64,000 nt of DNA from Hymenobacter sp. DG25B (GTDB lineage Bacteria > Bacteroidota > Bacteroidia > Cytophagales > Hymenobacteraceae), in contig NZ_CP010054.1 in the NCBI RefSeq assembly GCF_000801315.1, positions 3,782,001 to 3,846,000 on the forward strand. Direction: 5' to 3'. The notes below the pieces were generated by a model, which worked only from the letters and a program-made list of their open reading frames with translations, searched no databases and had not been told where the DNA came from. Below are positions 1-64,000 of this stretch, piece by piece (the first letter of the stretch is position 1; every line of letters begins with the position of its first letter). Both the position numbers and the translations under genes were made by a program.

Positions 1-3000
1 TACCACTGGCGGCGAGCTGTACCTCAACCTGGGGGCCGTGTCAGAAGATGTGCTGAAGGACCAGAGCCGCTACGAGTTTGAGAATGGCCTATCGGATGAT
101 GAAGCCAACCCCGACCGGGACACGGAGCGTACGGCGTGGGGCCGCGTGAGCACCCAGCAATTCCTGACCGATGCCTTCTCTACCGCCCCCGGCGGCCGCA
201 ACCGCCAGGACATCGGTCTGGATGGCCTGAACGATTCAGAGGAAAAAAGCTTCTTTCAAGGCGTTTACAGCACCCTGGATGACCCCTCGGCGGATAACTT
301 CCGCCACCACCTGAACGACTACTACAACTCCAACGGCCGCGACATAAAGATTCTGGGCCGCTACAAGGAGTATAATGGCATGGAGGCTAACTCGCCCGAG
401 AACAGCCAGCAGAGCTCCACGCCCCTGCCCGATAAGGAAGATCTGAACCGCGACAACGTTATTTCCGACACGGAGCGCTACTACGAATACAAGATTTCGC
501 TGAAGCCCGGGCAACTGCGCGTGGGCGAGAACTTCATTGTAGACAAAGTCTCCAAAAATGTGAATGGCGACGCCGTAACCTGGTACCAGTTCCGGGTGCC
601 AGTGCGCCAGCCCACGGCCGTGCGCGGCACCCCTGATGGTCAGCCCTTCGGCTTTAAGTCTATCCGGTTTATGCGGCTGTATCTCACGCAGTGGCAGCAA
701 CCTGCCGTGCTGCGCTTTGTGCAGATGCAGTTTGTGGCTAACCAGTGGCGCCGTTTCCTGGGTACTGTGGCGGAGCCCGGCAAGCCCAACGTGAATACGG
801 ACGCTGACGCTGACGCCTTTGCCGTATCGACGGTGAGCCTGGAAGAAAACGGCCGCTCCAGCACCAATGCCGTAACGGATGCTATTCCTTACGTGCTGCC
901 GCCCGGCATCCGCCGCGACCGGGAGTTTGGCTCCAGCACCGTAAACCGGGAGCAGAACGAACAAAGTCTGCGCCTGTGCGTGGAAGGCCTGCGCGAAGGC
1001 TACGGCAAAGCCGCTTACAAGAACGTGAGCATAAATATGCTGCGCTACAAGCGCCTGCGCATGTTCCTGCACGCCGAAAGCGAAACTGGTACGCGCAATG
1101 ACCAGGTGCGCGCCTTCGTGCGCATTGGCACCGACTATACCCAGAACTACTATGAGTACTCGCTGCCGCTGAAAATTACGCCGCAGGGCAGCATCAACGA
1201 ATCCGAAATCTGGGACCCGGCCAACAACATTGACATTGCTTTCCAGGAGTTTGTAGATGCCAAAATGGAGCGCTACAAAGTGCTGGGTGGTGCTAATCTA
1301 CAGGTGCCGTATGTAAAGCAGCTGGCCGATGGCCGCACCATTACCATTGTCGGCAACCCCGATTTCTCGGAGGTGCAGGGCGTGCTGATTGGCGTGTTCA
1401 ACCCTACTAATGACGGCGCCGAGCAGTCGGTGTGTATTTGGGCCGATGAGCTGCGCGTGGATGACTTTGACCGCACCGCCGGCTGGGCCGCTACGGCCCG
1501 CTTCAATACGCAGCTGGCAGACTTGGCTAATGTAACGGCCACGGGCAGCTACCTCACGGTGGGCTTTGGCGGCCTGCAGGACAAGGTGCAGCAACGTTCC
1601 CTGGACGATGTAGCCCGCGGCGACCTGAATGCCACCGTGGCAGCCGAAAAGCTGCTGCCCAGCAAGCTGGGCCTGCGCATTCCGGTGCTGCTGCAGGCCG
1701 GCACGGAGTCCCGCTCGCCCCGCTACGACCCGCTGGACCCCGATGTGGAGCTGAAACAGTCTTTGGAGAAGTTTGAAACCGATGGTGAGCGGGCGGCTTA
1801 CCGCCGCGAGGTAACGGACCAGACGCGCAGCCGCAGCATCAGCGTACTGAACCTGCGCAAGGAGCGTGTGAACCCGGAAAAGAAAGTGCGCCCCTATGAT
1901 ATCGAGAACTTTGCGCTGAGCTACTCCCTGAATGAGCAGCTGCACACCGATATCCGCACGGACCGGGACTTCACTAAAACCTTTAATGCCGCGCTGGCCT
2001 ACACCTACCAGACCACGCCCAAAAGCTACACCCCCTTGGCGGGCGTAAAGGCGCTGGAGTCGCCGTACCTGAAGATGCTGCAGGAGCTGAACTTCACGCC
2101 CCTGCCCAGCCGCTTTGCCTTCCGCGCCGACCTGGACCGTCGCTACAACGAGCGGTTCCTGCAGCGCACCACACTGCCGGGGCAGGTGCCTTCGGCCGAG
2201 GGTATTCCGGGCGTGTTCCAGAAAAGCTTCTTCTTCAACCGGATTTATGATTTGAAGTGGGACCTGACCAAGAGTCTGGCCATTGACTATACGGCTGCCA
2301 ACCGCGGTACCATTGATGAAGGTCCCGGCCGCACCATCGGCGACGATGATATTTCCCGCCGCAACCGGGCGCAACTGTGGGAAAACCTGAAGCGCGGGGG
2401 CCGCACCACCAACTTCAACCAGACCATAGCGTTTACTTACCGGCTGCCGCTGGACAAGTTCCCGCTCACGGACTGGCTGAGCGCCGATACCCGCTACGCC
2501 GCCAACTACTCCTGGCAGGCTGCCTCTACGGCCCTGCGCGTGCCGCTCAACCCGCTGGCAGAGTCGGATACCACCACGCAACAGCTAAAGCTGGGCAATA
2601 CCATTCAGAATAACGCCGAGCTGAGTGCCAACGGCCGCATTGACCTGGTGAAGCTCTACAACAAAGTGCGCTTTCTGAACATCATCAACAATGCCCCGCC
2701 GCCCCCGCGCCGCCCCACCGCGGAGGAAGCCAAGCGCAACCCACAGGCCCCGGTAGCCCAGGCCCCCGCCGATACCACGGCCGGGCCCGAGCTGCGCGTG
2801 CTGAAAGGCGTACTTCGCTCCCTGATGACGGCGCGGAGCCTCAATTTCACTTATACCCGCACGGCGGGCACGCTGCTGCCGGGCTATCTGCCCAAAACCC
2901 GTTTTCTGGGCATGAACAGTGATTTTGATGCGCCAGGCCTGCCCTTTATTCTGGGGCAGCAGTACGGGCTCAATGAGCTTTACAACCGGGCGCAGAGCAA

Positions 3001-4222
3001 TAACTGGTACACTGAACGCAGTGAATACCTGAACACGCCGCTCAGCTCCCTGGAAACCACTAACCTGAACCTGCGCACCGCGCTGGAGCCCTTCCGCGAC
3101 TTCAACATTCAGCTGGATGCTACCCGCCTGACGGTGCGCAACCGCGAGGAGTTCTACCGTTGGAAAATAGACTCCCTCACGCTGGAGCGCTACCGCGACG
3201 GTAATGGCAACTTCCAGCTGGCCAATAAGCTGCCGCTGGGCACGGGCTCGTTCAGCACCTCTTTCATTTCCATCCAAACCCTGTTCGGCGACCAAAGCCG
3301 GGGCGGCACCGAGTCGAAAGCCTTTGACCGGTACGTAGCCAACCGGCAGATTATTCGGGAACGGCTAAGTGCGGACAATACCAACGCAGGCAACTATGGC
3401 TTTAACTCCCAGGATGTATTGATTCCGGCTTTCCTGGATGCCTACCGCGGCCGTTCTTCTGATGGGTACAAATCCAAGAAGTTTGACCCGTTTGCTATGC
3501 TGCCGCTGCCCAACTGGCGCATTGATTATAATGGCCTGGGCGAGCTGCCCTTTATGCAGCGGTTCTTCCGCTCGGTTTCCCTCACCCACGCCTACGCCTC
3601 TACTTATAACATAGGCAGCTACTCTACCTCGGCCCAGTATGATGCGGAACCAAAGGGGCTGGCCTCGGAAGTGAATATCAACGGAGACTTTATTCCTTAC
3701 TTCGTGCTGGGACAGGTGAGTATTCTGGAGCGGATGTCGCCGCTGCTGGGGCTCAACTTCCAGACCCTGGAGAAAGTAACCGGCCGCGTAGAATACCGCA
3801 CCGAGCGCAACCTCTCCCTGAACACCACCAACGCCGAGGTAACGGAAGTGCACACCGAGGAAATGGTCATTGGCTTTGGCTACGTGACCAACCAGCTGAA
3901 GCTACCGTTCCGCATTGGCGGCGAGCAGCGGATACTACGCAACGAGCTGACGGCCCGCCTGGATTTGTCTATTCGGGACAACAGCACCATTCAGCGCCGC
4001 ATTAATAATGTATCGGACACTGACCGCGGCCAGCCCAACAGCACCACCACCAACGGCGGCCGCCAGGTGCAGCTGCGCCCCACCATCGACTACGTTCTAA
4101 ACCAACGGCTGAATCTGCAGTTTTACTTTACGCGTCTCATTTCCGAGCCGCGTGGTAACTCCGGCTACCGCAACGCCGCCACCGAAGGCGGCCTGCAGCT
4201 GCGCTACAGCCTCTCGGAGTAA
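1..4222 (+). CDS. sprA: SprA, T9SS outer-membrane translocon protein (3' part only)
   Basis: This is the C-terminal ~1400 residues of SprA (SOV family), the very large 36-strand outer-membrane barrel through which the type IX secretion system exports folded cargo and gliding adhesins. The frame is open from base 2 at the window edge, where it reads LYLNLGAVSEDVLKD, a stretch typical of the middle of SprA; the true start lies upstream of the window. Further family signs are KSIRFMRLYLTQW, IWADELRVDDFDRTAGWAA and a long series of alternating aromatic/hydrophobic beta strands to the C-terminus. A proline-rich insertion (PPPPRRP, near base 2700) sits in a probable loop. The four T9SS-tailed proteins elsewhere in the window are expected clients. 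No hairpin terminator is visible before gcvH. Confidence 0.95.
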   Translation, partial: TTGGELYLNLGAVSEDVLKDQSRYEFENGLSDDEANPDRDTERTAWGRVSTQQFLTDAFSTAPGGRNRQDIGLDGLNDSEEKSFFQGVYSTLDDPSADNFRHHLNDYYNSNGRDIKILGRYKEYNGMEANSPENSQQSSTPLPDKEDLNRDNVISDTERYYEYKISLKPGQLRVGENFIVDKVSKNVNGDAVTWYQFRVPVRQPTAVRGTPDGQPFGFKSIRFMRLYLTQWQQPAVLRFVQMQFVANQWRRFLGTVAEPGKPNVNTDADADAFAVSTVSLEENGRSSTNAVTDAIPYVLPPGIRRDREFGSSTVNREQNEQSLRLCVEGLREGYGKAAYKNVSINMLRYKRLRMFLHAESETGTRNDQVRAFVRIGTDYTQNYYEYSLPLKITPQGSINESEIWDPANNIDIAFQEFVDAKMERYKVLGGANLQVPYVKQLADGRTITIVGNPDFSEVQGVLIGVFNPTNDGAEQSVCIWADELRVDDFDRTAGWAATARFNTQLADLANVTATGSYLTVGFGGLQDKVQQRSLDDVARGDLNATVAAEKLLPSKLGLRIPVLLQAGTESRSPRYDPLDPDVELKQSLEKFETDGERAAYRREVTDQTRSRSISVLNLRKERVNPEKKVRPYDIENFALSYSLNEQLHTDIRTDRDFTKTFNAALAYTYQTTPKSYTPLAGVKALESPYLKMLQELNFTPLPSRFAFRADLDRRYNERFLQRTTLPGQVPSAEGIPGVFQKSFFFNRIYDLKWDLTKSLAIDYTAANRGTIDEGPGRTIGDDDISRRNRAQLWENLKRGGRTTNFNQTIAFTYRLPLDKFPLTDWLSADTRYAANYSWQAASTALRVPLNPLAESDTTTQQLKLGNTIQNNAELSANGRIDLVKLYNKVRFLNIINNAPPPPRRPTAEEAKRNPQAPVAQAPADTTAGPELRVLKGVLRSLMTARSLNFTYTRTAGTLLPGYLPKTRFLGMNSDFDAPGLPFILGQQYGLNELYNRAQSNNWYTERSEYLNTPLSSLETTNLNLRTALEPFRDFNIQLDATRLTVRNREEFYRWKIDSLTLERYRDGNGNFQLANKLPLGTGSFSTSFISIQTLFGDQSRGGTESKAFDRYVANRQIIRERLSADNTNAGNYGFNSQDVLIPAFLDAYRGRSSDGYKSKKFDPFAMLPLPNWRIDYNGLGELPFMQRFFRSVSLTHAYASTYNIGSYSTSAQYDAEPKGLASEVNINGDFIPYFVLGQVSILERMSPLLGLNFQTLEKVTGRVEYRTERNLSLNTTNAEVTEVHTEEMVIGFGYVTNQLKLPFRIGGEQRILRNELTARLDLSIRDNSTIQRRINNVSDTDRGQPNSTTTNGGRQVQLRPTIDYVLNQRLNLQFYFTRLISEPRGNSGYRNAATEGGLQLRYSLSE

Positions 4223-4346
4223 GGTTTTTGAAAACCAGCCGCCCGGTTCTTTGTATAGCTAGGAGCCAGCAGCTGATTTCAGATTACCAAGGTCCATGTC
4301 CGGCAGCATATTCTGCGCCGGGGCTGGCGTTGCAAGCATTATATCT

Positions 4347-4354
4347 TACTTTTG
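4347..4354 (+). promoter_or_regulatory. -7 promoter box upstream of gcvH
   Basis: TACTTTTG matches the Bacteroidota primary sigma factor -7 consensus TAnnTTTG. It lies about 50 bases before the gcvH ATG, giving a short leader. A TTG at 4330-4332 could be the -33 element but the spacing is short (14 bases). Confidence 0.45.
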
Positions 4355-4405
4355 AACACAGGCTGAATTAGCCTAACACCATCCGTTTCCCTTTTCCCCA
4401 GCACT

Positions 4406-4786
4406 ATGAACTTGCCCGCCAACCTGCAGTACACCAAAGAGCACGAGTGGATTCGCGTAGAAGGTGACGTTGCCTACATCGGCATCACCGACCACGCGCA
4501 GAGAGAGCTCGGCGACATTGTGTATGTTGACATTGACACCCTCGACAAAGAGGTAGCCCAGAACGACGTATTTGGCACCGTAGAGGCCGTAAAAACTGTA
4601 TCGGACCTGTTCAGCCCTATTTCCGGCACCGTGCTGGAAGTAAACGAGAAGCTGGACGGCAGCCCCGAGCTGGTAAACTCTGACCCCTACGGCGACGGCT
4701 GGATGATCAAAATGTCGATTGGCAACCAGGCGGAGCTGGCAGACCTGCTCAAGGCCGAAGCCTACGGCGAGCTGATCGGCGCATAA
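4406..4786 (+). CDS. gcvH: Glycine cleavage system H protein
   Basis: 126-residue lipoyl carrier protein that shuttles the aminomethyl group between the P, T and L proteins of the glycine cleavage complex in the cytoplasm. The full length is usual for the family. It starts YTKEHEWIRVEGD and carries the lipoylation site in GTVEAVKTVSDL, with K63 as the expected lipoyl-lysine. The conserved PYGDGWMIKM follows near the C-terminus. The T, P and L genes are not in the window. The VanZ-like gene begins 11 bases after the stop, so the two are probably cotranscribed; a TAnnTTTG box lies upstream. Confidence 0.97.
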   Translation: MNLPANLQYTKEHEWIRVEGDVAYIGITDHAQRELGDIVYVDIDTLDKEVAQNDVFGTVEAVKTVSDLFSPISGTVLEVNEKLDGSPELVNSDPYGDGWMIKMSIGNQAELADLLKAEAYGELIGA

Positions 4787-4797
4787 ACTTTCTGCTG

Positions 4798-5202
4798 ATG
4801 TATCCGGCCCCGCCCACGTCTCGCCGCCGCGCCTATGTTGCGCTGCCCGCAACGTGGGCGGTGGTCATTCTGGTCCTTACCCTCACGCCCAAGGACCATA
4901 TGCCGCATGAGCCCCAATGGCAGCTGTTCTCTTTTTACACGGCAGCACATGCCTTTGTTTTCTGGGTGCTGGCTATCCTCTGCTATTTCTCGGCCCAGCG
5001 GCAAACCCGTTCCCCCTGGCTGCGCACCCACGCCATCAGCGTGCTGTTTGTAGGCTGCACGCTGTTCGGTTCTTTTATCGAACTGGCCCAGCTGGTGATG
5101 GACCTGGGCCGCTATGCGGAGTGGACGGATATATTAAGTGATGCCCTGGGCACGCTGGCCGGTCTGCTGATGGCCCAACTGGCCCTGCGCCGTTTCGCCT
5201 GA
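4798..5202 (+). CDS. VanZ-like family membrane protein
   Basis: 134-residue protein with four predicted membrane segments (roughly residues 14-32, 45-64, 78-98 and 112-130). Family signs are LTLTPKDHMP after the first helix, HAFVFWVLAI, and the acidic membrane motif FIELAQLVMDLGRYAEWTDILSD, close to the ElxQ...gR..d..Di..N core of VanZ-like proteins. The biochemical role of the chromosomal VanZ-like family is unclear; its namesake gives teicoplanin resistance, which should not be assumed here. It sits directly behind gcvH and 16 bases before the M28 peptidase gene, consistent with one transcript. Confidence 0.85.
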   Translation: MYPAPPTSRRRAYVALPATWAVVILVLTLTPKDHMPHEPQWQLFSFYTAAHAFVFWVLAILCYFSAQRQTRSPWLRTHAISVLFVGCTLFGSFIELAQLVMDLGRYAEWTDILSDALGTLAGLLMAQLALRRFA

Positions 5203-5218
5203 TTTTACCCGTTAGCTT

Positions 5219-6526
5219 ATGCTTGCACTCTGGAAGCTAACCCGGCGGCCCCTGCAATGGCTGGGCCTGAGCGCCTGCCTGCTCACGCTTGCGGCTGAAC
5301 CGGCACAAAGCCAGGACATGCGCGAGGTGCGCCGCACGTTGCGTTACCTCACCTCCCGGCACCTGCACGGACGCGGCTATACGCACCAGGGAGACCAGCG
5401 CGCCGCTGCTTTCCTGGCGAAAAGTTTTAAGCGCCTAGGCTTATTGCCTTTTGACGCTGCCGCAACCTATACCCAGCCATTCCCGCTTACCGTCAACACC
5501 TTTCCGGGCCGGCTGGCCTTCGCCGTTGATGGCCACAAGCTGCAGCCTGGGCAGGATTTTATCCTGGCGCCTGAGTCAGGCGGCGGCCGCTTCACAGCTC
5601 CGGTTGTGTATTTTGATTCGCTGGCCTTAGCGCAGGACGCAGCCCGGCAGCAGTTTCTAGCGCAGCCACTGCAAACGGCTGCCCTAGTTCTGCCACAGGC
5701 TATTTACCGGCGTGTGCTAACCCAGCCCGCGCTGGCGCACAAACTAGGTGAAGCCCGCGCCCTGATTGCGCTTGTTCCCGATAAGCTTACGGCGTCTCTC
5801 GCCTCGCAGCAAATAACACAGTCCCGGTTGCGGGTAGCCACTTCCGCCTGGCCAACCGCAGCAAAACAAGTGACGCTCAAGCTGGACGCACGCCTGCAGC
5901 AGAACTACCGTACGCAGAACGTGCTGGGGTACCTTCCCGGCACCTCCCGCCCCGATTCTTTACTGGTAGTAACTGCGCACTACGACCACTTGGGCGAATT
6001 GGGCCGGCACCACTATTTCCCCGGTGCCAATGATAATACCAGCGGTACCAGTATGCTGCTCCAGCTGGCCCGGTACCTCAGCCAACCGGCCCACCGGTTG
6101 CGCTATACCGTGGTATTTATTGGTTTTAGTGCGGAAGAAGCAGGCCTGTTGGGTTCCCGCTATTTCACGGCGCATCCGCTATTTCCGTTAGATAAAGTCC
6201 GGTTTCTGCTGAACCTGGATTTAGTGGGCACCGGCGATACCGGCGCCACGGTAGTGAACGGCACGCTGCATCCACTGGAATTTCAATTGCTACAGCAACT
6301 AAACAGTGGCCCGGCAGGCGTGGGGTCCATCAACGCCCGCGGCAAAGCGGCCAACTCCGACCATTTTCCGTTTTCCGAAGCAGGCGTGCCAGCCTTCTTT
6401 CTCTACACCCGGGGCGGCATTGCTGCTTATCACGATGTGAATGACAAAGCGGCAACCCTGCCCCTGACGCGCTACGCAGCACTTTTCCAGCTGTTAAGTC
6501 AATTCCTTACCCGTTTAGCGCACTAA
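5219..6526 (+). CDS. Secreted M28-family metallopeptidase
   Basis: 435-residue zinc peptidase of the M28 (aminopeptidase Y/glutaminyl cyclase fold) family. An N-terminal signal segment (residues ~12-31, ending in AEPAQSQ) points to export. The two-zinc site is complete: H254 in TAHYDH, D272 in GANDNTSG, the catalytic pair E306-E307 in FSAEEAGLLGS, D334 in LNLDLVG and H382 in NSDHFPF. The ~150 residues between signal and catalytic domain probably form a PA-like insert. The C-terminus has no T9SS sorting tail, so a periplasmic location is more likely. It is the last gene of the sprA-gcvH-vanZ-like strand run and ends against a shared hairpin. Confidence 0.93.
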   Translation: MLALWKLTRRPLQWLGLSACLLTLAAEPAQSQDMREVRRTLRYLTSRHLHGRGYTHQGDQRAAAFLAKSFKRLGLLPFDAAATYTQPFPLTVNTFPGRLAFAVDGHKLQPGQDFILAPESGGGRFTAPVVYFDSLALAQDAARQQFLAQPLQTAALVLPQAIYRRVLTQPALAHKLGEARALIALVPDKLTASLASQQITQSRLRVATSAWPTAAKQVTLKLDARLQQNYRTQNVLGYLPGTSRPDSLLVVTAHYDHLGELGRHHYFPGANDNTSGTSMLLQLARYLSQPAHRLRYTVVFIGFSAEEAGLLGSRYFTAHPLFPLDKVRFLLNLDLVGTGDTGATVVNGTLHPLEFQLLQQLNSGPAGVGSINARGKAANSDHFPFSEAGVPAFFLYTRGGIAAYHDVNDKAATLPLTRYAALFQLLSQFLTRLAH

Positions 6527-6554
6527 AAAACCACTCCGACTAATACAAAACGAA

Positions 6555-6601
6555 ACTACCCCGGAACAGCCAGCCCTAAGGTCAGCGTATTCCGGGGTAG
6601 T
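6555..6601. terminator. Inverted repeat between convergent genes
   Basis: ACTACCCCGGAA (6555-6566) is perfectly inverted at 6590-6601, with a 23-base loop. It lies between the stops of the M28 peptidase gene and the gene at 6638-7180, so it probably ends both transcripts, although no long T-run follows. Confidence 0.5.
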
Positions 6602-6637
6602 CGTATTGTTTACTGGTAGAGCGAAAAGCGGGAAAGC

Positions 6638-7180
6638 TTAGCCGTTCGACTTCAGGGAGTTCATGATTTGCTTGGCTACCATTTCCCACTCGGGCTTCTG
6701 ACGGTCAGCGCAGGTGAAAGTGCACATGAGCAGTTTGCCTTCCACATCGGTGAAGAAAATCAGGTTGTATACCTCGTGGCCCAACTCAGGCTTCATCAGC
6801 TCCAGGTAGCCTACGTGGCGGCCGCTTACGTCCTTCATGCCTTTCCCAAACCACTTGGCTTCGGGAAACTGCTTGGAGTAGGTCTTGATGAAGTTGTCCG
6901 TGTACATTTGGATCATATCCTGATCCGCCGTGTTATCGGTATAGGTGAAGGAAATGCTGGCCTCCTTGCTGTTGGTATAAATAACGCTGGGGCGGCTCTG
7001 GGCTTTGGCATAGATGAAGTCCATCTGCTGCTCGCTCATCACCTCAAAACCTTTGGGGATAAGAATCTCAACCCGCTCACTTAGAACGCGCTTCTTGATA
7101 AGTTCAACTTCTGCGGCAGGACGGGCAGCCATGAGCAGAAGCATCAGGCTGAATACTGGGAAGAGTAGAGCTTTTTTCAT
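6638..7180 (-). CDS. Small secreted protein, possibly DcrB/PsbP-like
   Basis: 180-residue protein with a clear signal peptide (MKKALLFPVFSLMLLLMAARPA). The mature part reads like a single compact alpha/beta domain: an opening strand with IPKGFEVMSEQQ, a strand ASISFTYTDN, a helix around DMIQMYTDNFIKTYSKQFP, then GRHVGYLELMKPELGHEVYNLIFFTDVEGKLL and a C-terminal helix. This order resembles DcrB/PsbP-type domains, but I do not recognise a specific family and the assignment is tentative. It has one cysteine near the C-terminus (TFTCADRQ). It is separated from yicC upstream by a 333-base AT-rich gap that holds a likely promoter. Confidence 0.85.
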   Translation of the reverse strand: MKKALLFPVFSLMLLLMAARPAAEVELIKKRVLSERVEILIPKGFEVMSEQQMDFIYAKAQSRPSVIYTNSKEASISFTYTDNTADQDMIQMYTDNFIKTYSKQFPEAKWFGKGMKDVSGRHVGYLELMKPELGHEVYNLIFFTDVEGKLLMCTFTCADRQKPEWEMVAKQIMNSLKSNG

Positions 7181-7513
7181 AGTCGTAGGCAGAAAAAAGA
7201 TGGAATCAATCTATGGAAAGGACCGTATCAGCAGAAAAATCCAACTGTTCGGATAACACAATTTACTTACAATATCCGGAGTCGCAAGTATTTCGCAAAA
7301 AATATTTTAGCGACACCGATACCAATTCTCTCTACTTGTGGTAGAAAAGACCAATGAGTGAGATACTCAGCGTTTTGGATGAGCAAATATAAGAACGATT
7401 TAAATAGGCAAGCCTAAAATTGTTCAATTTTTCACTAAAAATTAATATCCCATTCGTTATCGGATTAATTCTATTAGCGTGCTCTATCTACGGAAATTGG
7501 GGCCAAGTTGGAT
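7181..7513. other. AT-rich intergenic region between yicC and the small secreted protein gene
   Basis: No coding sequence is supported. On the minus strand TATATTTG (plus positions 7384-7391) fits the Bacteroidota -7 box TAnnTTTG, with a TTG at 7409-7411, 17 bases further upstream, as a possible -33 element. It would drive the gene at 6638-7180 with a leader of about 200 bases. Base composition from 7260 to 7500 is visibly more AT-rich than the flanking genes. Confidence 0.4.
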
Positions 7514-8407
7514 TTAGAGAATATTGTTGATTTGCTCTTTTATTTTCTCCAGCTCTTCCTTCATTTCCACTACTAAGTGCTGAATCACAGGGTCGTTGGC
7601 CTTGGAACCGATAGTATTTATTTCCCGCCCAATCTCCTGCGAGATAAAAGCCAGCTTTTTGCCCGTGGGTTCGGGCAGAAATACTGTTTCGTTAAAATAA
7701 TGCAAATGACTGATCAACCGGACCTTTTCTTCGGCAATGTCCAGCTTCTCGATGTAGTAGAGCAGTTCCTGCTCAAAACGGTTGGCATTGAACTGCTCAG
7801 AGGTGCTTAAATCGGCCAGATGAGCCCGTAGCTTTTCCCGGATGGTGTCTACCCGCACCGGGTCGTGGCGGTCTACATCGGCCAGCAGAATGCGGATCCG
7901 GTCAATGTAGCTCAGGATTTCGGTGGTCAGGGTCTGGCCTTCATCCTGCCGGAACTGATTAAGCTTATCCAGCGCTTCCTGTACCACGGGCTGCAATTCC
8001 TCCCAGGACAAGGCCTCGGTCTCGTCGGGGCGGGCGGCTTCAGACGGGCTTTGAATAATGCCGGGCATCTTCAGGGCCAAAGCAAACAGGTCAGTTTTGG
8101 GCGCGCCTACCAGCTCCGCCGCGCGGGATAACTCCTCATAAGCGGCCACCAGGGCTTCCTGGTTGAGGGCAAACTGCACGGAGGCCGTGGTACGGGGGCG
8201 GCTGAAGTCAACGCTCAGGTTGATTTTGCCGCGGCCCAGCGCCCGGGTGACCATGTTGCGGATTTCCAGCTCCTTATCATTGAGAAAGCGCGGCAGGCGC
8301 AGGCTCAGGTCCAGGCCTTTTGAGTTCAGGGATTTGGCTTCAACAACGAGAGAATACTGGTCGGTTTCGCGGGTGGCGGTACCGTAGCCGGTCATGGATT
8401 GGAGCAT
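7514..8407 (-). CDS. yicC: YicC/YloC family endoribonuclease
   Basis: 297-residue cytoplasmic protein of the YicC family, recently described as an RNA endonuclease. The diagnostic N-terminus MLQSMTGYGTATR is present, followed by VEAKSLNSKGLDL and LRLPRFLNDKELEIR, and the C-terminal DUF1732 part ends in KANDPVIQHLVVEMKEELEKIKEQINNIL; family members normally end in exactly this NV...ILNIE-like helix. Full length. In many Bacteroidota yicC is followed by gmk (guanylate kinase); that partner is not next to it here, where the next gene downstream is a small secreted protein after a 333-base gap. Confidence 0.93.
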   Translation of the reverse strand: MLQSMTGYGTATRETDQYSLVVEAKSLNSKGLDLSLRLPRFLNDKELEIRNMVTRALGRGKINLSVDFSRPRTTASVQFALNQEALVAAYEELSRAAELVGAPKTDLFALALKMPGIIQSPSEAARPDETEALSWEELQPVVQEALDKLNQFRQDEGQTLTTEILSYIDRIRILLADVDRHDPVRVDTIREKLRAHLADLSTSEQFNANRFEQELLYYIEKLDIAEEKVRLISHLHYFNETVFLPEPTGKKLAFISQEIGREINTIGSKANDPVIQHLVVEMKEELEKIKEQINNIL

Positions 8408-8506
8408 GGGGCAGACACATCAAAGGGTGAGTGGCCCTAAAAGTACGGCATCGGCAAACAACCCGCACTAGTACGCCGCCTTACGGACACACCTTGGTAT
8501 AATAAA

Positions 8507-8533
8507 AAAGCCGGAGCCTAAGCTCCGGCTTTT
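8507..8533 (-). terminator. Terminator of the beta-helix/TonB receptor operon
   Basis: AAAGCCGGAGC (8507-8517) is perfectly inverted at 8522-8532 around a CTAA loop; on the minus strand it is followed by a T-run. It lies 28 bases after the stop of the gene at 8561-9982. Confidence 0.85.
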
Positions 8534-8560
8534 CGCCAAACTGCCCTAGGGGCCAGCTTA

Positions 8561-9982
8561 TTAGTAATCGGTCGTTTCGGGGGTGAAGTTGGTCCAGCCC
8601 TGCACCCAGTTTTCGGTGCCAAAGGCACCTTTGTAGGTCACTTTATCGAAGAAGCTATCAGCCGCTTTGCCTTCGAAACCAGCACCGGTGAGCAGCGGCG
8701 AGCTGGCCTCGGGCAGGAAGTTGGGCGCCGACAGGTTGAACGTGGCCGGGTTGAGGCCCAGCGTGCTCAGCTCCGCCCCCAGTACCGTGGAATTGCCTTT
8801 CCCGGTTTCCTTAAACCAAGCCGTGAGCTGATCCAGTGTGAAGGCATCGGTGTTGTTTTTGGCCACCAGCGCCGTGGTGGTATTGGCCAGTACTACCCCG
8901 CTCAGAGTGAGGCCACCCGCCTGGGCATTGGCCCAGGTAGGGCCGCCATCCAGGCGCAGCCCTTCCGGATAACCTACCACTACCGTGTTATAGATGCTGG
9001 TAGACGTGTTGCGGCGAAGGTGCATACCCGACTGGTACGCGCCGCTGCCCGACTGCTGGGCGTTGGAAGGCGTGCCTGCCGTAACAAAAGCACTGACGTT
9101 GCTGAACACCGGTGCCGTGAGGGGCATGCCTTCGTTGGCGCCAATGGTGCCGTCGGCCTTGGTGCCGGGGTTGAAGTTATCTGACTCAAAAGCGTTGGAG
9201 CCCGACTGGTCCGCAATCTGCGGGTCGCGCAGGGAAACGGCGTACTGCACCTTGCCGGTGTAGCCAAAGTCGGTATCAAAATCATCATCCCAGCCCCGGT
9301 AAGCCACCAGGTGCTTGGCATTTACGGTGCCGCCGAACCACTCGTAGGAGTCGTCGCCGGAGTAGGAAACCTGAATGTAGTCGAGCTTGGTGCCGGAGCC
9401 CACGCCGTACATAGTCAGGCCGTTGATTTCGCTGTTGGCGGCGGCTGAGAGGGGCACACCGGCAAACTCAATGCGTACATACTGCAGGCTGCCGGAGTTA
9501 TCAGCGGCATCAGAGCCCCCGAACTCGCCCCGAATACCGCCTTCCAGCTTGGTAGACGATGGCTGGTTCATAGGCGCCCGGCCTACCAGTACCACCCCAC
9601 CCCAGTCGCCGTACTTGCGGCTGCCTTTAGCCTGGGCTGAGGTAAACACAATGGGCTTGGCGGCCGTGCCATTGGCAATCAGCTTGGCGCCGCGCTCAAT
9701 AATCAGGGAGCCTTTCGTGTCTTTGTCGCCGAAGATGACCGTGCCCGGCTGAATTTCCAGCGTCACGCCTTCGGTCACATACACAAAGCCTTTCAGCAGG
9801 TACTTCTCCGTAGCCAGCAATGTGCGGCTGGTCTTGATTTCGCCTTCCAGCACCACCCGGCCCTGGGGGTCGCGGGTACCATTGTCTACTACCACCGGAA
9901 TAGGGTCCGGGTTGTCGTCTTTGCAGCTCACCGCTGCCACCGTCATCATAGCTACCAACAGTGCTTTACTCAGCTTTTTCAT
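8561..9982 (-). CDS. Surface lipoprotein with parallel beta-helix, partner of a TonB receptor
   Basis: 473-residue lipoprotein. The signal ends in AAVSC with C20 as the lipidated cysteine, and the next residues are K-D-D, which fits the K-(D/E)2 lipoprotein export signal described in Capnocytophaga and Flavobacterium for display on the cell surface. The mature part is a right-handed beta-helix type protein: GFVYVTEGVTLEIQPGTVI, GSLIIERGAKLIANGTAAKP, WGGVVLVGRAP, LQYVRIEFAG, LDYIQVSYSGDDSYEWFGG and AKHLVAYRGWDDDFDTDFG are rungs rich in aspartate. The gene starts 41 bases after the TonB receptor stop, so the two form an operon. By analogy with SusC/SusD and similar pairs it may capture a ligand for the receptor; the ligand is unknown. 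Relatives are often mislabelled as transporters. Confidence 0.85.
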   Translation of the reverse strand: MKKLSKALLVAMMTVAAVSCKDDNPDPIPVVVDNGTRDPQGRVVLEGEIKTSRTLLATEKYLLKGFVYVTEGVTLEIQPGTVIFGDKDTKGSLIIERGAKLIANGTAAKPIVFTSAQAKGSRKYGDWGGVVLVGRAPMNQPSSTKLEGGIRGEFGGSDAADNSGSLQYVRIEFAGVPLSAAANSEINGLTMYGVGSGTKLDYIQVSYSGDDSYEWFGGTVNAKHLVAYRGWDDDFDTDFGYTGKVQYAVSLRDPQIADQSGSNAFESDNFNPGTKADGTIGANEGMPLTAPVFSNVSAFVTAGTPSNAQQSGSGAYQSGMHLRRNTSTSIYNTVVVGYPEGLRLDGGPTWANAQAGGLTLSGVVLANTTTALVAKNNTDAFTLDQLTAWFKETGKGNSTVLGAELSTLGLNPATFNLSAPNFLPEASSPLLTGAGFEGKAADSFFDKVTYKGAFGTENWVQGWTNFTPETTDY

Positions 9983-10023
9983 AGAAAGAATTATGGGAGT
10001 TGGGTACTGTATGAAGCGTGGAA

Positions 10024-12897
10024 TTAGAACTTGAAGGTGAGGCCCAGGGAGGAGTTAGCGCCGCGGCGGAAGGAGCGCACGGTGGGGTCGCTGTTATCAA
10101 TGCGGGCGTTGGTGTTGAGGTCCTGCACCAGTTTCACGGGCTGGTTGAGCACATCCTGCACGGCGGCACGCAGCTCCAGCTTCTGGCTCAGGCGCTTGGT
10201 CAGCACCAGGTCGATGACGTTGCGCGGGGCCTCATATACGGTAGGGTTGAGCAGGTTGCCCACCGCGAAAATGCGCGGCCCTACCACGTTGTAGAGCAAG
10301 TTCACCTGGGTGCCGGCTTCCGGGTTATCGTAGTAAGCGCCCAGGTTAATGAGGTAAGGTGACTGGTTTTGCAGGGGGCGCTTCTGGTCCTGAATGTCGG
10401 CCACGTTCTCGCGGCTTACTTCCCCGCCCAGGTCGGCGGCCAGTACGGTTTCGCCCAGGTCTACGCGGCTGAAGATGTAGGAGGCGTTGCCGACCAGCGA
10501 GATGCGGCGCAAAAAGCTGGAGTTGGTCAGCTCCGACAGCGACTTACGTACTTCCAGTTCCACACCGTAGTTCTGGGCCGATTTGGAGTTGACGAAGGTG
10601 TTGCTGAGGCCGGAAGGCGTGTACAGCAGGAACGACTCAATGGGGTTGCGGAACTGCTTGTAGAAAGCACCCAGCGAAATCATTTCGCCGGAGGCCGGGT
10701 AGTATTCCCAGCGCGCATCCAGGTTCTGAATGTTGGCCGTTTTGAGCGTGTAGTTGCCCACCACGTTCGAGTTCAGGTTGAAATCATAGAAGCTGAACGG
10801 CGCCAGTTCCCGGAACTCGGGCCGGTTGATGGTAGAGGCGTAGGCGGCCCGCACCAGGGCCTTGTCGGAAATGGTGTAGGTCATGTTCAGGGAGGGCAGC
10901 GGGCTGAGCACGCTGGTACCGCCCTGGGTGGGGGTGCCGTCCAGGCGGCGGCTGTTCACCTTAATGTCGTTGTACTCGGCGCGCAGGCCTATCGTGCCCG
11001 TAAAGCGGGGGCCCACCGGTACCATCAGGCTGGCGTAGCCGGCCACCAGCGTGTTGCTGGCATCGTAGCGGCCGTTGGGCTCGGTACCTTCCTCATACGT
11101 GAACTTGCCTTCGGTGCCCGTTACGTTTTCCGGCGCAAACACCTGGTCCAGCGGGAGGTAACGCACGCCGCTGGTATTGCCCACGCCCTGGTAGCCGAAG
11201 AAGCGGGAAGCAAAATTCCGGTCTTTGCGCTCGGCATACACGCCGGCCTTCAGCTTCATGCCGCGCTCCTCCCCCGATACCGAGGAAGAATCTTTCTGGC
11301 CCAGCTGATGCGTGAGGTTGGCCGCCACCGTTTCTACGCGCTCCGTCAGCTCCGAGAAGAAGCGGCCGGCATCGGTGGGGTTGGGGTCCGAGGGCAGGGC
11401 CACGCCGAACTCGGCAGGTACGCCTTCAGAGCCAGGGGTTACGTGGGGGCGGATGTAGCGCACCCGGCGCCAGTCGGGCTCGGTGCGGCGAATGATGGAG
11501 AAGCCGCTCTGCCAGTCGATGTTGGTTTTGTCGTTGGCCAGCTCGTGCTTGCCCAGCAGCTGGCCCGAGTACAGGCTGCGGCTCTCAAAGCGCTGCGAGT
11601 AGGCCCGCACGTCACTATCTGAGGAAGTAATATCCTGGCCTTCACGGGTAACGCTTTCCGAGAAACCCATTTGGTTGAACAGGTTCTTGAACTCGAAGGA
11701 AGTACGCGGGTTTACGCGCAGCCAGAAGTTCTGTACCAAACCCAGGCGGGCGTTGCTGCTGTAGGTGCGGTCATTATACTGCTGGCCCACTTTCTGGCCT
11801 TCGTAGAAGGACAGGTCGATATCAGAGTACTGATTGGTGTTGCTGTAGCTCAGGCTGGTCATGGTGCCGGCTTCTTTCTCGCCCAAGGCAAAGCGGCGGC
11901 CCATATTAAAGCCCAGACGGAAATCGGGCAGGGCTTTCTTGGTTTGCAGGCCCCAGCGGTTGGGCATCTGGTTGGCGTAGGCGGCGGCGCGCTCCGCCGT
12001 GAAGGGCGGCACGTGCAGCTGCACCGGGTAGTTGCCGGGCAGGTCGCGCTTGCCGTCATCAAAACCCAGGAAATCGAGCTTGCCGCCCTGGGCCTGCTGC
12101 ACCTGCTGAAAGGTGGTATTGGCGCGGTAGCCACCGCCAATGCTCAGGTTAGTGAAGTTTTCCTGGGGCGCGCGCTTGGTATAGAGCTTTATAACGCCGC
12201 CCGCAAACTCGCCGGGCAGCTCCGCCGAGCCGGATTTGTAAATCATCATCCGGTCAATGGCGCTGCTCGGAATCATATCGAAGGAGAAAGCACGGCTGTC
12301 TACTTCGGTGCTGGGCGTCAGGATATCATTCAGCAGCACGGAGTTATAGCGTTGCGTGAGGCCACGCACCAGCACAAAGCGGTTGTCCTGAATAGAAACG
12401 CCGGGCACGCGGCGGGCAATCTGGGCCGCGTCGCGGTCCTGCGACTTCACTATCTGCTCAGAAGAAACGCCCACTGCTACCAGTTGGGCGTTCTTTACTT
12501 CCGTAATAACGGCTACTTCCGTGTTGGTAATGCGCTGCCCGGTTACCACCACATCGGCTAGCTGGTGGGCTGATTCCGCGAGACCGGTATTCACCACCAG
12601 CACCTTACCGCCTTCCACCGTTAGGTTAGGAATGGATTTGGTTTGATAGGAGATGTAGGAAATAACGAGTGTTTGCGGCCCGGCCGGTACTTTAGCCAGC
12701 GTAAAGTGGCCATCCAGGTCGGTAGAAGCGCCAATGGTAGTACCCTGCACGCCTACACTGGCCCCAATGATGGCCTCCTGCGTTTTTTCGTCTTTCACGA
12801 CCCCGGTAATCGTACCAGTCTGAGCCGCGGCTTCCAGGCTGCTGAAGCTGAACAGCAACAGCGCCAGGGTGATGATTCGGGTTAGATGTGTGGCCAT
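10024..12897 (-). CDS. TonB-dependent outer-membrane receptor with CarboxypepD_reg-like domain
   Basis: 957-residue outer-membrane receptor for energised uptake. Order of parts: signal peptide (1-26), CarboxypepD_reg-like beta-sandwich (about 28-108, TGTITGVVKDEKTQEAIIGA), plug domain (about 125-240, with VPGVSIQDNRFVLVRGLTQ, RAFSFDMIPSSAIDR and GEFAGGVIKLYT), then a 22-strand barrel to the terminal phenylalanine (SSLGLTFKF). The second half holds the barrel motif YASTINRPEFRELAPFSFYDF seen in this receptor class. No SusD homologue is nearby; instead the next gene encodes a beta-helix lipoprotein. The substrate cannot be read from the sequence. No good TAnnTTTG box was found in the 120 bases upstream. 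Confidence 0.95.
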   Translation of the reverse strand: MATHLTRIITLALLLFSFSSLEAAAQTGTITGVVKDEKTQEAIIGASVGVQGTTIGASTDLDGHFTLAKVPAGPQTLVISYISYQTKSIPNLTVEGGKVLVVNTGLAESAHQLADVVVTGQRITNTEVAVITEVKNAQLVAVGVSSEQIVKSQDRDAAQIARRVPGVSIQDNRFVLVRGLTQRYNSVLLNDILTPSTEVDSRAFSFDMIPSSAIDRMMIYKSGSAELPGEFAGGVIKLYTKRAPQENFTNLSIGGGYRANTTFQQVQQAQGGKLDFLGFDDGKRDLPGNYPVQLHVPPFTAERAAAYANQMPNRWGLQTKKALPDFRLGFNMGRRFALGEKEAGTMTSLSYSNTNQYSDIDLSFYEGQKVGQQYNDRTYSSNARLGLVQNFWLRVNPRTSFEFKNLFNQMGFSESVTREGQDITSSDSDVRAYSQRFESRSLYSGQLLGKHELANDKTNIDWQSGFSIIRRTEPDWRRVRYIRPHVTPGSEGVPAEFGVALPSDPNPTDAGRFFSELTERVETVAANLTHQLGQKDSSSVSGEERGMKLKAGVYAERKDRNFASRFFGYQGVGNTSGVRYLPLDQVFAPENVTGTEGKFTYEEGTEPNGRYDASNTLVAGYASLMVPVGPRFTGTIGLRAEYNDIKVNSRRLDGTPTQGGTSVLSPLPSLNMTYTISDKALVRAAYASTINRPEFRELAPFSFYDFNLNSNVVGNYTLKTANIQNLDARWEYYPASGEMISLGAFYKQFRNPIESFLLYTPSGLSNTFVNSKSAQNYGVELEVRKSLSELTNSSFLRRISLVGNASYIFSRVDLGETVLAADLGGEVSRENVADIQDQKRPLQNQSPYLINLGAYYDNPEAGTQVNLLYNVVGPRIFAVGNLLNPTVYEAPRNVIDLVLTKRLSQKLELRAAVQDVLNQPVKLVQDLNTNARIDNSDPTVRSFRRGANSSLGLTFKF

Positions 12898-13013
12898 GTC
12901 AGTGATTTATGCCACAAAGCTCCTCTCCTAGTGTTACATCAATCGGACCTAATTATTACCAAATCGTTACCTAACAGTGCCTTGGGCCATACGGAAGCAC
13001 CCGCCTAAATCCG

Positions 13014-13021
13014 TAGCTTGC
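13014..13021 (+). promoter_or_regulatory. Probable -7 box just before the glycosyltransferase start
   Basis: TAGCTTGC is one base off TAnnTTTG and ends 5 bases before the GTG at 13027. If used, transcription would begin almost at the start codon (leaderless mRNA), which supports GTG 13027 over the overlapping TTG at 13018. Confidence 0.3.
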
Positions 13022-13026
13022 AAACC

Positions 13027-14235
13027 GTGAGCAAACTGCGCATACTGATGCTGCCCAAGTGGTACCCCAACCGCTACGACGACCAGGATGGGGACTTCGT
13101 GGCCCGTCATATCCAGGCCATTGCGCAGGCAGATGCGGCCCTGCAAACGGCCGTAGTATTTGCCGCCGTAGCCCGTGCCCCTGTCCCTAAGCTGATAGAA
13201 CTGGAGGCGGACCTAAGCGGCCTCACGCCTACCTGGCGCTACTACTACCGCTCCCGGCTTACCGGCCTGCCCTGGCTGGATAAGCCCTTGAAATTACTGC
13301 TGTGGCTGGTGTGTATGGCCCGCGGCCTGCGGGCCGTGCGCCAACACTGGGGCGGCAAGCTGCCCAATCTGGTGCACGCCCATATTCTGTTTCGGACGGG
13401 TATGCTGGCGCTGTGGCTGAAGTGGCGGCACGGCCTACCTTATCTGATTACGGAACACTGGACGATTTTTCAGCCGGCAAACGCCTGGCGCCTGGGGTGG
13501 CTGCGGCGTAAGTTGGCCGGGGTGCTGGTGCGGCAGGCAGCGGCGTACACGCCTGTTTCGGATGATCTGCGGCAGGCACTGGCCCGCTTCGGGGGCATAA
13601 ACCCACACACCGTTATCATCCCTAATGTGGTAGATACAGCGCTGTTTCACCCACCTTCTATGCCCGGGCAGCGGCACGGCCTGCTGCATGTGGCCGCGTT
13701 TAATGAGCCGGCCAAAAACCTGAGCGGCACCTTGCGCACAGTAGCCCGGCTGCGCTCGGCCTATCCGGCCCTGAAGCTGCATCTGCGAATAGCAGGCTAT
13801 GGTGCCGCGGAGGCACAGATGCACCAGCTGGCCGGCTCGCTGGGTTTGCTGGACGATGGCACGGTGGAGTTCCTGGGCAAGCTGCCACCCGCTCAGGTAG
13901 CAGCTGAAATGCGGCAGGCGCAGGCTCTGGTGCTGTTTTCCAATTATGAGAATTTACCCTGCGTACTGATTGAGGCCCAGGCCAGCGGCTTACCCGCCGT
14001 AGCCACCAGGGTGAATGGCGTACCGGAGCTGCTGCCGGATGATGGCTCCCGCGGCCTGCTGGTGCCACCCAGGGATGAACAGGCCCTGGCCCAGGCCCTG
14101 CTGGCAGTACTGCAGGCCCCACCCGGCCGCTTTGATTCCGCCACCCTCCGCGCCGAGGCAGTAGCTCGCTTCAGCTACCCGGCCGTAGGTGCCGCTTTTT
14201 TAGAAGTGTATCAGCAGATTGTCGCCCACAAGTAG
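13027..14235 (+). CDS. Glycosyltransferase family 4 protein
   Basis: About 402-residue GT-B glycosyltransferase that transfers a sugar from a nucleotide donor, probably in exopolysaccharide or lipid-linked glycan synthesis on the cytoplasmic face. The N-terminal domain starts KLRILMLPKWYPNRYDDQDG and contains LVHAHILFRTGMLAL and LITEHWTIF; the C-terminal domain starts with HVAAFNEPAKNLSGTLRTVARL and has the donor-binding signature SNYENLPCVLIEAQASGLPAVAT with the EX7E-like E...E spacing, then NGVPELLPDDGSRGLLVPP. I chose the GTG at 13027 because a promoter-like TAGCTTGC overlaps the alternative TTG at 13018. The flippase gene starts 15 bases after the stop, so both form one unit. Confidence 0.9.
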   Translation: MSKLRILMLPKWYPNRYDDQDGDFVARHIQAIAQADAALQTAVVFAAVARAPVPKLIELEADLSGLTPTWRYYYRSRLTGLPWLDKPLKLLLWLVCMARGLRAVRQHWGGKLPNLVHAHILFRTGMLALWLKWRHGLPYLITEHWTIFQPANAWRLGWLRRKLAGVLVRQAAAYTPVSDDLRQALARFGGINPHTVIIPNVVDTALFHPPSMPGQRHGLLHVAAFNEPAKNLSGTLRTVARLRSAYPALKLHLRIAGYGAAEAQMHQLAGSLGLLDDGTVEFLGKLPPAQVAAEMRQAQALVLFSNYENLPCVLIEAQASGLPAVATRVNGVPELLPDDGSRGLLVPPRDEQALAQALLAVLQAPPGRFDSATLRAEAVARFSYPAVGAAFLEVYQQIVAHK

Positions 14236-14250
14236 CCCGCTTCAGTTTCT

Positions 14251-15543
14251 ATGCTGCGCCGTATTCTCCACAACTTTGCTACCCGCCTGCTCACTGCCCT
14301 GCTCAGCTTTGGGGTGGTGTGGCTCACGGCGCGGTATCTGGGAGCGGCCGGGCGGGGGCACATCAGCCTGTTCCTGACGGATTGCGCGGCGCTGCTGCTC
14401 TTTATTGGGCTGCTGGGCGGCTCTTCGCTGATTTATCTGGCGCCGCGCCGCAACATCTGGCATTTGCTCCTGCCAGCCTACTGCTGGGCCTTGCTGGTGT
14501 GCGCGGCCGGCACGGCGGCGGTAGCTTTGCTGCGGTCTGTGTCGGCCGAGTATCTGCTGCATTTATGGGCCCTTTCTTTGTTGCAGGCCTTTCTTTCCGT
14601 TAACACGCTGCTGCTGCTGGGCCGCCGGCGTGATACACCCTATAATCTGCTCAGCGTACTGCCGGTACTGCTGTTAGCCAGCACGCTGCTGCTAAATTTT
14701 GCTCTGCTTCGGCAGCGCGAGCTGTCCGTCTATTTTCAGGTTTGTTACCTGGCGTATGGGCTGCCCTTGCTGCTCAGCTTTGGCTGGCTGGCGGGCTTGC
14801 CTAGGCCGTCGGAGGTGACGTCAGCCCTCCGTGGCACCATGCGGGAACTGGCCCGCCACAGTCGCGAAGCTCATCTTTCCAACATTCTCACCTTTATTAA
14901 CTACCGCCTCAGCTACTATTTTGTAGCGCACTTCGCCGATGCCCGCGCCGTGGGTATTCTTTCCGTAGGAGTAGCCCTGGCCGAGGCCATCTGGATGATT
15001 CCGCGCAGCACCGCACTTATGCAGTATACTGAGCTGGTGCGGGCTGATGACAAGCGGGCGCAGGTGGCTAGGGCCATGCGCCTCACCCGCCTTACCCTTT
15101 TCCTGACCGTGGCCGCCGTGGTGGTGCTGTGTGCTTTGCCGCCGCAGCTTCTTTCTCTGGTGTTTGGACTGGAGTTTGCCACCGCCCGCCCCGTTATTCT
15201 GCTGCTGGCCCCGGGCGTGGTGGCCATTGCCCTCAGCCAGATTTGCAGCACTTATTTTACGGCCGTTACCCACTACCGCGTCAATAACCTGGCTACCCTG
15301 CTGGGCGTGGTGGTCACGCTGGTAGGCTGTGTAACGGTGGTGCCGGCCTGGGGCATTCGAGGTGCCGCGCTGGTCATGACTGTTTCCTACAGCTGCTCGG
15401 CGCTGTATCTGGTGCGCGCTTTCCTGCGAGCCACCGGTATCCGGTTGCTGGATTTACTACCGCGGCGCGAAGACGCCACCTACGCCTGGCAGCTGCTTCG
15501 CCTGGCTCAACCGCTTGCCACTGCCACAGAAGACGCCGCTTAA
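14251..15543 (+). CDS. Lipopolysaccharide/oligosaccharide flippase (MOP superfamily)
   Basis: 430-residue polytopic membrane protein of the polysaccharide biosynthesis/MATE-like (Wzx) type with about 12 hydrophobic segments. The opening RILHNFATRLLTALLSFGVVWLTARYLGAAGRG is typical: lipid-linked sugar flippases begin with such a helix and the YLG..GRG loop. Later HLSNILTFINYRLSYYFVAHF and VGILSVGVALAEAIWMIP match helices 7-8 of the family. It follows the glycosyltransferase gene by 15 bases and probably moves a glycan that this enzyme helps to build. Its TAA stop overlaps by four bases the stop of the convergent moxR gene (TTAA at 15540-15543). Substrate unknown. Confidence 0.88.
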   Translation: MLRRILHNFATRLLTALLSFGVVWLTARYLGAAGRGHISLFLTDCAALLLFIGLLGGSSLIYLAPRRNIWHLLLPAYCWALLVCAAGTAAVALLRSVSAEYLLHLWALSLLQAFLSVNTLLLLGRRRDTPYNLLSVLPVLLLASTLLLNFALLRQRELSVYFQVCYLAYGLPLLLSFGWLAGLPRPSEVTSALRGTMRELARHSREAHLSNILTFINYRLSYYFVAHFADARAVGILSVGVALAEAIWMIPRSTALMQYTELVRADDKRAQVARAMRLTRLTLFLTVAAVVVLCALPPQLLSLVFGLEFATARPVILLLAPGVVAIALSQICSTYFTAVTHYRVNNLATLLGVVVTLVGCVTVVPAWGIRGAALVMTVSYSCSALYLVRAFLRATGIRLLDLLPRREDATYAWQLLRLAQPLATATEDAA

Positions 15544-16499
15544 CTGATAGGCACCTTGCGCAAAATAGCCTCAATCAGATCCGCCGTGCGAATACCGTCG
15601 GCCTCGGCTTCATAGTTCAGCAGAATGCGGTGGTTCAGCACGTCGGAGGCTACTTCCTTGATATCTTCCGGCAGCACGTAGTCGCGCTGGTCGAGGAAGG
15701 CCACGGCTTTGGCGGCGCGGTGTAGAGCAATGCTGGCCCGCGGGCTTACGCCAAACTGCACATACTGGGCAAACTCGGCCAGATCGTACTCGGCGGGCTT
15801 GCGCGTAGCAAACACCAGCTCAATAATGTACTTCTCCAGCGTTTCGGAAATCTGCACCTGGTTGATGAGGCTGCGAATGGCAAATATATCCTCCTTGTGC
15901 AGCACCGGGCTTACCTCGCCTACATAAGAAAGGTTGGCCATGCGGCGCATCACCTCCAGCTCATCGGCCTTTTTCAGATAGTCCACATACACCTTCATCA
16001 TGAAGCGGTCTACCTGGGCCTCGGGCAGCGGGTAGGTCCCCTCCTGCTCCACCGGGTTTTGGGTGGCCAGCACCAGAAACGGCAGATCCAGCTGGTAGGT
16101 GGTTTCGCCAATGGTCACCTGCTTTTCCTGCATGGCCTCCAACAGGGCGCTCTGCACCTTAGCCGGCGAGCGGTTAATTTCATCGGCCAGCACCAGGTTG
16201 GCGAAAATCGGCCCCTTCTTTACTTCAAATATCGATTGGCTCTGGTTATAAATCATGGTGCCTACCAGGTCAGAAGGCAGCAAATCCGGCGTGAACTGCA
16301 CGCGCTGAAACGGCAGGTGCAGCACCTTGGAAAGCGTACTAATGGTAAGCGTTTTGGCTAGGCCCGGCACGCCTTCCAAGAGAATATGCCCACCCGTAAA
16401 CAAGCCAATCAGCAGCCGATTGACCATGTACTGCTGGCCTACCACGACCTTGCCTACTTCCGTAAATACCTGGCGGATTTTGTCGCGGTAGTCGTCCAT
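15540..16499 (-). CDS. MoxR-family AAA+ ATPase
   Basis: 319-residue MoxR ATPase, a chaperone-like AAA+ protein usually working with von Willebrand factor A proteins. Walker A is GVPGLAKT (residues 43-50), Walker B LVLADEINRSPAKVQ, sensor 1 region VLATQNPVEQEGTYPLPEAQVDRF, and the C-terminal lid contains GVSPRASIALHRAAKA. The frame is open to 16571, but the upstream part (LSFTFLSALYCNC) is not MoxR-like, so the start is placed at ATG 16499 (MDDYRDKIRQVF). TATATTGC, close to TAnnTTTG, lies at plus 16506-16513, only seven bases before this ATG. The usual partner genes (DUF58, VWA proteins) are not adjacent. Confidence 0.93.
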   Translation of the reverse strand: MDDYRDKIRQVFTEVGKVVVGQQYMVNRLLIGLFTGGHILLEGVPGLAKTLTISTLSKVLHLPFQRVQFTPDLLPSDLVGTMIYNQSQSIFEVKKGPIFANLVLADEINRSPAKVQSALLEAMQEKQVTIGETTYQLDLPFLVLATQNPVEQEGTYPLPEAQVDRFMMKVYVDYLKKADELEVMRRMANLSYVGEVSPVLHKEDIFAIRSLINQVQISETLEKYIIELVFATRKPAEYDLAEFAQYVQFGVSPRASIALHRAAKAVAFLDQRDYVLPEDIKEVASDVLNHRILLNYEAEADGIRTADLIEAILRKVPIS

Positions 16500-16692
16500 G
16501 CAGTTGCAATATAAAGCAGATAGAAAAGTAAAAGAGAGACAACCGCTCTGGTTGAACACTAGCTGTACCAACCGGTTTTCTCAAAAATAGAGATTCAGCC
16601 AGATTTGCGGTGGTTTTTTCCTCAGCCTATGCCGCGGGCAGCAAATCAGCCTTGGAGCTAGGGTGCTTACAGTAATACATCATACACTCAAC

Positions 16693-16728
16693 AAAAAGGC
16701 CCCAAGCATTGCGCTTGAGGCCTTTTTT
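16693..16728 (-). terminator. Terminator after tRNA-Leu
   Basis: A hairpin of AAAAAGGCCCCAAGC with its inverted copy at 16714-16728 (one mismatch) ends in a T-run on the minus strand, two bases beyond the tRNA-Leu 3' end. Confidence 0.85.
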
Positions 16729-16729
16729 G

Positions 16730-16813
16730 TACCAGAGACGGGAATCGAACCCGTACGCTCGTGAAAGCAAGGGATTTTAAGTCCCTCGTGTCTACCAGTT
16801 CCACCACTCCGGC
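16730..16813 (-). tRNA. tRNA-Leu (anticodon UAA)
   Basis: 84-base class II tRNA. The minus strand begins GCCGGAGTGGTGGAACTGG, the anticodon arm is AGGGA-CTTAAAA-TCCCT (anticodon TAA), a variable arm follows, and the T arm has GGTTCGATTCC. The acceptor 3' strand is CTCTGGT with discriminator A; two pairs are G-U. CCA is not encoded. It lies 62 bases downstream of tRNA-Gly on the same strand, and each gene has its own terminator hairpin. Confidence 0.95.
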
Positions 16814-16840
16814 AGCCGTGCAGCAAACATGCACAAAAAT

Positions 16841-16874
16841 AAAAAAGGACGCTGCGCGGGCAACGTCCTTTTTT
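16841..16874 (-). terminator. Terminator-like hairpin between tRNA-Gly and tRNA-Leu
   Basis: AAAAAAGGACG (16841-16851) is perfectly inverted at 16864-16874, ending in a T-run on the minus strand directly after tRNA-Gly. Either it ends tRNA-Gly alone or some transcripts read through to tRNA-Leu, for which no separate promoter is visible in the 62-base gap. Confidence 0.75.
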
Positions 16875-16875
16875 G

Positions 16876-16948
16876 AGCGGGAGACGAGGTTCGAACTCGC
16901 GACCTCGACCTTGGCAAGGTCGCGCTCTACCAACTGAGCTACTCTCGC
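16876..16948 (-). tRNA. tRNA-Gly (anticodon GCC)
   Basis: 73-base tRNA. The minus strand begins GCGAGAGTAGCTCAGTTGG; the anticodon arm is GACCT-TGCC-AAGGTC with anticodon GCC; the T arm holds GAGTTCGAACCTC. The acceptor stem pairs GCGAGAG with CTCCCGC, leaving an A-C mismatch at position 4:69. The discriminator base is T and CCA is not encoded. Confidence 0.95.
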
Positions 16949-16982
16949 TTGAGGTTTGCCACCGTAGTGGCGTTTGGTGTGA

Positions 16983-17012
16983 CAAAGGTACTAGGAGATT
17001 CTCTTTTGTCAA
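16983..17012 (-). promoter_or_regulatory. Promoter of the tRNA-Gly/tRNA-Leu unit
   Basis: On the minus strand TTG (plus 17010-17012) is followed after exactly 19 bases by TACCTTTG (plus 16983-16990). This is the best -33/-7 pair of the Bacteroidota type in the window. The tRNA-Gly 5' end is 35 bases further downstream. Confidence 0.75.
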
Positions 17013-17183
17013 GCCTTTGAACCTAAAATTTCTCGTTTTGCCTCTTAAAAAAGTGCTTCTATCTCATTTTCAGACACTTTTTTTCTTCTTCTTTCTGAAT
17101 TTGGATCAAGCACAAACCGCAATATGGCTCCTCAAAATCGGTGTCGGGGCTCGTTCTTTCAGGAACGGAGCGCAGCTCAAAAA

Positions 17184-19955
17184 CTACTTACCGCCTAAAA
17201 CCAGCTTCAACTCATTGATTTTCAACAAGGCTTCAATGGGTGTCAGGGTGTTCACGTCCAGGTGCTGCAATAGCTCCCGCACGCGCTCCAGGGCCGGGTC
17301 AGCGGGCTCAAACATGCTGAGCTGCAAACTGGGGCGCGGGGCGGTAGCAACGGCTGCGGCGGGCTGGGCTACCGGACCACGGGCAGCCTTTGCCTTGGCT
17401 TTGCCATTGCTGGCTGGCCGATCATCCAGCCCGGCCAGCACGTCATCAAACTCCGTGGGGCCCTCTTCCAGGCCGGCGCTGGTGCGCTCCTGCTCCAGGT
17501 GGTGCATAATTTCGTTGGCGCGCAGCACCACGGCCGTAGGCATGCCGGCCATGCGGGCCACGTGGATGCCAAAACTGTGCTCCGAGCCGCCCTCCTGCAG
17601 CTTGCGCAGGAACAGAATGCGCCCATCGGCCTCCTTCACGGCCACGTTGTAGTTGCGCACCCGCGGGCAGTCGTCGGCCAGCTGGTTGAGTTCGTGGTAG
17701 TGGGTGGCGAACAGGGTTTTGGCCCGCGCTTTGGGGTTGTTGTGCAGATGCTCCACAATGGCCCAGGCAATGCTGATACCGTCATAGGTACTGGTGCCGC
17801 GCCCGATTTCATCCATCAGCACCAGGCTTCTGTCGGAGAGGTTATTGAGGATGCTGGCGGTTTCCGTCATCTCCACCATGAAGGTGCTTTCGCCCTTACT
17901 CAGGTTATCGGAAGCGCCCACACGGGTGAAGATTTTGTCGATAACGCCGATGGTAGCGGCCTCGGCGGGCACGAAAGAGCCAATCTGGGCCAGCAGCACA
18001 ATCAGGGCTGTCTGGCGCAGCAGGGCCGATTTACCGGCCATGTTGGGGCCGGTAATCACCACAATCTGCTGGTCTTCCTGATCCAGGCAGATGTCGTTGG
18101 GAATGTAAGCCTCGCCGGGGGGCAGCTGGCGTTCAATAACCGGGTGGCGCCCCTGGCGGATATCCAGCACGGTGGACTCATTCACTTCCGGTTTCACGTA
18201 GCGGTGCTGGCGGGCGGTGGTAGCAAAGGAAGCCAGGCAATCGAGCACGCCAATGGCGCGTGCGTTCTGCTGAATCTGAGGCACAAACTCTCCGGCCGTG
18301 AGTACCAGCTCATTGTAGAGCTGCTGCTCAATCACAAACAGGCGGTCCTCGGCGTGCAGGATTTTCTCCTCGTAGGTTTTGAGCTCTTCCGTGATGTAGC
18401 GCTCGGCGTTAACCAAGGTCTGCTTCCGAATCCAGGTGGTGGGCACCTTGTCCTTGTGGGCGTTGGTAACTTCCAGATAGTAGCCGAACACCTTGTTATA
18501 GGCCACTTTCAGGGAGCTGATGCCGGTGTTGCGCTGCTCGCGCTGCTGCAATTGCAGCAGGTAGTCCTTGCCCGAAAACGCAATGCTGCGCAGTTCGTCC
18601 AGCTCCTGGTGCACGCCATCCAGAATCACGTTGCCCTGGTTGGTCAGTACCGCGGCATCGGGGCGGATTTTGGTGTTGATTTCCTCCCGCAACGAGGCGC
18701 AGGGGTTCAGCTGATCAGCCAGCTTTTGCAGGGCTTTCAGGCCGGAACCAGCCAGCAGGGCCCGGATGGGCTCCATGGCTTCCAGGGCGCGGGCGAGCTG
18801 CAGCAGCTCGCGCGGGTTGATGCGGCGCACAGCTACCTTGGAAATCAGGCGCTCCAGGTCGTTTATCTGGCGCAGCTGCTGATTCAGCTCGCCCAGCAGC
18901 TCACTGTTCTGCAGCAGACCATCCACGGTATCGAGGCGGCGCTGAATCTGCACGGGCTCTTTCAGGGGCAGCACCACCCACTTGCGCAGCAGGCGCGCGC
19001 CCATGGGCGTCACGGTCTGATCCAGAATATCAATGAGGGGCACGCCGCCGGGGTGCTGGGGGTAGACCAGCTCCAGGTTGCGGACGGTGAAGCGGTCCAG
19101 CCACACGTACTTATCCTCTTCCAGCCGCCCAATGCTGCTGATGTGCGCCACATCGTCGTGCTTGGTTTCGGCGAGGTAGTGCAGGATGCAGCCGGCGGCC
19201 GTGATGCCCTCGCGCAGGCCATCAATACCAAAGCCTTTGAGGGACGTGGTGTTGAAGTGGCGGGTGAGAATATCGTGGGTGTAATCGAAGCCAAACACCC
19301 ACTCATCCAGCGCATAGTGGCAGAAATCGGGGCCGTAGTGGTGCTCGAAATCGTGGCGGCTTTTCTTGCAGAAGAGCACCTCGGCGGGGCTGAAATTCTG
19401 CAGCAGCTTGCCGATGTAGTTATGGTCGCCCTGGGCTACCAGAAACTCGCCGGTGCTGATATCCAGAAAGCTGATGCCGCACTCCTGCTTGCCAAAATGC
19501 ACGGCGCAGAGGTAGTTGTTGCTCTTGCGCTCCAGCACGTTGTCGTTGAACGAGACGCCCGGCGTGACGAGCTCCGTAATACCGCGCTTCACCAGGCCTT
19601 TGGCCTGCTTGGGGTCTTCCAGCTGGTCGCAAATGGCTACGCGCTGCCCGGCGCGCACCAGGCGGGGCAGGTAGTTATCGAGGGAGTGATGGGGGAAACC
19701 CGCCAGCGGGGTTTCGGAGGAGGTGCCCGCGCCGCGCTTAGTGAGGGTGATTTCCAGAATGCGCGCCGCCGTTACGGCATCTTCCCCGAAGGTCTCATAG
19801 AAGTCGCCGACGCGGAACAGCAGCAGCGCGCCGGGGTGCTGCTGCTTCAGCTGATAGTACTGCTTCATCAGCGGCGTATCAATCACGGGCGCGGGGCCCA
19901 GCGTGCCGTGGGTGCGGATGGGCTTTTTATCGGAAGCAGCTACTTTGGATTTCAC
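17184..19955 (-). CDS. mutS: DNA mismatch repair protein MutS
   Basis: 923-residue MutS, which recognises mismatches as a dimer clamp and starts methyl-independent repair with MutL. Domain I begins near residue 27 ([19 protein letters not shown]) and has the mismatch-wedging motif DFYETF with F52-Y53-E54. The connector, lever (III) and clamp (IV) domains follow. The ATPase has Walker A GPNMAGKS at 636-643, the ST*ES-like [11 protein letters not shown], Walker [17 protein letters not shown] and the HYHEL signature. The C-terminal ~110 residues carry an alanine-rich linker and a tetramerisation-like end ([19 protein letters not shown]). Length fits MutS1 of Bacteroidota. The next gene upstream lies beyond an inverted repeat at 20001-20097. 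Confidence 0.97.
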
Positions 19956-20000
19956 GGAAGCGGAACTACAGAGGAAGAGGTAAAAATGCCAGTCATCAGG

Positions 20001-20097
20001 CCGTCATGTCGAGCGTAGTTGAGACATCTAGCTCGCGCCGTTTGGTTACCATTGCAACCTCAGCACGCGAGATGTCTCGGCTGCGCTCGACATGACG
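20001..20097. repeat. Imperfect inverted repeat (dispersed-repeat type)
   Basis: The left arm begins CCGTCATGTCGAGCG and continues to 20037; the right arm (20065-20097) is its inverted copy, with 15 outer bases identical, two substitutions in the next block and a four-base insertion (AGCT) in the left arm. The loop is about 27 bases. It sits between the divergent mutS and TrmH-type genes. Its form suggests a non-autonomous mobile repeat; only one copy is present in this window. Confidence 0.75.
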
Positions 20098-20149
20098 GTC
20101 AGTTAGTTGTCAAAGGCTGACAAACAGCGAACAGCCGGCCGGGCCTTCC

Positions 20150-20157
20150 TACCTTTG
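20150..20157 (+). promoter_or_regulatory. -7 box directly before the TrmH-family gene
   Basis: TACCTTTG matches TAnnTTTG exactly and ends four bases before the ATG at 20162. A start site 5-7 bases after the box would fall at or inside the start codon, implying a leaderless mRNA. No convincing -33 TTG is seen at the standard distance. Confidence 0.5.
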
Positions 20158-20161
20158 CGCT

Positions 20162-20707
20162 ATGCGCAAACTTTCCATGGAAGAGCTGAACCGGCTGACG
20201 GTGGCAGACTTCAAAAATACGCAAAAATTCCCCCTCACTTTAGTCCTTGATAACGTGCGCAGCCTGCATAACGTGGGCGCCGCCTTCCGCACGGCCGATG
20301 CGTTTGCCATTGAGAAAATGTGGCTCTGCGGCATTACGGGCCGCCCACCGCAGCGCGAAATCACCAAAACGGCGCTGGGCAGCACCGAGTCGGTGGTGTG
20401 GGAATATGCCGCGAGTACGCTGGATGTGGTGCGGCAGCTGCAGGCCGCGGGCTACGTGGTGGTGGCCGTGGAGCAAACCACCGGCAGCCAGCTGTTGCCT
20501 GCTTTTGAGCTGGAGCCCGGCCGGCCTTATGCGTTGGTGATGGGTAACGAGGTATTTGGGGTGGATGATGAGGTGCTGGCCCAGTGCGACGCCGCCGTGG
20601 AAATTCCGCAGTTCGGCACCAAACACTCGCTCAACGTTTCGGTGGCGGCCGGGGTGGTGCTCTGGGATTTTCTCACCAAGATGGGTTTTCAGGCCCCGGC
20701 CCGGTAA
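20162..20707 (+). CDS. TrmH/SpoU-family RNA 2'-O-methyltransferase
   Basis: 181-residue SPOUT-class methyltransferase using S-adenosylmethionine to 2'-O-methylate tRNA or rRNA. The three SpoU motifs are intact: motif 1 LDNVRSLHNVGAAFRTADAF (N37, R43), motif 2 YALVMGNEVFGVDDEVL, and motif 3 IPQFGTKHSLNVSVAAGVVLWDF, which forms the trefoil knot. There is no N-terminal substrate-binding domain, so it is the short form common in Bacteroidota; the exact target nucleotide cannot be read from sequence. It is divergent from mutS with an inverted repeat in between, and ends at a strong hairpin shared with the opposing peptidase gene. Confidence 0.93.
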   Translation: MRKLSMEELNRLTVADFKNTQKFPLTLVLDNVRSLHNVGAAFRTADAFAIEKMWLCGITGRPPQREITKTALGSTESVVWEYAASTLDVVRQLQAAGYVVVAVEQTTGSQLLPAFELEPGRPYALVMGNEVFGVDDEVLAQCDAAVEIPQFGTKHSLNVSVAAGVVLWDFLTKMGFQAPAR

Positions 20708-20728
20708 CCAGCCGTTGACCAAAAAAGC

Positions 20729-20764
20729 AAAAGGCCCTTCGCTGTTGAGCGAAGGGCCTTTTTG
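20729..20764. terminator. Bidirectional terminator
   Basis: AAAAGGCCCTTCGCT is perfectly inverted around the loop GTTG, flanked by A- and T-runs, between the convergent TrmH-family gene and the T9SS peptidase gene. Confidence 0.9.
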
Positions 20765-20785
20765 ATCAGGCAAGAGCCAACAGTA

Positions 20786-23281
20786 CTACTGCTGAATCAT
20801 CAGGCGCTGCGTTTGCCGGTTGCTATCGGTACCGATGGTGACGTAGTAGATGCCCGCCGCCAGGTTATGCAGACTAACGGGCTCTTCTACCCGGCCCTGC
20901 ACGGCGGTAACCGTGGTATGCAGCACGGCTTTGCCCAGCTGATTATACACCACCAGCGGGGCGCTGGTCACGGACTTATCCAGCTGCGTAACCACGGTGA
21001 ACTGGCCGGTGCTGGGGTTGGGGAATACGCTCAGGCCATCGGCGGCCGTTATGGGCAGGGGGCGTGGGGTCTGAATGTAGAGGTTATCGACGGCCCAGCC
21101 CCAGCCGTGGGCACCGGCATCGGTAAACAGCCGGAAGCGCAGCTTCACTACCTCACCGGCCGAGAATTTATCGAGCAGGTTGAGTTTGCGCTCTTTATAT
21201 AGGGCGGGCATACCGGTGCCAGTGGAGTTGTTACCGCTGGTGCCTTTGTTCCATTCGGCCAGCCAGGTGGCATTGGCGCGGGCATCGTAGCCATCGGCCA
21301 GGGGCGTCCAGGTCTGGCCGTTGTCGGAGCTGCCTTCCACTACCACGTAATCGTAAAACTCGGGGGTATTGAAAGCGGCGGCGGTTTCGCCGGGCTCTAC
21401 CAGTACTATCTCATCAAAGATGACGGTAGCGGCGCTGGCTTCATTGGCTACCGTAATGGGCACCAGCAGCTGGTAGATAAAGTTGCTTTCCTGGTTGGGC
21501 CCGGTGCCATCGGCATACGGATGTTCCGTATTCATGGCGCCATTGCTGAAGCCGGTGGGCTTACCAATGGAGAAGCCATTGCCCACAAAGTCAGTGGTGG
21601 TCGTGCTATTAAAATTATTGATGTAGGTAGCCTGCGCCGGCTTAAAGTCGACTACCGGTACCGTGTGATATCCGCTGGCAGGGCTATAAGCCAGGTTGTG
21701 AGCCTGGGAGGCATCCTGGGCCACAATGCGGTAGGTAATAACATCACCAGCATTAATAGCACCACTGGCGGCCGAGAGGGTACCCTGATACAGACCGTTG
21801 GCCTGCCGGGTTAGCTCTACCTCGGGGCGGGTCTGGCCGTTTACTTTCACTTCAGCATACACCCGCGCCACGCCAATATTGTCGGTTACTTCCGCTACCA
21901 GCAGGTAAGGCAGCTGAGAGGTAAACAGGAAAGCCGGGGGCTGGTGCCCCACTACCGGCGCTTCGGCATCGGGGCCGATGACAAACTCGTAGCGCGGCTG
22001 CTCCGGCTTGCCGGGCGTGCCCGCGCCGGGGGCGGTGTAGGTACGCTTGGTTTCGTTATCGGAAGCTTTTAGGAAGTAGCTGATTTTAGCCGCGGCCGCC
22101 GGCTTGGGAATACTGCCAGCATACTCGTTGGCGCGGCCGGTGGGCTGCAGTGTAATGGTGGCATCGGGCCCGCCATTGGCCGCGTACACCAGCTGTACGG
22201 AGCCTGGGGTTACGGCACCATCTGATACAACTACCGCCGTTACGGGGTAGCTCTGCAGGGTCTCGGCATCGGGCAGCGGGGTGTGCCGAATGGCGGTGTT
22301 AAACCAGCCCATGTCGTTGAACATGGCCAGCACCAGCGGCCCGGGCTGGTGGTTGGACTCCCCGTCCGCAATTTGCGGCGACATCAGAGAGTTGGCAGTG
22401 CCCGCCTTATAGGTAGCCTCGTCTAAGTGCGAAACACTGGAACCGCCGCTGAACGTGGCCGGCGCATACAGCCGGGGGCGCACCGTTTTGTTGGCCTCTA
22501 CGGCCAGGGGGCTGTTAAAGTGCAGGCCGGCACTGGTAAGCTGGGTACCCAGCTGCGTAGAAGGATTGCTAAAGGCAGTTTCGTTGGTCAGGCGCTGGCC
22601 ACTGGTGTTTTCGATGAACGAATCGTACACCGAGGGCAGACCGCTAAAGCCGTAGCTGCCTTTCTTCTGGTCGTCCTTGTCCATGGTATCCACAAAGCCC
22701 AGGCCGTGGCCCAGCTCATGCAGCACCACGGTTACCAGGTCGTACTGGCCTTCCGGCGTTTTGCCGTCCAGCCCATAATACCAGTCAAATTTGCTGTTGA
22801 AGCTGGCGGCAATATCCGGCTCGGAGGCAGCATTCAGGTCCTGGCCATGAATTTTCTCGGCCAGCGCTACCGGAAACCAGGCGTTGGTGCGGGGCGTGCC
22901 GCTAAAGTTTCGGTAGTAAGATGTAGACCCCGCCGAGCCCAGCGTACCGGCCGCCAGCTCTTTCCAGGTAGCATCAATATGAATCTCTACCGGACTCTCC
23001 AGCAGCGCCTCCCAGATATCCACGGCATGTTGAAAAGCCTTCTGGGCCTGGGGCGTAAAGTCGTGGTAAGTTACGGTGATGGATGCCGCTCCGGCGGGGC
23101 GGGCTTTGCCGGCCCGTACCTGCAGAAACCGCTCCGGGGGCGCTACGCGCGTAACGCCGGTTTGCGTGGTGGCAAAACATATAGTACTCCGCCCCGGCGC
23201 CCGCTGTAGTTTATTGGATTGGGCCGATACCGTCTGACCCGAAGCCCACAGGCCCAGCAGTAGAAGTAAGTGTCTTTTCAT
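20786..23281 (-). CDS. Secreted metzincin-like metalloprotease with T9SS sorting domain
   Basis: 831 residues from ATG 23281, chosen over an in-frame ATG at 23305 because MKRHLLLLLGLWASGQTVSAQ is a clean signal peptide. A protease domain follows with HELGHGLGFVD (H188 to D198) and a later SLMSP that may be the Met-turn. The pattern HExxHxxGxxD, with aspartate as third ligand, is known from snapalysin (M7); classical metzincins have histidine there. The middle (about 360-560) looks like two Ig-like or fibronectin-like modules; residues ~580-745 (TYINNFNSTTTTDFVG ... GWGWAVDNLYIQTP) resemble a MAM/jelly-roll domain. The end, LSVFPNPSTGQFTVV ... NLAAGIYYVTI, is a type A T9SS sorting domain, so the protein should be exported by the SprA-containing system. 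Confidence 0.88.
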   Translation of the reverse strand: MKRHLLLLLGLWASGQTVSAQSNKLQRAPGRSTICFATTQTGVTRVAPPERFLQVRAGKARPAGAASITVTYHDFTPQAQKAFQHAVDIWEALLESPVEIHIDATWKELAAGTLGSAGSTSYYRNFSGTPRTNAWFPVALAEKIHGQDLNAASEPDIAASFNSKFDWYYGLDGKTPEGQYDLVTVVLHELGHGLGFVDTMDKDDQKKGSYGFSGLPSVYDSFIENTSGQRLTNETAFSNPSTQLGTQLTSAGLHFNSPLAVEANKTVRPRLYAPATFSGGSSVSHLDEATYKAGTANSLMSPQIADGESNHQPGPLVLAMFNDMGWFNTAIRHTPLPDAETLQSYPVTAVVVSDGAVTPGSVQLVYAANGGPDATITLQPTGRANEYAGSIPKPAAAAKISYFLKASDNETKRTYTAPGAGTPGKPEQPRYEFVIGPDAEAPVVGHQPPAFLFTSQLPYLLVAEVTDNIGVARVYAEVKVNGQTRPEVELTRQANGLYQGTLSAASGAINAGDVITYRIVAQDASQAHNLAYSPASGYHTVPVVDFKPAQATYINNFNSTTTTDFVGNGFSIGKPTGFSNGAMNTEHPYADGTGPNQESNFIYQLLVPITVANEASAATVIFDEIVLVEPGETAAAFNTPEFYDYVVVEGSSDNGQTWTPLADGYDARANATWLAEWNKGTSGNNSTGTGMPALYKERKLNLLDKFSAGEVVKLRFRLFTDAGAHGWGWAVDNLYIQTPRPLPITAADGLSVFPNPSTGQFTVVTQLDKSVTSAPLVVYNQLGKAVLHTTVTAVQGRVEEPVSLHNLAAGIYYVTIGTDSNRQTQRLMIQQ

Positions 23282-23601
23282 GGAGAAGAAAGGAATTTTT
23301 CGCAACCGACTGCTACCTTATATAGTGCAATAATACTGCCCTGGAACCGCCCCTGCCTGCTTCCTGTTCGGGACACAAGCAGCTTTAGAATAGTTGCGTT
23401 CAGGAAAAATACTACCATTTCCTGAGTCCGCATAAAAAGTGAGGCGTCAAAAAGAATTTTTGGGTATCCGGGTGCCGTGCTATTAGCCGGCAAATCGGAA
23501 ACTCCTGCAGGGGTCAAAATAATTCCACCAGCCGCGGCTATCAAAACGCTTTCCTTTCAGTTTGTTATCTTTCCAGACTCTTTTACTAAACCTGTTTTTC
23601 T

Positions 23602-26187
23602 GTGCGTACAACTTCTACCCTGCTGGGTAGGTGGCTGGTGGTGGGGCTGTGGCTTGCTCTCCCCCGCCTGGCCCCTGCCCAATCCTTCTCCGCCGATTAT
23701 GCCCGCCAATACCTGAGCAGCCACCGCGCGCAGCTGGGCCTCACGGAGGCTGACGTAGCTGCTCCGGCCATAACGGATACCTATACCGATGCCCACAACG
23801 GGGTTTCGCACGTGTATCTGCGCCAGCAGCATTTGGGCCTGGAAGTGCTAGGCACTGAAATGAGCCTGCACTTTGACGGCCAGGGAGAAGTGCTCACGCA
23901 AACGGGAAAGTTTGTGACAGACCTGGCCAGCAAAGCGCCCGCTCCTACGGCCACGGTAGCTGCCCCGGCGGCCATGGCGGCGGCGGCGCAGGTGCTGCAC
24001 CTCACGCCCACCCCGCAGCCCGCTTCCCCGGCGCAAAGCCGCTCTACCCGCCTCACGCTGTATGATGCGGCCCTTTCCACGGAAGAAATTCCTACCCAGC
24101 TGGCCTATGCCGTGCAGCCCGATGGCAGCGTGAAGCTGGTATGGCAGCTGGTGATGCACCCACCCAAAACCACCCACCAGTGGAGCCTGCAGGTAGATGC
24201 CACTACCGGGAAAGTACTAAAGCGCCGGGACCGGAATCCGCAGGAGAAGCTGGCCCCGCCCACTGCCGTACCAGTTACTATTCCTTTCCTGCCCGCCAGC
24301 CGGGCAGCGGCCCGCCCCTCCGGCACCGATGCCACCTATAATGTGTTTGCGGTGCCAGTGGAAGCCCCGGGCTTTGGGCCCCGGAGCCTGGCGCGCAACC
24401 CCGCCGATGCCAAAGCCTCGCCCTATGGCTGGCATGATAACAATGGGGTGGCCGGACCGGAGTACACCACCACCCGCGGCAACAATGCCTCCACGTACAT
24501 CCCCAGCACGACCGTTGCCTCCTACTTTGCCGATGGCGGCACCAGTCTCAACTTCGATTTTGCTTACGACGCCCAGAAGTCGGCCGTAACCAACAAGAAT
24601 GCCGCGCTAACGCAGCTGTTCTACCTGAACAACATCATGCACGACATTTCCTTTCAGTATGGATTTACGGAAGCTGCCGGCAACTTTCAAACGAAGAACT
24701 ACACCGGTCTGGGCAAAGGCAGCGACGCAGTGCGCGCCCTGGCTCAGGACCCAGATGGCGTTTACAATGCTTACTTCTCGGCCGCAGTAGACGGCAAAAG
24801 CTCCGCCATGCACATGTTTTTGTGGCCGGGCACTACCACCTTTAAGGTAACTGGCCCATCTTCTATTGCCGGGCAGTACCCCGTGGTGGAAGGTGCTATC
24901 GGGCCGAGCTTATCTGCCGGCGCGCCCATTACGGGCAAGCTGGTATTGGTAGATGATGGCAGTGCCGCCCCCACACTGGGCTGTACCGCTCCCCTGAAAA
25001 ACGCGGCGGCCCTGAAAGGCAACATTGCCCTCATTGACCGGGGCACCTGCACGTTTTCAGATAAAGTGCAAGCCGCCCAGAATGCCGGCGCTATAGCTGC
25101 AGTAGTGGTTAATAACCAGCCCGATACGCTCATCACCATGAGTGGCGACTACAAGCTCAGCATTCCCAGTGTATTTATGCGCCTCGGCGACGGCAACCTT
25201 ATCAAGGAGCGCCTGAAGGCCGGCGAAACCGTTACTATCAGCATGGAAACCCCAGTGGGGCGGGATGGGGCCTTTGATAATGCCGTAGTAGCGCACGAGT
25301 ACACCCATGGTATTTCCATCCGCCTCACGGGCGGACCGGCCTCGGTGGAGTGCCTGAATAACAAGGAGCAGATGGGTGAAGGCTGGAGCGACTTTTTTGC
25401 CCTGTGGCTGACGACCAAACCCGGCGACACGGGCACCACGCCCCGCAGTATTGGCTCCTACGTAATGGGGCAGGCCACCAGCGGCGTGGGTATCCGGAAC
25501 AAGTTCTACAGCACCGATATGGCCGTGAACGACTTTTCCTATGCCATCATCGGCACCCCGCCCTTTGATGAGGAGCACTCCATTGGCGAAGTATGGGCCA
25601 GCGTACTCTGGGATTTGAACTGGGAGATGATTAAGCAATACGGCTACAGCACCGACCTGTACCGGGGCACCGGCGGCAACAACAAAACCATGCAGCTGGT
25701 GATGGACGGCCTGAAGCTGCAGAAATGCAGCCCCGGCTTCCTTGATGGCCGCGACGCCATTCTGGCCGCTGATAAAGCCAACAACAAAGGCGTCAACCAG
25801 GCCCTGATCTGGCGGGTGTTTGCCCGCCGCGGCATGGGCAGTGATGCTGTGCAGGGCAGCAGTGATAACCTGAAGGATAACAAGGCCGGCTATGCTATGC
25901 CCACCGTGCTGGCAACCACCCGGGAGCTGGCCGCTTCTTCCGTGGAGCTGTACCCCAACCCGGCGCAGGACCAGCTAACGCTCCGCACGTTTGGGCTGGG
26001 TAGTGCTCCCGTGCAGGTAGCCGTATACTCGGTGCTGGGCACGGAGGTGCTGCGTTCTACCTTTACCGCGGCGCAGGCACAGCGTGGTAGCCAATTGTCG
26101 TTGGGCAACCTGGCCGATGGGGTATATATGGTGCGCATTTCTACGCCTAACGGGGCACTTACCCGCAAAGTGGTGGTACAGCACTAA
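23602..26187 (+). CDS. M36 (fungalysin-type) metallopeptidase with PA domain and T9SS tail
   Basis: 861-residue extracellular zinc peptidase, starting at GTG 23602 (RTTSTLLGRWLVVGLWLAL... signal peptide ending in APAQ). An FTP propeptide (about 30-210; GVSHVYLRQQHLGLEVLG, YAVQPDGSVKLVWQLVM) precedes the catalytic domain. A PA-type insert (about 415-545; APLKNAAALKGNIALIDRGTC) lies inside it. The zinc site is H565-E566-Y-T-H569 with third ligand E593 in GEGWSDFFALW. The last ~85 residues (VELYPNPAQDQLTLR ... LADGVYMVRIS) are a T9SS type A sorting domain. It is divergent from the other secreted protease at 20786-23281. A hairpin terminator follows the stop. Confidence 0.94.
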   Translation: MRTTSTLLGRWLVVGLWLALPRLAPAQSFSADYARQYLSSHRAQLGLTEADVAAPAITDTYTDAHNGVSHVYLRQQHLGLEVLGTEMSLHFDGQGEVLTQTGKFVTDLASKAPAPTATVAAPAAMAAAAQVLHLTPTPQPASPAQSRSTRLTLYDAALSTEEIPTQLAYAVQPDGSVKLVWQLVMHPPKTTHQWSLQVDATTGKVLKRRDRNPQEKLAPPTAVPVTIPFLPASRAAARPSGTDATYNVFAVPVEAPGFGPRSLARNPADAKASPYGWHDNNGVAGPEYTTTRGNNASTYIPSTTVASYFADGGTSLNFDFAYDAQKSAVTNKNAALTQLFYLNNIMHDISFQYGFTEAAGNFQTKNYTGLGKGSDAVRALAQDPDGVYNAYFSAAVDGKSSAMHMFLWPGTTTFKVTGPSSIAGQYPVVEGAIGPSLSAGAPITGKLVLVDDGSAAPTLGCTAPLKNAAALKGNIALIDRGTCTFSDKVQAAQNAGAIAAVVVNNQPDTLITMSGDYKLSIPSVFMRLGDGNLIKERLKAGETVTISMETPVGRDGAFDNAVVAHEYTHGISIRLTGGPASVECLNNKEQMGEGWSDFFALWLTTKPGDTGTTPRSIGSYVMGQATSGVGIRNKFYSTDMAVNDFSYAIIGTPPFDEEHSIGEVWASVLWDLNWEMIKQYGYSTDLYRGTGGNNKTMQLVMDGLKLQKCSPGFLDGRDAILAADKANNKGVNQALIWRVFARRGMGSDAVQGSSDNLKDNKAGYAMPTVLATTRELAASSVELYPNPAQDQLTLRTFGLGSAPVQVAVYSVLGTEVLRSTFTAAQAQRGSQLSLGNLADGVYMVRISTPNGALTRKVVVQH

Positions 26188-26207
26188 AAGAAAATTGCCA
26201 GAAGGAG

Positions 26208-26238
26208 AAAAAGCGGCCCCCAACAGGGCCGCTTTTTT
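26208..26238 (+). terminator. Terminator of the M36 peptidase gene
   Basis: AAAAAGCGGCCC is inverted after a short CCAACA loop and followed by a T-run, 21 bases after the stop codon. Confidence 0.88.
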
Positions 26239-26275
26239 GTTTTTCAAAAGCTTCTCTTTTCTGCAACCTACCCTT

Positions 26276-26689
26276 ATGCCTGTTACCAATTCCTCTACTG
26301 CCCGGGATACCGCCCTGCTGGCTATGCGCCCCCTTATTGAAGGGGTGCCGGCCTATGAAACGCCCCAGACCGTGGCCGACTTCCTGCACCACACGCTGCG
26401 CCCCCTGCTCAAGCTGCAGAACATGCCCTTGCTACTCACCCTCACCGACTATGTGCACGACCATCACATACCCCTCGCGCAGCGCAGCTCCACTGAGCAG
26501 CAGCGCCTACTAACCGATTTGCTGGCCCGCAACGTGAAGCTGCGCTATACTTTGGTGGGGCTGATAGCCGGCCTGTTTACGGCGGCAGAAACCGCATTCT
26601 ACCGGCAGCACCGCCCTGAGCTAAACCGGCGGCTGATTGAAATGGCCACCCACCGCCTGCTGGATCAGCTGCCTGCCCTTCATCAGTGA
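26276..26689 (+). CDS. Hypothetical protein, helical
   Basis: 137 residues starting MPVTNSSTARDTALLAMRPLIEG. I do not recognise the family. It looks all-helical: a basic-hydrophobic helix TVADFLHHTLRPLLKLQN, a segment LLLTLTDYVHDHHIPL, then QRLLTDLLARNVKLRYTLVGLIAGLF, which is hydrophobic enough to touch the membrane, and a final helix rich in arginine. The frame is open further upstream, but that part overlaps the M36 gene end and its terminator, so the ATG at 26276 is preferred. It stands alone and ends at a 20-base perfect inverted repeat shared with the opposing TerC gene. Confidence 0.75.
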   Translation: MPVTNSSTARDTALLAMRPLIEGVPAYETPQTVADFLHHTLRPLLKLQNMPLLLTLTDYVHDHHIPLAQRSSTEQQRLLTDLLARNVKLRYTLVGLIAGLFTAAETAFYRQHRPELNRRLIEMATHRLLDQLPALHQ

Positions 26690-26694
26690 ATTAT

Positions 26695-26744
26695 TGCCCA
26701 ACAGAAAGGCCGCTCCCCTAAAGAAGCGGCCTTTCTGTTGGGCA
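26695..26744. terminator. Long bidirectional terminator hairpin
   Basis: TGCCCAACAGAAAGGCCGCT (26695-26714) is perfectly inverted at 26725-26744 with a 10-base loop, between the convergent genes at 26276-26689 and 26772-27542. Confidence 0.88.
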
Positions 26745-26771
26745 GTTTTAGCGGCAGCCACGCCGGGCAGC

Positions 26772-27542
26772 TTAGTCGTACTGCGAGTCGCGCAGGTGCA
26801 CAGGCTCCGTTTTCTTGCGCAGGCGCATATTCAGCACCTCCACTAACAGCGAGAAGAACATGGCGAAGTAGATGTAGCCTTTCTCAATTTCCTTGTGGAA
26901 GCTTTCCATCACCAGCATCACCCCAATCATAATCAGGAAGGACAGGGCCAGCATTTTGATGGTGGGGTTGCGGTTCACGAAATCGGCTACCACGCCCGAG
27001 AAAATCATCATAACGGCCATGGATAGAATAACGGCCATAATCATAATCAGCACGTTATCCACCAGGCCTACCGCCGTCAGAATGGAGTCGAAGGAGAAGA
27101 CAATATCAATCAGGATGATTTGAATGATGACGCTGCCCATGGTAGCGGCGGCTTTGCCGGTTTGGGCCTCCTCTTCCTCGCCCTGCAGCTTGGTATGAAT
27201 CTCGGTGGTGCTTTTCCCAATCAGGAATAAGCCCCCGCCCAGCAGAATAAGGTCGCGGCCGGATACGCCCCAGCCGCCTTCCATCCACGGCAAAGGCAGG
27301 GTAAACAAGGGGTGTTTCAGGCCCACAATCCAGGAGATACTCAGCAGCAGCCCAATGCGGAACAGCAGCGCCAGAAACAGGCCAATGCTGCGCCCGCGCG
27401 CATGCTGCTCCCGCGGCAAGCGGTTGACGATGATGGAAATGAAGATGATGTTATCAATACCCAGAACGATTTCCATGAACGTGAGCGTGAGCAGGCTCAC
27501 CCAGGTATTGGCACTGGAGAAGACGGAGAAGTCGAAATTCAT
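26772..27542 (-). CDS. TerC-family integral membrane protein
   Basis: 256-residue membrane protein of the TerC family (related to Alx/YkoY-type manganese exporters). Seven hydrophobic segments are visible, starting with NTWVSLLTLTFMEIVLGIDN, which contains the conserved acidic E-x-x-L-G-x-D-N motif of the first helix. The second half has the repeat of this motif, IIQIILIDIVFSFDSILTAVG, with two aspartates typical of the family. The loop between (KLQGEEEEAQTGKAA) is acidic and cytoplasmic. Tellurite resistance is only the historical name; metal-ion export or membrane-protein metalation is more likely. The gene is single and its upstream region holds an inverted repeat (27557-27645). Confidence 0.92.
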   Translation of the reverse strand: MNFDFSVFSSANTWVSLLTLTFMEIVLGIDNIIFISIIVNRLPREQHARGRSIGLFLALLFRIGLLLSISWIVGLKHPLFTLPLPWMEGGWGVSGRDLILLGGGLFLIGKSTTEIHTKLQGEEEEAQTGKAAATMGSVIIQIILIDIVFSFDSILTAVGLVDNVLIMIMAVILSMAVMMIFSGVVADFVNRNPTIKMLALSFLIMIGVMLVMESFHKEIEKGYIYFAMFFSLLVEVLNMRLRKKTEPVHLRDSQYD

Positions 27543-27556
27543 TCTTTTTCAATTTT

Positions 27557-27645
27557 TAATTATGAATGCAGAAGTATGAATGGCCCCATAGTGTCGTTGG
27601 GCGCCGTTCACCCATTCATCATTTATAACTCAGCATTCATAATTA
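27557..27645. repeat. Inverted repeat upstream of the TerC gene
   Basis: TAATTATGAATGC (27557-27569) is perfectly inverted at 27633-27645; additional short ATTCAT/ATGAAT motifs lie inside. AT-rich, it fills the gap between the terC-type gene start and the yajQ stop. Its ends resemble the simple ATTATGAAT repeats seen between genes in other Bacteroidota. Confidence 0.65.
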
Positions 27646-27651
27646 CCAGGC

Positions 27652-28143
27652 TTAGCTCTTCATGTTTACAAACTGCAGGGGCTGGCCGATATCAGTGCGG
27701 CGCAGCAGGGCAATTACGGCCTGCAGGTCGTCAATCTTCTTGGCCGATACGCGCACCTGGTCGTCCTGCATCTGGGCCTCCACTTTCAGCTTGGCGTCTT
27801 TGATGGCTTTGATGATTTTGCGGCCGGCATCCTTATCTACCCCGGCCCGCACCTTTATGGTTTTCTTCACCAGGGCCCCGCTGGGCAGCTCCTCGGCCGT
27901 AAAATCCAGGGCCGTGCCATCAATACCCTGCTTCACGATGCGCGTGAGCAGGATGTCTTCCAGGGCTTTGATGCGCATGGAGTTTTCAGAGCTGAGCTGA
28001 ATGGTATTGTTTTTTTTATCGAGCTCCATGCCGCCTTTGGTGTCGCGCAGGTCGTAGCGGGTCTGGAGTTCTTTTTTGGCAGTATTCACCGCGTTTTCGA
28101 GGGTTTGCGGATCTACTTTGCTCACGATATCGAAGGAAGCCAT
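27652..28143 (-). CDS. yajQ: YajQ-family protein (UPF0234), possible cyclic-di-GMP binding
   Basis: 163-residue YajQ protein, two ferredoxin-like subdomains. The start is ATG 28143 (MASFDIVSKVDPQTLENAVN), the standard N-terminus of the family; the longer open frame to 28245 reads unlike it. Key blocks are KKELQTRYDLRDTKGGMEL, IQLSSENSMRIKALEDIL, KQGIDGTALDF and KLKVEAQMQDDQVRVSAKKIDDLQAVIALLR; it ends DIGQPLQFVNMKS, the usual C-terminus. In Xanthomonas and Pseudomonas relatives bind cyclic di-GMP and nucleic acids; the role here is unknown. A TACCTTTG box on the minus strand (plus 28202-28209) lies 59 bases upstream. Confidence 0.95.
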   Translation of the reverse strand: MASFDIVSKVDPQTLENAVNTAKKELQTRYDLRDTKGGMELDKKNNTIQLSSENSMRIKALEDILLTRIVKQGIDGTALDFTAEELPSGALVKKTIKVRAGVDKDAGRKIIKAIKDAKLKVEAQMQDDQVRVSAKKIDDLQAVIALLRRTDIGQPLQFVNMKS

Positions 28144-28201
28144 AGCGCAGAAGGCATAAGGTGGGAGAAAACACTGCCCGGAGCACCGGTAGCGAGGGTG
28201 C

Positions 28202-28209
28202 CAAAGGTA
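28202..28209 (-). promoter_or_regulatory. -7 box upstream of yajQ
   Basis: TACCTTTG on the minus strand, an exact TAnnTTTG match, 59 bases upstream of the yajQ ATG. Confidence 0.5.
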
Positions 28210-28301
28210 GGAGTTTGCCGGAATGCTACCTTTACCCGGGCGCAAAATTCGGCGTTTCCGGCCCCCGCCCTGCCTGTACGAAATCTGTCTGTTCCGTGGT
28301 T

Positions 28302-28745
28302 ATGCTGCCTGCCGTTCATCCTCCCTCCTCGCCCACCGACTGGGCCGCTTATTACCAGCTGCGCTATGCAGTGCTGCGCCAGCCCTGGCAGCAGCCACCC
28401 GGCTCAGAGCGAGCCGAGGATGACGCCCTGCCCGACACCTTTCATGCTCTGGTAACTACCCCGGATGGCACCGCCCTGGGCGTAGGCCGCCTGCACAAGG
28501 CCGCCCCCGGGCAGGCGCAGGTGCGCTTTATGGCCGTGCACCCCGATGCACGGGGTCAAGGTGTGGGGCGGGCCGTGCTGGAGTACCTGGAGGCCGAAGC
28601 CCGGCGCCGCGGCCTGCGGGAGTGTGTGCTGCACGCCCGGGAGCAGGCCGTACCATTTTATTTGCGGCTGGGGTATGCGGTGGTGGCGCCTTCACACACG
28701 CTGTTCGGCAGCATTCCGCACTTTCTCATGCGCAAGCCGCTTTAG
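28302..28745 (+). CDS. GNAT-family N-acetyltransferase
   Basis: 147-residue GNAT protein from ATG 28302. The acetyl-CoA-binding core is clear: VRFMAVHPDARGQGVGRAVLEYLEAEA (motif A, R/Q-x-x-G-x-G/A as RGQGVG) followed by CVLHAREQAVPFYLRLGYAVV (motif B). The N-terminal WAAYYQLRYAVLRQPWQQPPGSE and LPDTFHALVTTPDGTALGVGRLH match the ElaA-like/YitI group of GNAT proteins. Substrate unknown. A TACCTTTA at 28226 could be its -7 box. Its stop overlaps by four bases the stop of the convergent Mpo1-like gene. Confidence 0.9.
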   Translation: MLPAVHPPSSPTDWAAYYQLRYAVLRQPWQQPPGSERAEDDALPDTFHALVTTPDGTALGVGRLHKAAPGQAQVRFMAVHPDARGQGVGRAVLEYLEAEARRRGLRECVLHAREQAVPFYLRLGYAVVAPSHTLFGSIPHFLMRKPL

Positions 28746-29047
28746 AACCGTTCCCGCCCGCGCAGCAGGTCCCAGTACAGGCGGAAGTCGCCGCGCAGGG
28801 AAAACCACGGGTGCTGGAAGGTGGCGGGCTTGTTGTGCTCCACAAAAAAGTGACCTACCCAGGCAAAAGCATAGGCTGCTATGATGCCATACCCAATTAA
28901 TATGGGACGCCCCAGCACCACGGTCAGCACCAGGCAAAGCAGGAATAGGGAAGTACCTATAAAATGCAGGATGCGGGTACCGCGCTGCTGGTGCTCGCGC
29001 AGGTAGCGTGGGTAGAACTCCGCAAAAGTCAGGGGCCGGGCCGTCAT
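28742..29047 (-). CDS. Mpo1/DUF962-family membrane protein
   Basis: 101-residue protein of the DUF962 (YGL010w/Mpo1) family. Two to three hydrophobic helices (about 31-48 and 50-66) are framed by the conserved histidines: FAEFYPRYLREHQQRGTRILHFIGT at the start and WVGHFFVEHNKPATFQHPWFSLRGDFRLYWDLL at the end. Yeast Mpo1 is an iron-dependent dioxygenase in phytosphingosine and 2-hydroxy fatty-acid oxidation, with these histidines as ligands; a lipid role is plausible because Bacteroidota make sphingolipids, but that is inference. The gene converges on the GNAT gene with overlapping stops. Confidence 0.9.
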   Translation of the reverse strand: MTARPLTFAEFYPRYLREHQQRGTRILHFIGTSLFLLCLVLTVVLGRPILIGYGIIAAYAFAWVGHFFVEHNKPATFQHPWFSLRGDFRLYWDLLRGRERF

Positions 29048-29110
29048 AGCAAGCAGGGTTTTACGTAAAGAAGCCTAACTTTTCCCTGAAATCACAGCCT
29101 GCCCTGCGCA

Positions 29111-29590
29111 ATGGACCAATTACCTGATGTAGCCACTCTGGTGGCTATTTACAACCAAATGAACCAATACGGCCGCATAAACGGCATGGTGCTGCACGTA
29201 GCCTCGCCCGGGGAAGTGAAGTACACCATGACAGTGCGCGCCGAGCACCTTAGCTCCCCCGGCACCTGCCACGGCGGGGTGCTGGCCGGCCTCATGGACT
29301 CGGTGCTGGGAGCAGCGGCCCTGTCGGAGGCCTTCACCGCGGGTGAGCTGGTATCTACGGTGGAGTTCAAGATGAACTACCTGCACCCGGTGCGCCTGCA
29401 TGATACGCTGGTGGCCACCGCCAAAGTAGACCACGCCGGCAAAACCCTGCTGGTAGCTACCGGCGACATTTACTGCGCCACCCGCGAGCTAGTGGTAGCC
29501 AAGGGCATGGGCACCTTCAACCGCTACCCCGCCGACAAGCGCGACTTCCGCAAGCTGCTGTTCCCCTCCGCCGACGACGAGCAGGAATAA
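29111..29590 (+). CDS. PaaI-family thioesterase (hotdog fold)
   Basis: 159-residue hotdog-fold acyl-CoA thioesterase. The central helix motif HGGVLAGLMDSVLGAAALSE carries the family signature HGG....l.D with the catalytic aspartate/glutamate position as D, and the substrate strand is STVEFKMNYLHPVRLHDTLVATA. PaaI-like enzymes hydrolyse aryl- or acyl-CoA thioesters in the cytoplasm; the substrate cannot be told. Residues after ~135 (FNRYPADKRDFRKLL) are an extra tail. It is a single gene that ends at a hairpin shared with the opposing NYN gene. Confidence 0.9.
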   Translation: MDQLPDVATLVAIYNQMNQYGRINGMVLHVASPGEVKYTMTVRAEHLSSPGTCHGGVLAGLMDSVLGAAALSEAFTAGELVSTVEFKMNYLHPVRLHDTLVATAKVDHAGKTLLVATGDIYCATRELVVAKGMGTFNRYPADKRDFRKLLFPSADDEQE

Positions 29591-29595
29591 AACGC

Positions 29596-29638
29596 AAACC
29601 GCCGGACCGTTCCCGTAAAAGGAACCGCCCGGCGGTTT
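29596..29638. terminator. Bidirectional terminator
   Basis: AAACCGCCGG (29596-29605) is perfectly inverted at 29629-29638, with a mostly paired inner stem (GTTCC/GGAAC) around a GTAAAA loop. It lies between the convergent thioesterase and NYN genes. Confidence 0.8.
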
Positions 29639-29669
29639 ATAGCAGTGCCGGCTAACCGGCCCTGGCTAC

Positions 29670-30677
29670 TTAGTAGCGCGAAGAAGCCGACTCGTGCTCT
29701 TCCTCCTCCTGGGGAGAATCGTCGTCTTCGTTTTCATTCATGATGGGGGGCTGCACTTTGCGCACGTTGCGGGCGCAGTCCTCGTCGCGGTGGTTGCGGC
29801 CTACGGTGAATTCTACCCAGTCGCCTTCCTGCAGGTCGTTGAAGTCGCCTTCGGCCATATCAGCGTAGCTGAAGAACAGGTTGTTGGGGGGCATTACCAC
29901 AAAGCCAAACCCGTTTTTCAGGTTTTTGATGGTGCTTACGCCAATGGAGCCTACCGGGCCGGCGGCCGTAGGGCCGGCGGGGCGCAGCGGCTTGGGAGCA
30001 GCGGTATAAGCCGCGGGCTCCGGCTGGTTCACGAACAGGTCCTCAATCAGCGGGTCGTTCTTGCTCAGGCGCTCATCAATTACCTCGTGCATGGCTACGG
30101 GGTAGGTAGCATGGTCGAGGAGCTGCTGGGAGGCACGGGTTACGCGGTTTTCGCCTTTATAATCGGTGTATTTGAAGTCCCAGTTGAGCAGCATCACGCG
30201 GGTGCCCACGGTGTTGAGCTTCTTCACCAGGGGCAGGTAGTCGCTGTCGCCGGCAATCAGCACAATTACGTCGAAGCTCTTGTGCAGGGCCATTTCCAAT
30301 GCTTCCAGGCTCAGCCACACGTCAATGCCCTTTTCCTGCAAACGGCCGTCGCGGGTTTTCAGGGGCATGTAGTGGGTGGTGATGCCCAGGTTCATCAGGA
30401 TATCGTCGAGCAGACGGTCGTGGAACAGACGGTCTTTTTCGCGGGCCTCCGTGGCGCTTAAGCGGCCGCGGAAGAAGTGAGCGTCGGTAATCTGGCACAG
30501 GCGCACATCGGTGTCCTCGTCTTCGGCTACCTGATGACGGATAAACTCGTGCAGGCCTTCCAAGCTAATTCGTGCCTTGCGCTCATGCTGAAAGTAGTAG
30601 TAATCACTGATCTTAAGGAAATAATTGCCGTCATAGAAGACACCGATCCGGATCAGCGGGCTATTCATCTGATTCAT
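29670..30677 (-). CDS. NYN-domain (LabA/DUF88) ribonuclease-like protein with C-terminal cold-shock-like domain
   Basis: 335 residues. The NYN domain (about 8-205, PIN-like nuclease fold) has the acidic active-site set: D16 in FYDGNYF, D119 in KGIDVWLSLEALEMA and D144/D146 in IAGDSDYLPLVKKLNTVG. A Pro/Ala linker (about 218-243) leads to a cold-shock/OB-like domain (about 246-308) with KNLKNGFGFVV, NNLFFSYADM and LQEGDWVEFTVG. An acidic, glutamate-rich tail ends the protein. The combination suggests a ribonuclease that reaches single-stranded RNA through the cold-shock domain. TACCTTTG on the minus strand at 30766-30773 is a good promoter box, giving a leader of about 80 bases. Confidence 0.9.
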   Translation of the reverse strand: MNQMNSPLIRIGVFYDGNYFLKISDYYYFQHERKARISLEGLHEFIRHQVAEDEDTDVRLCQITDAHFFRGRLSATEAREKDRLFHDRLLDDILMNLGITTHYMPLKTRDGRLQEKGIDVWLSLEALEMALHKSFDVIVLIAGDSDYLPLVKKLNTVGTRVMLLNWDFKYTDYKGENRVTRASQQLLDHATYPVAMHEVIDERLSKNDPLIEDLFVNQPEPAAYTAAPKPLRPAGPTAAGPVGSIGVSTIKNLKNGFGFVVMPPNNLFFSYADMAEGDFNDLQEGDWVEFTVGRNHRDEDCARNVRKVQPPIMNENEDDDSPQEEEEHESASSRY

Positions 30678-31071
30678 AAAATTCTACTCGTTTTGGAAAT
30701 GTGCAGGGGGGTGTGTCAGGACACGTAACAGGTCAGGGTGGGCCTTCAAGGAGGAAAGGCCGTGTCAAAGGTACGAAGTATGCATAAAATACATAATATA
30801 AATTTAATATGCTAACTGTTTGATTCAAAGGGTATATACCACAAAATCATTCCATAAATAATCACATTTATGAATACTTCCGAAGGCGCCAATTTGCGGT
30901 GAAAAACGTCGTTTATCAAAGCAGATATTCCAACTACATACAGCAAAGTGCAACTTTACTGTCGAGCTTACCAAGGCTGACTATAAAAGCTAACCAAGCC
31001 TTTTAAATGCAAAACAAGCAGGCCGATTACCTGCGAAATCCGGGTTTATTCAGGTAACAACACCAAGTGAA
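30678..31071. other. AT-rich intergenic region
   Basis: No gene is supported. TACCTTTG on the minus strand (plus 30766-30773) is the probable -7 box of the NYN gene. From 30775 to 31000 the sequence is strongly AT-rich. Near the end, TTACCTG (31027-31033) is inverted at 31051-31057, and GCAGG/CCTGC (31018-31034) is an alternative, overlapping stem; both lie just after the stop of the gene at 31072-31809 and may end it. Confidence 0.4.
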
Positions 31072-31809
31072 TTAGAATTTCATTCTGCTCACTATCAGCA
31101 ACAACACTACTGCACCATATACGCCGCAAACCACTATTTCCAGCACGTTGCCCATGGCCGAACCCGTCCGTATGAGCGGCAATTTAATAGCGAAATCGGA
31201 AAGGGGCATAAAATACTTCACGCCGGACTTGGTCAGCGTATCGGCCAGCAGGTGGGAAAGGTAGCCCCCGCCGGCAAACAGCGCCACGCCGTGCCACCCC
31301 AGCGTTTGGTTGGCCAGGTGCCCGATATACGTCCAGAGGGCGGTGGCCCAGATGGTGTGCGTCCAGGTGCGGTGGCTGGTGAAGGGCGCCACGGCTACAA
31401 AAGTGCCCAGCATGCTCAGCCAGAGCATACCAGTATACAGCCCCGCCACTACGGTGCACAGGCCCGTAAACATAAGTGCCAGCTTACGCGCCGAGCCGCC
31501 CTGCATGGCCGCGCCCACCATACCAAAAGCCAGCGCGGTAGTAAAGCCCATGCGCCGGTCGGCGCCCAGCAGCATATAGTGCGTGTAGGCGGCTATGCCA
31601 ATGCCCACCAGCACAAACGCCCAACGCACGTAATTCTGGGCAAAGCCTAGGCGCTTGCTCAGGCGGGAGCTGGGATGGTCCAGATCAGGAGCCAGGGCCG
31701 AAAAGCCCGCCAGGGCTATGCCGGCCGGCGAAAAGGGAATACCCGGTACCAGGCCGGCCACGGCTACGCCGGTAATAAGGCCAATGGCCAGGTGAGAAGA
31801 GCCGCGCAC
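31072..31809 (-). CDS. YdjM-like membrane-bound metal-dependent hydrolase (DUF457)
   Basis: 245-residue membrane protein of the LexA-regulated YdjM/DUF457 group. It begins MRGSSHLAIGLITGVAVAG with the conserved histidine after the N-terminus, then ALAPDLDHPSSRLSKR (the D-x-D-H-P metal motif), FTSHRTWTHTIWATAL (H-R-x-x-T-H) and GGYLSHLLADTLTKSGVKYFMPL (S-H-x-x-x-D). These histidines and aspartates between membrane helices are the putative metal site. The substrate is unknown; related proteins are linked to membrane phospholipid chemistry. TACCTTCG on the minus strand (plus 31837-31844) may be the -7 box. Confidence 0.9.
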   Translation of the reverse strand: MRGSSHLAIGLITGVAVAGLVPGIPFSPAGIALAGFSALAPDLDHPSSRLSKRLGFAQNYVRWAFVLVGIGIAAYTHYMLLGADRRMGFTTALAFGMVGAAMQGGSARKLALMFTGLCTVVAGLYTGMLWLSMLGTFVAVAPFTSHRTWTHTIWATALWTYIGHLANQTLGWHGVALFAGGGYLSHLLADTLTKSGVKYFMPLSDFAIKLPLIRTGSAMGNVLEIVVCGVYGAVVLLLIVSRMKF

Positions 31810-31856
31810 GCAGAAAAATACCTTTGAACGAAAGAACGAAGGTACGCGGCTAACCG

Positions 31857-32057
31857 CTAGGAACGAGGGGCCGAAGCAGGTAATGCGCAGGCCGTGCCGC
31901 GCACCGGCGCCTCCCGGGTATAGGGCCGTGCGGCCTGTACGGCAGCCAGGCAGCGCCGCCGGTAAATGGCCAGCCAGGCATGTTTAGCCTGTTGCCAACG
32001 CTCCCAGGCGTCAATATCAAACTCGGGGTCCGGGGCGGGGTTGCGGGTGGGGTCCAT
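31857..32057 (-). CDS. Hypothetical small protein (uncertain)
   Basis: 66-residue open frame, MDPTRNPAPDPEFDIDAWERWQQ at the start, with a helix-like middle (WERWQQAKHAWLAIYRRRCLAAVQAA) and an alanine/arginine-rich end. The N-terminal half looks protein-like because of its amphipathic, tryptophan-rich character. No family is recognised. It could also be chance in GC-rich DNA; it is the only reasonable coding candidate between the YdjM-like gene and mfd. Confidence 0.4.
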   Translation of the reverse strand: MDPTRNPAPDPEFDIDAWERWQQAKHAWLAIYRRRCLAAVQAARPYTREAPVRGTACALPASAPRS

Positions 32058-32181
32058 AATGCAACGGTGGGATGGGTGGGGAGAGCAGAGGACTAAGATA
32101 TATACTTTTCACTATTGATACTTCACCCAGCTCAACAATAAAAGGCTTTATAGCACATCCGGGAAACTTTCGGACCTTGGC

Positions 32182-32231
32182 GGCGGTATTGCTACCGCCC
32201 CCAGCCCGACCGGATTCTCATTCGGCCGGGC
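32182..32231 (+). other. Two consecutive hairpins in the mfd leader
   Basis: GGCGGTA-TTGC-TACCGCC (32182-32199) is a perfect hairpin. It is followed by GCCCGACCG (32204-32212) inverted at 32223-32231 with one mismatch, and then a moderately T-rich stretch. It lies 36 bases before the mfd start. It may be a terminator or attenuator; no known riboswitch is recognised. Confidence 0.5.
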
Positions 32232-32267
32232 TTCTCCCGTTGTTTTGCCTCCTAGCCGATATCCGTT

Positions 32268-35200
32268 TTGCAGGTCTCCGATTTCCTCAAGCTCTATACC
32301 CTGGACCCCACCGTGCTGACCATTGGGGCCCGCCTGAACCCAGCCACGCGCAACAGCCTGCGCGCTGAAGCCAACGCCCCGGCCGCGCCCGTGCGCCTGC
32401 ATCTGCGCGGCCTGGTGGGCAGCCAGGATGCCGTGCTGGCCGCCGCCCTGCACCAGGACTTTCCCGATCAGCACCATCTGTTTATTCTGCACGACCGGGA
32501 AGAGGCGGCCTACTTCCTGGCCGACCTGCAGCACCTGGTGCCCGACGAGGAGCCTTTGCTTTTCCCCAGCTCCTACAAGCGCCCCTACGCCTTCGATGAG
32601 ACGGAAAACGCCAACGTGCTGATGCGGGCCGAGGTGCTGAACAAGCTCAACTCCCACCGCGGCCCCAAAACCACCGCCGAGCAGGCCGCCGAAGATGCCG
32701 ACGATGCTTTGCCGGAAGGCGACGCCACAGCCCGGAGCAGGAAAATCAGCGTGAAGGACACGGCCGGCGCGCTGATTGTGACGTACCCGGAGGCACTGTT
32801 TGAGAAGGTTATCAACAAGAAGAGCTTAGTTGCCAACACTTTTATTGTGAAGGTGGGCGACAAGCTGGACGTGAACTTCATCAGCGACATGCTGGCGGAG
32901 TATGACTTTGAGCGTTCCGACTTTGTGTATGAGGCGGGGCAGTTTGCGGTGCGCGGCGGTATCGTGGATATCTTCTCGTACGCCAACGAATTGCCCTACC
33001 GTATTGAATTGTTTGGCGACGAGGTAGAAACCATCCGCACGTTTGACCCCGAGAGCCAGCTGTCGGTGGAGAAGCGCCAGCAGGTGAGCATTATTCCCAA
33101 CGTGCAGACCAAGCTGCTGCAGGAAACGCGGGAGGCTTTTCTGGACTTCATTCCAAAGAACACCGCCATCTGGGCTAAGGATGTGCGCCAGACCCTGGAC
33201 GTGGTGGAGGAATCCTTTGAGCGGGCCGAGCTGGGCTTTAAGGAGATGCTGGAATCTGCCGGCGGCGTGCAGATTGTGAGCAAGCCGGAGGATTTGTTCG
33301 AGACGGGCAAATCATTCAAAAAGCTGCTGGAGAACTTCCCCATCGTGGAGTTCGGCAAGCGCTTCCACTTCAAGGGCGGCGAGGATTTCACCTTCACGGC
33401 CAAGCCGCAGCCTTCGTTCAACAAGGACTTCAACCGGCTGGTGAAAAACCTGCACGAGAACCAGGAGAAGGGCTACGTCAATATTATTGGGGCGGAATCC
33501 GTGCGGCAGGCGGACCGGCTGCGCACCATCTTTGATGAGCTGGACAACAACGTGCAGTTTCAGCACCTGCTGCTGGGCCTGCGCGAAGGCTTTATTGATG
33601 ACATGCTGAAGCTGGTGGTGTACACCGACCACCAGCTGTTCGAGCGTTTCTACCGGGCGCAGGAAGGGCGCAAGTTCTCCAAGAAAAAGGCCCTTACGCT
33701 AAAAGAGCTGCGCACCCTGGTGCCCGGCGACTACGTGGTGCACCAGGACTACGGCATTGCCCGCTTTGCCGGCCTCACGCAGGTAGAAATCAACGACCGG
33801 CTGCAGGAGGCCATCCGCCTCGTGTACCGCGACGACGACGTGCTGACCGTGAGCATTCATGCCCTGCACAAAATTGCCAAGTACTCCGGGGCCGAGGGCA
33901 CGCCGCCCACTATGAGCAAGCTGGGCTCGCCGGAGTGGGAAAACAAGAAGAAGTCCGTCAAGAAAAAGGTGAAGGACATTGCCGCCGAGCTGATTCGGCT
34001 GTACGCCAAGCGCAAAACCGCGCCGGGCCACGCCTTCGCCCACGACTCCTTTATGCAGGCCGAGCTGGAATCGAGCTTCATTTACGAGGACACGCCCGAC
34101 CAGGGCAAGGCCACCGAGGACGTGAAGCGCGACATGGAGCAGCCCCACCCCATGGACCGCCTCGTGTGCGGCGACGTGGGCTTCGGCAAAACCGAGGTAG
34201 CCATTCGGGCCGCCTTCAAATCCGTGGCCGATGGCAAGCAGGTGGCCGTGCTGGTGCCCACCACCATTCTGGCCATGCAGCACTACAAAACCTTCCGGGA
34301 GCGGCTGGCGGCCCTGCCCGTCACGGTGGAGTACGTGAACCGCTTCAAAAGCACCAAGCAGATTAAGGAAACGCTGGGCCGCGTGGCCGAGGGCAAAACC
34401 GACATCCTCATCGGCACACACCGCCTCACCAACAAGGACATCAAGTTCAAAGACCTGGGCCTGCTCATCATTGATGAAGAGCAGAAGTTCGGGGTGAAAA
34501 CCAAGGACAAGCTCAAGGAGCTGAAGGTGAACGTGGACACGCTCACCCTCTCGGCCACGCCCATTCCGCGCACCCTGCACTTCTCCCTCATGGGCGCCCG
34601 CGACCTCAGCGTAATTGCCACGCCGCCGCCCAACCGCCAGCCGGTGCAAACGGAATTGCACGTGTTTGATGAGCTGCTGATTCGCGACGCCGTGGCGCGG
34701 GAGCTGAAGCGCGGCGGGCAGGTGTTTTTCGTGCACAACCGCGTGAAGGACATTGAGGAGCTGGCCAACATGATTTTGCGCCTGGTGCCCGATGCCCGCG
34801 TGACCTACATCCACGGGCAGATGGAGGGCGACCTGCTGGAAAAGCGCATGATGAAGTTTGTGGACGGCGAGTACGACGTGCTGGTGAGCACCAACCTGAT
34901 TGAGTCGGGCCTGGATATTCCCAACGCCAATACCATCATCATCAACCGCGCCCATCTCTTTGGGCTGAGTGATTTGCACCAGATGCGAGGCCGCGTGGGC
35001 CGTTCCAACAAGAAGGCCTACTGCTACCTGCTCACGCCCCCGGTGGCGGGCCTGCCCGCCGATGCCCGCAAGCGCCTGAGCACCCTGGAAGAATTCTCCG
35101 ACCTTGGCGACGGCTTCAAAGTAGCCATGCGCGACCTGGATATCCGGGGTGCGGGCAACCTGCTGGGCGGCGAGCAGTCGGGCTTTATTAATGACCTGGG

Positions 35201-35792
35201 CTTTGAGACCTACCACCAGATTCTGGACGAGGCGGTGCAGGAGCTGAAGGAAACCGAGTTCCGCGACCTGTTCCTCGGCGACCCTACCCAGCGCCTGCAG
35301 GAAGCCGCCGCCACCAAAGGACCCAAGGAGTGCAACATTGAAACCGACCTGCAAATCCTGATTCCCGACCACTACGTGAGCAACGTCTCGGAGCGCCTGC
35401 AGCTGTATAGCAAGCTGGACCGCGTGAAAGGCCCCGAGGAGCTGCGCAAGCTGGTGGCTGGCATTGTGGACCGCTTTGGGCCGCTACCCCAGGAAGTGGA
35501 ACAGCTGGCCGACATTGTGCGCCTGCGCTGGCAGGCCTGTCAGGTGGGCTTTGAGAAGCTCACGCTGAAGAAAAACCTCATGAAAGGCTTTATCCCGGCC
35601 ACCAACAACGAGGCCTTCTTCCAGGGCGACGTCTTCGGCAACGTGCTCAGCTACGTGCAAACCCACCCCCGCTCGGCCAGCATGAAAGAGCGCAAAGAGC
35701 AGCTGATTATCTCCTTCGAGGAAGTGAAAAGCGTGCAGGCGGCCAAGCGGATTCTGAGTGAGCTGGGGAGTGAGGAGAAGGTGGGGGTGTAG
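32268..35792 (+). CDS. mfd: Transcription-repair coupling factor Mfd
   Basis: 1174-residue DNA translocase that removes stalled RNA polymerase at lesions and recruits UvrA. The UvrB-like N-terminal part (about 1-330) contains [13 protein letters not shown] and [31 protein letters not shown]. The RNA-polymerase-interacting domain is about 480-560 ([20 protein letters not shown]). The RecG-like motor has Walker A GDVGFGKT (635-642), DEEQ at 736-739, [15 protein letters not shown] and QMRGRVGRS. The C-terminal TRCF domain ends the protein. The start must be TTG 32268: an in-frame TAG at 32253 closes the frame upstream and no ATG/GTG precedes conserved sequence. No terminator follows before the AT-rich ATPase gene. 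Confidence 0.96.
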   Translation: [1174 protein letters not shown]

Positions 35793-35950
35793 GGATTATG
35801 TCCATTCGCAGGGGTGACATTTTATTGAATTTCAGCATGTCATTTAAGAATCTATCCCATTAAGTAACATAAGTTACCATGAGCTGCTTATCGTTGATTA
35901 CCTAAAAATATTCATTAATATGCAGGGTTTTAACATTAACCCAACTAACT
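35793..35950. other. AT-rich junction between mfd and the ATPase-TOPRIM gene
   Basis: Composition changes sharply from GC-rich to AT-rich soon after the mfd stop. TGACAT (35815-35820) is inverted at 35837-35842, GTAAC-ATAA-GTTAC forms a small palindrome near 35865-35880, and GGGTT (35925-35929) is inverted at 35938-35942, just before the ATG at 35951. The last could be an operator. No clear TAnnTTTG box was found. Confidence 0.35.
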
Positions 35951-38071
35951 ATGGTAGCCTTTTTCAAAAAAGAAAATAATGTTTATTATTTCGATAATGA
36001 ATCAGAAGACGCTTTTGAAGGATTTAGATTTGAAAGCTATATGAATATGGTCTACTTTACGCCTATCAACAAAGTAAATATACTAATAGGAGCGAATAAT
36101 TCTGGCAAGAGTAGATTCATGCGCGCCATTATAAAAAACAATTCAATAATTACAACAAATGAAAATAGCATTATCAACAAACTTAAACAATTATCTGACC
36201 TCGCAAGGAAAGCTGAGGATATTTTACCAAACGAAGTATTTCTAAATTTTCAAACAACAGCAAGAGTAGAAATAACTGATCAAATTATTATTAACGAAAG
36301 TCACAAAAGACTATTACTACGCAATAGAGAGCCACAAGATTATCCAATAAGCAGAGAATCAGTTATTAATAGTATAAAACATATTACTAGTTCATTTTAT
36401 ACAATGAGAGGCGCGGGCCTTAAAGCCGGAATTACACTCCAATCTGACATATTGATAATAGCTTATAATATATATATTTTAAACAAAGACAAAGTTGAAA
36501 AATGGGGCATATTTCCATTTGAAGGATTATCAAAAACATTGTCTTATGAAATATTTGATGATTCCGAAGAGATAATAAATTTATTACAAGAAATATCTTC
36601 TGTTTCATCAGAAATTGCTGATATAAAAATAAATAACGATATATTAAACAAGATCTACATTCCTATATTAAGATCAGCACGAACACTTCACACCTCCAAT
36701 CTGGTAAGTTCCGATATTGACAAAAGCGTATTAAACGATACAATTTCATCAATATTCAAATTTACAATAGCGCAAGACTACTCACTTCCATTGAATGACA
36801 CTAACCTACAGATTGAAACTGGACTAAATTTATTCTCTTTAATAAAAGACGCAAATAATTCATTACAACACGCGAGAAGACCTTTTAAAGCATTTGTTAA
36901 TTTTATTTCTATCAATTTTTTTAATGGAAAACATGTTGAATTAATTGCACCACCAGCAGAAGGAATAGAGAGAGAAAATATTGCCGTAGAAATAGAAGAT
37001 GAAGAACGCCCGATACAATATTTAGGAGACGGAGTGCAATCATTATTGATAATGCTCTATCCTATATTTACAGCAAAGCCTAATTCATGGATCTTTATAG
37101 AAGAGCCAGAAACACATCTACACCCAGGATTACAAAGAATTTTTTTAGAAACAATTATTAACGACCCAACCATTATAAGTAAAAATTTGACTATATTTTT
37201 CACCACACATTCAAATCACCTTTTATCTGTAAGTCTAGAAGAAAAACAAGACATAAACATATTCACTTTTGAAAAAATAAAAATAGATAACAAAAGTGTA
37301 TGTGATATAAGAGCTGTTAAATCAAAAGATCTAACGATATTAAACAAACTAGAAGTACACAACTCCTCTGTATTCATTTCAAATTGTTCTATATGGGTTG
37401 AAGGACCAACTGACAGAATATATTTTCGTATTTATCTTAATAATTATATAAAAAAATATAAAAAGCCAATCATACATGAAGATTTACATTATTCGTTTTT
37501 AGAATATGCCGGATCTAATTTATCACATTATATATTCCAAGAAACGGAAGATGACGATATGTTAGAAAATGAAAAACTAATTAAGACTATTAATGCTTTA
37601 TCAATAGCAAATAGAATTATTTTAATTTCCGATTCTGACTCAGGAAAAGAAAAAAAGCATGAAAATCTTAAAAAGCAAATCAGCAAAAATTTCTCCTATT
37701 ATAGAATACCTGTCCGAGAAGTAGAAAATCTTTTATCACCAAAATCTCTATCAGATATTATCCCAAAAGCAATTAAAAAAATACGCCCTGAAGACATGAA
37801 CCGAATTTCCTTTAATGAATCAGAATATAAAGATATTTATATGGGAAATTATCTAAAGAGCAAGCTTCCGATAGAAAAGTTACCTAAAGGGTTTACTGCT
37901 GAAAGCGGTACTCTAAGCACATTACACAAAAACAGCTTTGCTAAATATGCTTCAAATCATGTTTCCTGGGATGATATGACTGAAAGCGCACAAGATTTAG
38001 CAAAAGAGCTTTATACTTTCATCAGTAAACACAACTATATAGATCATGATGATGAATTACAGATAACCTAA
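35951..38071 (+). CDS. OLD/PARIS-like fused AAA ATPase-TOPRIM protein, candidate phage-defence nuclease
   Basis: 706 residues. The N-terminal ABC-type ATPase (AAA_15/21-like) has Walker A GANNSGKS at 47-54, a signature-like LGDGVQSLL at 358-366, Walker B IFIEEPETHLHP (381-392) and the H-loop FFTTHSNHLL (416-425). The C-terminal part has TOPRIM-like acidic motifs: WVEGPTDRIYF with E484 and D488, and LISDSDS with D561 and D563, followed by REVENLLSP (589-597), a block also seen in DUF4435 proteins. OLD nucleases and the PARIS pair AriA/AriB use these parts; here both are in one chain. Base composition is far more AT-rich than all neighbours, which points to recent transfer. There is no second gene next to it, so it may act alone. 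Defence activity is inferred, not shown. Confidence 0.85.
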   Translation: MVAFFKKENNVYYFDNESEDAFEGFRFESYMNMVYFTPINKVNILIGANNSGKSRFMRAIIKNNSIITTNENSIINKLKQLSDLARKAEDILPNEVFLNFQTTARVEITDQIIINESHKRLLLRNREPQDYPISRESVINSIKHITSSFYTMRGAGLKAGITLQSDILIIAYNIYILNKDKVEKWGIFPFEGLSKTLSYEIFDDSEEIINLLQEISSVSSEIADIKINNDILNKIYIPILRSARTLHTSNLVSSDIDKSVLNDTISSIFKFTIAQDYSLPLNDTNLQIETGLNLFSLIKDANNSLQHARRPFKAFVNFISINFFNGKHVELIAPPAEGIERENIAVEIEDEERPIQYLGDGVQSLLIMLYPIFTAKPNSWIFIEEPETHLHPGLQRIFLETIINDPTIISKNLTIFFTTHSNHLLSVSLEEKQDINIFTFEKIKIDNKSVCDIRAVKSKDLTILNKLEVHNSSVFISNCSIWVEGPTDRIYFRIYLNNYIKKYKKPIIHEDLHYSFLEYAGSNLSHYIFQETEDDDMLENEKLIKTINALSIANRIILISDSDSGKEKKHENLKKQISKNFSYYRIPVREVENLLSPKSLSDIIPKAIKKIRPEDMNRISFNESEYKDIYMGNYLKSKLPIEKLPKGFTAESGTLSTLHKNSFAKYASNHVSWDDMTESAQDLAKELYTFISKHNYIDHDDELQIT

Positions 38072-38091
38072 TACTAACTGGCACAAATCCC

Positions 38092-38137
38092 TGCGCCGGC
38101 CCGCTTCACCCCCGAAGCCGGCCGGCGCAACTTTTTT
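38092..38137 (+). terminator. GC-rich terminator after the AT-rich gene
   Basis: TGCGCCGGC (38092-38100) is perfectly inverted at 38121-38129, with an inner GCTTC/GAAGC stem, followed by ACTTTTTTT. It is GC-rich like the host genome, unlike the gene it follows, and may originally have been the mfd terminator. Confidence 0.88.
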
Positions 38138-38216
38138 TCTGGCCCCTTTTGGGCGGCTTTTGCCGCATATTATTGATGTAAATAAGCTGTAAGTGCCACT
38201 ACCCTACCTCGCCCAT

Positions 38217-38289
38217 CTGGCGCGAGCTTGTAGCTCGTGCCCAGCCAGGAGGATGAGGTTGTACCTCATCTGCCGCAACGCGGCAAACC
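38217..38289. repeat. Composite hairpin repeat, copy 1 (left half)
   Basis: Three adjacent hairpins, each with a three-base loop: GGCGCGAGCT-TGT-AGCTCGTGCC (38219-38241), GATGAGGT-TGT-ACCTCATC (38252-38270) and TGCCGC-AAC-GCGGCA (38271-38285). The 41 bases 38249-38289 are identical to 40417-40457. The right half seen in the other copies is missing. Confidence 0.88.
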
Positions 38290-38313
38290 ATAACTGCCCC
38301 CGTTAATGCATAG

Positions 38314-38345
38314 AAAAGCCCGCCCTTCTAATGGGCGGGCTTTTT
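38314..38345 (-). terminator. Terminator of the SBBP-repeat protein gene
   Basis: AAAAGCCCGCCC is inverted after a 7-base loop, with flanking A- and T-runs, 33 bases beyond the stop of the gene at 38378-40072. Confidence 0.85.
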
Positions 38346-38377
38346 GTTTTTATGGAATGAGATGAGCCCGGAGCGGC

Positions 38378-40072
38378 TTAGTGCTGCACCTGCAGCCGCA
38401 ATTGGGTGGCTTGTCCATTGTGGAGCAGCCGGCAGGTATACAGGCCTTCGCTCAGGTTGGCCGTGGATAAGGGCAGCGTATGCCAGCCGGTAGCAGTGTT
38501 GGAAGCCAGTAGTTGCGTGGCTACCAGGATGCCCAGCTGGTTGTACACCCGCAGCTCAGCCGCGCCGGCCTGTGGCAGATAGTAGCGCAGCTGCACCTCA
38601 GCCCCGGCTGGGTTCGGGAAGGCTGCCAGCGCCAGCTGCACGGGGCGGGCACCCACTTCCAGCGGGGCCAGCGCCGCCATGTGCGGGCCGTTACCGTGGT
38701 TGGTTTTGCCGTATTTCAGCGTAACGTAATCAAACTGAAATTCGCCGGCTACAGAAGCGGAACCACTCACGTACACGTTGCCGGCGGGGTCTACGGCCAC
38801 GGAGCCGGCCCGGTCGGCGTGGGAGGCGGGGCCATTGAAGCGGGCGCGCCACTGCTCTTGGCCGGTGCGGCCGTCGTACATAAGCGTGACGATGTCCTCA
38901 TCGCCGCTGGTGTTGTCGCTGTTGTTGAAGACAGTGCCCGTCACGTACACGTTTCCGGCCATATCTACGTCGATGCCCGTGGCGGCGTCGTTGTAGCCCC
39001 CATCGTAGGTCGTGCGCCACAGCTCCTGCCCGGTGCGGGGGTCAAATTTTATGGTGAGGTAGTCGGAGTTGCTGCCGTTATACGATCCGCCGGTGAGGTA
39101 AAGGCCATTGAGCCGGCTCAGCGCCAGGCGGCCATCCCACCCGGCGGCGTCGGCTACCCAAAGCTGCTGGCCGGTGCGCCCGTTGTATTTCACGGTGGCA
39201 CTGCCGGTTACATATACGTCGCCGCGTACATCTACCACCATGTCGCCCGCATGGTCTTCCTGGTTGTTTGGGCCGTCGTAGCGGGATTCCCAGAGTGCCT
39301 GGCCGGTGCGCCCGTTGTATTTGATGGTCACGATGTCAAACAGCCCCTCGGAGCTGCTTTTGGCCGAGGTGCCAGTGACATACACATCCCCGCTCAAGCT
39401 CACGGCAATGGAGCTGGCAAAGTCGCCGAACCCGTAGGAGCTGTCGTAGAGCGTGGCCCAGAGCTGCTGGCCAGTGCGGCCGTCGTACTTCACGGTGGCG
39501 TAGTCGTAGAAGTCGCCGTTGGAGGATGACCCGGTCACGTAAACGTTGCCCAATAGGTCGAGGGCAATGTCGGTGGGCTGGTCGTCGTAATCAGCAGGGC
39601 CATTGTAGCGCGCCGCCCAGAGTTGCTCCCCCGTGCGGCCATCGTACTTCACAATGGCGTAGTCGGCAATAAAGAACGCGCTGCTCATTGAGTAGCCGGT
39701 TACGTACACGTCGCCGCGCGCGTCTACCGCAATAGCGCGGGCCTGGTCGTCGCTGTCGGCGGGGCCGTTGTAGCGCGCCTTCCAGAGCTCCTTTCCCGTG
39801 CGCCGATCATACTTGACGGTGGCAAAATCGGCGTAGCCGTTGCCCGGATTAGCGGAGCTCCCCGTCACGTACACATCCCCATTCCGGCTTAGCGCCAGGA
39901 GGCCGCCAAAGTCGTAGCTATCAGCCGGGCCGTTGTAGTAGGAAACCCAGGTTGCGGAAAGGGCGGGCACCTTTTTACTCCCCGCGGTGCGGGTAGTGGG
40001 CGTGGCCTGGGCTCCTTCGGGCAGCAGCAGCAGCATACCAATCAGCAGATAGGGAATACCGGATAATTTCAT
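38378..40072 (-). CDS. T9SS-exported SBBP-repeat (beta-propeller-like) protein
   Basis: 564 residues from ATG 40072 (signal peptide MKLSGIPYLLIGMLLLLPEGAQA); the frame extends to 40129 but that part is not signal-like. The body holds about eight to nine repeats of ~50 residues with the core GDVYVTGSS ... DYATVKYDGRTGQQLW ... YNGPADYDD, the SBBP (beta-propeller) repeat. Such repeats form a propeller, often used for surface binding; no catalytic residues are evident. The tail LALAAFPNPAGAEVQLRYYL ... LSEGLYTCRLL is a T9SS type A sorting domain, so it should be secreted through the SprA system and attached or released outside. It lies in the accessory part of the window between copies 1 and 2 of the hairpin repeat. 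Confidence 0.9.
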   Translation of the reverse strand: MKLSGIPYLLIGMLLLLPEGAQATPTTRTAGSKKVPALSATWVSYYNGPADSYDFGGLLALSRNGDVYVTGSSANPGNGYADFATVKYDRRTGKELWKARYNGPADSDDQARAIAVDARGDVYVTGYSMSSAFFIADYAIVKYDGRTGEQLWAARYNGPADYDDQPTDIALDLLGNVYVTGSSSNGDFYDYATVKYDGRTGQQLWATLYDSSYGFGDFASSIAVSLSGDVYVTGTSAKSSSEGLFDIVTIKYNGRTGQALWESRYDGPNNQEDHAGDMVVDVRGDVYVTGSATVKYNGRTGQQLWVADAAGWDGRLALSRLNGLYLTGGSYNGSNSDYLTIKFDPRTGQELWRTTYDGGYNDAATGIDVDMAGNVYVTGTVFNNSDNTSGDEDIVTLMYDGRTGQEQWRARFNGPASHADRAGSVAVDPAGNVYVSGSASVAGEFQFDYVTLKYGKTNHGNGPHMAALAPLEVGARPVQLALAAFPNPAGAEVQLRYYLPQAGAAELRVYNQLGILVATQLLASNTATGWHTLPLSTANLSEGLYTCRLLHNGQATQLRLQVQH

Positions 40073-40716
40073 TGTAAAAGAGAATCTAAACGTAACTTCT
40101 CCCAGACGTGCATAGCACCTGGGAGGCATGTTTACATTATCAGACGGCCGCTGCTGGTTGGCGCGTATACCGTTGCCAACCCTACAGCAGTAACGCAGCA
40201 GGCAAGTCCAGCTTGCCCGGCTGCAACAGGTGGGTTAAGGATGCAGTAATAAAATTATATAAAATAACTTATAATAATTATGGCTTAAATCATTGGCTTA
40301 TAAAAACCAAGGCAAAGTTTATAAACGCCGGATAGCGTAGTCCCGGATCTACTTTTTATTGGATTTACCTCCTCAACTGACGCGGGTTTAGCGTAGCGTA
40401 ACTGGTGACCAGCTTTGAGGATGAGGTTGTACCTCATCTGCCGCAACGCGGCAAACCGGAGCTACCAAACTGGCTAATAAAGGGAGGCGCAGCCTCCCAG
40501 CAACGAAGGCACGAGCTACCAGCTCGCGCCAGTGAGGCGTGTAAGAAATGGTCGGTCAGGTAACAATGAGTAGGCGAACGGTAGGCGTTGAGGGGCTTAT
40601 GTTCCGTATACTGCTTGCCACAGCTACCCCGGTTCGGTTGCCATCCGGCCTACCTTACCTTATTGGGTAGCACCTACTAAATTGCCTTGCTTTTGAACCA
40701 ACATTCCTCCCTGATC
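40073..40716. other. Intergenic region with hairpin repeat copy 2
   Basis: No gene is supported. An AT-rich stretch (about 40240-40335) precedes repeat copy 2 (40417-40532). Between 40600 and 40716 lies the leader of the cupin gene, with TGCTTTTG at 40688-40695 as a weak -7-like box (second base not A). Confidence 0.4.
40417..40532. repeat. Composite hairpin repeat, copy 2
   Basis: Four hairpins with three-base loops in order: GATGAGGT-TGT-ACCTCATC (40420-40438), TGCCGC-AAC-GCGGCA (40439-40453), GGGAGGC-GCA-GCCTCCC (40482-40498) and GGCACGAGCT-ACC-AGCTCGCGCC (40508-40530). The last is the inverted counterpart of the first hairpin of copy 1, so the complete element has inverted ends. The left-end hairpin is lost here. 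Confidence 0.88.
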
Positions 40717-41115
40717 ATGCACATACTATCCTCTCTTCCGTCTTTGCACCAAACGGCGGCTTCCCTGACCGAGTACTGGTCCCCGCGCGTAGTGGCTGAA
40801 TTTGAAGACTCTTATGTGAAAGTGGCCAAAGTGCATGGTTCTCTGGCCTGGCACAGTCATGAGCAGGAAGATGAAGTCTTTTTTATTCTAAAGGGCCACT
40901 TACGCATCGAACTCGAAACCGGAGCCGTTGAGTTGCCAGAAGGCGCCTTGTACGTAGTGCCAAAGGGCGTACGGCATAACCCCGTGGCGGAGCAGGAGTG
41001 CCACATTATGTTGATAGAAAAAAAATCAACCCTGCACACCGGTAGCGAGGTGACCGAGAAAACACGTTCACTGGCTGATCAGCTACGGCCATTAGCCACC
41101 GGTAGCCTCCAGTAG
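40717..41115 (+). CDS. Cupin-domain protein
   Basis: 132-residue single-domain cupin from ATG 40717 (MHILSSLPSLHQ). Cupin motif 1 is VHGSLAWHSHEQEDEVFFILKG, with the metal ligands H-x-H and E present, and motif 2 is VPKGVRHNPVAEQECHIMLIE with the last histidine. The barrel is complete, so a metal-binding site is likely; many such small cupins are mannose-6-phosphate-isomerase-like or dioxygenase-like, and the function is not known. An alternative TTG start at 40687 would add ten residues without domain value. The gene lies between copies 2 and 3 of the hairpin repeat. Confidence 0.9.
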   Translation: MHILSSLPSLHQTAASLTEYWSPRVVAEFEDSYVKVAKVHGSLAWHSHEQEDEVFFILKGHLRIELETGAVELPEGALYVVPKGVRHNPVAEQECHIMLIEKKSTLHTGSEVTEKTRSLADQLRPLATGSLQ

Positions 41116-41164
41116 CCCTGGCCCTGGCCGGAAACACTGGAAGCTGGCCGACTGATTCTCCCGT

Positions 41165-41311
41165 CTGGCGCGTGCTTATCGCTCGTGCCCGGCCAGCAGG
41201 ATGAGGTTGTCCCTCATCGGCCGCAACGCGCCAAGCTGACTTTGCACTGGGTAGCCTACCGGTTGAGGCACAGCCTCACCTCCAGTAAGACACGAGCTAC
41301 AGGCTCGCGTC
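41165..41311. repeat. Composite hairpin repeat, copy 3 (full length, degenerate)
   Basis: All five hairpin positions are present in order: left end CTGGCGCG...CTCGTGCC (41165-41188, eroded), GATGAGG...CCTCATC (41200-41218), GGCCGCAACGCGCC (41219-41232), TGAGGC-ACA-GCCTCA (41264-41278) and GACACGAGCT-ACA-GGCTCGCGTC (41289-41311). The copy has several substitutions, which suggests it is the oldest of the three. Confidence 0.82.
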
Positions 41312-41344
41312 AATTAGTGTACCTGAGCGGGGCAGCCGTGCACG

Positions 41345-41680
41345 CTACTCCCCATACAACGTCAGGCAGTGCGTATCGGTGGGAGCGGCCAGCTCGGTGG
41401 TAATGGTGGCGTGGTGCCGGAGCAGCAACGCAGCCAGCGCGGGCAGGCTGCCGGCGCGTAGCAACAGTACCTTGGGCGGGGCGCCGTAGAGGGTACTCAG
41501 CTCCAGAAAATCCTCGTCGTGCGTTACAATGATAAACCCGTGCTGACGGACGTAGTCCCATATCAGGCGGTCGGTTTTACCCAGCAGGCCCAGACGCCGC
41601 ACCTGCTCTGAGCCGGGAAAGGCTTCGGCCAGCAGGGCTACCACGCGGCAGGAGAGATTCTCGTCGAAGAGCAGCTTCAT
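41345..41680 (-). CDS. DUF5615-family PIN-like toxin
   Basis: 111-residue PIN-like protein of the DUF5615 family, from ATG 41680. It begins MKLLFDENLSCRVVALLAEAFPG with the acidic D-E-N motif typical of the family, then VRRLGLLGKTDRLIWDYVRQHGFIIVTHDEDFLELS, where D and the H-D-x-D-F block make up the rest of the likely metal site. Such proteins are thought to be ribonuclease toxins. Its ATG overlaps the stop of the upstream DUF433 gene (ATGA at 41677-41680), which is the normal arrangement of this toxin-antitoxin type. The pair sits directly beside hairpin repeat copy 3. Confidence 0.88.
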   Translation of the reverse strand: MKLLFDENLSCRVVALLAEAFPGSEQVRRLGLLGKTDRLIWDYVRQHGFIIVTHDEDFLELSTLYGAPPKVLLLRAGSLPALAALLLRHHATITTELAAPTDTHCLTLYGE

Positions 41681-41904
41681 CCCGCAATGCGCAGGTGTCG
41701 TTCCCGGTCGGCGGCGTAGAGCAGGCAGGCCTGAATCTGCTGCCGGGTCAGCTCCGGAAAGTCCTCCAGAATTTCCGGTATCGTCTGGCCGTTGCCCAGC
41801 CAGCCCAGTACATCGGCCACGCTGATGCGGGTGCCTTTGATGCACGGGCGGCCGAAGCGCACTTCGGGGTTAATGGAGAGGTAAGAATAGTAGTCCATAT
41901 GCAC
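41677..41904 (-). CDS. DUF433-family antitoxin
   Basis: 75-residue DUF433 protein (MHMDYYSYLSINPEVRFGRPCIKGTRISVADVLGWL...). The family signature is G-R-P-x-I-x-G-T-R-I-S-V followed by a winged-helix-like DNA-binding segment (VLGWLGNGQTIPEILEDFPELTRQQIQACL). It is the antitoxin and probable autoregulator of the DUF5615 gene, with which it overlaps by four bases. A second ATG two codons later (41898) is an equally possible start. A T9SS/SBBP gene and cupin gene lie beyond the repeats; the GAF gene is upstream on the same strand, 88 bases away from its (frameshift-extended) end. Confidence 0.9.
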   Translation of the reverse strand: MHMDYYSYLSINPEVRFGRPCIKGTRISVADVLGWLGNGQTIPEILEDFPELTRQQIQACLLYAADRERHLRIAG

Positions 41905-41992
41905 AGGGCGTTTCTCAAAGTTTTAGAAAAAAATGGCATCTGTTGCATGTGGCCCCAACTGCTCTACGTTGCCGCACTAACAGCAAACCGGC

Positions 41993-42672
41993 CTACTCCT
42001 CCCCTTCCTGCTCCACCGTCAGCACCTCGGCTACTTCTTCCAGGCGCCTGGCAATGGGTTCCAGCAGCTCGGGGGCACGGGCACCTGGCCTTCGCTGCGG
42101 GCTTTGAGGTAGCGCACCACGGCCATTTGGTTGTGCAGCACTTCTTCAGCTTCCTCGCGCAGCCGGTCCCAGCCGTGGGTATTCTGGGTGGCGTGCAGCT
42201 GGCGGCGCGCTTCCAGGGCCCGCATCACCAGGTCGGCGAGCTGGGTGAGGAGCTGCTGCTCGGGCTGGGTGAGCTGGCGGGGCTCGTAGCCGGCCAGGCA
42301 TACGGTGCCAATGGGAATGCCTTGTGGGGTGCGTACGGGCACGCCGGCATAAAACTGCACGTTGCGCTCCTGGCTGGTGGCGGTGCCCGACGCGGGCTCG
42401 GTGGCCAGGTCCTCGAACACCAGCACCGGCTCATCGGAGGCAATAGCTTTGCTGCAGAGAGTTTGCTCCAGGGCCAGTACTTCCTGCGCCGGCATACCCG
42501 CGCTGGCTTTGTGCCACACTTCCTTCTCGTGCACGAAGGCAATGCGGGCCACCGGCACACTAAAAATGTAGGCAGCCAGCTCTACCAGGTCGTCAAACAG
42601 CTTTTCCTGCGCGGAATACAGGATATCGTAAGATTCCAGCTCAGCCAGGCGGTTACGTTCATCGGCAGTCAT
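41993..42672 (-). CDS. GAF-domain protein with apparent one-base frameshift near its C-terminus
   Basis: The intact frame runs 42031-42672 (213 residues). It has a GAF domain (about 20-155: LFDDLVELAAYIFSVPVARIAFVHEKEVWHKASAG ... YAGVPVRTPQGIPIGTVCLAG), like the free-standing GAF sensors near histidine kinases in Bacteroidota. After GQVPVP the frame ends in PSCWNPLPGAWKK and stops at 42031. In the next frame the sequence instead continues ELLEPIARRLEEVAEV LTVEQEGEE to a stop at 41993-41995, a well-formed acidic helix. One extra C in the C-run at 42071-42075 would join them. I therefore give the extended end; it could be a real mutation or a sequencing error. The ligand is unknown. Confidence 0.8.
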
Positions 42673-42844
42673 ACGCGCACGGAAGTGGGTGATTGGGGCA
42701 AGCTACGCATCTCTGCCTACACCTGCGGCCAGGGTGGCTGCTGAATACGCCTACGCTGGTGGGGACTGATATAATTTTTGGCAGGGTGATGAGGCAGCTC
42801 CACAATTGCCTGCGCCGGAAAGTGCGTTCTGGGTGCTAGCGGCC

Positions 42845-43591
42845 CTAGCGGATCTGAAACTCGAAGGGAATTTCCACTTCGGCGGCTACGGGCCGGCCGC
42901 CTACCGAAGCCGGCAACCAACCTACCGCCACGGCCTGTGCTACCCGCAAGGCTTCTTCATCTATGCCATACCCCACCGACTGTACCACCCGAAAGTTGCC
43001 GGGCTGGCCATCGGCCGCCAGGGTGAAGCCCACCACGGCGCGGCCGCCCTTCCTGTTGCGGAGAGCCTGTGGTGGAAAGCGAAGGGATTGGCCTATGAGT
43101 TGGTGCAACTTAGAGAAGCCCCCGATGTAAACCGGGTTCAGCTCCAACGGGGCAGCGCCGACCACGGGGCGAAAGGTAATTTTCGTTTCGGCGGGGTCGT
43201 TCATCACCAGCTGGTGGCGGGTGTAGTCGTACTGCTGCTCCAGCTTGCCTTGGTAGGTGTAGAACTCCCATACGCCCACCGGCTTGTCGTTATGGTAGCG
43301 GCCTTTAGCCTCCACCTTCTGGTCGGGTCCGTTATAATACTGATGCCAGATGCTGTCCTTGCGGCCCTGGTTGTAGTAGCCGGCCAGGGAGGGCATCTCG
43401 GTGCGCAGGTAAATTTCCTGGTACTCGCCGTGCCGGATGGTGTTGTCATCTTTCAGCACAAAGTACTCTTCGCGGTACTGCGGGTTTTCGGGAAACTGAT
43501 GGTATTTAATAACCTTTTTGGTTTCCTGCGCCTGGCTGAGCAGGGGCAGCAGAGTAAGGGCCAGCAACCCGGCCCCGGATAGAATGCGCAT
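42845..43591 (-). CDS. Secreted TonB C-terminal-domain protein with MORN-like repeats
   Basis: 248 residues with signal peptide MRILSGAGLLALTLLPLLSQAQ. The middle (about 50-125) contains MORN-like units (HGEYQEIY, SLAGYYNQGRKDSIWHQYYN, AKGRYHNDKPVGVWEFYTYQG). The C-terminal ~85 residues (LIGQSLRFPPQALRNRKGGRAVVGFTLAADG ... GIDEEALRVAQAVAVGWLPA) are a TonB C-terminal domain. Classical TonB has an N-terminal anchor and a proline-rich stretch, which are missing here, so energy transduction is doubtful; the combination with MORN repeats is common in Cytophagales but its function is not established. It stands alone. Confidence 0.88.
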   Translation of the reverse strand: MRILSGAGLLALTLLPLLSQAQETKKVIKYHQFPENPQYREEYFVLKDDNTIRHGEYQEIYLRTEMPSLAGYYNQGRKDSIWHQYYNGPDQKVEAKGRYHNDKPVGVWEFYTYQGKLEQQYDYTRHQLVMNDPAETKITFRPVVGAAPLELNPVYIGGFSKLHQLIGQSLRFPPQALRNRKGGRAVVGFTLAADGQPGNFRVVQSVGYGIDEEALRVAQAVAVGWLPASVGGRPVAAEVEIPFEFQIR

Positions 43592-43744
43592 ACGTGAATA
43601 ATGATGGAATACAGCGGATGGGGTAAGAAGGGCGAAAGGTAACAGGCTACCGGCAATCTGCTACTGGTGCGCGGCCGGAATTTTAGTAGGAATAGATGGG
43701 CCAAGGACTGCGTATAAGGAAGCCATCTTACCCGGCCGCTGCCC

Positions 43745-44254
43745 ATGCCCATGCCTGCTCCCACTCCTGTTGCCCATATCCGCCCGGCCACGCCCGCCGA
43801 TGAGCCCTTTATCCGGGAAGTGCTGCCGCGCCTGGTGGCGTTTGGGCCGCCGGCCTGGCGCGACGAAACCCAACTGAAGGCCCGGGATATAGCCGTGCTG
43901 CTGGAAACCCTGCACCACCCCGCCCCGCACAGCGGCGTGTTCCTGGCCGAGCAGCAGGGCCAGCCTGTGGGCGTGCTGCACCTCACCACCTCCACCGACT
44001 TCTACCAGCAAACCCAGGCCCACATCACGGACCTGGCCGTGATGTGGGCCGCCGAAGGCCAGGGCGTGGGCCGCGCCCTGCTGGCGTTTGCCGAAACCTG
44101 GGCGCTGGAGCGCGGCTACCGCTGGCTTACCCTCAGCGTATTTGCCCAGAACAGTCGCGCCCGCGCCGTGTACGAGCGAGCTGGTTTTGAGCCGGATATG
44201 ATGAGCTACGTGAAGGTACTGCCACCTACGGGCCGGCTTCAGGAGGAAGAGTAA
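43745..44254 (+). CDS. GNAT-family N-acetyltransferase
   Basis: 169-residue GNAT protein (IRPATPADEPFIREVLPRLVAFG at the start). The acetyl-CoA motif A is ITDLAVMWAAEGQGVGRALLAFAETWA (Q-G-x-G-R) and motif B WLTLSVFAQNSRARAVYERAGFEPD, in which the conserved N-x-x-A...Y-x-x-x-G-F tail is clear. It is of the RimI-like/general type; the substrate is unknown. It is divergent from the TonB-C protein gene and followed after 140 bases by a peptidase-like gene on the same strand. Confidence 0.9.
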   Translation: MPMPAPTPVAHIRPATPADEPFIREVLPRLVAFGPPAWRDETQLKARDIAVLLETLHHPAPHSGVFLAEQQGQPVGVLHLTTSTDFYQQTQAHITDLAVMWAAEGQGVGRALLAFAETWALERGYRWLTLSVFAQNSRARAVYERAGFEPDMMSYVKVLPPTGRLQEEE

Positions 44255-44394
44255 GTGGGGCACTAGTGGTCGGTTGAAAGGGAAGCGCGCTTTCCCCTAT
44301 AAATGTGGATGTTGATTTCCGGCCCTGACCATGTTAACTTCCTCACATCATTATGTGAAACCAACTGATTATCAGCGGAGCTATTTTTACTTCC

Positions 44395-45912
44395 ATGAAA
44401 CTTCTGCTGTTTGTCTTCTGCCTGCTTCCTTTATTGGCTGGGGCTCAACACCGCGTGGCCTACCAGGTGCACTACGCCCCGCACATGAGCACGGAAGGGC
44501 TACGGGTGCAGGTAAGCGTGCGTACGCCCAAAGCCGAGGACTCCACTTATTTCCACTTTGCCAATGAGGTGTGGGGCGAGCGGGACCTGCTGCGCTGCCT
44601 CGGCGGCTTTGCAGGGGAGGGCCCCAGCTACCGTTTCCGGGTGGTGCCCGACAGCAACCGCATAGTAGTGTACCACCCGCGCATCCGCACCGTGCGCTTT
44701 TCCTACCGCGTGCGCCAGGATGCCCCGGAGTACACCCGCGACCAGGTGAACCGCCCCCGCGTGACGGATACCTATTTCCATGTGCTGGGCGAAAGCTTGT
44801 TTATGGTGCCCGATGCCCTGGCCGCCTCTCCCACCCCGCCCGATATGACGGCTATCATCCGGTGGGTTGGTTTTCCGAAAGATTACGTGCTGCACAACAC
44901 CTTTGCCTCAGGCGTGCGGGAGCAAACCTTCCGGGGCAAGCTCTGGACGGAGTTTTACCGCTCGCTCTACGTAGGCGGCGACTACCGCCTGCAGCAGTTC
45001 AGCTACCAGAACCGACCGGTGTACGTGGCCCTGCGCGGGCAGTGGCAGAACTACGAGGAGTCGCGCCTGCTGCAAACCATTCAGCAAGCCCTCACGGCCC
45101 AGCGCGACTTCTGGCAGGATGCCGGCCCGGCCCGCTACACCGTGTTTCTGAGCCCCACCGTAACGTTGCTGGATAGCGCCTGGCGCGGCCAGAGCATGCG
45201 CGGCGAGGGTTTGTACCAGGGCTTCAAGCTGCAATCCACGAATACGCCCTTCAACAACTGGGACCTGCTGCGCTACATGTGCAACCACGAGATGCTGCAC
45301 GACTGGATAGGCGGCCAGATTACCGCCGCCCACGAGGAGCTGAACTACTGGTTTACGGAAGGCTTCACGGACTACTACGCCTACAAAAACCGCCTGCGCA
45401 GCGGCGAGCTTTCCATGGAAAACTGGGTAAAAACCTTCAATGAAGACGTGATTCAGCGGCTTTACAAAAACCCGGAGCGCAACCAGCCCAACTACCTCAT
45501 CAAAGACAACTACTGGAAAAACAGCTCCTTCGGCAAGCTGCCTTACCGCCGCGGTGCGCTCTTCGCCTTTTGGCTGGATAATCAAATTTTGAAAGCCACC
45601 GGCTATACCCGCTCCCTGGATGATTTGATGCGCGAGCTACGCCAATCCTGCCTGCAGCCCGGCCAGAAGTTTACCGATGAGCGTTTCCTGGTGCTGGCCC
45701 AAACCTATCTGCACGAAGACATCAGCTACGAGTTTCAGAAATACATCCTCACCGGCGCCGACCTACCTCTGACTTCGCCGGATTTGATGGAGGGCTTTGC
45801 TGTGGATAACAGCCAGCCCGTGCCGGTGCTGAAACTGACCGGCGAGAGTACAGCGTTGCGGGAACGGTACCTGAACACAAAGCCGGCCGCCAAACCAGTA
45901 GCCCAAAAATAA
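44395..45912 (+). CDS. Secreted M61/M1-like gluzincin metallopeptidase
   Basis: 505 residues with a signal peptide (MKLLLFVFCLLPLLAGAQ). The N-terminal ~200 residues form beta strands as in M1/M61 aminopeptidases (YQVHYAPHMSTEGLRVQVSV). The catalytic domain has the gluzincin zinc site H298-E-M-L-H302 in NHEMLHDWIGG and the third ligand E322 in YWFTEGFTDYYAYKNRLRSG, matching M61 glycyl aminopeptidase more than M1. The C-terminal PDZ domain usual in M61 is not obvious, so the protein is shorter than the family norm. No T9SS tail is present; a periplasmic location is likely. The substrate is unknown. Confidence 0.88.
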   Translation: MKLLLFVFCLLPLLAGAQHRVAYQVHYAPHMSTEGLRVQVSVRTPKAEDSTYFHFANEVWGERDLLRCLGGFAGEGPSYRFRVVPDSNRIVVYHPRIRTVRFSYRVRQDAPEYTRDQVNRPRVTDTYFHVLGESLFMVPDALAASPTPPDMTAIIRWVGFPKDYVLHNTFASGVREQTFRGKLWTEFYRSLYVGGDYRLQQFSYQNRPVYVALRGQWQNYEESRLLQTIQQALTAQRDFWQDAGPARYTVFLSPTVTLLDSAWRGQSMRGEGLYQGFKLQSTNTPFNNWDLLRYMCNHEMLHDWIGGQITAAHEELNYWFTEGFTDYYAYKNRLRSGELSMENWVKTFNEDVIQRLYKNPERNQPNYLIKDNYWKNSSFGKLPYRRGALFAFWLDNQILKATGYTRSLDDLMRELRQSCLQPGQKFTDERFLVLAQTYLHEDISYEFQKYILTGADLPLTSPDLMEGFAVDNSQPVPVLKLTGESTALRERYLNTKPAAKPVAQK

Positions 45913-46106
45913 TTAGTGGCGGCCACCGGCCCGTAACCCTGCTTACTGTTCCGGCGTATTTGGCCGCAGGCCAAGCGGCTGTTTACTGGGCCAGAAAATA
46001 CCGCCTCCGCTATCAGAAAGCGGGCATTTACCCGTCCTGGCAGGGGCCAGGGAGTTGGCGGGAAACGATGAGTCCTTTTATATTCGCGGCCACCCTCCTA
46101 CTACCT

Positions 46107-46502
46107 ATGCGCCTTCGAGTACTGCATCAGCTTGATTTTCTGACCCTGGAATATGATGTAGTGCGCGAGTACATTCACGCCGTGTGGCGGGGCGAGCAGA
46201 CGGATGAAACCATTCGGGAGGGCTACGAGGAGATTCTGCAGTACCTGGTGCAGGAGCGCTGCCCGCGCCTGCTGGATGACCATTATGCCATTCGGGGTAT
46301 TTGGGTAAGCCAGGCGGAGTGGTTTGCCAATAACTGGTTCCCAAGGGCATTGGATGCCGGTTTGCAGCGGATTACGGTGGTGTATTCTCAGGATTTTTTC
46401 AGCCGGCGCTCTACGCAGGAAGCCGTGGCTCAGGTTCCCGGCGGCCAGGTACTGGCCTTCAATGAGCCGGAAACAGCCCTGCAGGCGCTGCTGGCGCTGT
46501 AA
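46107..46502 (+). CDS. STAS-like small protein, paralogue A
   Basis: 131 residues from ATG 46107 (MRLRVLHQLDFLTLEYDVVREYIHAVWRG); the frame is open to 45960 but the added part does not align to its relatives. It shares a common pattern with the proteins at 55514-55927 and 56010-56408: a strand pair ending in W-x-G, a helix G-x-x-x-x-L, C-P-x-L-L-x-D, W-x-x-x-W-x-P-x-x-x-x-A-G-L, then Y/L-S-x-x-F and a final helix. The order of strands and helices resembles STAS/SpoIIAA-like domains. The function is unknown; a second-messenger or protein-interaction role is only a guess. Confidence 0.8.
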   Translation: MRLRVLHQLDFLTLEYDVVREYIHAVWRGEQTDETIREGYEEILQYLVQERCPRLLDDHYAIRGIWVSQAEWFANNWFPRALDAGLQRITVVYSQDFFSRRSTQEAVAQVPGGQVLAFNEPETALQALLAL

Positions 46503-46632
46503 TTAGGCCAGGCTACGGGCTGATGTGCGTCTGAGCTGAGCAGGATTATTTTTTCTTTCGATGGCAAGCAACCTTCGCGGCCCCGCCGGCTATCCTGTTG
46601 GAACAGTATCCCCTCTGTTTTTCCAGCCACAT

Positions 46633-47073
46633 ATGCGCTTTGCCCTTTCTCTTTTTTGCTGCCTCTGGTTATTGGCTTCCTGCCAACGAATTGAGACGAA
46701 CGTAGCGCCCACTGCCACGCTGGAAAACACCCGCTGGATGCTGGTGCAGGTAGAGGAAACGCCGGTGCCTGTACCAAGCTCTTCGTTGTCGGCCCGCTCC
46801 TACCTGGAGTTTACCTCTGCTGATCATAAAACCAGCGGCCGCGCCCCGTGCAATGGCTTTGGCGGTACCTACACACTGGGCAGCAGGCCGGGCACCCTCA
46901 CCATCAGTGGTCAGATGTCGACGAGAGGCACCTGCCCCGCCCAAGCCCTGGAGTATCACTACCTGAGTGCCCTGAGCCAAACCGTGCGCTATGAAATAAC
47001 CGGCAACGAGCTGCGCCTGTACGGGCCGGATAACTCGCGGCAGCCCAAGCTGACTTTTAATCTGGCGCGCTAA
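46633..47073 (+). CDS. META-domain (HslJ-like) lipoprotein
   Basis: 146 residues from ATG 46633, with a lipoprotein signal MRFALSLFCCLWLLASC; the longer open frame to 46561 precedes a poor signal. The META domain (about 35-145) is recognisable from TRWMLVQVEE, YLEFTSADHKTSGRAPCNGFGGTYTL and ISGQMSTRGTCPAQALEYHYLSALSQTVRYEITGNELRLYG. The paired cysteines (PCNG, GTCP) are typical of HslJ-like proteins. The role is not well defined (heat- and drug-linked in E. coli HslJ). A second, more diverged copy seems to be present at 57838-58311. Confidence 0.92.
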   Translation: MRFALSLFCCLWLLASCQRIETNVAPTATLENTRWMLVQVEETPVPVPSSSLSARSYLEFTSADHKTSGRAPCNGFGGTYTLGSRPGTLTISGQMSTRGTCPAQALEYHYLSALSQTVRYEITGNELRLYGPDNSRQPKLTFNLAR

Positions 47074-47114
47074 GGCACCAGGAGCTGGGCGCCATTTTTA
47101 CCACTTTTCCTGCT

Positions 47115-47825
47115 ATGTTCCGCGCTCTATACATTGGCCTGCTGAGCCTGCTGGCCACTGGCTGCCTTGCCCAAACCACCCTCAACCAGGGCCTGAAACA
47201 AGAGCTGAACAGCATAGATGCCGAAGACCAGAAGTACCGCATCCTGATTATGCGGCAAATGCTCACCGGCGCCCCCAGCGGCTACGATTCCATAGCCCGC
47301 GTGGTGCACCTGACGCCTGAGCAGGTTGGCCCCTATGTAAGCCAGCGCATGCTGGAGCTGGACTCGGTCAACATCCGGCGCATTGCCCGGATTATTACGC
47401 AGTATGGCTACCCGGGCAAAACGCTGGTAGGTGAGCCCACCAACGAGGTAGCCCTGCTCGTGATTCAGCACTCCAACCGGATTCCGCAGTACTTACCGCT
47501 CATTAAAAAGATGGCCGCTAAAGGCGAGATACCCTTCTACCTGTATGCCCGCATGCTGGACCGCCAATTGATGTATGAGGGCAAAGAGCAGCTATATGGC
47601 ACGCAGGGCCGCAGTTTTGGTGTGCCCAATGCTCAAACCGGCCAGCGGGAAAACGTCTCGTTTATCTGGCCCATACAGGATGCGGCCCGTGTAAACCAGC
47701 GGCGCAAAAAGGCTGGCTTTGATTCCACCGTAGAAGCCAATGCCCAGCGCCTGGGTATGAAGTATAAGCCCATGGCCCTGGCCGAAGCCCGGGCCATTGA
47801 GCAGGCCTCCGCGGCCAAGCCGTAA
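47115..47825 (+). CDS. DUF6624-type secreted protein
   Basis: 236 residues with a signal peptide (MFRALYIGLLSLLATGCLAQ, where the cysteine could be lipidated but AQ fits cleavage). The body has the order seen in DUF6624 proteins of Bacteroidota: ELNSIDAEDQKYRILIM near the start (D-Q-x-x-R), DSVNIRRIARIITQYGYPGKTLVGEPTNEVALLVIQHS (GYP...V...A..V.QH), PLIKKMAAKGEIPFYLYARMLDRQLMYEGKEQLYGTQG. The histidine and glutamine positions are conserved in the family but no activity is known. A hairpin shared with the opposing oxidase gene follows. Confidence 0.88.
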   Translation: MFRALYIGLLSLLATGCLAQTTLNQGLKQELNSIDAEDQKYRILIMRQMLTGAPSGYDSIARVVHLTPEQVGPYVSQRMLELDSVNIRRIARIITQYGYPGKTLVGEPTNEVALLVIQHSNRIPQYLPLIKKMAAKGEIPFYLYARMLDRQLMYEGKEQLYGTQGRSFGVPNAQTGQRENVSFIWPIQDAARVNQRRKKAGFDSTVEANAQRLGMKYKPMALAEARAIEQASAAKP

Positions 47826-47849
47826 CTATTTGCGGCTGTTGCAGAATCA

Positions 47850-47880
47850 AGAACGCCCCGGCCTGTGCCGGGGCGTTCTG
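47850..47880. terminator. Bidirectional terminator
   Basis: AGAACGCCCCGGC (47850-47862) is perfectly inverted at 47867-47879 with loop CTGT, between the convergent DUF6624 and oxidase genes. Confidence 0.85.
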
Positions 47881-47907
47881 CATTTGCTTCGTCCTTTCCG
47901 CCGGGTC

Positions 47908-49305
47908 TCAGGTGAAAATATGCTCCCGCTCGGCGGGGTGGATATTCTGGTTTACCCGGAACAGGTTTTGCGGATCGTACTGGGCTTTGACTTTGGCCAG
48001 CCGGGGGTAATTGGCGCCGTACGTGTCGCGGATTCGCTGGTCTCCTTCCTCCATCATGAAATTAACGTAGGCGCCGCCTGCCGCGTAGGGGTGCAGGGCA
48101 TCCCAGTAGGCGCGCGCCCAGGCCATAATTTTTTCATCGTTGCGTGGGTCGGGGTCCACGCCCACAATCACCATAGCCCAGGTGGCATCCCGGAAGTTCC
48201 AGGCCGTATCGTGCCGGCCTACGCGGGCCGCGGCCCCGTTGATGGGGTACAGGTGCATGCTGGAGTGCATGGTGGGCAGCAGGTTGCCAAACCGCACATG
48301 CTCGGCAATGGCTTCCTCGGGCATTTCAGCCACAAAATCGGCCTTCCAGTACCAGCGCAGACCCGGCGGGTACAGGCCATCGAACATGCTTTGCAGCGCC
48401 GGCATGGGCAGGGTGCCTACCATATCCAGCGCGGGGGTTTTAAATGCGCGGGCGGGCTGCAGAGCGGCCGCCGCCCCGGAGGGCGGGCCGGTGTAGCACC
48501 ACACTATGCCGCACATTTTCTGCAGGTGCAGGTGCTCGGGGAAGGGGGCGGCGGGCGGCACCATCAGGAAGGCAAAGAAGCCATTGATGGTTTCCGGCGC
48601 GGTTTTAATGAAGTTGCTGTACCAGCGCAGTATCTCGGGGGCATCCTCCATGGGCCAGAGCATGGGCCCGGCCACTACGTTATCTACGGGGTGCACCCGG
48701 AACAGGAAGGAAACCACTACCCCGAAGTTGCCGCCACCACCGCGCAGGGCCCAGAATAAATCGGGGTTTTGCTGGGCCGAGGCTTTTACCAGGTGGCCAT
48801 TGGCCAGCACTACGTCGGCTTCCAGCAGGCTATCAATGGTGAGGCCGTACTGGCGGGTGAGGTAGCCCAGCCCGCCGCCCAGCGTGAGGCCGGCCACCCC
48901 GGTAGTGGAAATAATGCCTCCGGGCAGGGCCAGCCCAAAAGCGTGCGTGGCATGGTCTACATCGCCCAGGGTGCAGCCACCTTCTACCAGCACGGTGCGT
49001 GCTTCGGGGTCTACATGAATGCCGCGCATCAGGCTCAGGTCGATGACCATTCCATCATTGCACATGCCCAGGCCGGCCCCGCTGTGCCCCCCACCCCGAA
49101 TGGCCAGCAGCATGCCTTCCTCGCGGGCATAGTTCACGGCGGCAATAACGTCGGCTACATCGGCGCAGCGCACCAGCATGGCCGGCCGCTTGTCAATCAT
49201 GCCGTTATAGATGTGGCAGGCCGCTTCGTAGCCTGCATCCTGGGGCTGCAGAATCTCTCCGCGCATGCTGATGGGCGGCAGCACGCGGTTTTTTTCCATT
49301 AACAT
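47908..49305 (-). CDS. FAD-linked oxidase, berberine-bridge-enzyme-like
   Basis: 465-residue flavoenzyme with an N-terminal FAD-binding PCMH domain and a C-terminal BBE domain. RGGGHSGAG (70-78) contains H74, the expected covalent FAD attachment histidine. TGVAGLTLGGGLGYLTRQYGLTIDS binds the pyrophosphate. The cysteine that gives bicovalent FAD linkage in plant and some bacterial members (usually before V-G-V-A-G) is absent (PGGIISTTGVAG), so only the histidyl link is likely. The BBE motif is YPRLAKVKAQYDPQNLFRVNQNI. No signal peptide is seen. These enzymes oxidise sugars or secondary metabolites with oxygen as acceptor; the substrate is unknown. Confidence 0.92.
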   Translation of the reverse strand: MLMEKNRVLPPISMRGEILQPQDAGYEAACHIYNGMIDKRPAMLVRCADVADVIAAVNYAREEGMLLAIRGGGHSGAGLGMCNDGMVIDLSLMRGIHVDPEARTVLVEGGCTLGDVDHATHAFGLALPGGIISTTGVAGLTLGGGLGYLTRQYGLTIDSLLEADVVLANGHLVKASAQQNPDLFWALRGGGGNFGVVVSFLFRVHPVDNVVAGPMLWPMEDAPEILRWYSNFIKTAPETINGFFAFLMVPPAAPFPEHLHLQKMCGIVWCYTGPPSGAAAALQPARAFKTPALDMVGTLPMPALQSMFDGLYPPGLRWYWKADFVAEMPEEAIAEHVRFGNLLPTMHSSMHLYPINGAAARVGRHDTAWNFRDATWAMVIVGVDPDPRNDEKIMAWARAYWDALHPYAAGGAYVNFMMEEGDQRIRDTYGANYPRLAKVKAQYDPQNLFRVNQNIHPAEREHIFT

Positions 49306-49896
49306 AAACCAGAGTAATAACCAGAGTTATCAGGCCGGAGCGGCCAGCATAGCAGGGCTGCCCGGAGGCAGGCGGCAAGGAGCACCGGCAGGCAAACTAC
49401 CGGACCAGAATTTATATATAAATCTACTGATAAATATTATGATAAACACAAGCCGAAACCTTTTGCAGCTCATCTACCGATCAAAGAATAGTTGGGCCAG
49501 TATCTTGGATAATTTCCGGATTATTCGTTGATTCCAGGAGCATTCTAAGCTTTTCTTTCCGGTTTTGCTGCCTATGCGCATTCCACAGGTTGCGGGCCCG
49601 TTGGCCCGGGGCTGGTACTACTGCCGCAAGTAGATTACCACCCTTTTGCGCCTTACCCAAACGCCCCGCCCGCGCGGGGATGGGGCTGCTTTCACTCTCC
49701 TTTTCTGATGTTTTCCGGGCCTTGGTTGCCCGCCCGCCTAGGGCTTGGGCCTTGGGAAATGGTACGGGGCAAGCTGGGAGTTACCGGCAGAAGTTGTCAC
49801 AGTTCAGCGCCTGCTCTGCAGACAAAAACAGCCAAAGGGCTTCGGGTTGCGCAAATCTTTGGGTATCTTCCGTAGCACTCCAGCGGCTTTGCGGTT
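49306..49896. other. Intergenic region of about 590 bases, no gene recognised
   Basis: The region lies between the divergent FAD oxidase and DUF1345 genes. Around 49410-49530 it is AT-rich, with the palindrome TTTATATATAAA near 49413-49424. The stretch 49560-49890 is GC-rich and has open frames on both strands, but none has a plausible start, protein-like composition or family features. A regulatory region for both genes is the simplest reading. Confidence 0.4.
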
Positions 49897-50601
49897 ATGG
49901 ATGTTACTGCTTCTTCTGCGCCTGTTGCCACCGTGCGCCCGCTTATCAGCTGGCGGGCGCGCCTTGTCCGCCTGCTCCTGGCCCTGGGTGGCGGGGCTTC
50001 GGCCTTCTGGTGGGCCCCATCCGATTTTCCCCTCAATACGCAGCTGATGTTGGCCTGGGATGGATTTATTGTGAGCACGCTGCTGCTTACCTGGTACACC
50101 ATGGCCCGGGCCAATACCGCCTACATCCGGCGGGCTTCCACGCTGCTGCACCCCGACCGCACCCGCTTTCTGATGCTGTTTACTACGCTGCTGGGCACTA
50201 CGGCCAGCCTGGCGGCCGTACTGCTGCTGCTGCGCGGCCTGGAGGCTATGTCGTATGAGGAGCGGGTAGAGCACATATTGGTTTCGGTGGTGGCCGTGGT
50301 TACTTCCTGGCTGCTCCTGCACACGCTTTTTGCCCTGCGCTACGCCCATACCTATTTCAGCAAAAGCCTTCTGCCACCGCACGGGCAGCTGGGCGGGCTG
50401 GTGTTTTCCGGCGAGCCCCCCACTACCTACTGGGATTTTGCCTATTTCTCTTTCGTTATCGGCATGACGGCCCAGACCTCGGATACGGGCGTGAGTACGC
50501 TGCGCATGCGCCAACTGGTGCTCTATCATAGCCTGCTCTCGTTTAGCTTTAACACCGCGGTGTTAGCCCTGAGCATCAATATTCTCTCTGGCCTGCTGTA
50601 G
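49897..50601 (+). CDS. DUF1345-family membrane protein
   Basis: 234 residues with about five to six hydrophobic segments. Family signs are WDGFIVSTLLLTWYTMARANTAYIRRAS (aspartate in the second helix), VVAVVTSWLLLHTLFALRYAHTYF with W-x-x-x-H-x-x-F-x-x-x-Y-A-x-x-Y, and the block GEPPTTYWDFAYFSFVIGMTAQTSDTGVST, which is nearly diagnostic for DUF1345. The C-terminal helix contains LVLYHSLLSFSFNTAVLALSIN. The function is unknown; the family is a bacterial inner-membrane protein with potential channel-like pattern. Single gene, no partner seen. Confidence 0.92.
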   Translation: MDVTASSAPVATVRPLISWRARLVRLLLALGGGASAFWWAPSDFPLNTQLMLAWDGFIVSTLLLTWYTMARANTAYIRRASTLLHPDRTRFLMLFTTLLGTTASLAAVLLLLRGLEAMSYEERVEHILVSVVAVVTSWLLLHTLFALRYAHTYFSKSLLPPHGQLGGLVFSGEPPTTYWDFAYFSFVIGMTAQTSDTGVSTLRMRQLVLYHSLLSFSFNTAVLALSINILSGLL

Positions 50602-50801
50602 CCCTTGGAAAGGCGGGACCCAAACAGGCCTTGACACAACAAGGAGAAGTGCTTTCACATAAACCTGATAATTAAAAATTGTACTAATGTGTATAATATA
50701 GCGCTTCACCCTTTTCTAACGAGCTTTGCAAGCTAAGAAAATTGAATATTGGCTATATTATTGCTGATTGGGGCTCTCTCATTTATTCCCTAATTCTCAT
50801 G

Positions 50802-51122
50802 ATGCCTCGTTTACTTCTTCGCCCGCTCGCGCTTTATGCCGGGTCATTGCTATTGCTGGCCAGCTGCTCTAAAAAGCCTGATGCCTGCTTTACGATTGAA
50901 AAGGGAATTCCCAGCTCTAAAATCAATGATGATGTGCAGGTAAATGCTGCTTGCAGCACGGACGCCGACAGCTACCTGTGGGAATGGGGCGATGGTGCCA
51001 GCGACACCGGCAGTACCGCTAAGCACAAGTACAATGCGGCCGGTACTTTTACCATTAAGTTAACGGCCAAAGGCAATGACAGATCTGCCACCACTTCCCG
51101 CCAGGTAACTATCGTTCAATAG
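50802..51122 (+). CDS. PKD-domain lipoprotein
   Basis: 106 residues with a lipoprotein signal ending in LLLLASC (cysteine about residue 22); an ATG one codon earlier (50799) is equally possible. After the cysteine comes SKKPD, which does not fit the K-(D/E)2 surface-export signal. The mature part is one PKD domain: VQVNAACSTDADSYLWEWGDGASDTGSTAKHKYNAAGTFTIKLTA, with the classic W-x-W/F-G-D-G and H-x-Y-x-x-x-G-x-x-x-V/I pattern. A free-standing PKD lipoprotein probably binds sugar or protein at the envelope. The upstream 150 bases are AT-rich. A strong hairpin shared with the DsbA-type gene follows. Confidence 0.88.
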   Translation: MPRLLLRPLALYAGSLLLLASCSKKPDACFTIEKGIPSSKINDDVQVNAACSTDADSYLWEWGDGASDTGSTAKHKYNAAGTFTIKLTAKGNDRSATTSRQVTIVQ

Positions 51123-51138
51123 CCCGCCTCTTGCGCAC

Positions 51139-51175
51139 AAAAAAGGCCACCTCTCAGGTAGAGGTGGCCTTTTTT
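51139..51175. terminator. Bidirectional terminator
   Basis: AAAAAGGCCACCTCT is perfectly inverted around CAGGT and flanked by A- and T-runs, between the convergent PKD lipoprotein and FrnE-like genes. Confidence 0.9.
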
Positions 51176-51191
51176 ATTCACTTAGCCGGAG

Positions 51192-51902
51192 TTAGCAGGT
51201 GCCGCTTTCCAGGTCGCAGGCGGCGTCTTCGGCGCCGGCCAGCTGCACGGGCTGCGGGCGGGCTTCCTCCCACACTTTCTGCAGCACCTCCTCAAACAGC
51301 TCGGCGGGTTGCGCGCCGGACACCGCATACTTATCGTCGAAGACGAAATAGGGCACGCCGCGCACCCCAATCTGGCGGGCCTGGTACTCATCGTGGCGCA
51401 CTTCCTGGGTGAAGTCATCAGACTGCAGCAGGTGCTCTACCTCGGTGGCGGGCAGTGGCAGCTCGGCGGCCAGGCGCGTGAGCGTGGCGGGGTCATTAAT
51501 ATCGAGGCCCTCTTCCAGATACGCCTTGAACAGGCGCTCTTCGGCGGCATCCTGCAGGCCGTGCTGTTTGGCCAGATGAATCAGGCGGTGCGCCCGCAGG
51601 GAGTTGGCGGGCACCACCCGGTCAAAGTCGAATGCCAGACCTTCGCCGGCGGCCATCTGAGCCATGTTGGCGCTCATTTCCCGGGCCCACGCTTCGGTGT
51701 TGCCGTATTTGGCGGCCAGGCGGGTGTACTGATTTACGCCGGGCTCGGGGTTGGCTTCGGGGTCCAGCTCAAAGCTCCGCCACTGCACTTCTACCAGGTC
51801 GCGCTGCGGGAAGCGGGCCATGGCCGTTTCCAAGCGCCGCTTGCCAATGTAGCAGAACGGACACAGGATATCAGACCAGATTTCAACGGTTATCTTTTTC
51901 AT
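51192..51902 (-). CDS. DsbA-family oxidoreductase, FrnE-like
   Basis: 236-residue thioredoxin-fold protein of the FrnE group. The active site is C14-P-F-C17 in EIWSDILCPFCYIGKRRLETA, with the cis-proline loop IGVRGVPYFVFDDKYAVSGAQP near residue 180. The inserted helical domain (about 60-165) contains SLRAHRLIHLAKQHGLQDAAEERLFKAYLEEGLDI. It has no signal peptide, so it works in the cytoplasm, as FrnE of Deinococcus does in redox stress. The end carries an additional cysteine pair (AACDLESGTC), also reported outside the CxxC site in FrnE-type enzymes. The gene is divergent from the lipoprotein gene at 52043. Confidence 0.93.
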   Translation of the reverse strand: MKKITVEIWSDILCPFCYIGKRRLETAMARFPQRDLVEVQWRSFELDPEANPEPGVNQYTRLAAKYGNTEAWAREMSANMAQMAAGEGLAFDFDRVVPANSLRAHRLIHLAKQHGLQDAAEERLFKAYLEEGLDINDPATLTRLAAELPLPATEVEHLLQSDDFTQEVRHDEYQARQIGVRGVPYFVFDDKYAVSGAQPAELFEEVLQKVWEEARPQPVQLAGAEDAACDLESGTC

Positions 51903-52042
51903 GAAAGTAGAGTCGGATTATAGGATGTTGTATAAGCCGGATGCCGGCCAAAAGGTTTCCCGAAGCAGAACGGGCACAAACGGGCCGAAATTATGCGTAT
52001 TCTTACACCGTAACCTACGTCTGCCTCTTCTCCTATTTTCTG

Positions 52043-52615
52043 ATGAAACGCTTTCTTCTGCCGCTGCTGAGCGTAGCCCTGCTGGCTGCCTGCAACCCCA
52101 CCACCCAGCCCGCCGAGCAGCCCACCACCGCCACCCCGGCCCAGACCGCCGATGCCGATACCGCGGCGGCCGATGCCACCGCCACCGCGCCCTCTACACA
52201 AACCCCAACCGCCCCGGCTACTGCCCCGGAGGCGCCCGCCGTGGACGACGTGCGCCTGTCTCTGCGCTTTAAGCCCGTAGCAGGGGCGCAGCCAGCCCGC
52301 ACGCAGGCTTTCCTGAAGCTGCAGGGCAAGGAAACCAAGGAAGTAGACCTGGGCACCTTCCCCGGCAAGCCTGATGTAATAGACGCAGCCAAAGCCAAAC
52401 GCGCCGGCTACCCGGCAGGCTGGATAACCGGTTTCCGCACCTATGACGGCGCTTCCGGCACCGGCGCCGATGTGGCCATTCTGCCGGGCGCCGATGCCAC
52501 CCACCTGCGCATTATGCAGCGCCGCATAGACGAAGCCGCCACCGAAACCTACACCTTTCAGGTAGCCCGCGAGCTAAGCCTGGACAGCCCCAGCAACCTC
52601 AGCGCCGCTAAGTAG
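52043..52615 (+). CDS. Putative lipoprotein with Thr/Ala-rich linker
   Basis: 190 residues from ATG 52043 with lipoprotein signal MKRFLLPLLSVALLAACNP. Residues ~20-75 are a low-complexity, threonine/alanine/proline-rich tether, which would hold the folded part off the membrane. The folded domain (about 76-190) has strands VRLSLRFKPVAG, ETKEVDLGTFPG, GWITGFRTYDGASGTGADVAIL and a C-terminal TYTFQVARELSL. I do not recognise a family. After the cysteine there is no acidic export signal, so an inner-leaflet outer-membrane position is likely. The DUF1905 gene follows only seven bases later, suggesting cotranscription. Confidence 0.82.
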   Translation: MKRFLLPLLSVALLAACNPTTQPAEQPTTATPAQTADADTAAADATATAPSTQTPTAPATAPEAPAVDDVRLSLRFKPVAGAQPARTQAFLKLQGKETKEVDLGTFPGKPDVIDAAKAKRAGYPAGWITGFRTYDGASGTGADVAILPGADATHLRIMQRRIDEAATETYTFQVARELSLDSPSNLSAAK

Positions 52616-52622
52616 AAACTTT

Positions 52623-53108
52623 ATGCCCGGCTTTGCCTGCTCATTTACGGCCCTGCTGGAGCCCGGCGGCCCCAGCTTTATGCCCACCCAGATTGTGGTG
52701 GTGCCCCTGCCGGCAGTAGTGGCACTGGGCGGCAAAGCTACGCGCCGCGTGGCGGGCACCCTCAATGGGCACCCCGTGCGCCTGGGCCTGCTGCCGCTGA
52801 AAACCGGGGAGCGGTTTCTGATGATCAACAAAGCCCTCTGCCAGGCCGCCGGCGTGCAGTTGGGCCAGCCCGTAACTCTCACGCTTAATCCCGACCCCAC
52901 CCCCGACCACGTGGACCTGCCCGACGAGTTGTCCGAGGCATTGGCCGCGTGGCCGGAGGCGGAGGCGGGATTTCAGCGCTACAGTGGGAGCCATCGGCGG
53001 GCTATGGCCCAGCACGTAGGCACCGCCAAGCTGGCCGAAACCCGGGCCCGGCGGGCCGTAGAGCTGGCCGAACGGCTGGCCACGGGGCGCCACCCCTTCC
53101 GCAAATAG
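52623..53108 (+). CDS. DUF1905/YdeI-OmpD-associated domain protein
   Basis: 161 residues. The first half is a DUF1905 beta-barrel (FTALLEPGGPSFMPTQIVVVP ... RRVAGTLNGHPVRLGLLPLKTGERFLMINKALCQAAGVQLGQPVTLTLNPD), the second half the YdeI/OmpD-associated helical part (DHVDLPDELSEALAAWPEAEAGFQRYSGSHRRAMAQHVGTAKLAETRARRAVELAERLATG). These two are commonly fused in Bacteroidota and Actinobacteria. The function is unknown; there is no signal peptide, so it is cytoplasmic. It begins seven bases after the lipoprotein gene and converges on the yitT-type gene, with 11 bases between the stops. Confidence 0.9.
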   Translation: MPGFACSFTALLEPGGPSFMPTQIVVVPLPAVVALGGKATRRVAGTLNGHPVRLGLLPLKTGERFLMINKALCQAAGVQLGQPVTLTLNPDPTPDHVDLPDELSEALAAWPEAEAGFQRYSGSHRRAMAQHVGTAKLAETRARRAVELAERLATGRHPFRK

Positions 53109-53119
53109 GCCGCCGTGCC

Positions 53120-54217
53120 TTAGTGCAGGGGCCGGCGTTTCATCAGCCCACCGCGGGCATCGCGCACTTTTTGCATCACTACAAAGGCCTCGGCATCAAT
53201 CTTATTAATCTCATTGCTCAGCTGCGTTACCTCTAGCCGGGTAACCACAGTGAAGATGACATCAACGCTGCGCAGGTGGGCGCCGTGGGTGCCGTAGCCC
53301 CGGTTGCAGGTGTAAATAGTGGCCCCGCGGTGCATCTTATCGGTTATCATTTCCCGAATGGTTTCGCTGCGGGGCGAAATAATCGTAACGCCGGTATATT
53401 CCTCAATGCCCACTACAATAAAATCGACGGTGCGGGCGGCGGCCAGGTAGGCCAGCACAGAGAACAGGGCGGTTTCAATGGAGAGCAGCCAGGCTGCAAT
53501 ACCGAAGATAACTATATTAATAATCAGGATGATGTCGCCCATAGAGAGCGGCAGCCGCCTGCTGATATACACGGCCAGGATTTCGGTACCGTCCAGCACG
53601 GCTCCGCCGCGTACGGCCAGGCCAATGCCTCCACCCAGGAAAAACCCACCAAATACGGCAATCAGCAGCTTATCGTGGGTGAGCGTGGGGAACGATACAA
53701 ATAACAGCACCAGGGACAGTGCGAAAATGGCAGCCAAGCTTTTCAGGGCAAATTCACGGCCTATCTGAAAGTAGCCCAGCACAATAAAAGGAACGTTGAT
53801 AACTACAATCAGCAAGGAGAGAGAAATACCGGTCAGCTGACTGACCAGCAGTGAAATACCGGTTACGCCGCCGTCAATGAAGCCATTAGGCAGCAAAAAG
53901 CCTTTCAGACCCAGTGCCGCTGAAAATACCCCGCCCAGAATGATGGCGGATTGCAGCACCAAACGTAGCAGCCAGCGCTTGGAGCGCAGGAAAAACCGCA
54001 TGGCCTTAATAGGCTTATGGCGCAGTTTGGGAGCCCACTCAGGTTTTACGAGCGGGGGTGGTGGCATGTCCAGGGGCAGCGGCGCCGCATCTCCATTATC
54101 GAGTTGCAACTCCAGGTACACTGGCGTGGCATCCAGCAGCGGGGGGTCTTTGGTTGTGATGGGGGCTCCGTCGAGGCTACGGGTAGCCACGGGCGGAGGG
54201 TAGGGTTGAACTAGCAT
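53120..54217 (-). CDS. YitT-family membrane protein with DUF2179 domain
   Basis: 365 residues. An N-terminal soluble, proline-rich stretch of about 75 residues precedes five to six membrane helices (about 85-280), with the family motifs GLKGFLLPNGFIDGGVTGISLLVSQLTG and GGIGLAVRGGAVLDGTEILAVYISRRLPLSMG. The C-terminal cytoplasmic DUF2179 domain is YTGVTIISPRSETIREMITDKMHRGATIYTCNRGYGTHGAHLRSVDVIFTVVTRLEV. YitT proteins are widespread and of unknown transport function. The long N-terminal extension is unusual, and later starts are possible (for instance near MRFFLRSKRWLLRL); no choice can be made from the sequence. Confidence 0.9.
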   Translation of the reverse strand: MLVQPYPPPVATRSLDGAPITTKDPPLLDATPVYLELQLDNGDAAPLPLDMPPPPLVKPEWAPKLRHKPIKAMRFFLRSKRWLLRLVLQSAIILGGVFSAALGLKGFLLPNGFIDGGVTGISLLVSQLTGISLSLLIVVINVPFIVLGYFQIGREFALKSLAAIFALSLVLLFVSFPTLTHDKLLIAVFGGFFLGGGIGLAVRGGAVLDGTEILAVYISRRLPLSMGDIILIINIVIFGIAAWLLSIETALFSVLAYLAAARTVDFIVVGIEEYTGVTIISPRSETIREMITDKMHRGATIYTCNRGYGTHGAHLRSVDVIFTVVTRLEVTQLSNEINKIDAEAFVVMQKVRDARGGLMKRRPLH

Positions 54218-54452
54218 GACTCAGCAGGAAAAAGAACGTTCGGTTTGCTTAAACAGCACATGCACCGGCCCGGGGACCGGCCCTTACGTAAACACACCGC
54301 ATAGCGCGCACGGCGTCAGGAACGTAACCAAGATACACGCGCCGACAGCCGACATCAATACTCAGAGTAGGTATTCTATCAGAGTACTTAACGGCCCCGG
54401 CCGCCGGCCCTAAGTATCTAAATGGTTAGTTCCTGTTTATTTTGGCAGCCGA

Positions 54453-55499
54453 ATGACTTCTGCTGATCAGCTGCTCACTATCCGGGCCATCCGGCAGGAA
54501 ACTGCGGATGTAAAAACCTTTGTGCTGGATGCCCCGGCCGGTACGGCGCCGCCCTACCAGGCCGGGCAGTATCTCACGCTGGTGCACCAGGTATACGGGC
54601 GGGAAGTGCGCCGCTCCTACTCCATCAGCTCGGCCCCGGTGCTGCACGAGCCCCTCAGCATTACGGTGAAGCGCGTAGAAAACGGGCTTATATCGCGCCG
54701 GCTCATTGACCAGGCCCGGCCCGGCGACACGCTGACCACCATTGGCGCGGCCGGCTTTTTCACCCTGCCCCCGGAAATCGAGGCATTTCAGCAGCTGGTA
54801 CTGGTAGCGGCGGGCAGCGGCATCACGCCCATTTTTGCGCTGCTGAAAACGGCTCTGCATGCCCACCCGCACCTGCGCGTGCTGCTGCTATACAGTAACC
54901 GCACCCCCGAAAGCACCATTTTCCGGGAGGAGCTGCTGGCGCTGGCCCGGCAGTTTCCCGAGCGCCTGCACCTGGAAATGCTTTTCAGTAACAACCCCGA
55001 TCTGGCCCGGGCCCGACTGTATAAAGAGCTACTGGAAGAGCTGGTGCTGCGCTACACTACGGCCCCGCCCCAGGGTACGCTGGCGTACCTGTGCGGCCCG
55101 CTCAACTTTATGCGCATGGCCACCTACGGCCTCCACGAAGTGGGCCTGCCGCTCAGCCACATCCGGCGGGAGCAGTTTAACCCCGATTCTTCTACCGTGC
55201 CCCACTCCGTGCCGCCGGATACCGATGCGCACCGGGTATGGCTGCGCTTCCGGGGGCAGGAGCACCAGCTGCTGGTGCAGTACCCGCACACCATTTTACA
55301 GGCTGCGCGCCGCCAGGGGCTGCTGCTGCCCTACAGCTGCGAGGCAGGCCAGTGCGGCCAATGCGCCGCCCGCTGCACGGCCGGGCAAGTGTGGATGGCC
55401 CTGAATGAAGTGCTGACCGACCGGGAAACCTCCCGCGGCCTGGTGCTCACCTGTACCGGCTACCCCATTGGCGACACTGATGTGCAGCTGGAAATGTAG
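54453..55499 (+). CDS. PaaE-like ferredoxin reductase (FAD/NAD(P)H with 2Fe-2S)
   Basis: 348 residues, three domains as in PaaE/Hcr. An FAD-binding barrel (about 5-105) with QYLTLVHQVYGREVRRSYSISSAP; an NAD(P)H domain (about 110-235) with LVLVAAGSGITPIFALLKTAL and AYLCGPLNFMRM; a C-terminal plant-type 2Fe-2S ferredoxin domain with C296, C301, C304 and C334 as cluster ligands (CEAGQCGQC ... LVLTC). It passes electrons from NAD(P)H to a partner oxygenase or reductase; no oxygenase gene is in the window, so the partner is unknown. The promoter-like TTATTTTG lies just upstream at 54436-54443. Confidence 0.93.
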   Translation: MTSADQLLTIRAIRQETADVKTFVLDAPAGTAPPYQAGQYLTLVHQVYGREVRRSYSISSAPVLHEPLSITVKRVENGLISRRLIDQARPGDTLTTIGAAGFFTLPPEIEAFQQLVLVAAGSGITPIFALLKTALHAHPHLRVLLLYSNRTPESTIFREELLALARQFPERLHLEMLFSNNPDLARARLYKELLEELVLRYTTAPPQGTLAYLCGPLNFMRMATYGLHEVGLPLSHIRREQFNPDSSTVPHSVPPDTDAHRVWLRFRGQEHQLLVQYPHTILQAARRQGLLLPYSCEAGQCGQCAARCTAGQVWMALNEVLTDRETSRGLVLTCTGYPIGDTDVQLEM

Positions 55500-55513
55500 C
55501 GCCCGAGGGACGC

Positions 55514-55927
55514 TTAATTGGGCAGGCTGCGCAGCCAGTCTTTAGCGGCTTCAATGTCTTCGAAAAACTGCATCTCAAACTGGGTGCCGATGCGCTGATG
55601 CAGATCCTTAATAGAGAGCTGCCCGAAAATACCCGGCGACAAGACGTGGGCGAAATAGCGCAGCCCGGCTTGTATAATCAGTGGCGTCCAGACCTGAGCA
55701 ATCCAATCGTTGGCCTCCAGGAATCGGCCTACCAGCTCCTGGTGGTCGTTTAGCAGCTTGGGGCAGGGCTCGGCGCGCAGCATATCTACGTACGCCAGGC
55801 CGCCTTCCATAACCGTCTGTTTGGTTTGGACGCCTATCCAGTGGTCATATATCCAGCCCTCGGTCCGGTTGCGCTCCGCAGTAAGGTATATATGCCCATC
55901 GGGCCGGCGAAAAGTGAGAGCAGACAT
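55514..55927 (-). CDS. STAS-like small protein, paralogue B
   Basis: 137 residues. It shares the three-paralogue pattern: EGWIYDHWIG (strand ending W-x-G), a helix with GG-x-x-Y, CPKLLNDHQELVGRF (C-P-x-L-L-N-D), WIAQVWTPLIIQAGLRYFAHVLSP and a final helix IEAAKDWLRSLPN. It is a tandem neighbour of paralogue C, 82 bases away on the same strand, and is more distant from paralogue A at 46107-46502. The reductase gene converges on it with 14 bases between the stops. The function is unknown. Confidence 0.82.
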   Translation of the reverse strand: MSALTFRRPDGHIYLTAERNRTEGWIYDHWIGVQTKQTVMEGGLAYVDMLRAEPCPKLLNDHQELVGRFLEANDWIAQVWTPLIIQAGLRYFAHVLSPGIFGQLSIKDLHQRIGTQFEMQFFEDIEAAKDWLRSLPN

Positions 55928-56009
55928 AGAGAAATCAGACGAAAAATATTCAGGCTAACTAGAAGCCTGCGGGGGATATAGGTGCCTTGCCGGCCCGGTA
56001 GTGGCTTAT

Positions 56010-56408
56010 CTATTGGCGGGCTAGCCACTCATAGGCGGCGGCTACCTCATCAAAGGCAGCCACTACGGGCATGTTGGCTTCATGGGGCTGGGCCAGATCA
56101 AATATCAGCCGGCTGTAGATATGCGGCGAGTATACCCAGGCTATATGGCGCAGCCCGGCCGCGGCTATTTCCGGCAGCCACACCCGCCGGCCCCACATCA
56201 TGCCTTCGGACCAGGGCTTCGTAATCAGGGTATTATCGTTTAAAATCTTGGTACAGCCCTCGGCCTGCAGGAGTTCGGTGAGTTGGCGGCAGCCCTGTTC
56301 TACTCGCTCTTGGTTCAACTCGCCCTGCCATTGCGCATACAGCCAGCTATGCTCTACATCATAGGTGATGGAGATGAAGGGTGTAGCGTAGAGAACATTT
56401 GTGGTCAT
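56010..56408 (-). CDS. STAS-like small protein, paralogue C
   Basis: 132 residues: ISITYDVEHSWLYAQWQGEL, helix VEQGCRQLTELLQAEGCTKILNDNTLI, then WGRRVWLPEIAAAGLRHIAWVYSPHIYSRLIF and VVAAFDEVAAAYEWLARQ. The alignment to A (46107-46502) and B (55514-55927) is easy to follow by eye, including the G-C-x-K-I/L-L-N-D centre and the W-x-P-x-x-x-x-A-G-L block. It is the upstream member of a tandem pair with B, so a local duplication is likely. No family function is known to me. Confidence 0.82.
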   Translation of the reverse strand: MTTNVLYATPFISITYDVEHSWLYAQWQGELNQERVEQGCRQLTELLQAEGCTKILNDNTLITKPWSEGMMWGRRVWLPEIAAAGLRHIAWVYSPHIYSRLIFDLAQPHEANMPVVAAFDEVAAAYEWLARQ

Positions 56409-56583
56409 ATCGTGGGCTTTATCCTGAGCTAGTGATGCAAGTCTGTTCCCACGCTACCACTGGTTGGGTTCTGTTGGTACGTAGGGTGTATCGGAAAGGC
56501 TTCATGCTATTCCATGGTTTTTGGCTGGCAAGCTACTTTATTACGCAACTAAGAAGTAAGTCCGAACCGGGGTGCTACTTCGT

Positions 56584-57264
56584 ATGTTAGGTATGCGTAT
56601 GAAAACTATGTTTTTTCTTGTGCTGACGATGCTGAGCATTGCCAGCTGTGATGCCCGGCCGGGCGCCGCCGCCACGGTGGCAACCGAGCAGGACGGGGAG
56701 CGTTTTGCCACGCTGCCCAAGCCGCTGCCCAACGAGGAAGTAGCCACCTTTGCCAGCGGCTGTTTCTGGCGGGCCGAGCACGTGTTTGACAACCTGCGGG
56801 GCGTACGGGCCGCTGTTTCCGGCTATGCCGGCGGCACCACCGCCAACCCCACTTACCAGCAGGTGGGCCACGGCAGCACTGGCCACGCCGAGGCCGTGCA
56901 GGTGTACTACGACCCCAAAGTCATCAGCTATGAAACCTTAGTTAAGGTGTTCTTCGCGCAGCACGACCCCACCACCCTCAACCGCCAGGACCCCGACGTG
57001 GGCCCCGAGTATCGTTCGGTAGCCTTCTATCGCACGCCGCAGGAAAAAGCGCAGCTCATGGCAGAAATACAGCGCGTAAACGCCTCAAAGCGCTATGGCC
57101 GCCCCGTGGTAACGCAGGTGGTACCTTTTAAAGCCTTTTACCCCGCCGAGCAGTACCACCAGCAGTACCTGGTGAAGCACCCGGAGAACCCCTACATTCA
57201 GCACGTTTCGCTGCCCCACTACCAGGAGTTTGCCCGGGAGTTTCCGCAGCTGATTAAGAAGTAG
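56584..57264 (+). CDS. msrA: Peptide-methionine (S)-S-oxide reductase, exported
   Basis: 226 residues from ATG 56584; ATGs at 56593 and 56599 are also possible. The N-terminus is a lipoprotein-type signal (FFLVLTMLSIASC), so this MsrA should repair oxidised proteins in the periplasm. The catalytic site is ASGCFWRAEHVFDNLRGV with C60 (usual motif GCFW), then SGYAGGTTANPTYQQVGHGSTGHAEAVQVYYDP and FFAQHDPTTLNRQDPDVGPEYRS. The C-terminal half holds no further cysteine for recycling, so a single-cysteine mechanism is likely. The signal and length fit periplasmic MsrA of Bacteroidota. No msrB is adjacent. Confidence 0.95.
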   Translation: MLGMRMKTMFFLVLTMLSIASCDARPGAAATVATEQDGERFATLPKPLPNEEVATFASGCFWRAEHVFDNLRGVRAAVSGYAGGTTANPTYQQVGHGSTGHAEAVQVYYDPKVISYETLVKVFFAQHDPTTLNRQDPDVGPEYRSVAFYRTPQEKAQLMAEIQRVNASKRYGRPVVTQVVPFKAFYPAEQYHQQYLVKHPENPYIQHVSLPHYQEFAREFPQLIKK

Positions 57265-57285
57265 AGCCTGCTTACCAGATATCCT

Positions 57286-57320
57286 AAAGCCCCATCCGAT
57301 AAATCGGATGGGGCTTTTTT
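57286..57320. terminator. Bidirectional terminator
   Basis: AAAGCCCCATCCGAT (57286-57300) is perfectly inverted at 57303-57317 with only two bases between the arms and a T-run after it, between the convergent msrA and small hypothetical gene. Confidence 0.88.
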
Positions 57321-57363
57321 GTGACTGATGTACCGGTGGGAGTGCCGGAACGAGCAGATAGAA

Positions 57364-57615
57364 TTAGTCGCTCAGCTCGTCGGTCTGCACGGCCAGGCTT
57401 ATCTCATCGAAGAGCATTTCGATGTGATACACGTCTGTGTTGGGGTTTTGCACCCATTGGGTTAGCGCATGGCAATACGCCTGCAGCAGGGCGTTCTTGC
57501 CTTTCTCCGCGAGGTAGTGCGCATGGAAGTGGCGGAACCGCTCCGTGATTTCCGTACGCATGTGGGGGCCATCACGGCGTGGACCGGAAAGCAATAGGGT
57601 AGGTGGCATGTTCAT
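57364..57615 (-). CDS. Hypothetical small protein
   Basis: 83 residues (MNMPPTLLLSGPRRDGPHMRTEITERFRHFHAHYLAEKGKN...). Most of it is helical, with YCHALTQWVQNPNTDVYHIEMLFDEISLAVQTDELSD at the end. An internal ATG (MRTEITERF) 18 codons later may be the true start, since the helix begins there. I do not recognise a family. The balanced composition and its fit between a shared terminator and a 220-base leader support a real gene. Confidence 0.65.
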   Translation of the reverse strand: MNMPPTLLLSGPRRDGPHMRTEITERFRHFHAHYLAEKGKNALLQAYCHALTQWVQNPNTDVYHIEMLFDEISLAVQTDELSD

Positions 57616-57837
57616 AGAGCAAAATGATAGTATATAATTATGACCCGAGACAATAATACGATTTTTAGTACGTGATTGGTATTCGGATGTTTACCGGCCG
57701 TAATCAGCATGCGTAAAACGCTTTTTGCTTCCCCGCATCCGGAATCTTCGGTTGGCAGCAGGTGATGGATGCAACCTCTTTTTCGGCATTCGTATCTTAG
57801 AAAGACACCCTATCCGCTATTATAAAAATTACTTGTG

Positions 57838-58311
57838 ATGCGTAGTATCTGGAGCATAGCCGGCATGCTGTTGCTGCTGTTTCTGGGCAGCTGGTGGGCC
57901 CAGGCCAGGGACACTGCCCCAACCCAGCACTGGGTATTGCAAACCATAGATGGGCAACCGGTGCGGCTCCATATTTCCAGCCCCGGCTTTCAATCGGCCA
58001 CTGTCTGGAAGGGAGCCTTACCGGGCCAGCTGGACAGCGAAGGGAATTTTCGACCTTCGCTGGAGCTGCGGGTGCGGGCCTTTACCCACGTTATTGCGGC
58101 CATGCTGCACTGTAATGATGAAGCCGTGCAGCTAGAGCTGAACTACGTGAACCTGCTGCAGCAAACCACCCGCTACCGCACCCAAAATGGCTGCCTGTAT
58201 CTGTTTGATGACAGCCATCCGCGGCCCCGTCTGGTATTTGAAACCATGCCCGCCCGGGCCGGCTCGCTCACGGCTTCGGCCGCCGCCGCACCGCTGCCGC
58301 CGGCTATGTAG
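57838..58311 (+). CDS. Secreted META-like protein (diverged)
   Basis: 157 residues from ATG 57838 (a GTG precedes it by one codon). A signal peptide (IAGMLLLLFLGSWWAQA) is clear. The mature part starts HWVLQTIDGQPVRLHI, the usual opening of a META domain, and its end LELNYVNLLQQTTRYRTQNGCLYLFDDSHPRPRLVFE lines up with LEYHYLSALSQTVRYEITGNELRLYGPDNSRQPKLTF of the META lipoprotein at 46633-47073. The central P-C-N motif is missing, so it is a remote copy. The C-terminal tail is alanine/proline-rich. The frame ends 12 bases before the stop of the opposing envelope gene. Confidence 0.75.
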   Translation: MRSIWSIAGMLLLLFLGSWWAQARDTAPTQHWVLQTIDGQPVRLHISSPGFQSATVWKGALPGQLDSEGNFRPSLELRVRAFTHVIAAMLHCNDEAVQLELNYVNLLQQTTRYRTQNGCLYLFDDSHPRPRLVFETMPARAGSLTASAAAAPLPPAM

Positions 58312-58322
58312 TACCCGGGCGT

Positions 58323-61231
58323 CTAAAAACCAATATCCAGCACCAGGGGCTGCACCAGCCATTCCCTGGTTTGGGCGTTGTAAATGGTGCGCACGCCGGC
58401 TTCCAGGGGCGTGCGCAGCCGCAGCGGATTAAACACAAAGGAAATATCAGCCCCCATGGTGCGGTAGCTGGCCTGGCTGGTAACAGAAGTACCGTCCGGG
58501 CGCTTCACCGGCGTGCGGCCCTCCGCCACATCGTAAAAAGCCGCCGCCTTTATGCGCTGAATATACAGCCAGCGGCCAATGACCCAGTCGGTATCGGCCA
58601 GGGGCAGGCGGTATTCCAGGCTGGCGGTGGCCAGGTTTGCGAAGCTGCGGTAGTCTTGGCCCCGGGGAAAGAAGACGGCCGCGCTAAACCGGTAGTCGTT
58701 CATTTTTTGCCACTGGTACCCCGCCCGCAGGCGCAAGGAATGATGCTTGCCCACGCCGGGAAAATACGCACTGCCCTGGGCGGCTACCTGGGCCGCGCGC
58801 AGACCAGTGCCAAAGGGCGTGGTGCGCCAGGTAGCAAGCAGCGTCTGGCCCCAGCGCGGGGCCACATCCCGCTTGTTCTGGCGCAGCAGTCGGTAGTAGG
58901 ATGCCGAGCTGGCAATAGCATGCAGCCCGGTATTATCTACCTCTGTGTAGCGGCGCACGGGCAGCTGGTAGCCACTCACCTGCTGGCCCACGTAGTAGGA
59001 GCCCACCGTAAGGCCCTGCAAAAACCGCGAGCGGGTGAGCTGAAGCGGCAGGCGCGCGCCTACGGTAACGCTGGTATAGTTCCAGCGGTCCGTACGCAGG
59101 CTATCGGCTGGCGCCCGGGAGTCGATGTACAAGGATTCCCGGCGCTGGCCGCGCTCTACGGTAGCATCCAGCACCGGAAATAAGCCCTGGTAGCTGAGCG
59201 TGGCAAACGCATTGCCGGTACGCTCCGTCTGGTTGTAGCCCAGCCCGGCCACAGCCTGCAGGGTATTCAACATATCCTGAGACCGAACGCCCACGCTCAG
59301 CCCACTGCCGGCCGGCGACTGCACCAAACCCCAGCCATATATATTAAAAGCATGCGCCAGCGGGCTGTACCGCCGGGCACTGACCTTGGCATCGCCAGCC
59401 ACTACCGAATCGAGTGGCAGCACGGCACCTACCGTGCGGGCACCGGCGTCCGTCTGGGTCAGGGGCTCGGCGTAGGCGGCGGGGTCGTGCACGGCAGTAG
59501 CTACGGGTTGCCATTGGGTAGTATCCAGGGGCATTTCCCGGACGCGGCTGCCAGTGGCTTCATACTCATGAAAGGCCAGGTAGCGGCCATCGGGCGAAAC
59601 GGCAGCGTGGTAGGCGCCCAGCGGCCGGGAGGTTACCTGAAAAGTGCGCCCACTGGCCACGTGCACCGCATAGATATTGTCGATGCCGGACTGCGGGGAG
59701 TTGTACAGCACATAGCCCTGCCAGGGCTGGGGGTGGCTTACGTTGAGGGCGGCTACCGGCAATAAGTCCCGGCGCTGGCCGGTTTCCGTGTTCAGCAGCT
59801 CCAGAGTTTTGCCGTTGGGCTTCAGGGCTACGGCCACGGCGGTGCGGCCATCGGCCAGCCAGCGAGGCTGCTGGTAGAAGCTGCGCTCGGGGTTGCCCAG
59901 GGTGCGCAGAACCTGGCCGGTGCTGGCATCCAGCACCAATAGCTGCGTTTGGTAGGCGGTATTGGTGGTAACGGCCAGCAAACGGGTGCCATCCGGGGAA
60001 AGGGCCGCGGCGGTGTAGCGGCTGCCGGGCGCCAAGTGCGTGAGCTTGCCGGTGGCCAGGTCCAGAATCCGCAGCTCGGAAAATACCTGCTGGCCCCAGC
60101 GCACGTGGTACCGAAACTCGGGCCAGCACACTTTACTGCCGCCCACCGAGAGCATTTCCGGGTTATTGAGCAGGCCCACCACATGCACCTTACGCTCCGC
60201 CCCCGCCGGCTGAGTTGCACCAGCCGGGAAATATCTCCCAGGCCGCTTTTCAGGGCCAGCAGCGTGCTGTCCGTCAGGTATTGCGGGTATTGATACTGGG
60301 TAAAGACTTTCCGCTCGGGCTGCACGGCTAAATCAGTAGCTGGGGTAAGCCGCAGGTCCTGCTGCTGCCGGCGCCAGGCAGAGTCCAGCTGGGCCATGGT
60401 GCGGGCATACAGGTCCTCGGTGCGCAGGCCGGTGGTGCGCCGCAGGCTGTTAGAAAACGAAAACGGATAGGCCGGGAACTGGTAGTACTTATTGAGCACG
60501 TTGCTCCACACCTCCGGGCCAAATTGGCGCTTGGCGTAGGTGGTCAGGAAATAGCCCAGCACGTAGTGGTTGGGCACATTGTCGCGGAAGGAGCCGGCCA
60601 CGGCCTTAGGGTAGGAATAGCGCCGGCCGGCCAGCAGGTTGGCGCGCAGCTCTACATCGAAATTGGGGATGCGGCCCCGGCCGCTGCGCGTGAGAATGGT
60701 TTCGGTGCCCACGGCGTCGCCTTCGGCAAACCAATCGGGCACGCCCAGGGTGGCAGCGCCCAGGCCGCCGTAGCCAAACAGCCGGTAGGCTACTTCCGAA
60801 AGCCCCTGGTGGGGCTTTTCAAACTGCACCACGTGCCGAAACTCGTGCACGGCCAGCTGGTCCAGCCAATCCAGCGTGCCGGACAGAAACGGGTCCTGGG
60901 CGGGCGTGGTAAAGAACTCGGAGTGCCGGGGCAGAATGGTGACGAAGCCGTTGCTGATGGTGGTTTGCGTTTGCAGCACCAGCGTGAGTGGGCGGGGCCG
61001 CACGCCCAGGGAGCTGCTTACCGGCTCGTACACCTGCTCCAGCCGCCGCAACGTGCGGTGGGCGGGCTGTTCGCTGCCGGCGGGGTACAGCAGGCGGAAG
61101 TGCGGGCTGCGTAGCTCCTGCCAGCGTAGGGAAGGCGGATTTTGGTCGAGAACCGGAAACTGCTGCGCCACCACCTGGGCGGGCCGCATCGTGAACAACC
61201 CCAACACTATACCCCAAAACAGTAAACGCAT
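58323..61231 (-). pseudogene. Large envelope protein (metallopeptidase-like, TolB-like propeller, outer-membrane barrel) broken by a one-base frameshift
   Basis: One gene of about 970 codons read in two frames. The first part (from ATG 61231; signal MRLLFWGIVLGLFTMRPAQVVAQ) has a gluzincin-like site, LAVHEFRHVVQ with a later WFAEGDAVGTE. It runs in frame to LVQLS near 60211. The second part continues in another frame as PAGAERKVHVVGLLNNPEML, then WD40/TolB-like blades (LSPDGTRLLAV, VSPDGRYLAFHEYEA) and a C-terminal beta-barrel ending VQPLVLDIGF at 58323. One added C in the run at 60208-60210 restores a single frame. The domain order is that of a known Bacteroidota outer-membrane family. Either a natural mutation or a base-calling error; if it is the latter, this is an intact gene. 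Confidence 0.82.
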
Positions 61232-61386
61232 AAAGCCGGAAGGAAAACGAAAGAACGCCGGGGTTAAACGGCAGGCACAACAAAAGGTATAGAATTGTAA
61301 TCAAGGCTGGTTTGCCCAAAAATAACAGACCCGCCGCATTTGTCTATTCCCGGGCGAACCCTCCGCCGTATTGCGCCCGCGCCCTG

Positions 61387-61394
61387 TATATTTG
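61387..61394 (+). promoter_or_regulatory. -7 box upstream of the methionine aminotransferase gene
   Basis: TATATTTG, an exact TAnnTTTG match, ends 23 bases before the ATG at 61418. A TTG at 61371-61373 is the nearest possible -33 element, at rather short spacing (13 bases). Confidence 0.5.
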
Positions 61395-61417
61395 GCTTCT
61401 TCCTCTTTCCCGTTTTC

Positions 61418-62575
61418 ATGGCTACTCCTGCTTTTGTATTCAAGCTTCCCGATGTGGGAACCAGTATTTTCTCCGTGATGTCGCAGCTGGCCGCTGAGCA
61501 TGGCGCCATCAACCTGGCTCAGGGTTTCCCGGATTTCGACCCACCCACCAACCTGACCGAGGCACTGGCCCATTACGCCGGCCTGCCCGGCCACCAGCAG
61601 TACGCGCCCATGCCCGGCCTGCCCCGGCTGCGGGAACTGATCAGCGCCAAAACGGCACAGGTATACGGCGTAACGCCCCCCGACCCTACCACTGAAATAA
61701 CGGTAACCAGCGGCGCCACCGAGGCCCTGTACGCCGTGCTGGCGGCCGTGGTGCACCCCGGCGACGAGGTGCTGGTGCTGGAACCCGCCTACGACCTCTA
61801 CGGCCCGGCCATCCGGCTGCAGGGCGGCGTGCCCGTATACGTGCCCCTACGCCAGCCCGACTTTCGCCCCGACTGGGCCCTGGTGGCCGCGGCCCTTACC
61901 CCGCGCACCCGCCTTATCATGCTGAACACGCCGCACAACCCCACCGGCGCTGTAATGGATGCCGCCGACTGGGACCAGCTGGCCACCTTAGTAGCCGGCA
62001 CCAACACCCTGGTATTGAGTGACGAAGTATATGAGCACATGGTGTTTGATGGGCAGCCACACCGCAGCGCCCTGCAGCACCCGGCCCTGGCCGAGCGCAG
62101 CTTTGTGCTGTCTTCCTTCGGCAAAACCTACCACGCCACGGGCTGGAAAGTGGGCTACTGCATTGCCCCGCCCCTGCTCACGGCCGAAGTGCGCCGCGTG
62201 CATCAGTTTCTGACCTTCAGCGTGAGCACGCCCACCCAGCACGCCATTGCCGAGGTGCTCTCTGATGCCACCCATTACCACGCGCTGCCGGCCTTCTACC
62301 AGCACAAGCGCGACCTGTTTGCCCGCTTACTGCAGGACAGCCGCTTTGAGCTGCTGCCCACGGCTGGTTCTTATTTCCAGCTGGCCCGCTACCGCCGCAT
62401 TTCCTCCGAAGATGATGTTTCCTTTGCCCGCCGCCTTACCACGGAAGCCGGCGTGGCGGTGGTGCCCATTTCGGCCTTCTATCATAATGCTTTGGATGAA
62501 GGGCTGATTCGGTTCTGCTTTGCCAAGCGGGATGAAACCCTGCACGCGGCGGCCGAGCGGCTGCGGCAGCTATAG
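61418..62575 (+). CDS. Methionine aminotransferase-type class I/II aminotransferase
   Basis: 385-residue PLP enzyme from ATG 61418; an in-frame extension to 61340 is not conserved-looking. The fold-type I signs are INLAQGFPDFDPP, MLNTPHNPTGAV, LSDEVYEHMVF with D202 at the PLP nitrogen, and FVLSSFGKTYHATGWKVGY with K236 as the Schiff-base lysine. It is closest in look to YbdL/methionine aminotransferase and kynurenine-oxoglutarate transaminase. The following gene encodes an omega-amidase-type nitrilase, and the pair together fits methionine salvage by glutamine transamination of the keto acid KMTB. A TATATTTG box gives a short leader. Confidence 0.92.
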   Translation: MATPAFVFKLPDVGTSIFSVMSQLAAEHGAINLAQGFPDFDPPTNLTEALAHYAGLPGHQQYAPMPGLPRLRELISAKTAQVYGVTPPDPTTEITVTSGATEALYAVLAAVVHPGDEVLVLEPAYDLYGPAIRLQGGVPVYVPLRQPDFRPDWALVAAALTPRTRLIMLNTPHNPTGAVMDAADWDQLATLVAGTNTLVLSDEVYEHMVFDGQPHRSALQHPALAERSFVLSSFGKTYHATGWKVGYCIAPPLLTAEVRRVHQFLTFSVSTPTQHAIAEVLSDATHYHALPAFYQHKRDLFARLLQDSRFELLPTAGSYFQLARYRRISSEDDVSFARRLTTEAGVAVVPISAFYHNALDEGLIRFCFAKRDETLHAAAERLRQL

Positions 62576-62695
62576 TCCGCCTCACTTCCTTCTCAGGAAA
62601 ATTCCGCAAAAAACCAACAGTAGAATTATTCCGGCAGTAGATATGGTTCTTAGTTCGTAATATTCCTCTGTTTCTCACCACCCCCATCTGCTGTT

Positions 62696-63493
62696 GTGTC
62701 TGATCTTACTGTTTCCTGCGTACAACCGGCCTTGCAATGGCATAACCCTGAGGGGAATAGAGCGGAGCTAAGCCGGCTGATTAACGAAATTCCGATTCCT
62801 ACTGACCTGATTGTGCTGCCGGAAATGTTCAGCACGGGTTTCAGCATGGAGGCGCCGGCCTATGCCGAAACGCTGGACGGCCCCAGCGTGGCCTGGATGC
62901 AGCACATAGCCGCCGAGCGGCAGGCCGTAGTAACCGGCAGCCTGATGCTGCGGGAAGGGGAAGACTTCTATAACCGCCTGCTGTGGGTGCGGCCCGATGG
63001 CACCATGAGCCACTACAACAAGCGCCACTTATTTAGCCTGGCCCAGGAGCAGAGCGTGTTTGTACCCGGCACCGAGTCCTTACTGGAGGAGCTGAAAGGC
63101 TGGCGCATCCGCCCGCTGATCTGCTATGATCTGCGCTTCCCGGTCTGGAGCCGCAATACGCCGGAGCAGCCTTACGATTTGCTGCTGTACGTAGCCAACT
63201 GGCCAGCCGTGCGCCGCACGGCCTGGAGCACGCTGCTGCGCGCCCGCGCCATCGAGAACCTGGCTTATACCATTGGGGTAAACTGCGTGGGCATCGACCA
63301 CCACGGGCAGCCCTACACCGGCGACTCCGCCCTGCTGGATATGAAAGGGGAATACCTGGTGGAGGTGGGCAATCAGCAAACCTGCATTACCCGCACGCTG
63401 CGCCGCGCCGAGCTGGAGGCCTTCCGCAACCGCTTCCCGGCCCTGCACGATGCCGATGCTTTCAGCCTGCAGCCTACGCCCGCGCCCATCTAG
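62696..63493 (+). CDS. Nitrilase-superfamily omega-amidase
   Basis: 265-residue carbon-nitrogen hydrolase starting at GTG 62696. The catalytic triad of the nitrilase fold is E43 (VLPEMFSTGFS), K109 (SHYNKRHLFSL) and C143 (ICYDLRFPVWSR). The group is the YafV/NIT2-like omega-amidases, which deaminate 2-oxoglutaramate or 2-oxosuccinamate left by glutamine or asparagine transamination. It lies 120 bases behind the aminotransferase gene, which would produce such a product, so the two likely work together. Its stop overlaps by four bases the stop of the opposing T9SS gene (CTAG at 63490-63493). Confidence 0.92.
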   Translation: MSDLTVSCVQPALQWHNPEGNRAELSRLINEIPIPTDLIVLPEMFSTGFSMEAPAYAETLDGPSVAWMQHIAAERQAVVTGSLMLREGEDFYNRLLWVRPDGTMSHYNKRHLFSLAQEQSVFVPGTESLLEELKGWRIRPLICYDLRFPVWSRNTPEQPYDLLLYVANWPAVRRTAWSTLLRARAIENLAYTIGVNCVGIDHHGQPYTGDSALLDMKGEYLVEVGNQQTCITRTLRRAELEAFRNRFPALHDADAFSLQPTPAPI

Positions 63494-64000
63494 CGCACCA
63501 ACAGCCGGCGCACGCCCAGGCGGCCATCGGCCAGCGCTACCCGCACCACATATACGCCGGCAGCCAGCCCGACTACTGACAGGGGTTGGCGGCCGGTACT
63601 GTGGGCCTTGCGCACCGTGCGCCCGGTTACATCCAGCACCATAATTTGCCCCGGCCCGGGCAGTTGAATCTGCACGGCACCCGCGGCCGGGTTAGGAAAT
63701 ACCTGCAGCCACGGCGCCTCCTGTGTGGGGCGCGTGGCCGTGCCGGTAGCCGGCCGCTGCCGGATTCGAAAGCTCTGCACACCGCCATTTTCCTGGCCTA
63801 TCAGCAGCTCCGGCACCGCGTCTCCGTTTACATCGGCGGCCGCCAGGGCCAGGTGCAACTGCGAGGCCGTACCAAAACGGCTGGCGGCAAACTGCTTGCT
63901 CAGGGGCTGATAAAACAAATCGGTTTTAGGTGAGAAGGCACCCGAGAGGGTGCGCACGTTGCTGAAGAACTGCACCACGCCGGTATTATCCACGGTTAAT
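63490..64000 (-). CDS. T9SS cargo protein, C-terminal part (start outside window)
   Basis: The frame is open to the window edge, so only the last ~170 residues are seen. They include an FG-GAP/VCBS-type unit, LHLALAAADVNGDAVPELLIGQENGGVQSFRI, with the calcium-binding D-V-N-G-D pattern, as in beta-propeller repeat proteins. The end, WLQVFPNPAAGAVQIQLPG ... LAAGVYVVRVALADGRLGVRRLLVR, is a type A T9SS sorting domain. The protein is probably a large secreted repeat protein. Its stop overlaps the omega-amidase stop. Confidence 0.85.
   Translation of the reverse strand, partial: LTVDNTGVVQFFSNVRTLSGAFSPKTDLFYQPLSKQFAASRFGTASQLHLALAAADVNGDAVPELLIGQENGGVQSFRIRQRPATGTATRPTQEAPWLQVFPNPAAGAVQIQLPGPGQIMVLDVTGRTVRKAHSTGRQPLSVVGLAAGVYVVRVALADGRLGVRRLLVR

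Follow-up and report, generated by a model that had tools for sequence, protein, structure and literature searches.

A probable stand-alone OLD nuclease in a variable cassette slot behind mfd of Hymenobacter

The window analysed here, 64,000 nucleotides of Hymenobacter sp. DG25B, contains a single gene for an ATPase-TOPRIM protein 158 bp downstream of the stop codon of mfd and in the same orientation (Table 1). It is the only ORF found in its cassette, which is the sole AT-rich run of at least 800 bp within the window: GC content lies at 29-30% at 36-38 kb, and mostly at 53-65% in the rest of the window. A weaker second dip, to 45%, is seen at positions 7001-8000. The foreign composition proposed in a preliminary description of this DNA is thus borne out, the GC content of the gene being far below that of its host. 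Neither a UvrD-like helicase nor a reverse transcriptase was seen beside the gene in the list of ORFs, whose flanking genes were named by reading.

Table 1. Features of the locus and the paralogue in the same genome (window positions unless a locus is named)
Feature	Position	Strand	Remarks
mfd (transcription-repair coupling factor)	32268..35792	+	left boundary of the cassette slot; name from reading of the sequence
AT-rich cassette, ~31% GC	35793..38100	.	immediately behind the mfd stop; contains one gene; right border approximate
OLD-type ATPase-TOPRIM gene	35951..38071	+	706 aa; ORF list, homologue alignment, structure model, fold matches
Walker A, residues 47-54	36089..36112	+	ORF translation, conservation in homologue alignments
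Walker B, residues 381-392	37091..37126	+	ORF translation, conservation in homologue alignments
TOPRIM and helical C-terminal part, residues 475-706	37373..38068	+	structure model, fold matches
REVENLL, residues 589-595	37715..37735	+	putative OLD metal-B motif, mapped by order and spacing
K660	37928..37930	+	putative counterpart of the OLD catalytic lysine K562
Interspersed repeat, right end of cassette	38200..38300	+	11 of 41 inserts, this one included, have a related copy at their right end
Next gene, convergent, GC-rich	38378..40129	-	583 aa; no PADLOC match; not a partner
Own-genome paralogue	L137:10495-12500 (C1, ~1.135 Mb)		61 bp behind icd

At the level of domains, the N-terminal part is an ABC/AAA_15 ATPase in which Walker A, Walker B and the His switch are all intact. 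The profile searches suggested in the preliminary description gave a divided answer. Pfam recognizes AAA_21 and, well above its cut-off, AAA_15 (72.6 bits versus 32.1), but OLD-like_TOPRIM remains below its own (13.2-15.4 bits versus 23.2), a threshold that is a database signature and not a defining property of class 1 OLD proteins; at E<=1 this model is matched by 52 of 72 C-termini from the family. DUF4435 has no match in the protein at E<=1, is missing from the families listed for these C-termini (25 of 40), and was not found by a profile search of the own genome at E<=0.001. Fold comparison by Foldseek places the Retron Eco8 (type I-B) ATPase-TOPRIM effector first for the whole model, with AriA also matched, and ranks OLD structures first for the TOPRIM part. 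AriB is not among the matches listed for the latter, which excludes nothing, and a sequence search of the PDB with the TOPRIM profile returned chance-level matches only. A TOPRIM fold in residues 475-620, set beforehand as the test of the preliminary description, is present in the predicted structure with its match to OLD; together with the Pfam assignment of the ATPase, it upholds the proposed single-chain architecture.

Of 7992 candidates scored in a search of the protein database, 2316 reached E<=1e-3 and 120 were listed; 40 and then 111 of these (own included) were aligned to examine conservation. The Walker motifs are conserved, and E484, G485, D488, D561, D563, E590, E592, N593 and K660 are invariant in 111 out of 111, so that both the motifs and the four acids initially pointed out (E484, D488, D561, D563) are real. 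In the OLD protein of Burkholderia pseudomallei (PMC6755086), E400, D455 and D457 bind metal A, whereas metal B is bound by E404, T506 and E508; the catalytic lysine is K562. Order and local spacing agree in the window protein: like 400 and 404, E484 and D488 are four residues apart, D561-x-D563 follows, E590-x-E592 corresponds to T506-x-E508, and K660 comes last. When aligned with the OLD-like proteins of two other mfd-slot loci (L167 and L178, 17% identity), the positions of E484, D488, E592 and K660 coincide and the last helix aligns as well; the DxD stretch falls opposite a gap in both, and its correspondence is unconfirmed by that alignment. The two-metal catalytic residues and the lysine of OLD thus appear to be present.

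REVENLL had been called DUF4435-like. The resemblance is a fair one, since its letters do recur in ATPase-DUF4435 fusions among the fetched loci, which read AEVENLL and AEIENLF, but the family label itself finds no support, as no DUF4435 domain is detected. Comparison of the TOPRIM profile with single DUF4435 or OLD sequences by hhalign gave probabilities below 15% throughout, the best stretches being EVENLL with DUF4435 and VEGxxD with OLD. Because order, spacing and the alignment with L167 and L178 fit OLD, the motif is best read as the metal-B motif.

A fused PARIS system (AriAB), in which the ATPase would sense a phage anti-restriction protein and a DUF4435/TOPRIM part would cut host tRNA, was first considered since AriA ranks top in PADLOC (80.8 bits). 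AriA also appears among the Foldseek matches, EVENLL occurs in the ATPase-DUF4435 fusion of locus L238, and single-gene AriAB fusions were reported together with PARIS itself (PMC9122126). PARIS and its fusions, proposed as class 4 OLD, further share with the window protein the AAA_15-type ATPase, the TOPRIM effector and an ExEN motif. This interpretation was dropped: the AriA matches cover residues 39-424 and hence the ATPase part only, DUF4435 is undetected in the protein at E<=1 and absent from the 25 (of 40) families listed for the family C-termini, the TOPRIM part prefers OLD structures, and OLD-like proteins can be aligned with it at K660 and in the last helix. AriAB is also not among the best 25 of 73 PADLOC models, which excludes little. 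We regard a fused PARIS as unlikely.

According to our analysis, with a probability of roughly 0.8, the protein is a stand-alone OLD-type nuclease, class 1 by context, with a predicted ABC ATPase head and a C-terminal two-metal TOPRIM nuclease. With P2 Old, T. scotoductus OLD and E. coli YbjD/OldB it shares the single gene, the ABC ATPase with C-terminal TOPRIM, the fold and the active-site order, and no helicase or reverse transcriptase partner is seen. It differs from them in a TOPRIM part too divergent for the Pfam OLD model, with conserved blocks of its own (ExEN, EYxG), and from YbjD in length (706 versus 552 aa; PMC13261556). It represents a divergent branch of stand-alone OLD nucleases, a known kind of phage-defence protein. 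Class 1 OLD proteins are single isolated genes by definition and account for 542 of 837 OLD homologues (PMC6755086; the classes are also reviewed in PMC10568477). The one-gene layout, initially thought to be the point of interest, is consequently not new, given this definition and the known AriAB fusions, but it may be uncommon: isolated class 1 OLD genes occur in 0.45% of bacterial genomes, a figure that PMC13261556 cites from other work.

Multi-gene relatives raise the further question of whether the ATPase-TOPRIM protein is a passenger that works only with a missing partner, such as a retron reverse transcriptase or a GajB-like helicase; the OLD proteins of Gabija and of retrons do act in multi-gene systems (PMC10568477). 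Despite the best whole-model match to Retron Eco8, no reverse transcriptase ORF lies beside the gene, and unlike GajA it has no GajB-type neighbour, both by inspection of the ORFs; the gene upstream, mfd, is a conserved core gene. All catalytic motifs are intact and invariant. The largest recurrent neighbour cluster is a phage repressor found at 10 of the homologue loci compared, and the others read as phage or housekeeping genes. A dependent passenger is accordingly very improbable.

The slot behind mfd was surveyed because the closest relatives differ: the sister genome G112 (mfd probe 99% identity) carries a different AT-rich cassette with four ORFs of at least 100 aa (L156), and G015 (98%) has no AT-rich cassette. 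DNA homology to seven relatives ends at the mfd stop codon (35792/35793); many loci regain it close to where the AT-rich run stops. A 493-aa probe from the C-terminal half of Mfd matched in 119 of 120 genomes of the genus, own included, and the slot was read in 88 of them: 63 out of the 66 whose mfd is at >=87% and 25 out of the 53 at <=85%, a division chosen after seeing the data. AT-rich runs were defined by 300-bp windows below 42% GC and a length of at least 800 bp. In 36 of the 63 genomes of the first group such a run starts no more than 600 bp from the mfd stop, and in five more (L160, L161, L179, L183, L204) the run lies directly behind a second, partial copy of the mfd 3' end, which makes 41 inserts (within loci L136-L205) in 63 genomes versus none in the 25. 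Three genomes with mfd at 87-88% (L208-L210), counted among the 63, are without insert. The remaining downstream regions of about 9 kb showed only one further run of this kind (L224). Partial second copies of the mfd 3' end downstream of mfd were observed in L138, L158, L160, L161, L179, L183, L185, L199 and L204. In G010 (C1:2027992-2031419), mfd is split into two matches, one with an internal TGA, through a frameshift, an assembly error or a broken gene.

For Bacteroidia outside Hymenobacter, 60 of 110 mfd matches were fetched non-randomly and 58 were usable. Mostly ordinary-looking genes follow mfd in these 58 loci, which speaks against a broad Bacteroidia-wide slot; in seven of them (L245, L257, L265, L270, L275, L299, L301) the GC content of the first ORF is 8 points or more lower than that of the mfd stretch next to it. 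From 41 of 63, none of 25 and seven of 58 it follows that the slot is intense in one Hymenobacter clade, unseen in more distant Hymenobacter and sporadic elsewhere. Core defence hotspots of Pseudomonas aeruginosa and integration hotspots of E. coli likewise have fixed core-gene flanks and changing defence content (PMC10250203, PMC10121019). The mfd slot differs in that a single short AT-rich cassette sits right at the stop codon, whereas cDHS1 of P. aeruginosa has a median of 26 kb (PMC10250203); median occupancy of the E. coli hotspots is 8% (PMC10121019). The word mfd is absent from the main text of both papers, and the titles and opening lines of abstracts on mfd and defence hotspots, anti-phage defence in Hymenobacter and core-gene hotspots in Bacteroidota do not describe the slot, subscription papers being mostly outside this literature.

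The inserts are small and diverse. Among the 41, one ORF of at least 100 aa is found in 17, two in 18, three in five and four in one, and the longest ORF has the orientation of mfd in 17 and the opposite one in 24. By blastp they form 34 groups (35 for 42 inserts when L224 is included), several of which are still distantly related as AAA ATPases. One ORF from each of 30 inserts was scanned with PADLOC at E<=1e-5, the longest of the insert in 27 loci and another in L160, L166 and L193. Matches were obtained for 17, ten of them with at least 100 bits; examples are HEC-03B (449), PDC-M48B (300), PDC-S60 (281), PDC-M31A (279), NsnA (214 and 185) and Old (185 bits), while the matches of L136 and L158 are weak. 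In L193, an AAA_21 ATPase is paired with a weakly AriB-like protein (34.9 bits). The AriA model is matched by ORFs of 14 of the 41 inserts, which does not amount to 14 PARIS systems because AAA ATPases cross-match many PADLOC models. The other 13 scanned ORFs have no PADLOC match at this threshold. Among these, Pfam recognizes NACHT in L141 and L183 (the latter also SNaCT5) and, just below cut-off, in L181; L142 has HATPase accompanied by a weak HSDR_N_2, and L161 has HD-CE. The slot ORFs of L140, L159, L165, L166, L168, L174 and L192, likewise without PADLOC match, are candidates for undescribed defence systems. No integrase was found among ten insert ORFs scanned with Pfam.

One ORF further downstream per locus served as control. 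Ten controls scanned singly, which were hand-picked and short (162-277 aa), gave no PADLOC match. A set of 40 matched 125 PADLOC families, each by at most two members, compared with 14 of 41 for AriA in the inserts, one member being a clear HEC-01A-type protein (5.5e-136). Because this set includes antisense shadow ORFs, and also shorter proteins, both favouring a low count, the contrast between inserts and controls is real but its size is poorly measured. Given the HEC-01A match, the native flank of the slot may hold a defence system as well. A GC-rich ATPase gene also recurs in the flank (L139:3326-4684, L160, L161 and L185, with similar ORF starts).

Relatives of the interspersed repeat stand at the right ends of inserts far more often than the approximately 1.2 cases expected from their density in the 60 loci scanned. 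The repeat may mark the cassette boundary, and we consider it a lead rather than a mechanism. It has paired inverted parts and also occurs at window positions 40398-40532 and 41160-41312.

The family of the gene itself is not tied to the mfd slot. Three other Hymenobacter homologues lie outside it, and among the homologue loci searched only L011 has mfd in its flank; no mfd end was seen in the fetched flanks of the others (L012-L097, Hymenobacter L007-L009 and L137). The paralogue in the own genome (32% identity, 27% GC) stands alone behind a gene read as icd. Of 61 genomes with a match, the 30 best-matching ones with readable flanks, own included (L302-L331), show AT-rich DNA behind icd in 12 cases. 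In 70 of 70 loci (L011-L079 and the own paralogue), the GC content of the gene is below that of its flanks. Among 17 viral contigs (L081-L097, names by reading), a CI-like repressor lies within three ORFs of the gene in ten and a P2-type integrase near it in six. A Vibrio phage homologue of the prophage form, which matches the C-terminal part of L090 at 55.5%, is located between a CI repressor and a 186-type integrase and is annotated 'Retron_I_B__ATPase_TOPRIM'. Annotated phages hold one record for the prophage form; plasmids hold 12 records, none of which covers 80% of the query, and a DNA search of E. coli genomes with one prophage homologue found no match.

These contexts bear on the possibility that the gene is a domesticated housekeeping ATPase, either a repair or cell-cycle factor like the archaeal Cran1, according to the available description of that protein, or a partner of Mfd. 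Its position and orientation behind mfd would suit such a role, and so would the strongest of the 70 genome-collection matches, in a Saprospiraceae MAG (L011), whose homologue also lies behind mfd, by 53 bp (L011:2399-2453). Recurring housekeeping neighbours exist too: at six Chryseobacterium loci (L036, L039, L041, L054, L071, L072) the gene lies between a ferritin gene and ychF, both named by reading, which may reflect another slot or vertical inheritance, and eight Flavobacterium loci have one or two such neighbours in common. The viral contigs and the phage record show that homologues are not confined to housekeeping contexts, as the preliminary description had required of a defence gene, but such contexts do recur in these two genera and weigh against a pure defence reading. 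Around the homologues, 84 of 122 candidate neighbours were scanned with PADLOC and gave only scattered matches, which likewise does not favour defence; the commonest family has three members, and strong single matches were, among others, to GajA and to a type IIG restriction enzyme (25 of 209 families listed). In the recurring housekeeping neighbourhoods, the best flank is more strongly conserved than the gene in 43 of 43 pairs compared (84.6-99.2% versus 59.7-81.8%). At E<=1e-20 the gene is matched in only four of 59 genomes searched, own included, its GC content is far from that of the host, and the mfd slot is occupied by cassettes of 34 sequence groups in either orientation. A housekeeping function is very unlikely on this evidence. 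As a stand-alone OLD-type protein in a slot with changing defence-like cassettes, the gene is a good candidate for phage defence, in agreement with the initial proposal.

How such a protein would act can be outlined from its relatives. The gene would have arrived as a single-gene AT-rich cassette in the slot behind mfd, which one Hymenobacter clade seems to fill with interchangeable defence-like cassettes. The protein is most likely a dimer or a higher oligomer, and its nucleotide-bound ATPase may hold it inactive until a phage-induced signal changes that state. The putative TOPRIM site (E484, D488, D561, D563, E590/E592, K660) would then cut nucleic acid, and this cleavage would stop the infected cell. 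The substrate could be tRNA as for AriB, which cuts specific tRNAs, or DNA as for GajA, Gabija being reported to cleave DNA (PMC12409363). Nuclease action need not be the mechanism of the window protein, because in E. coli YbjD, another class 1 OLD, the TOPRIM domain is dispensable for the anti-phage phenotype (PMC13261556).

Few stand-alone OLD nucleases have been tested for defence, as far as PMC10568477 and PMC13261556 report. The address of the gene behind mfd is nonetheless more interesting than the protein, and the slot is the reason to look further. In one Hymenobacter clade, the sequence downstream of mfd seems to be enriched in defence-like genes, and reading it yields the 13 PADLOC-negative ORFs among the 30 scanned. 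It also raises the question of how cassettes of one or two genes can replace each other at a stop codon when no mobility gene is evident. On balance, and with somewhat better than even confidence, we propose that defence genes dock in Hymenobacter at single slots, namely the 3' ends of mfd and icd. AT-rich cassettes that are short and in most cases carry one or two genes would be swapped there at the stop codon, with no mobility gene recognized to date; the swaps would leave behind duplicated 3' ends of mfd, and some cassettes would terminate at an interspersed repeat. The PADLOC-negative ORFs would include undescribed defence systems, and the window gene would represent a distinct OLD subfamily.
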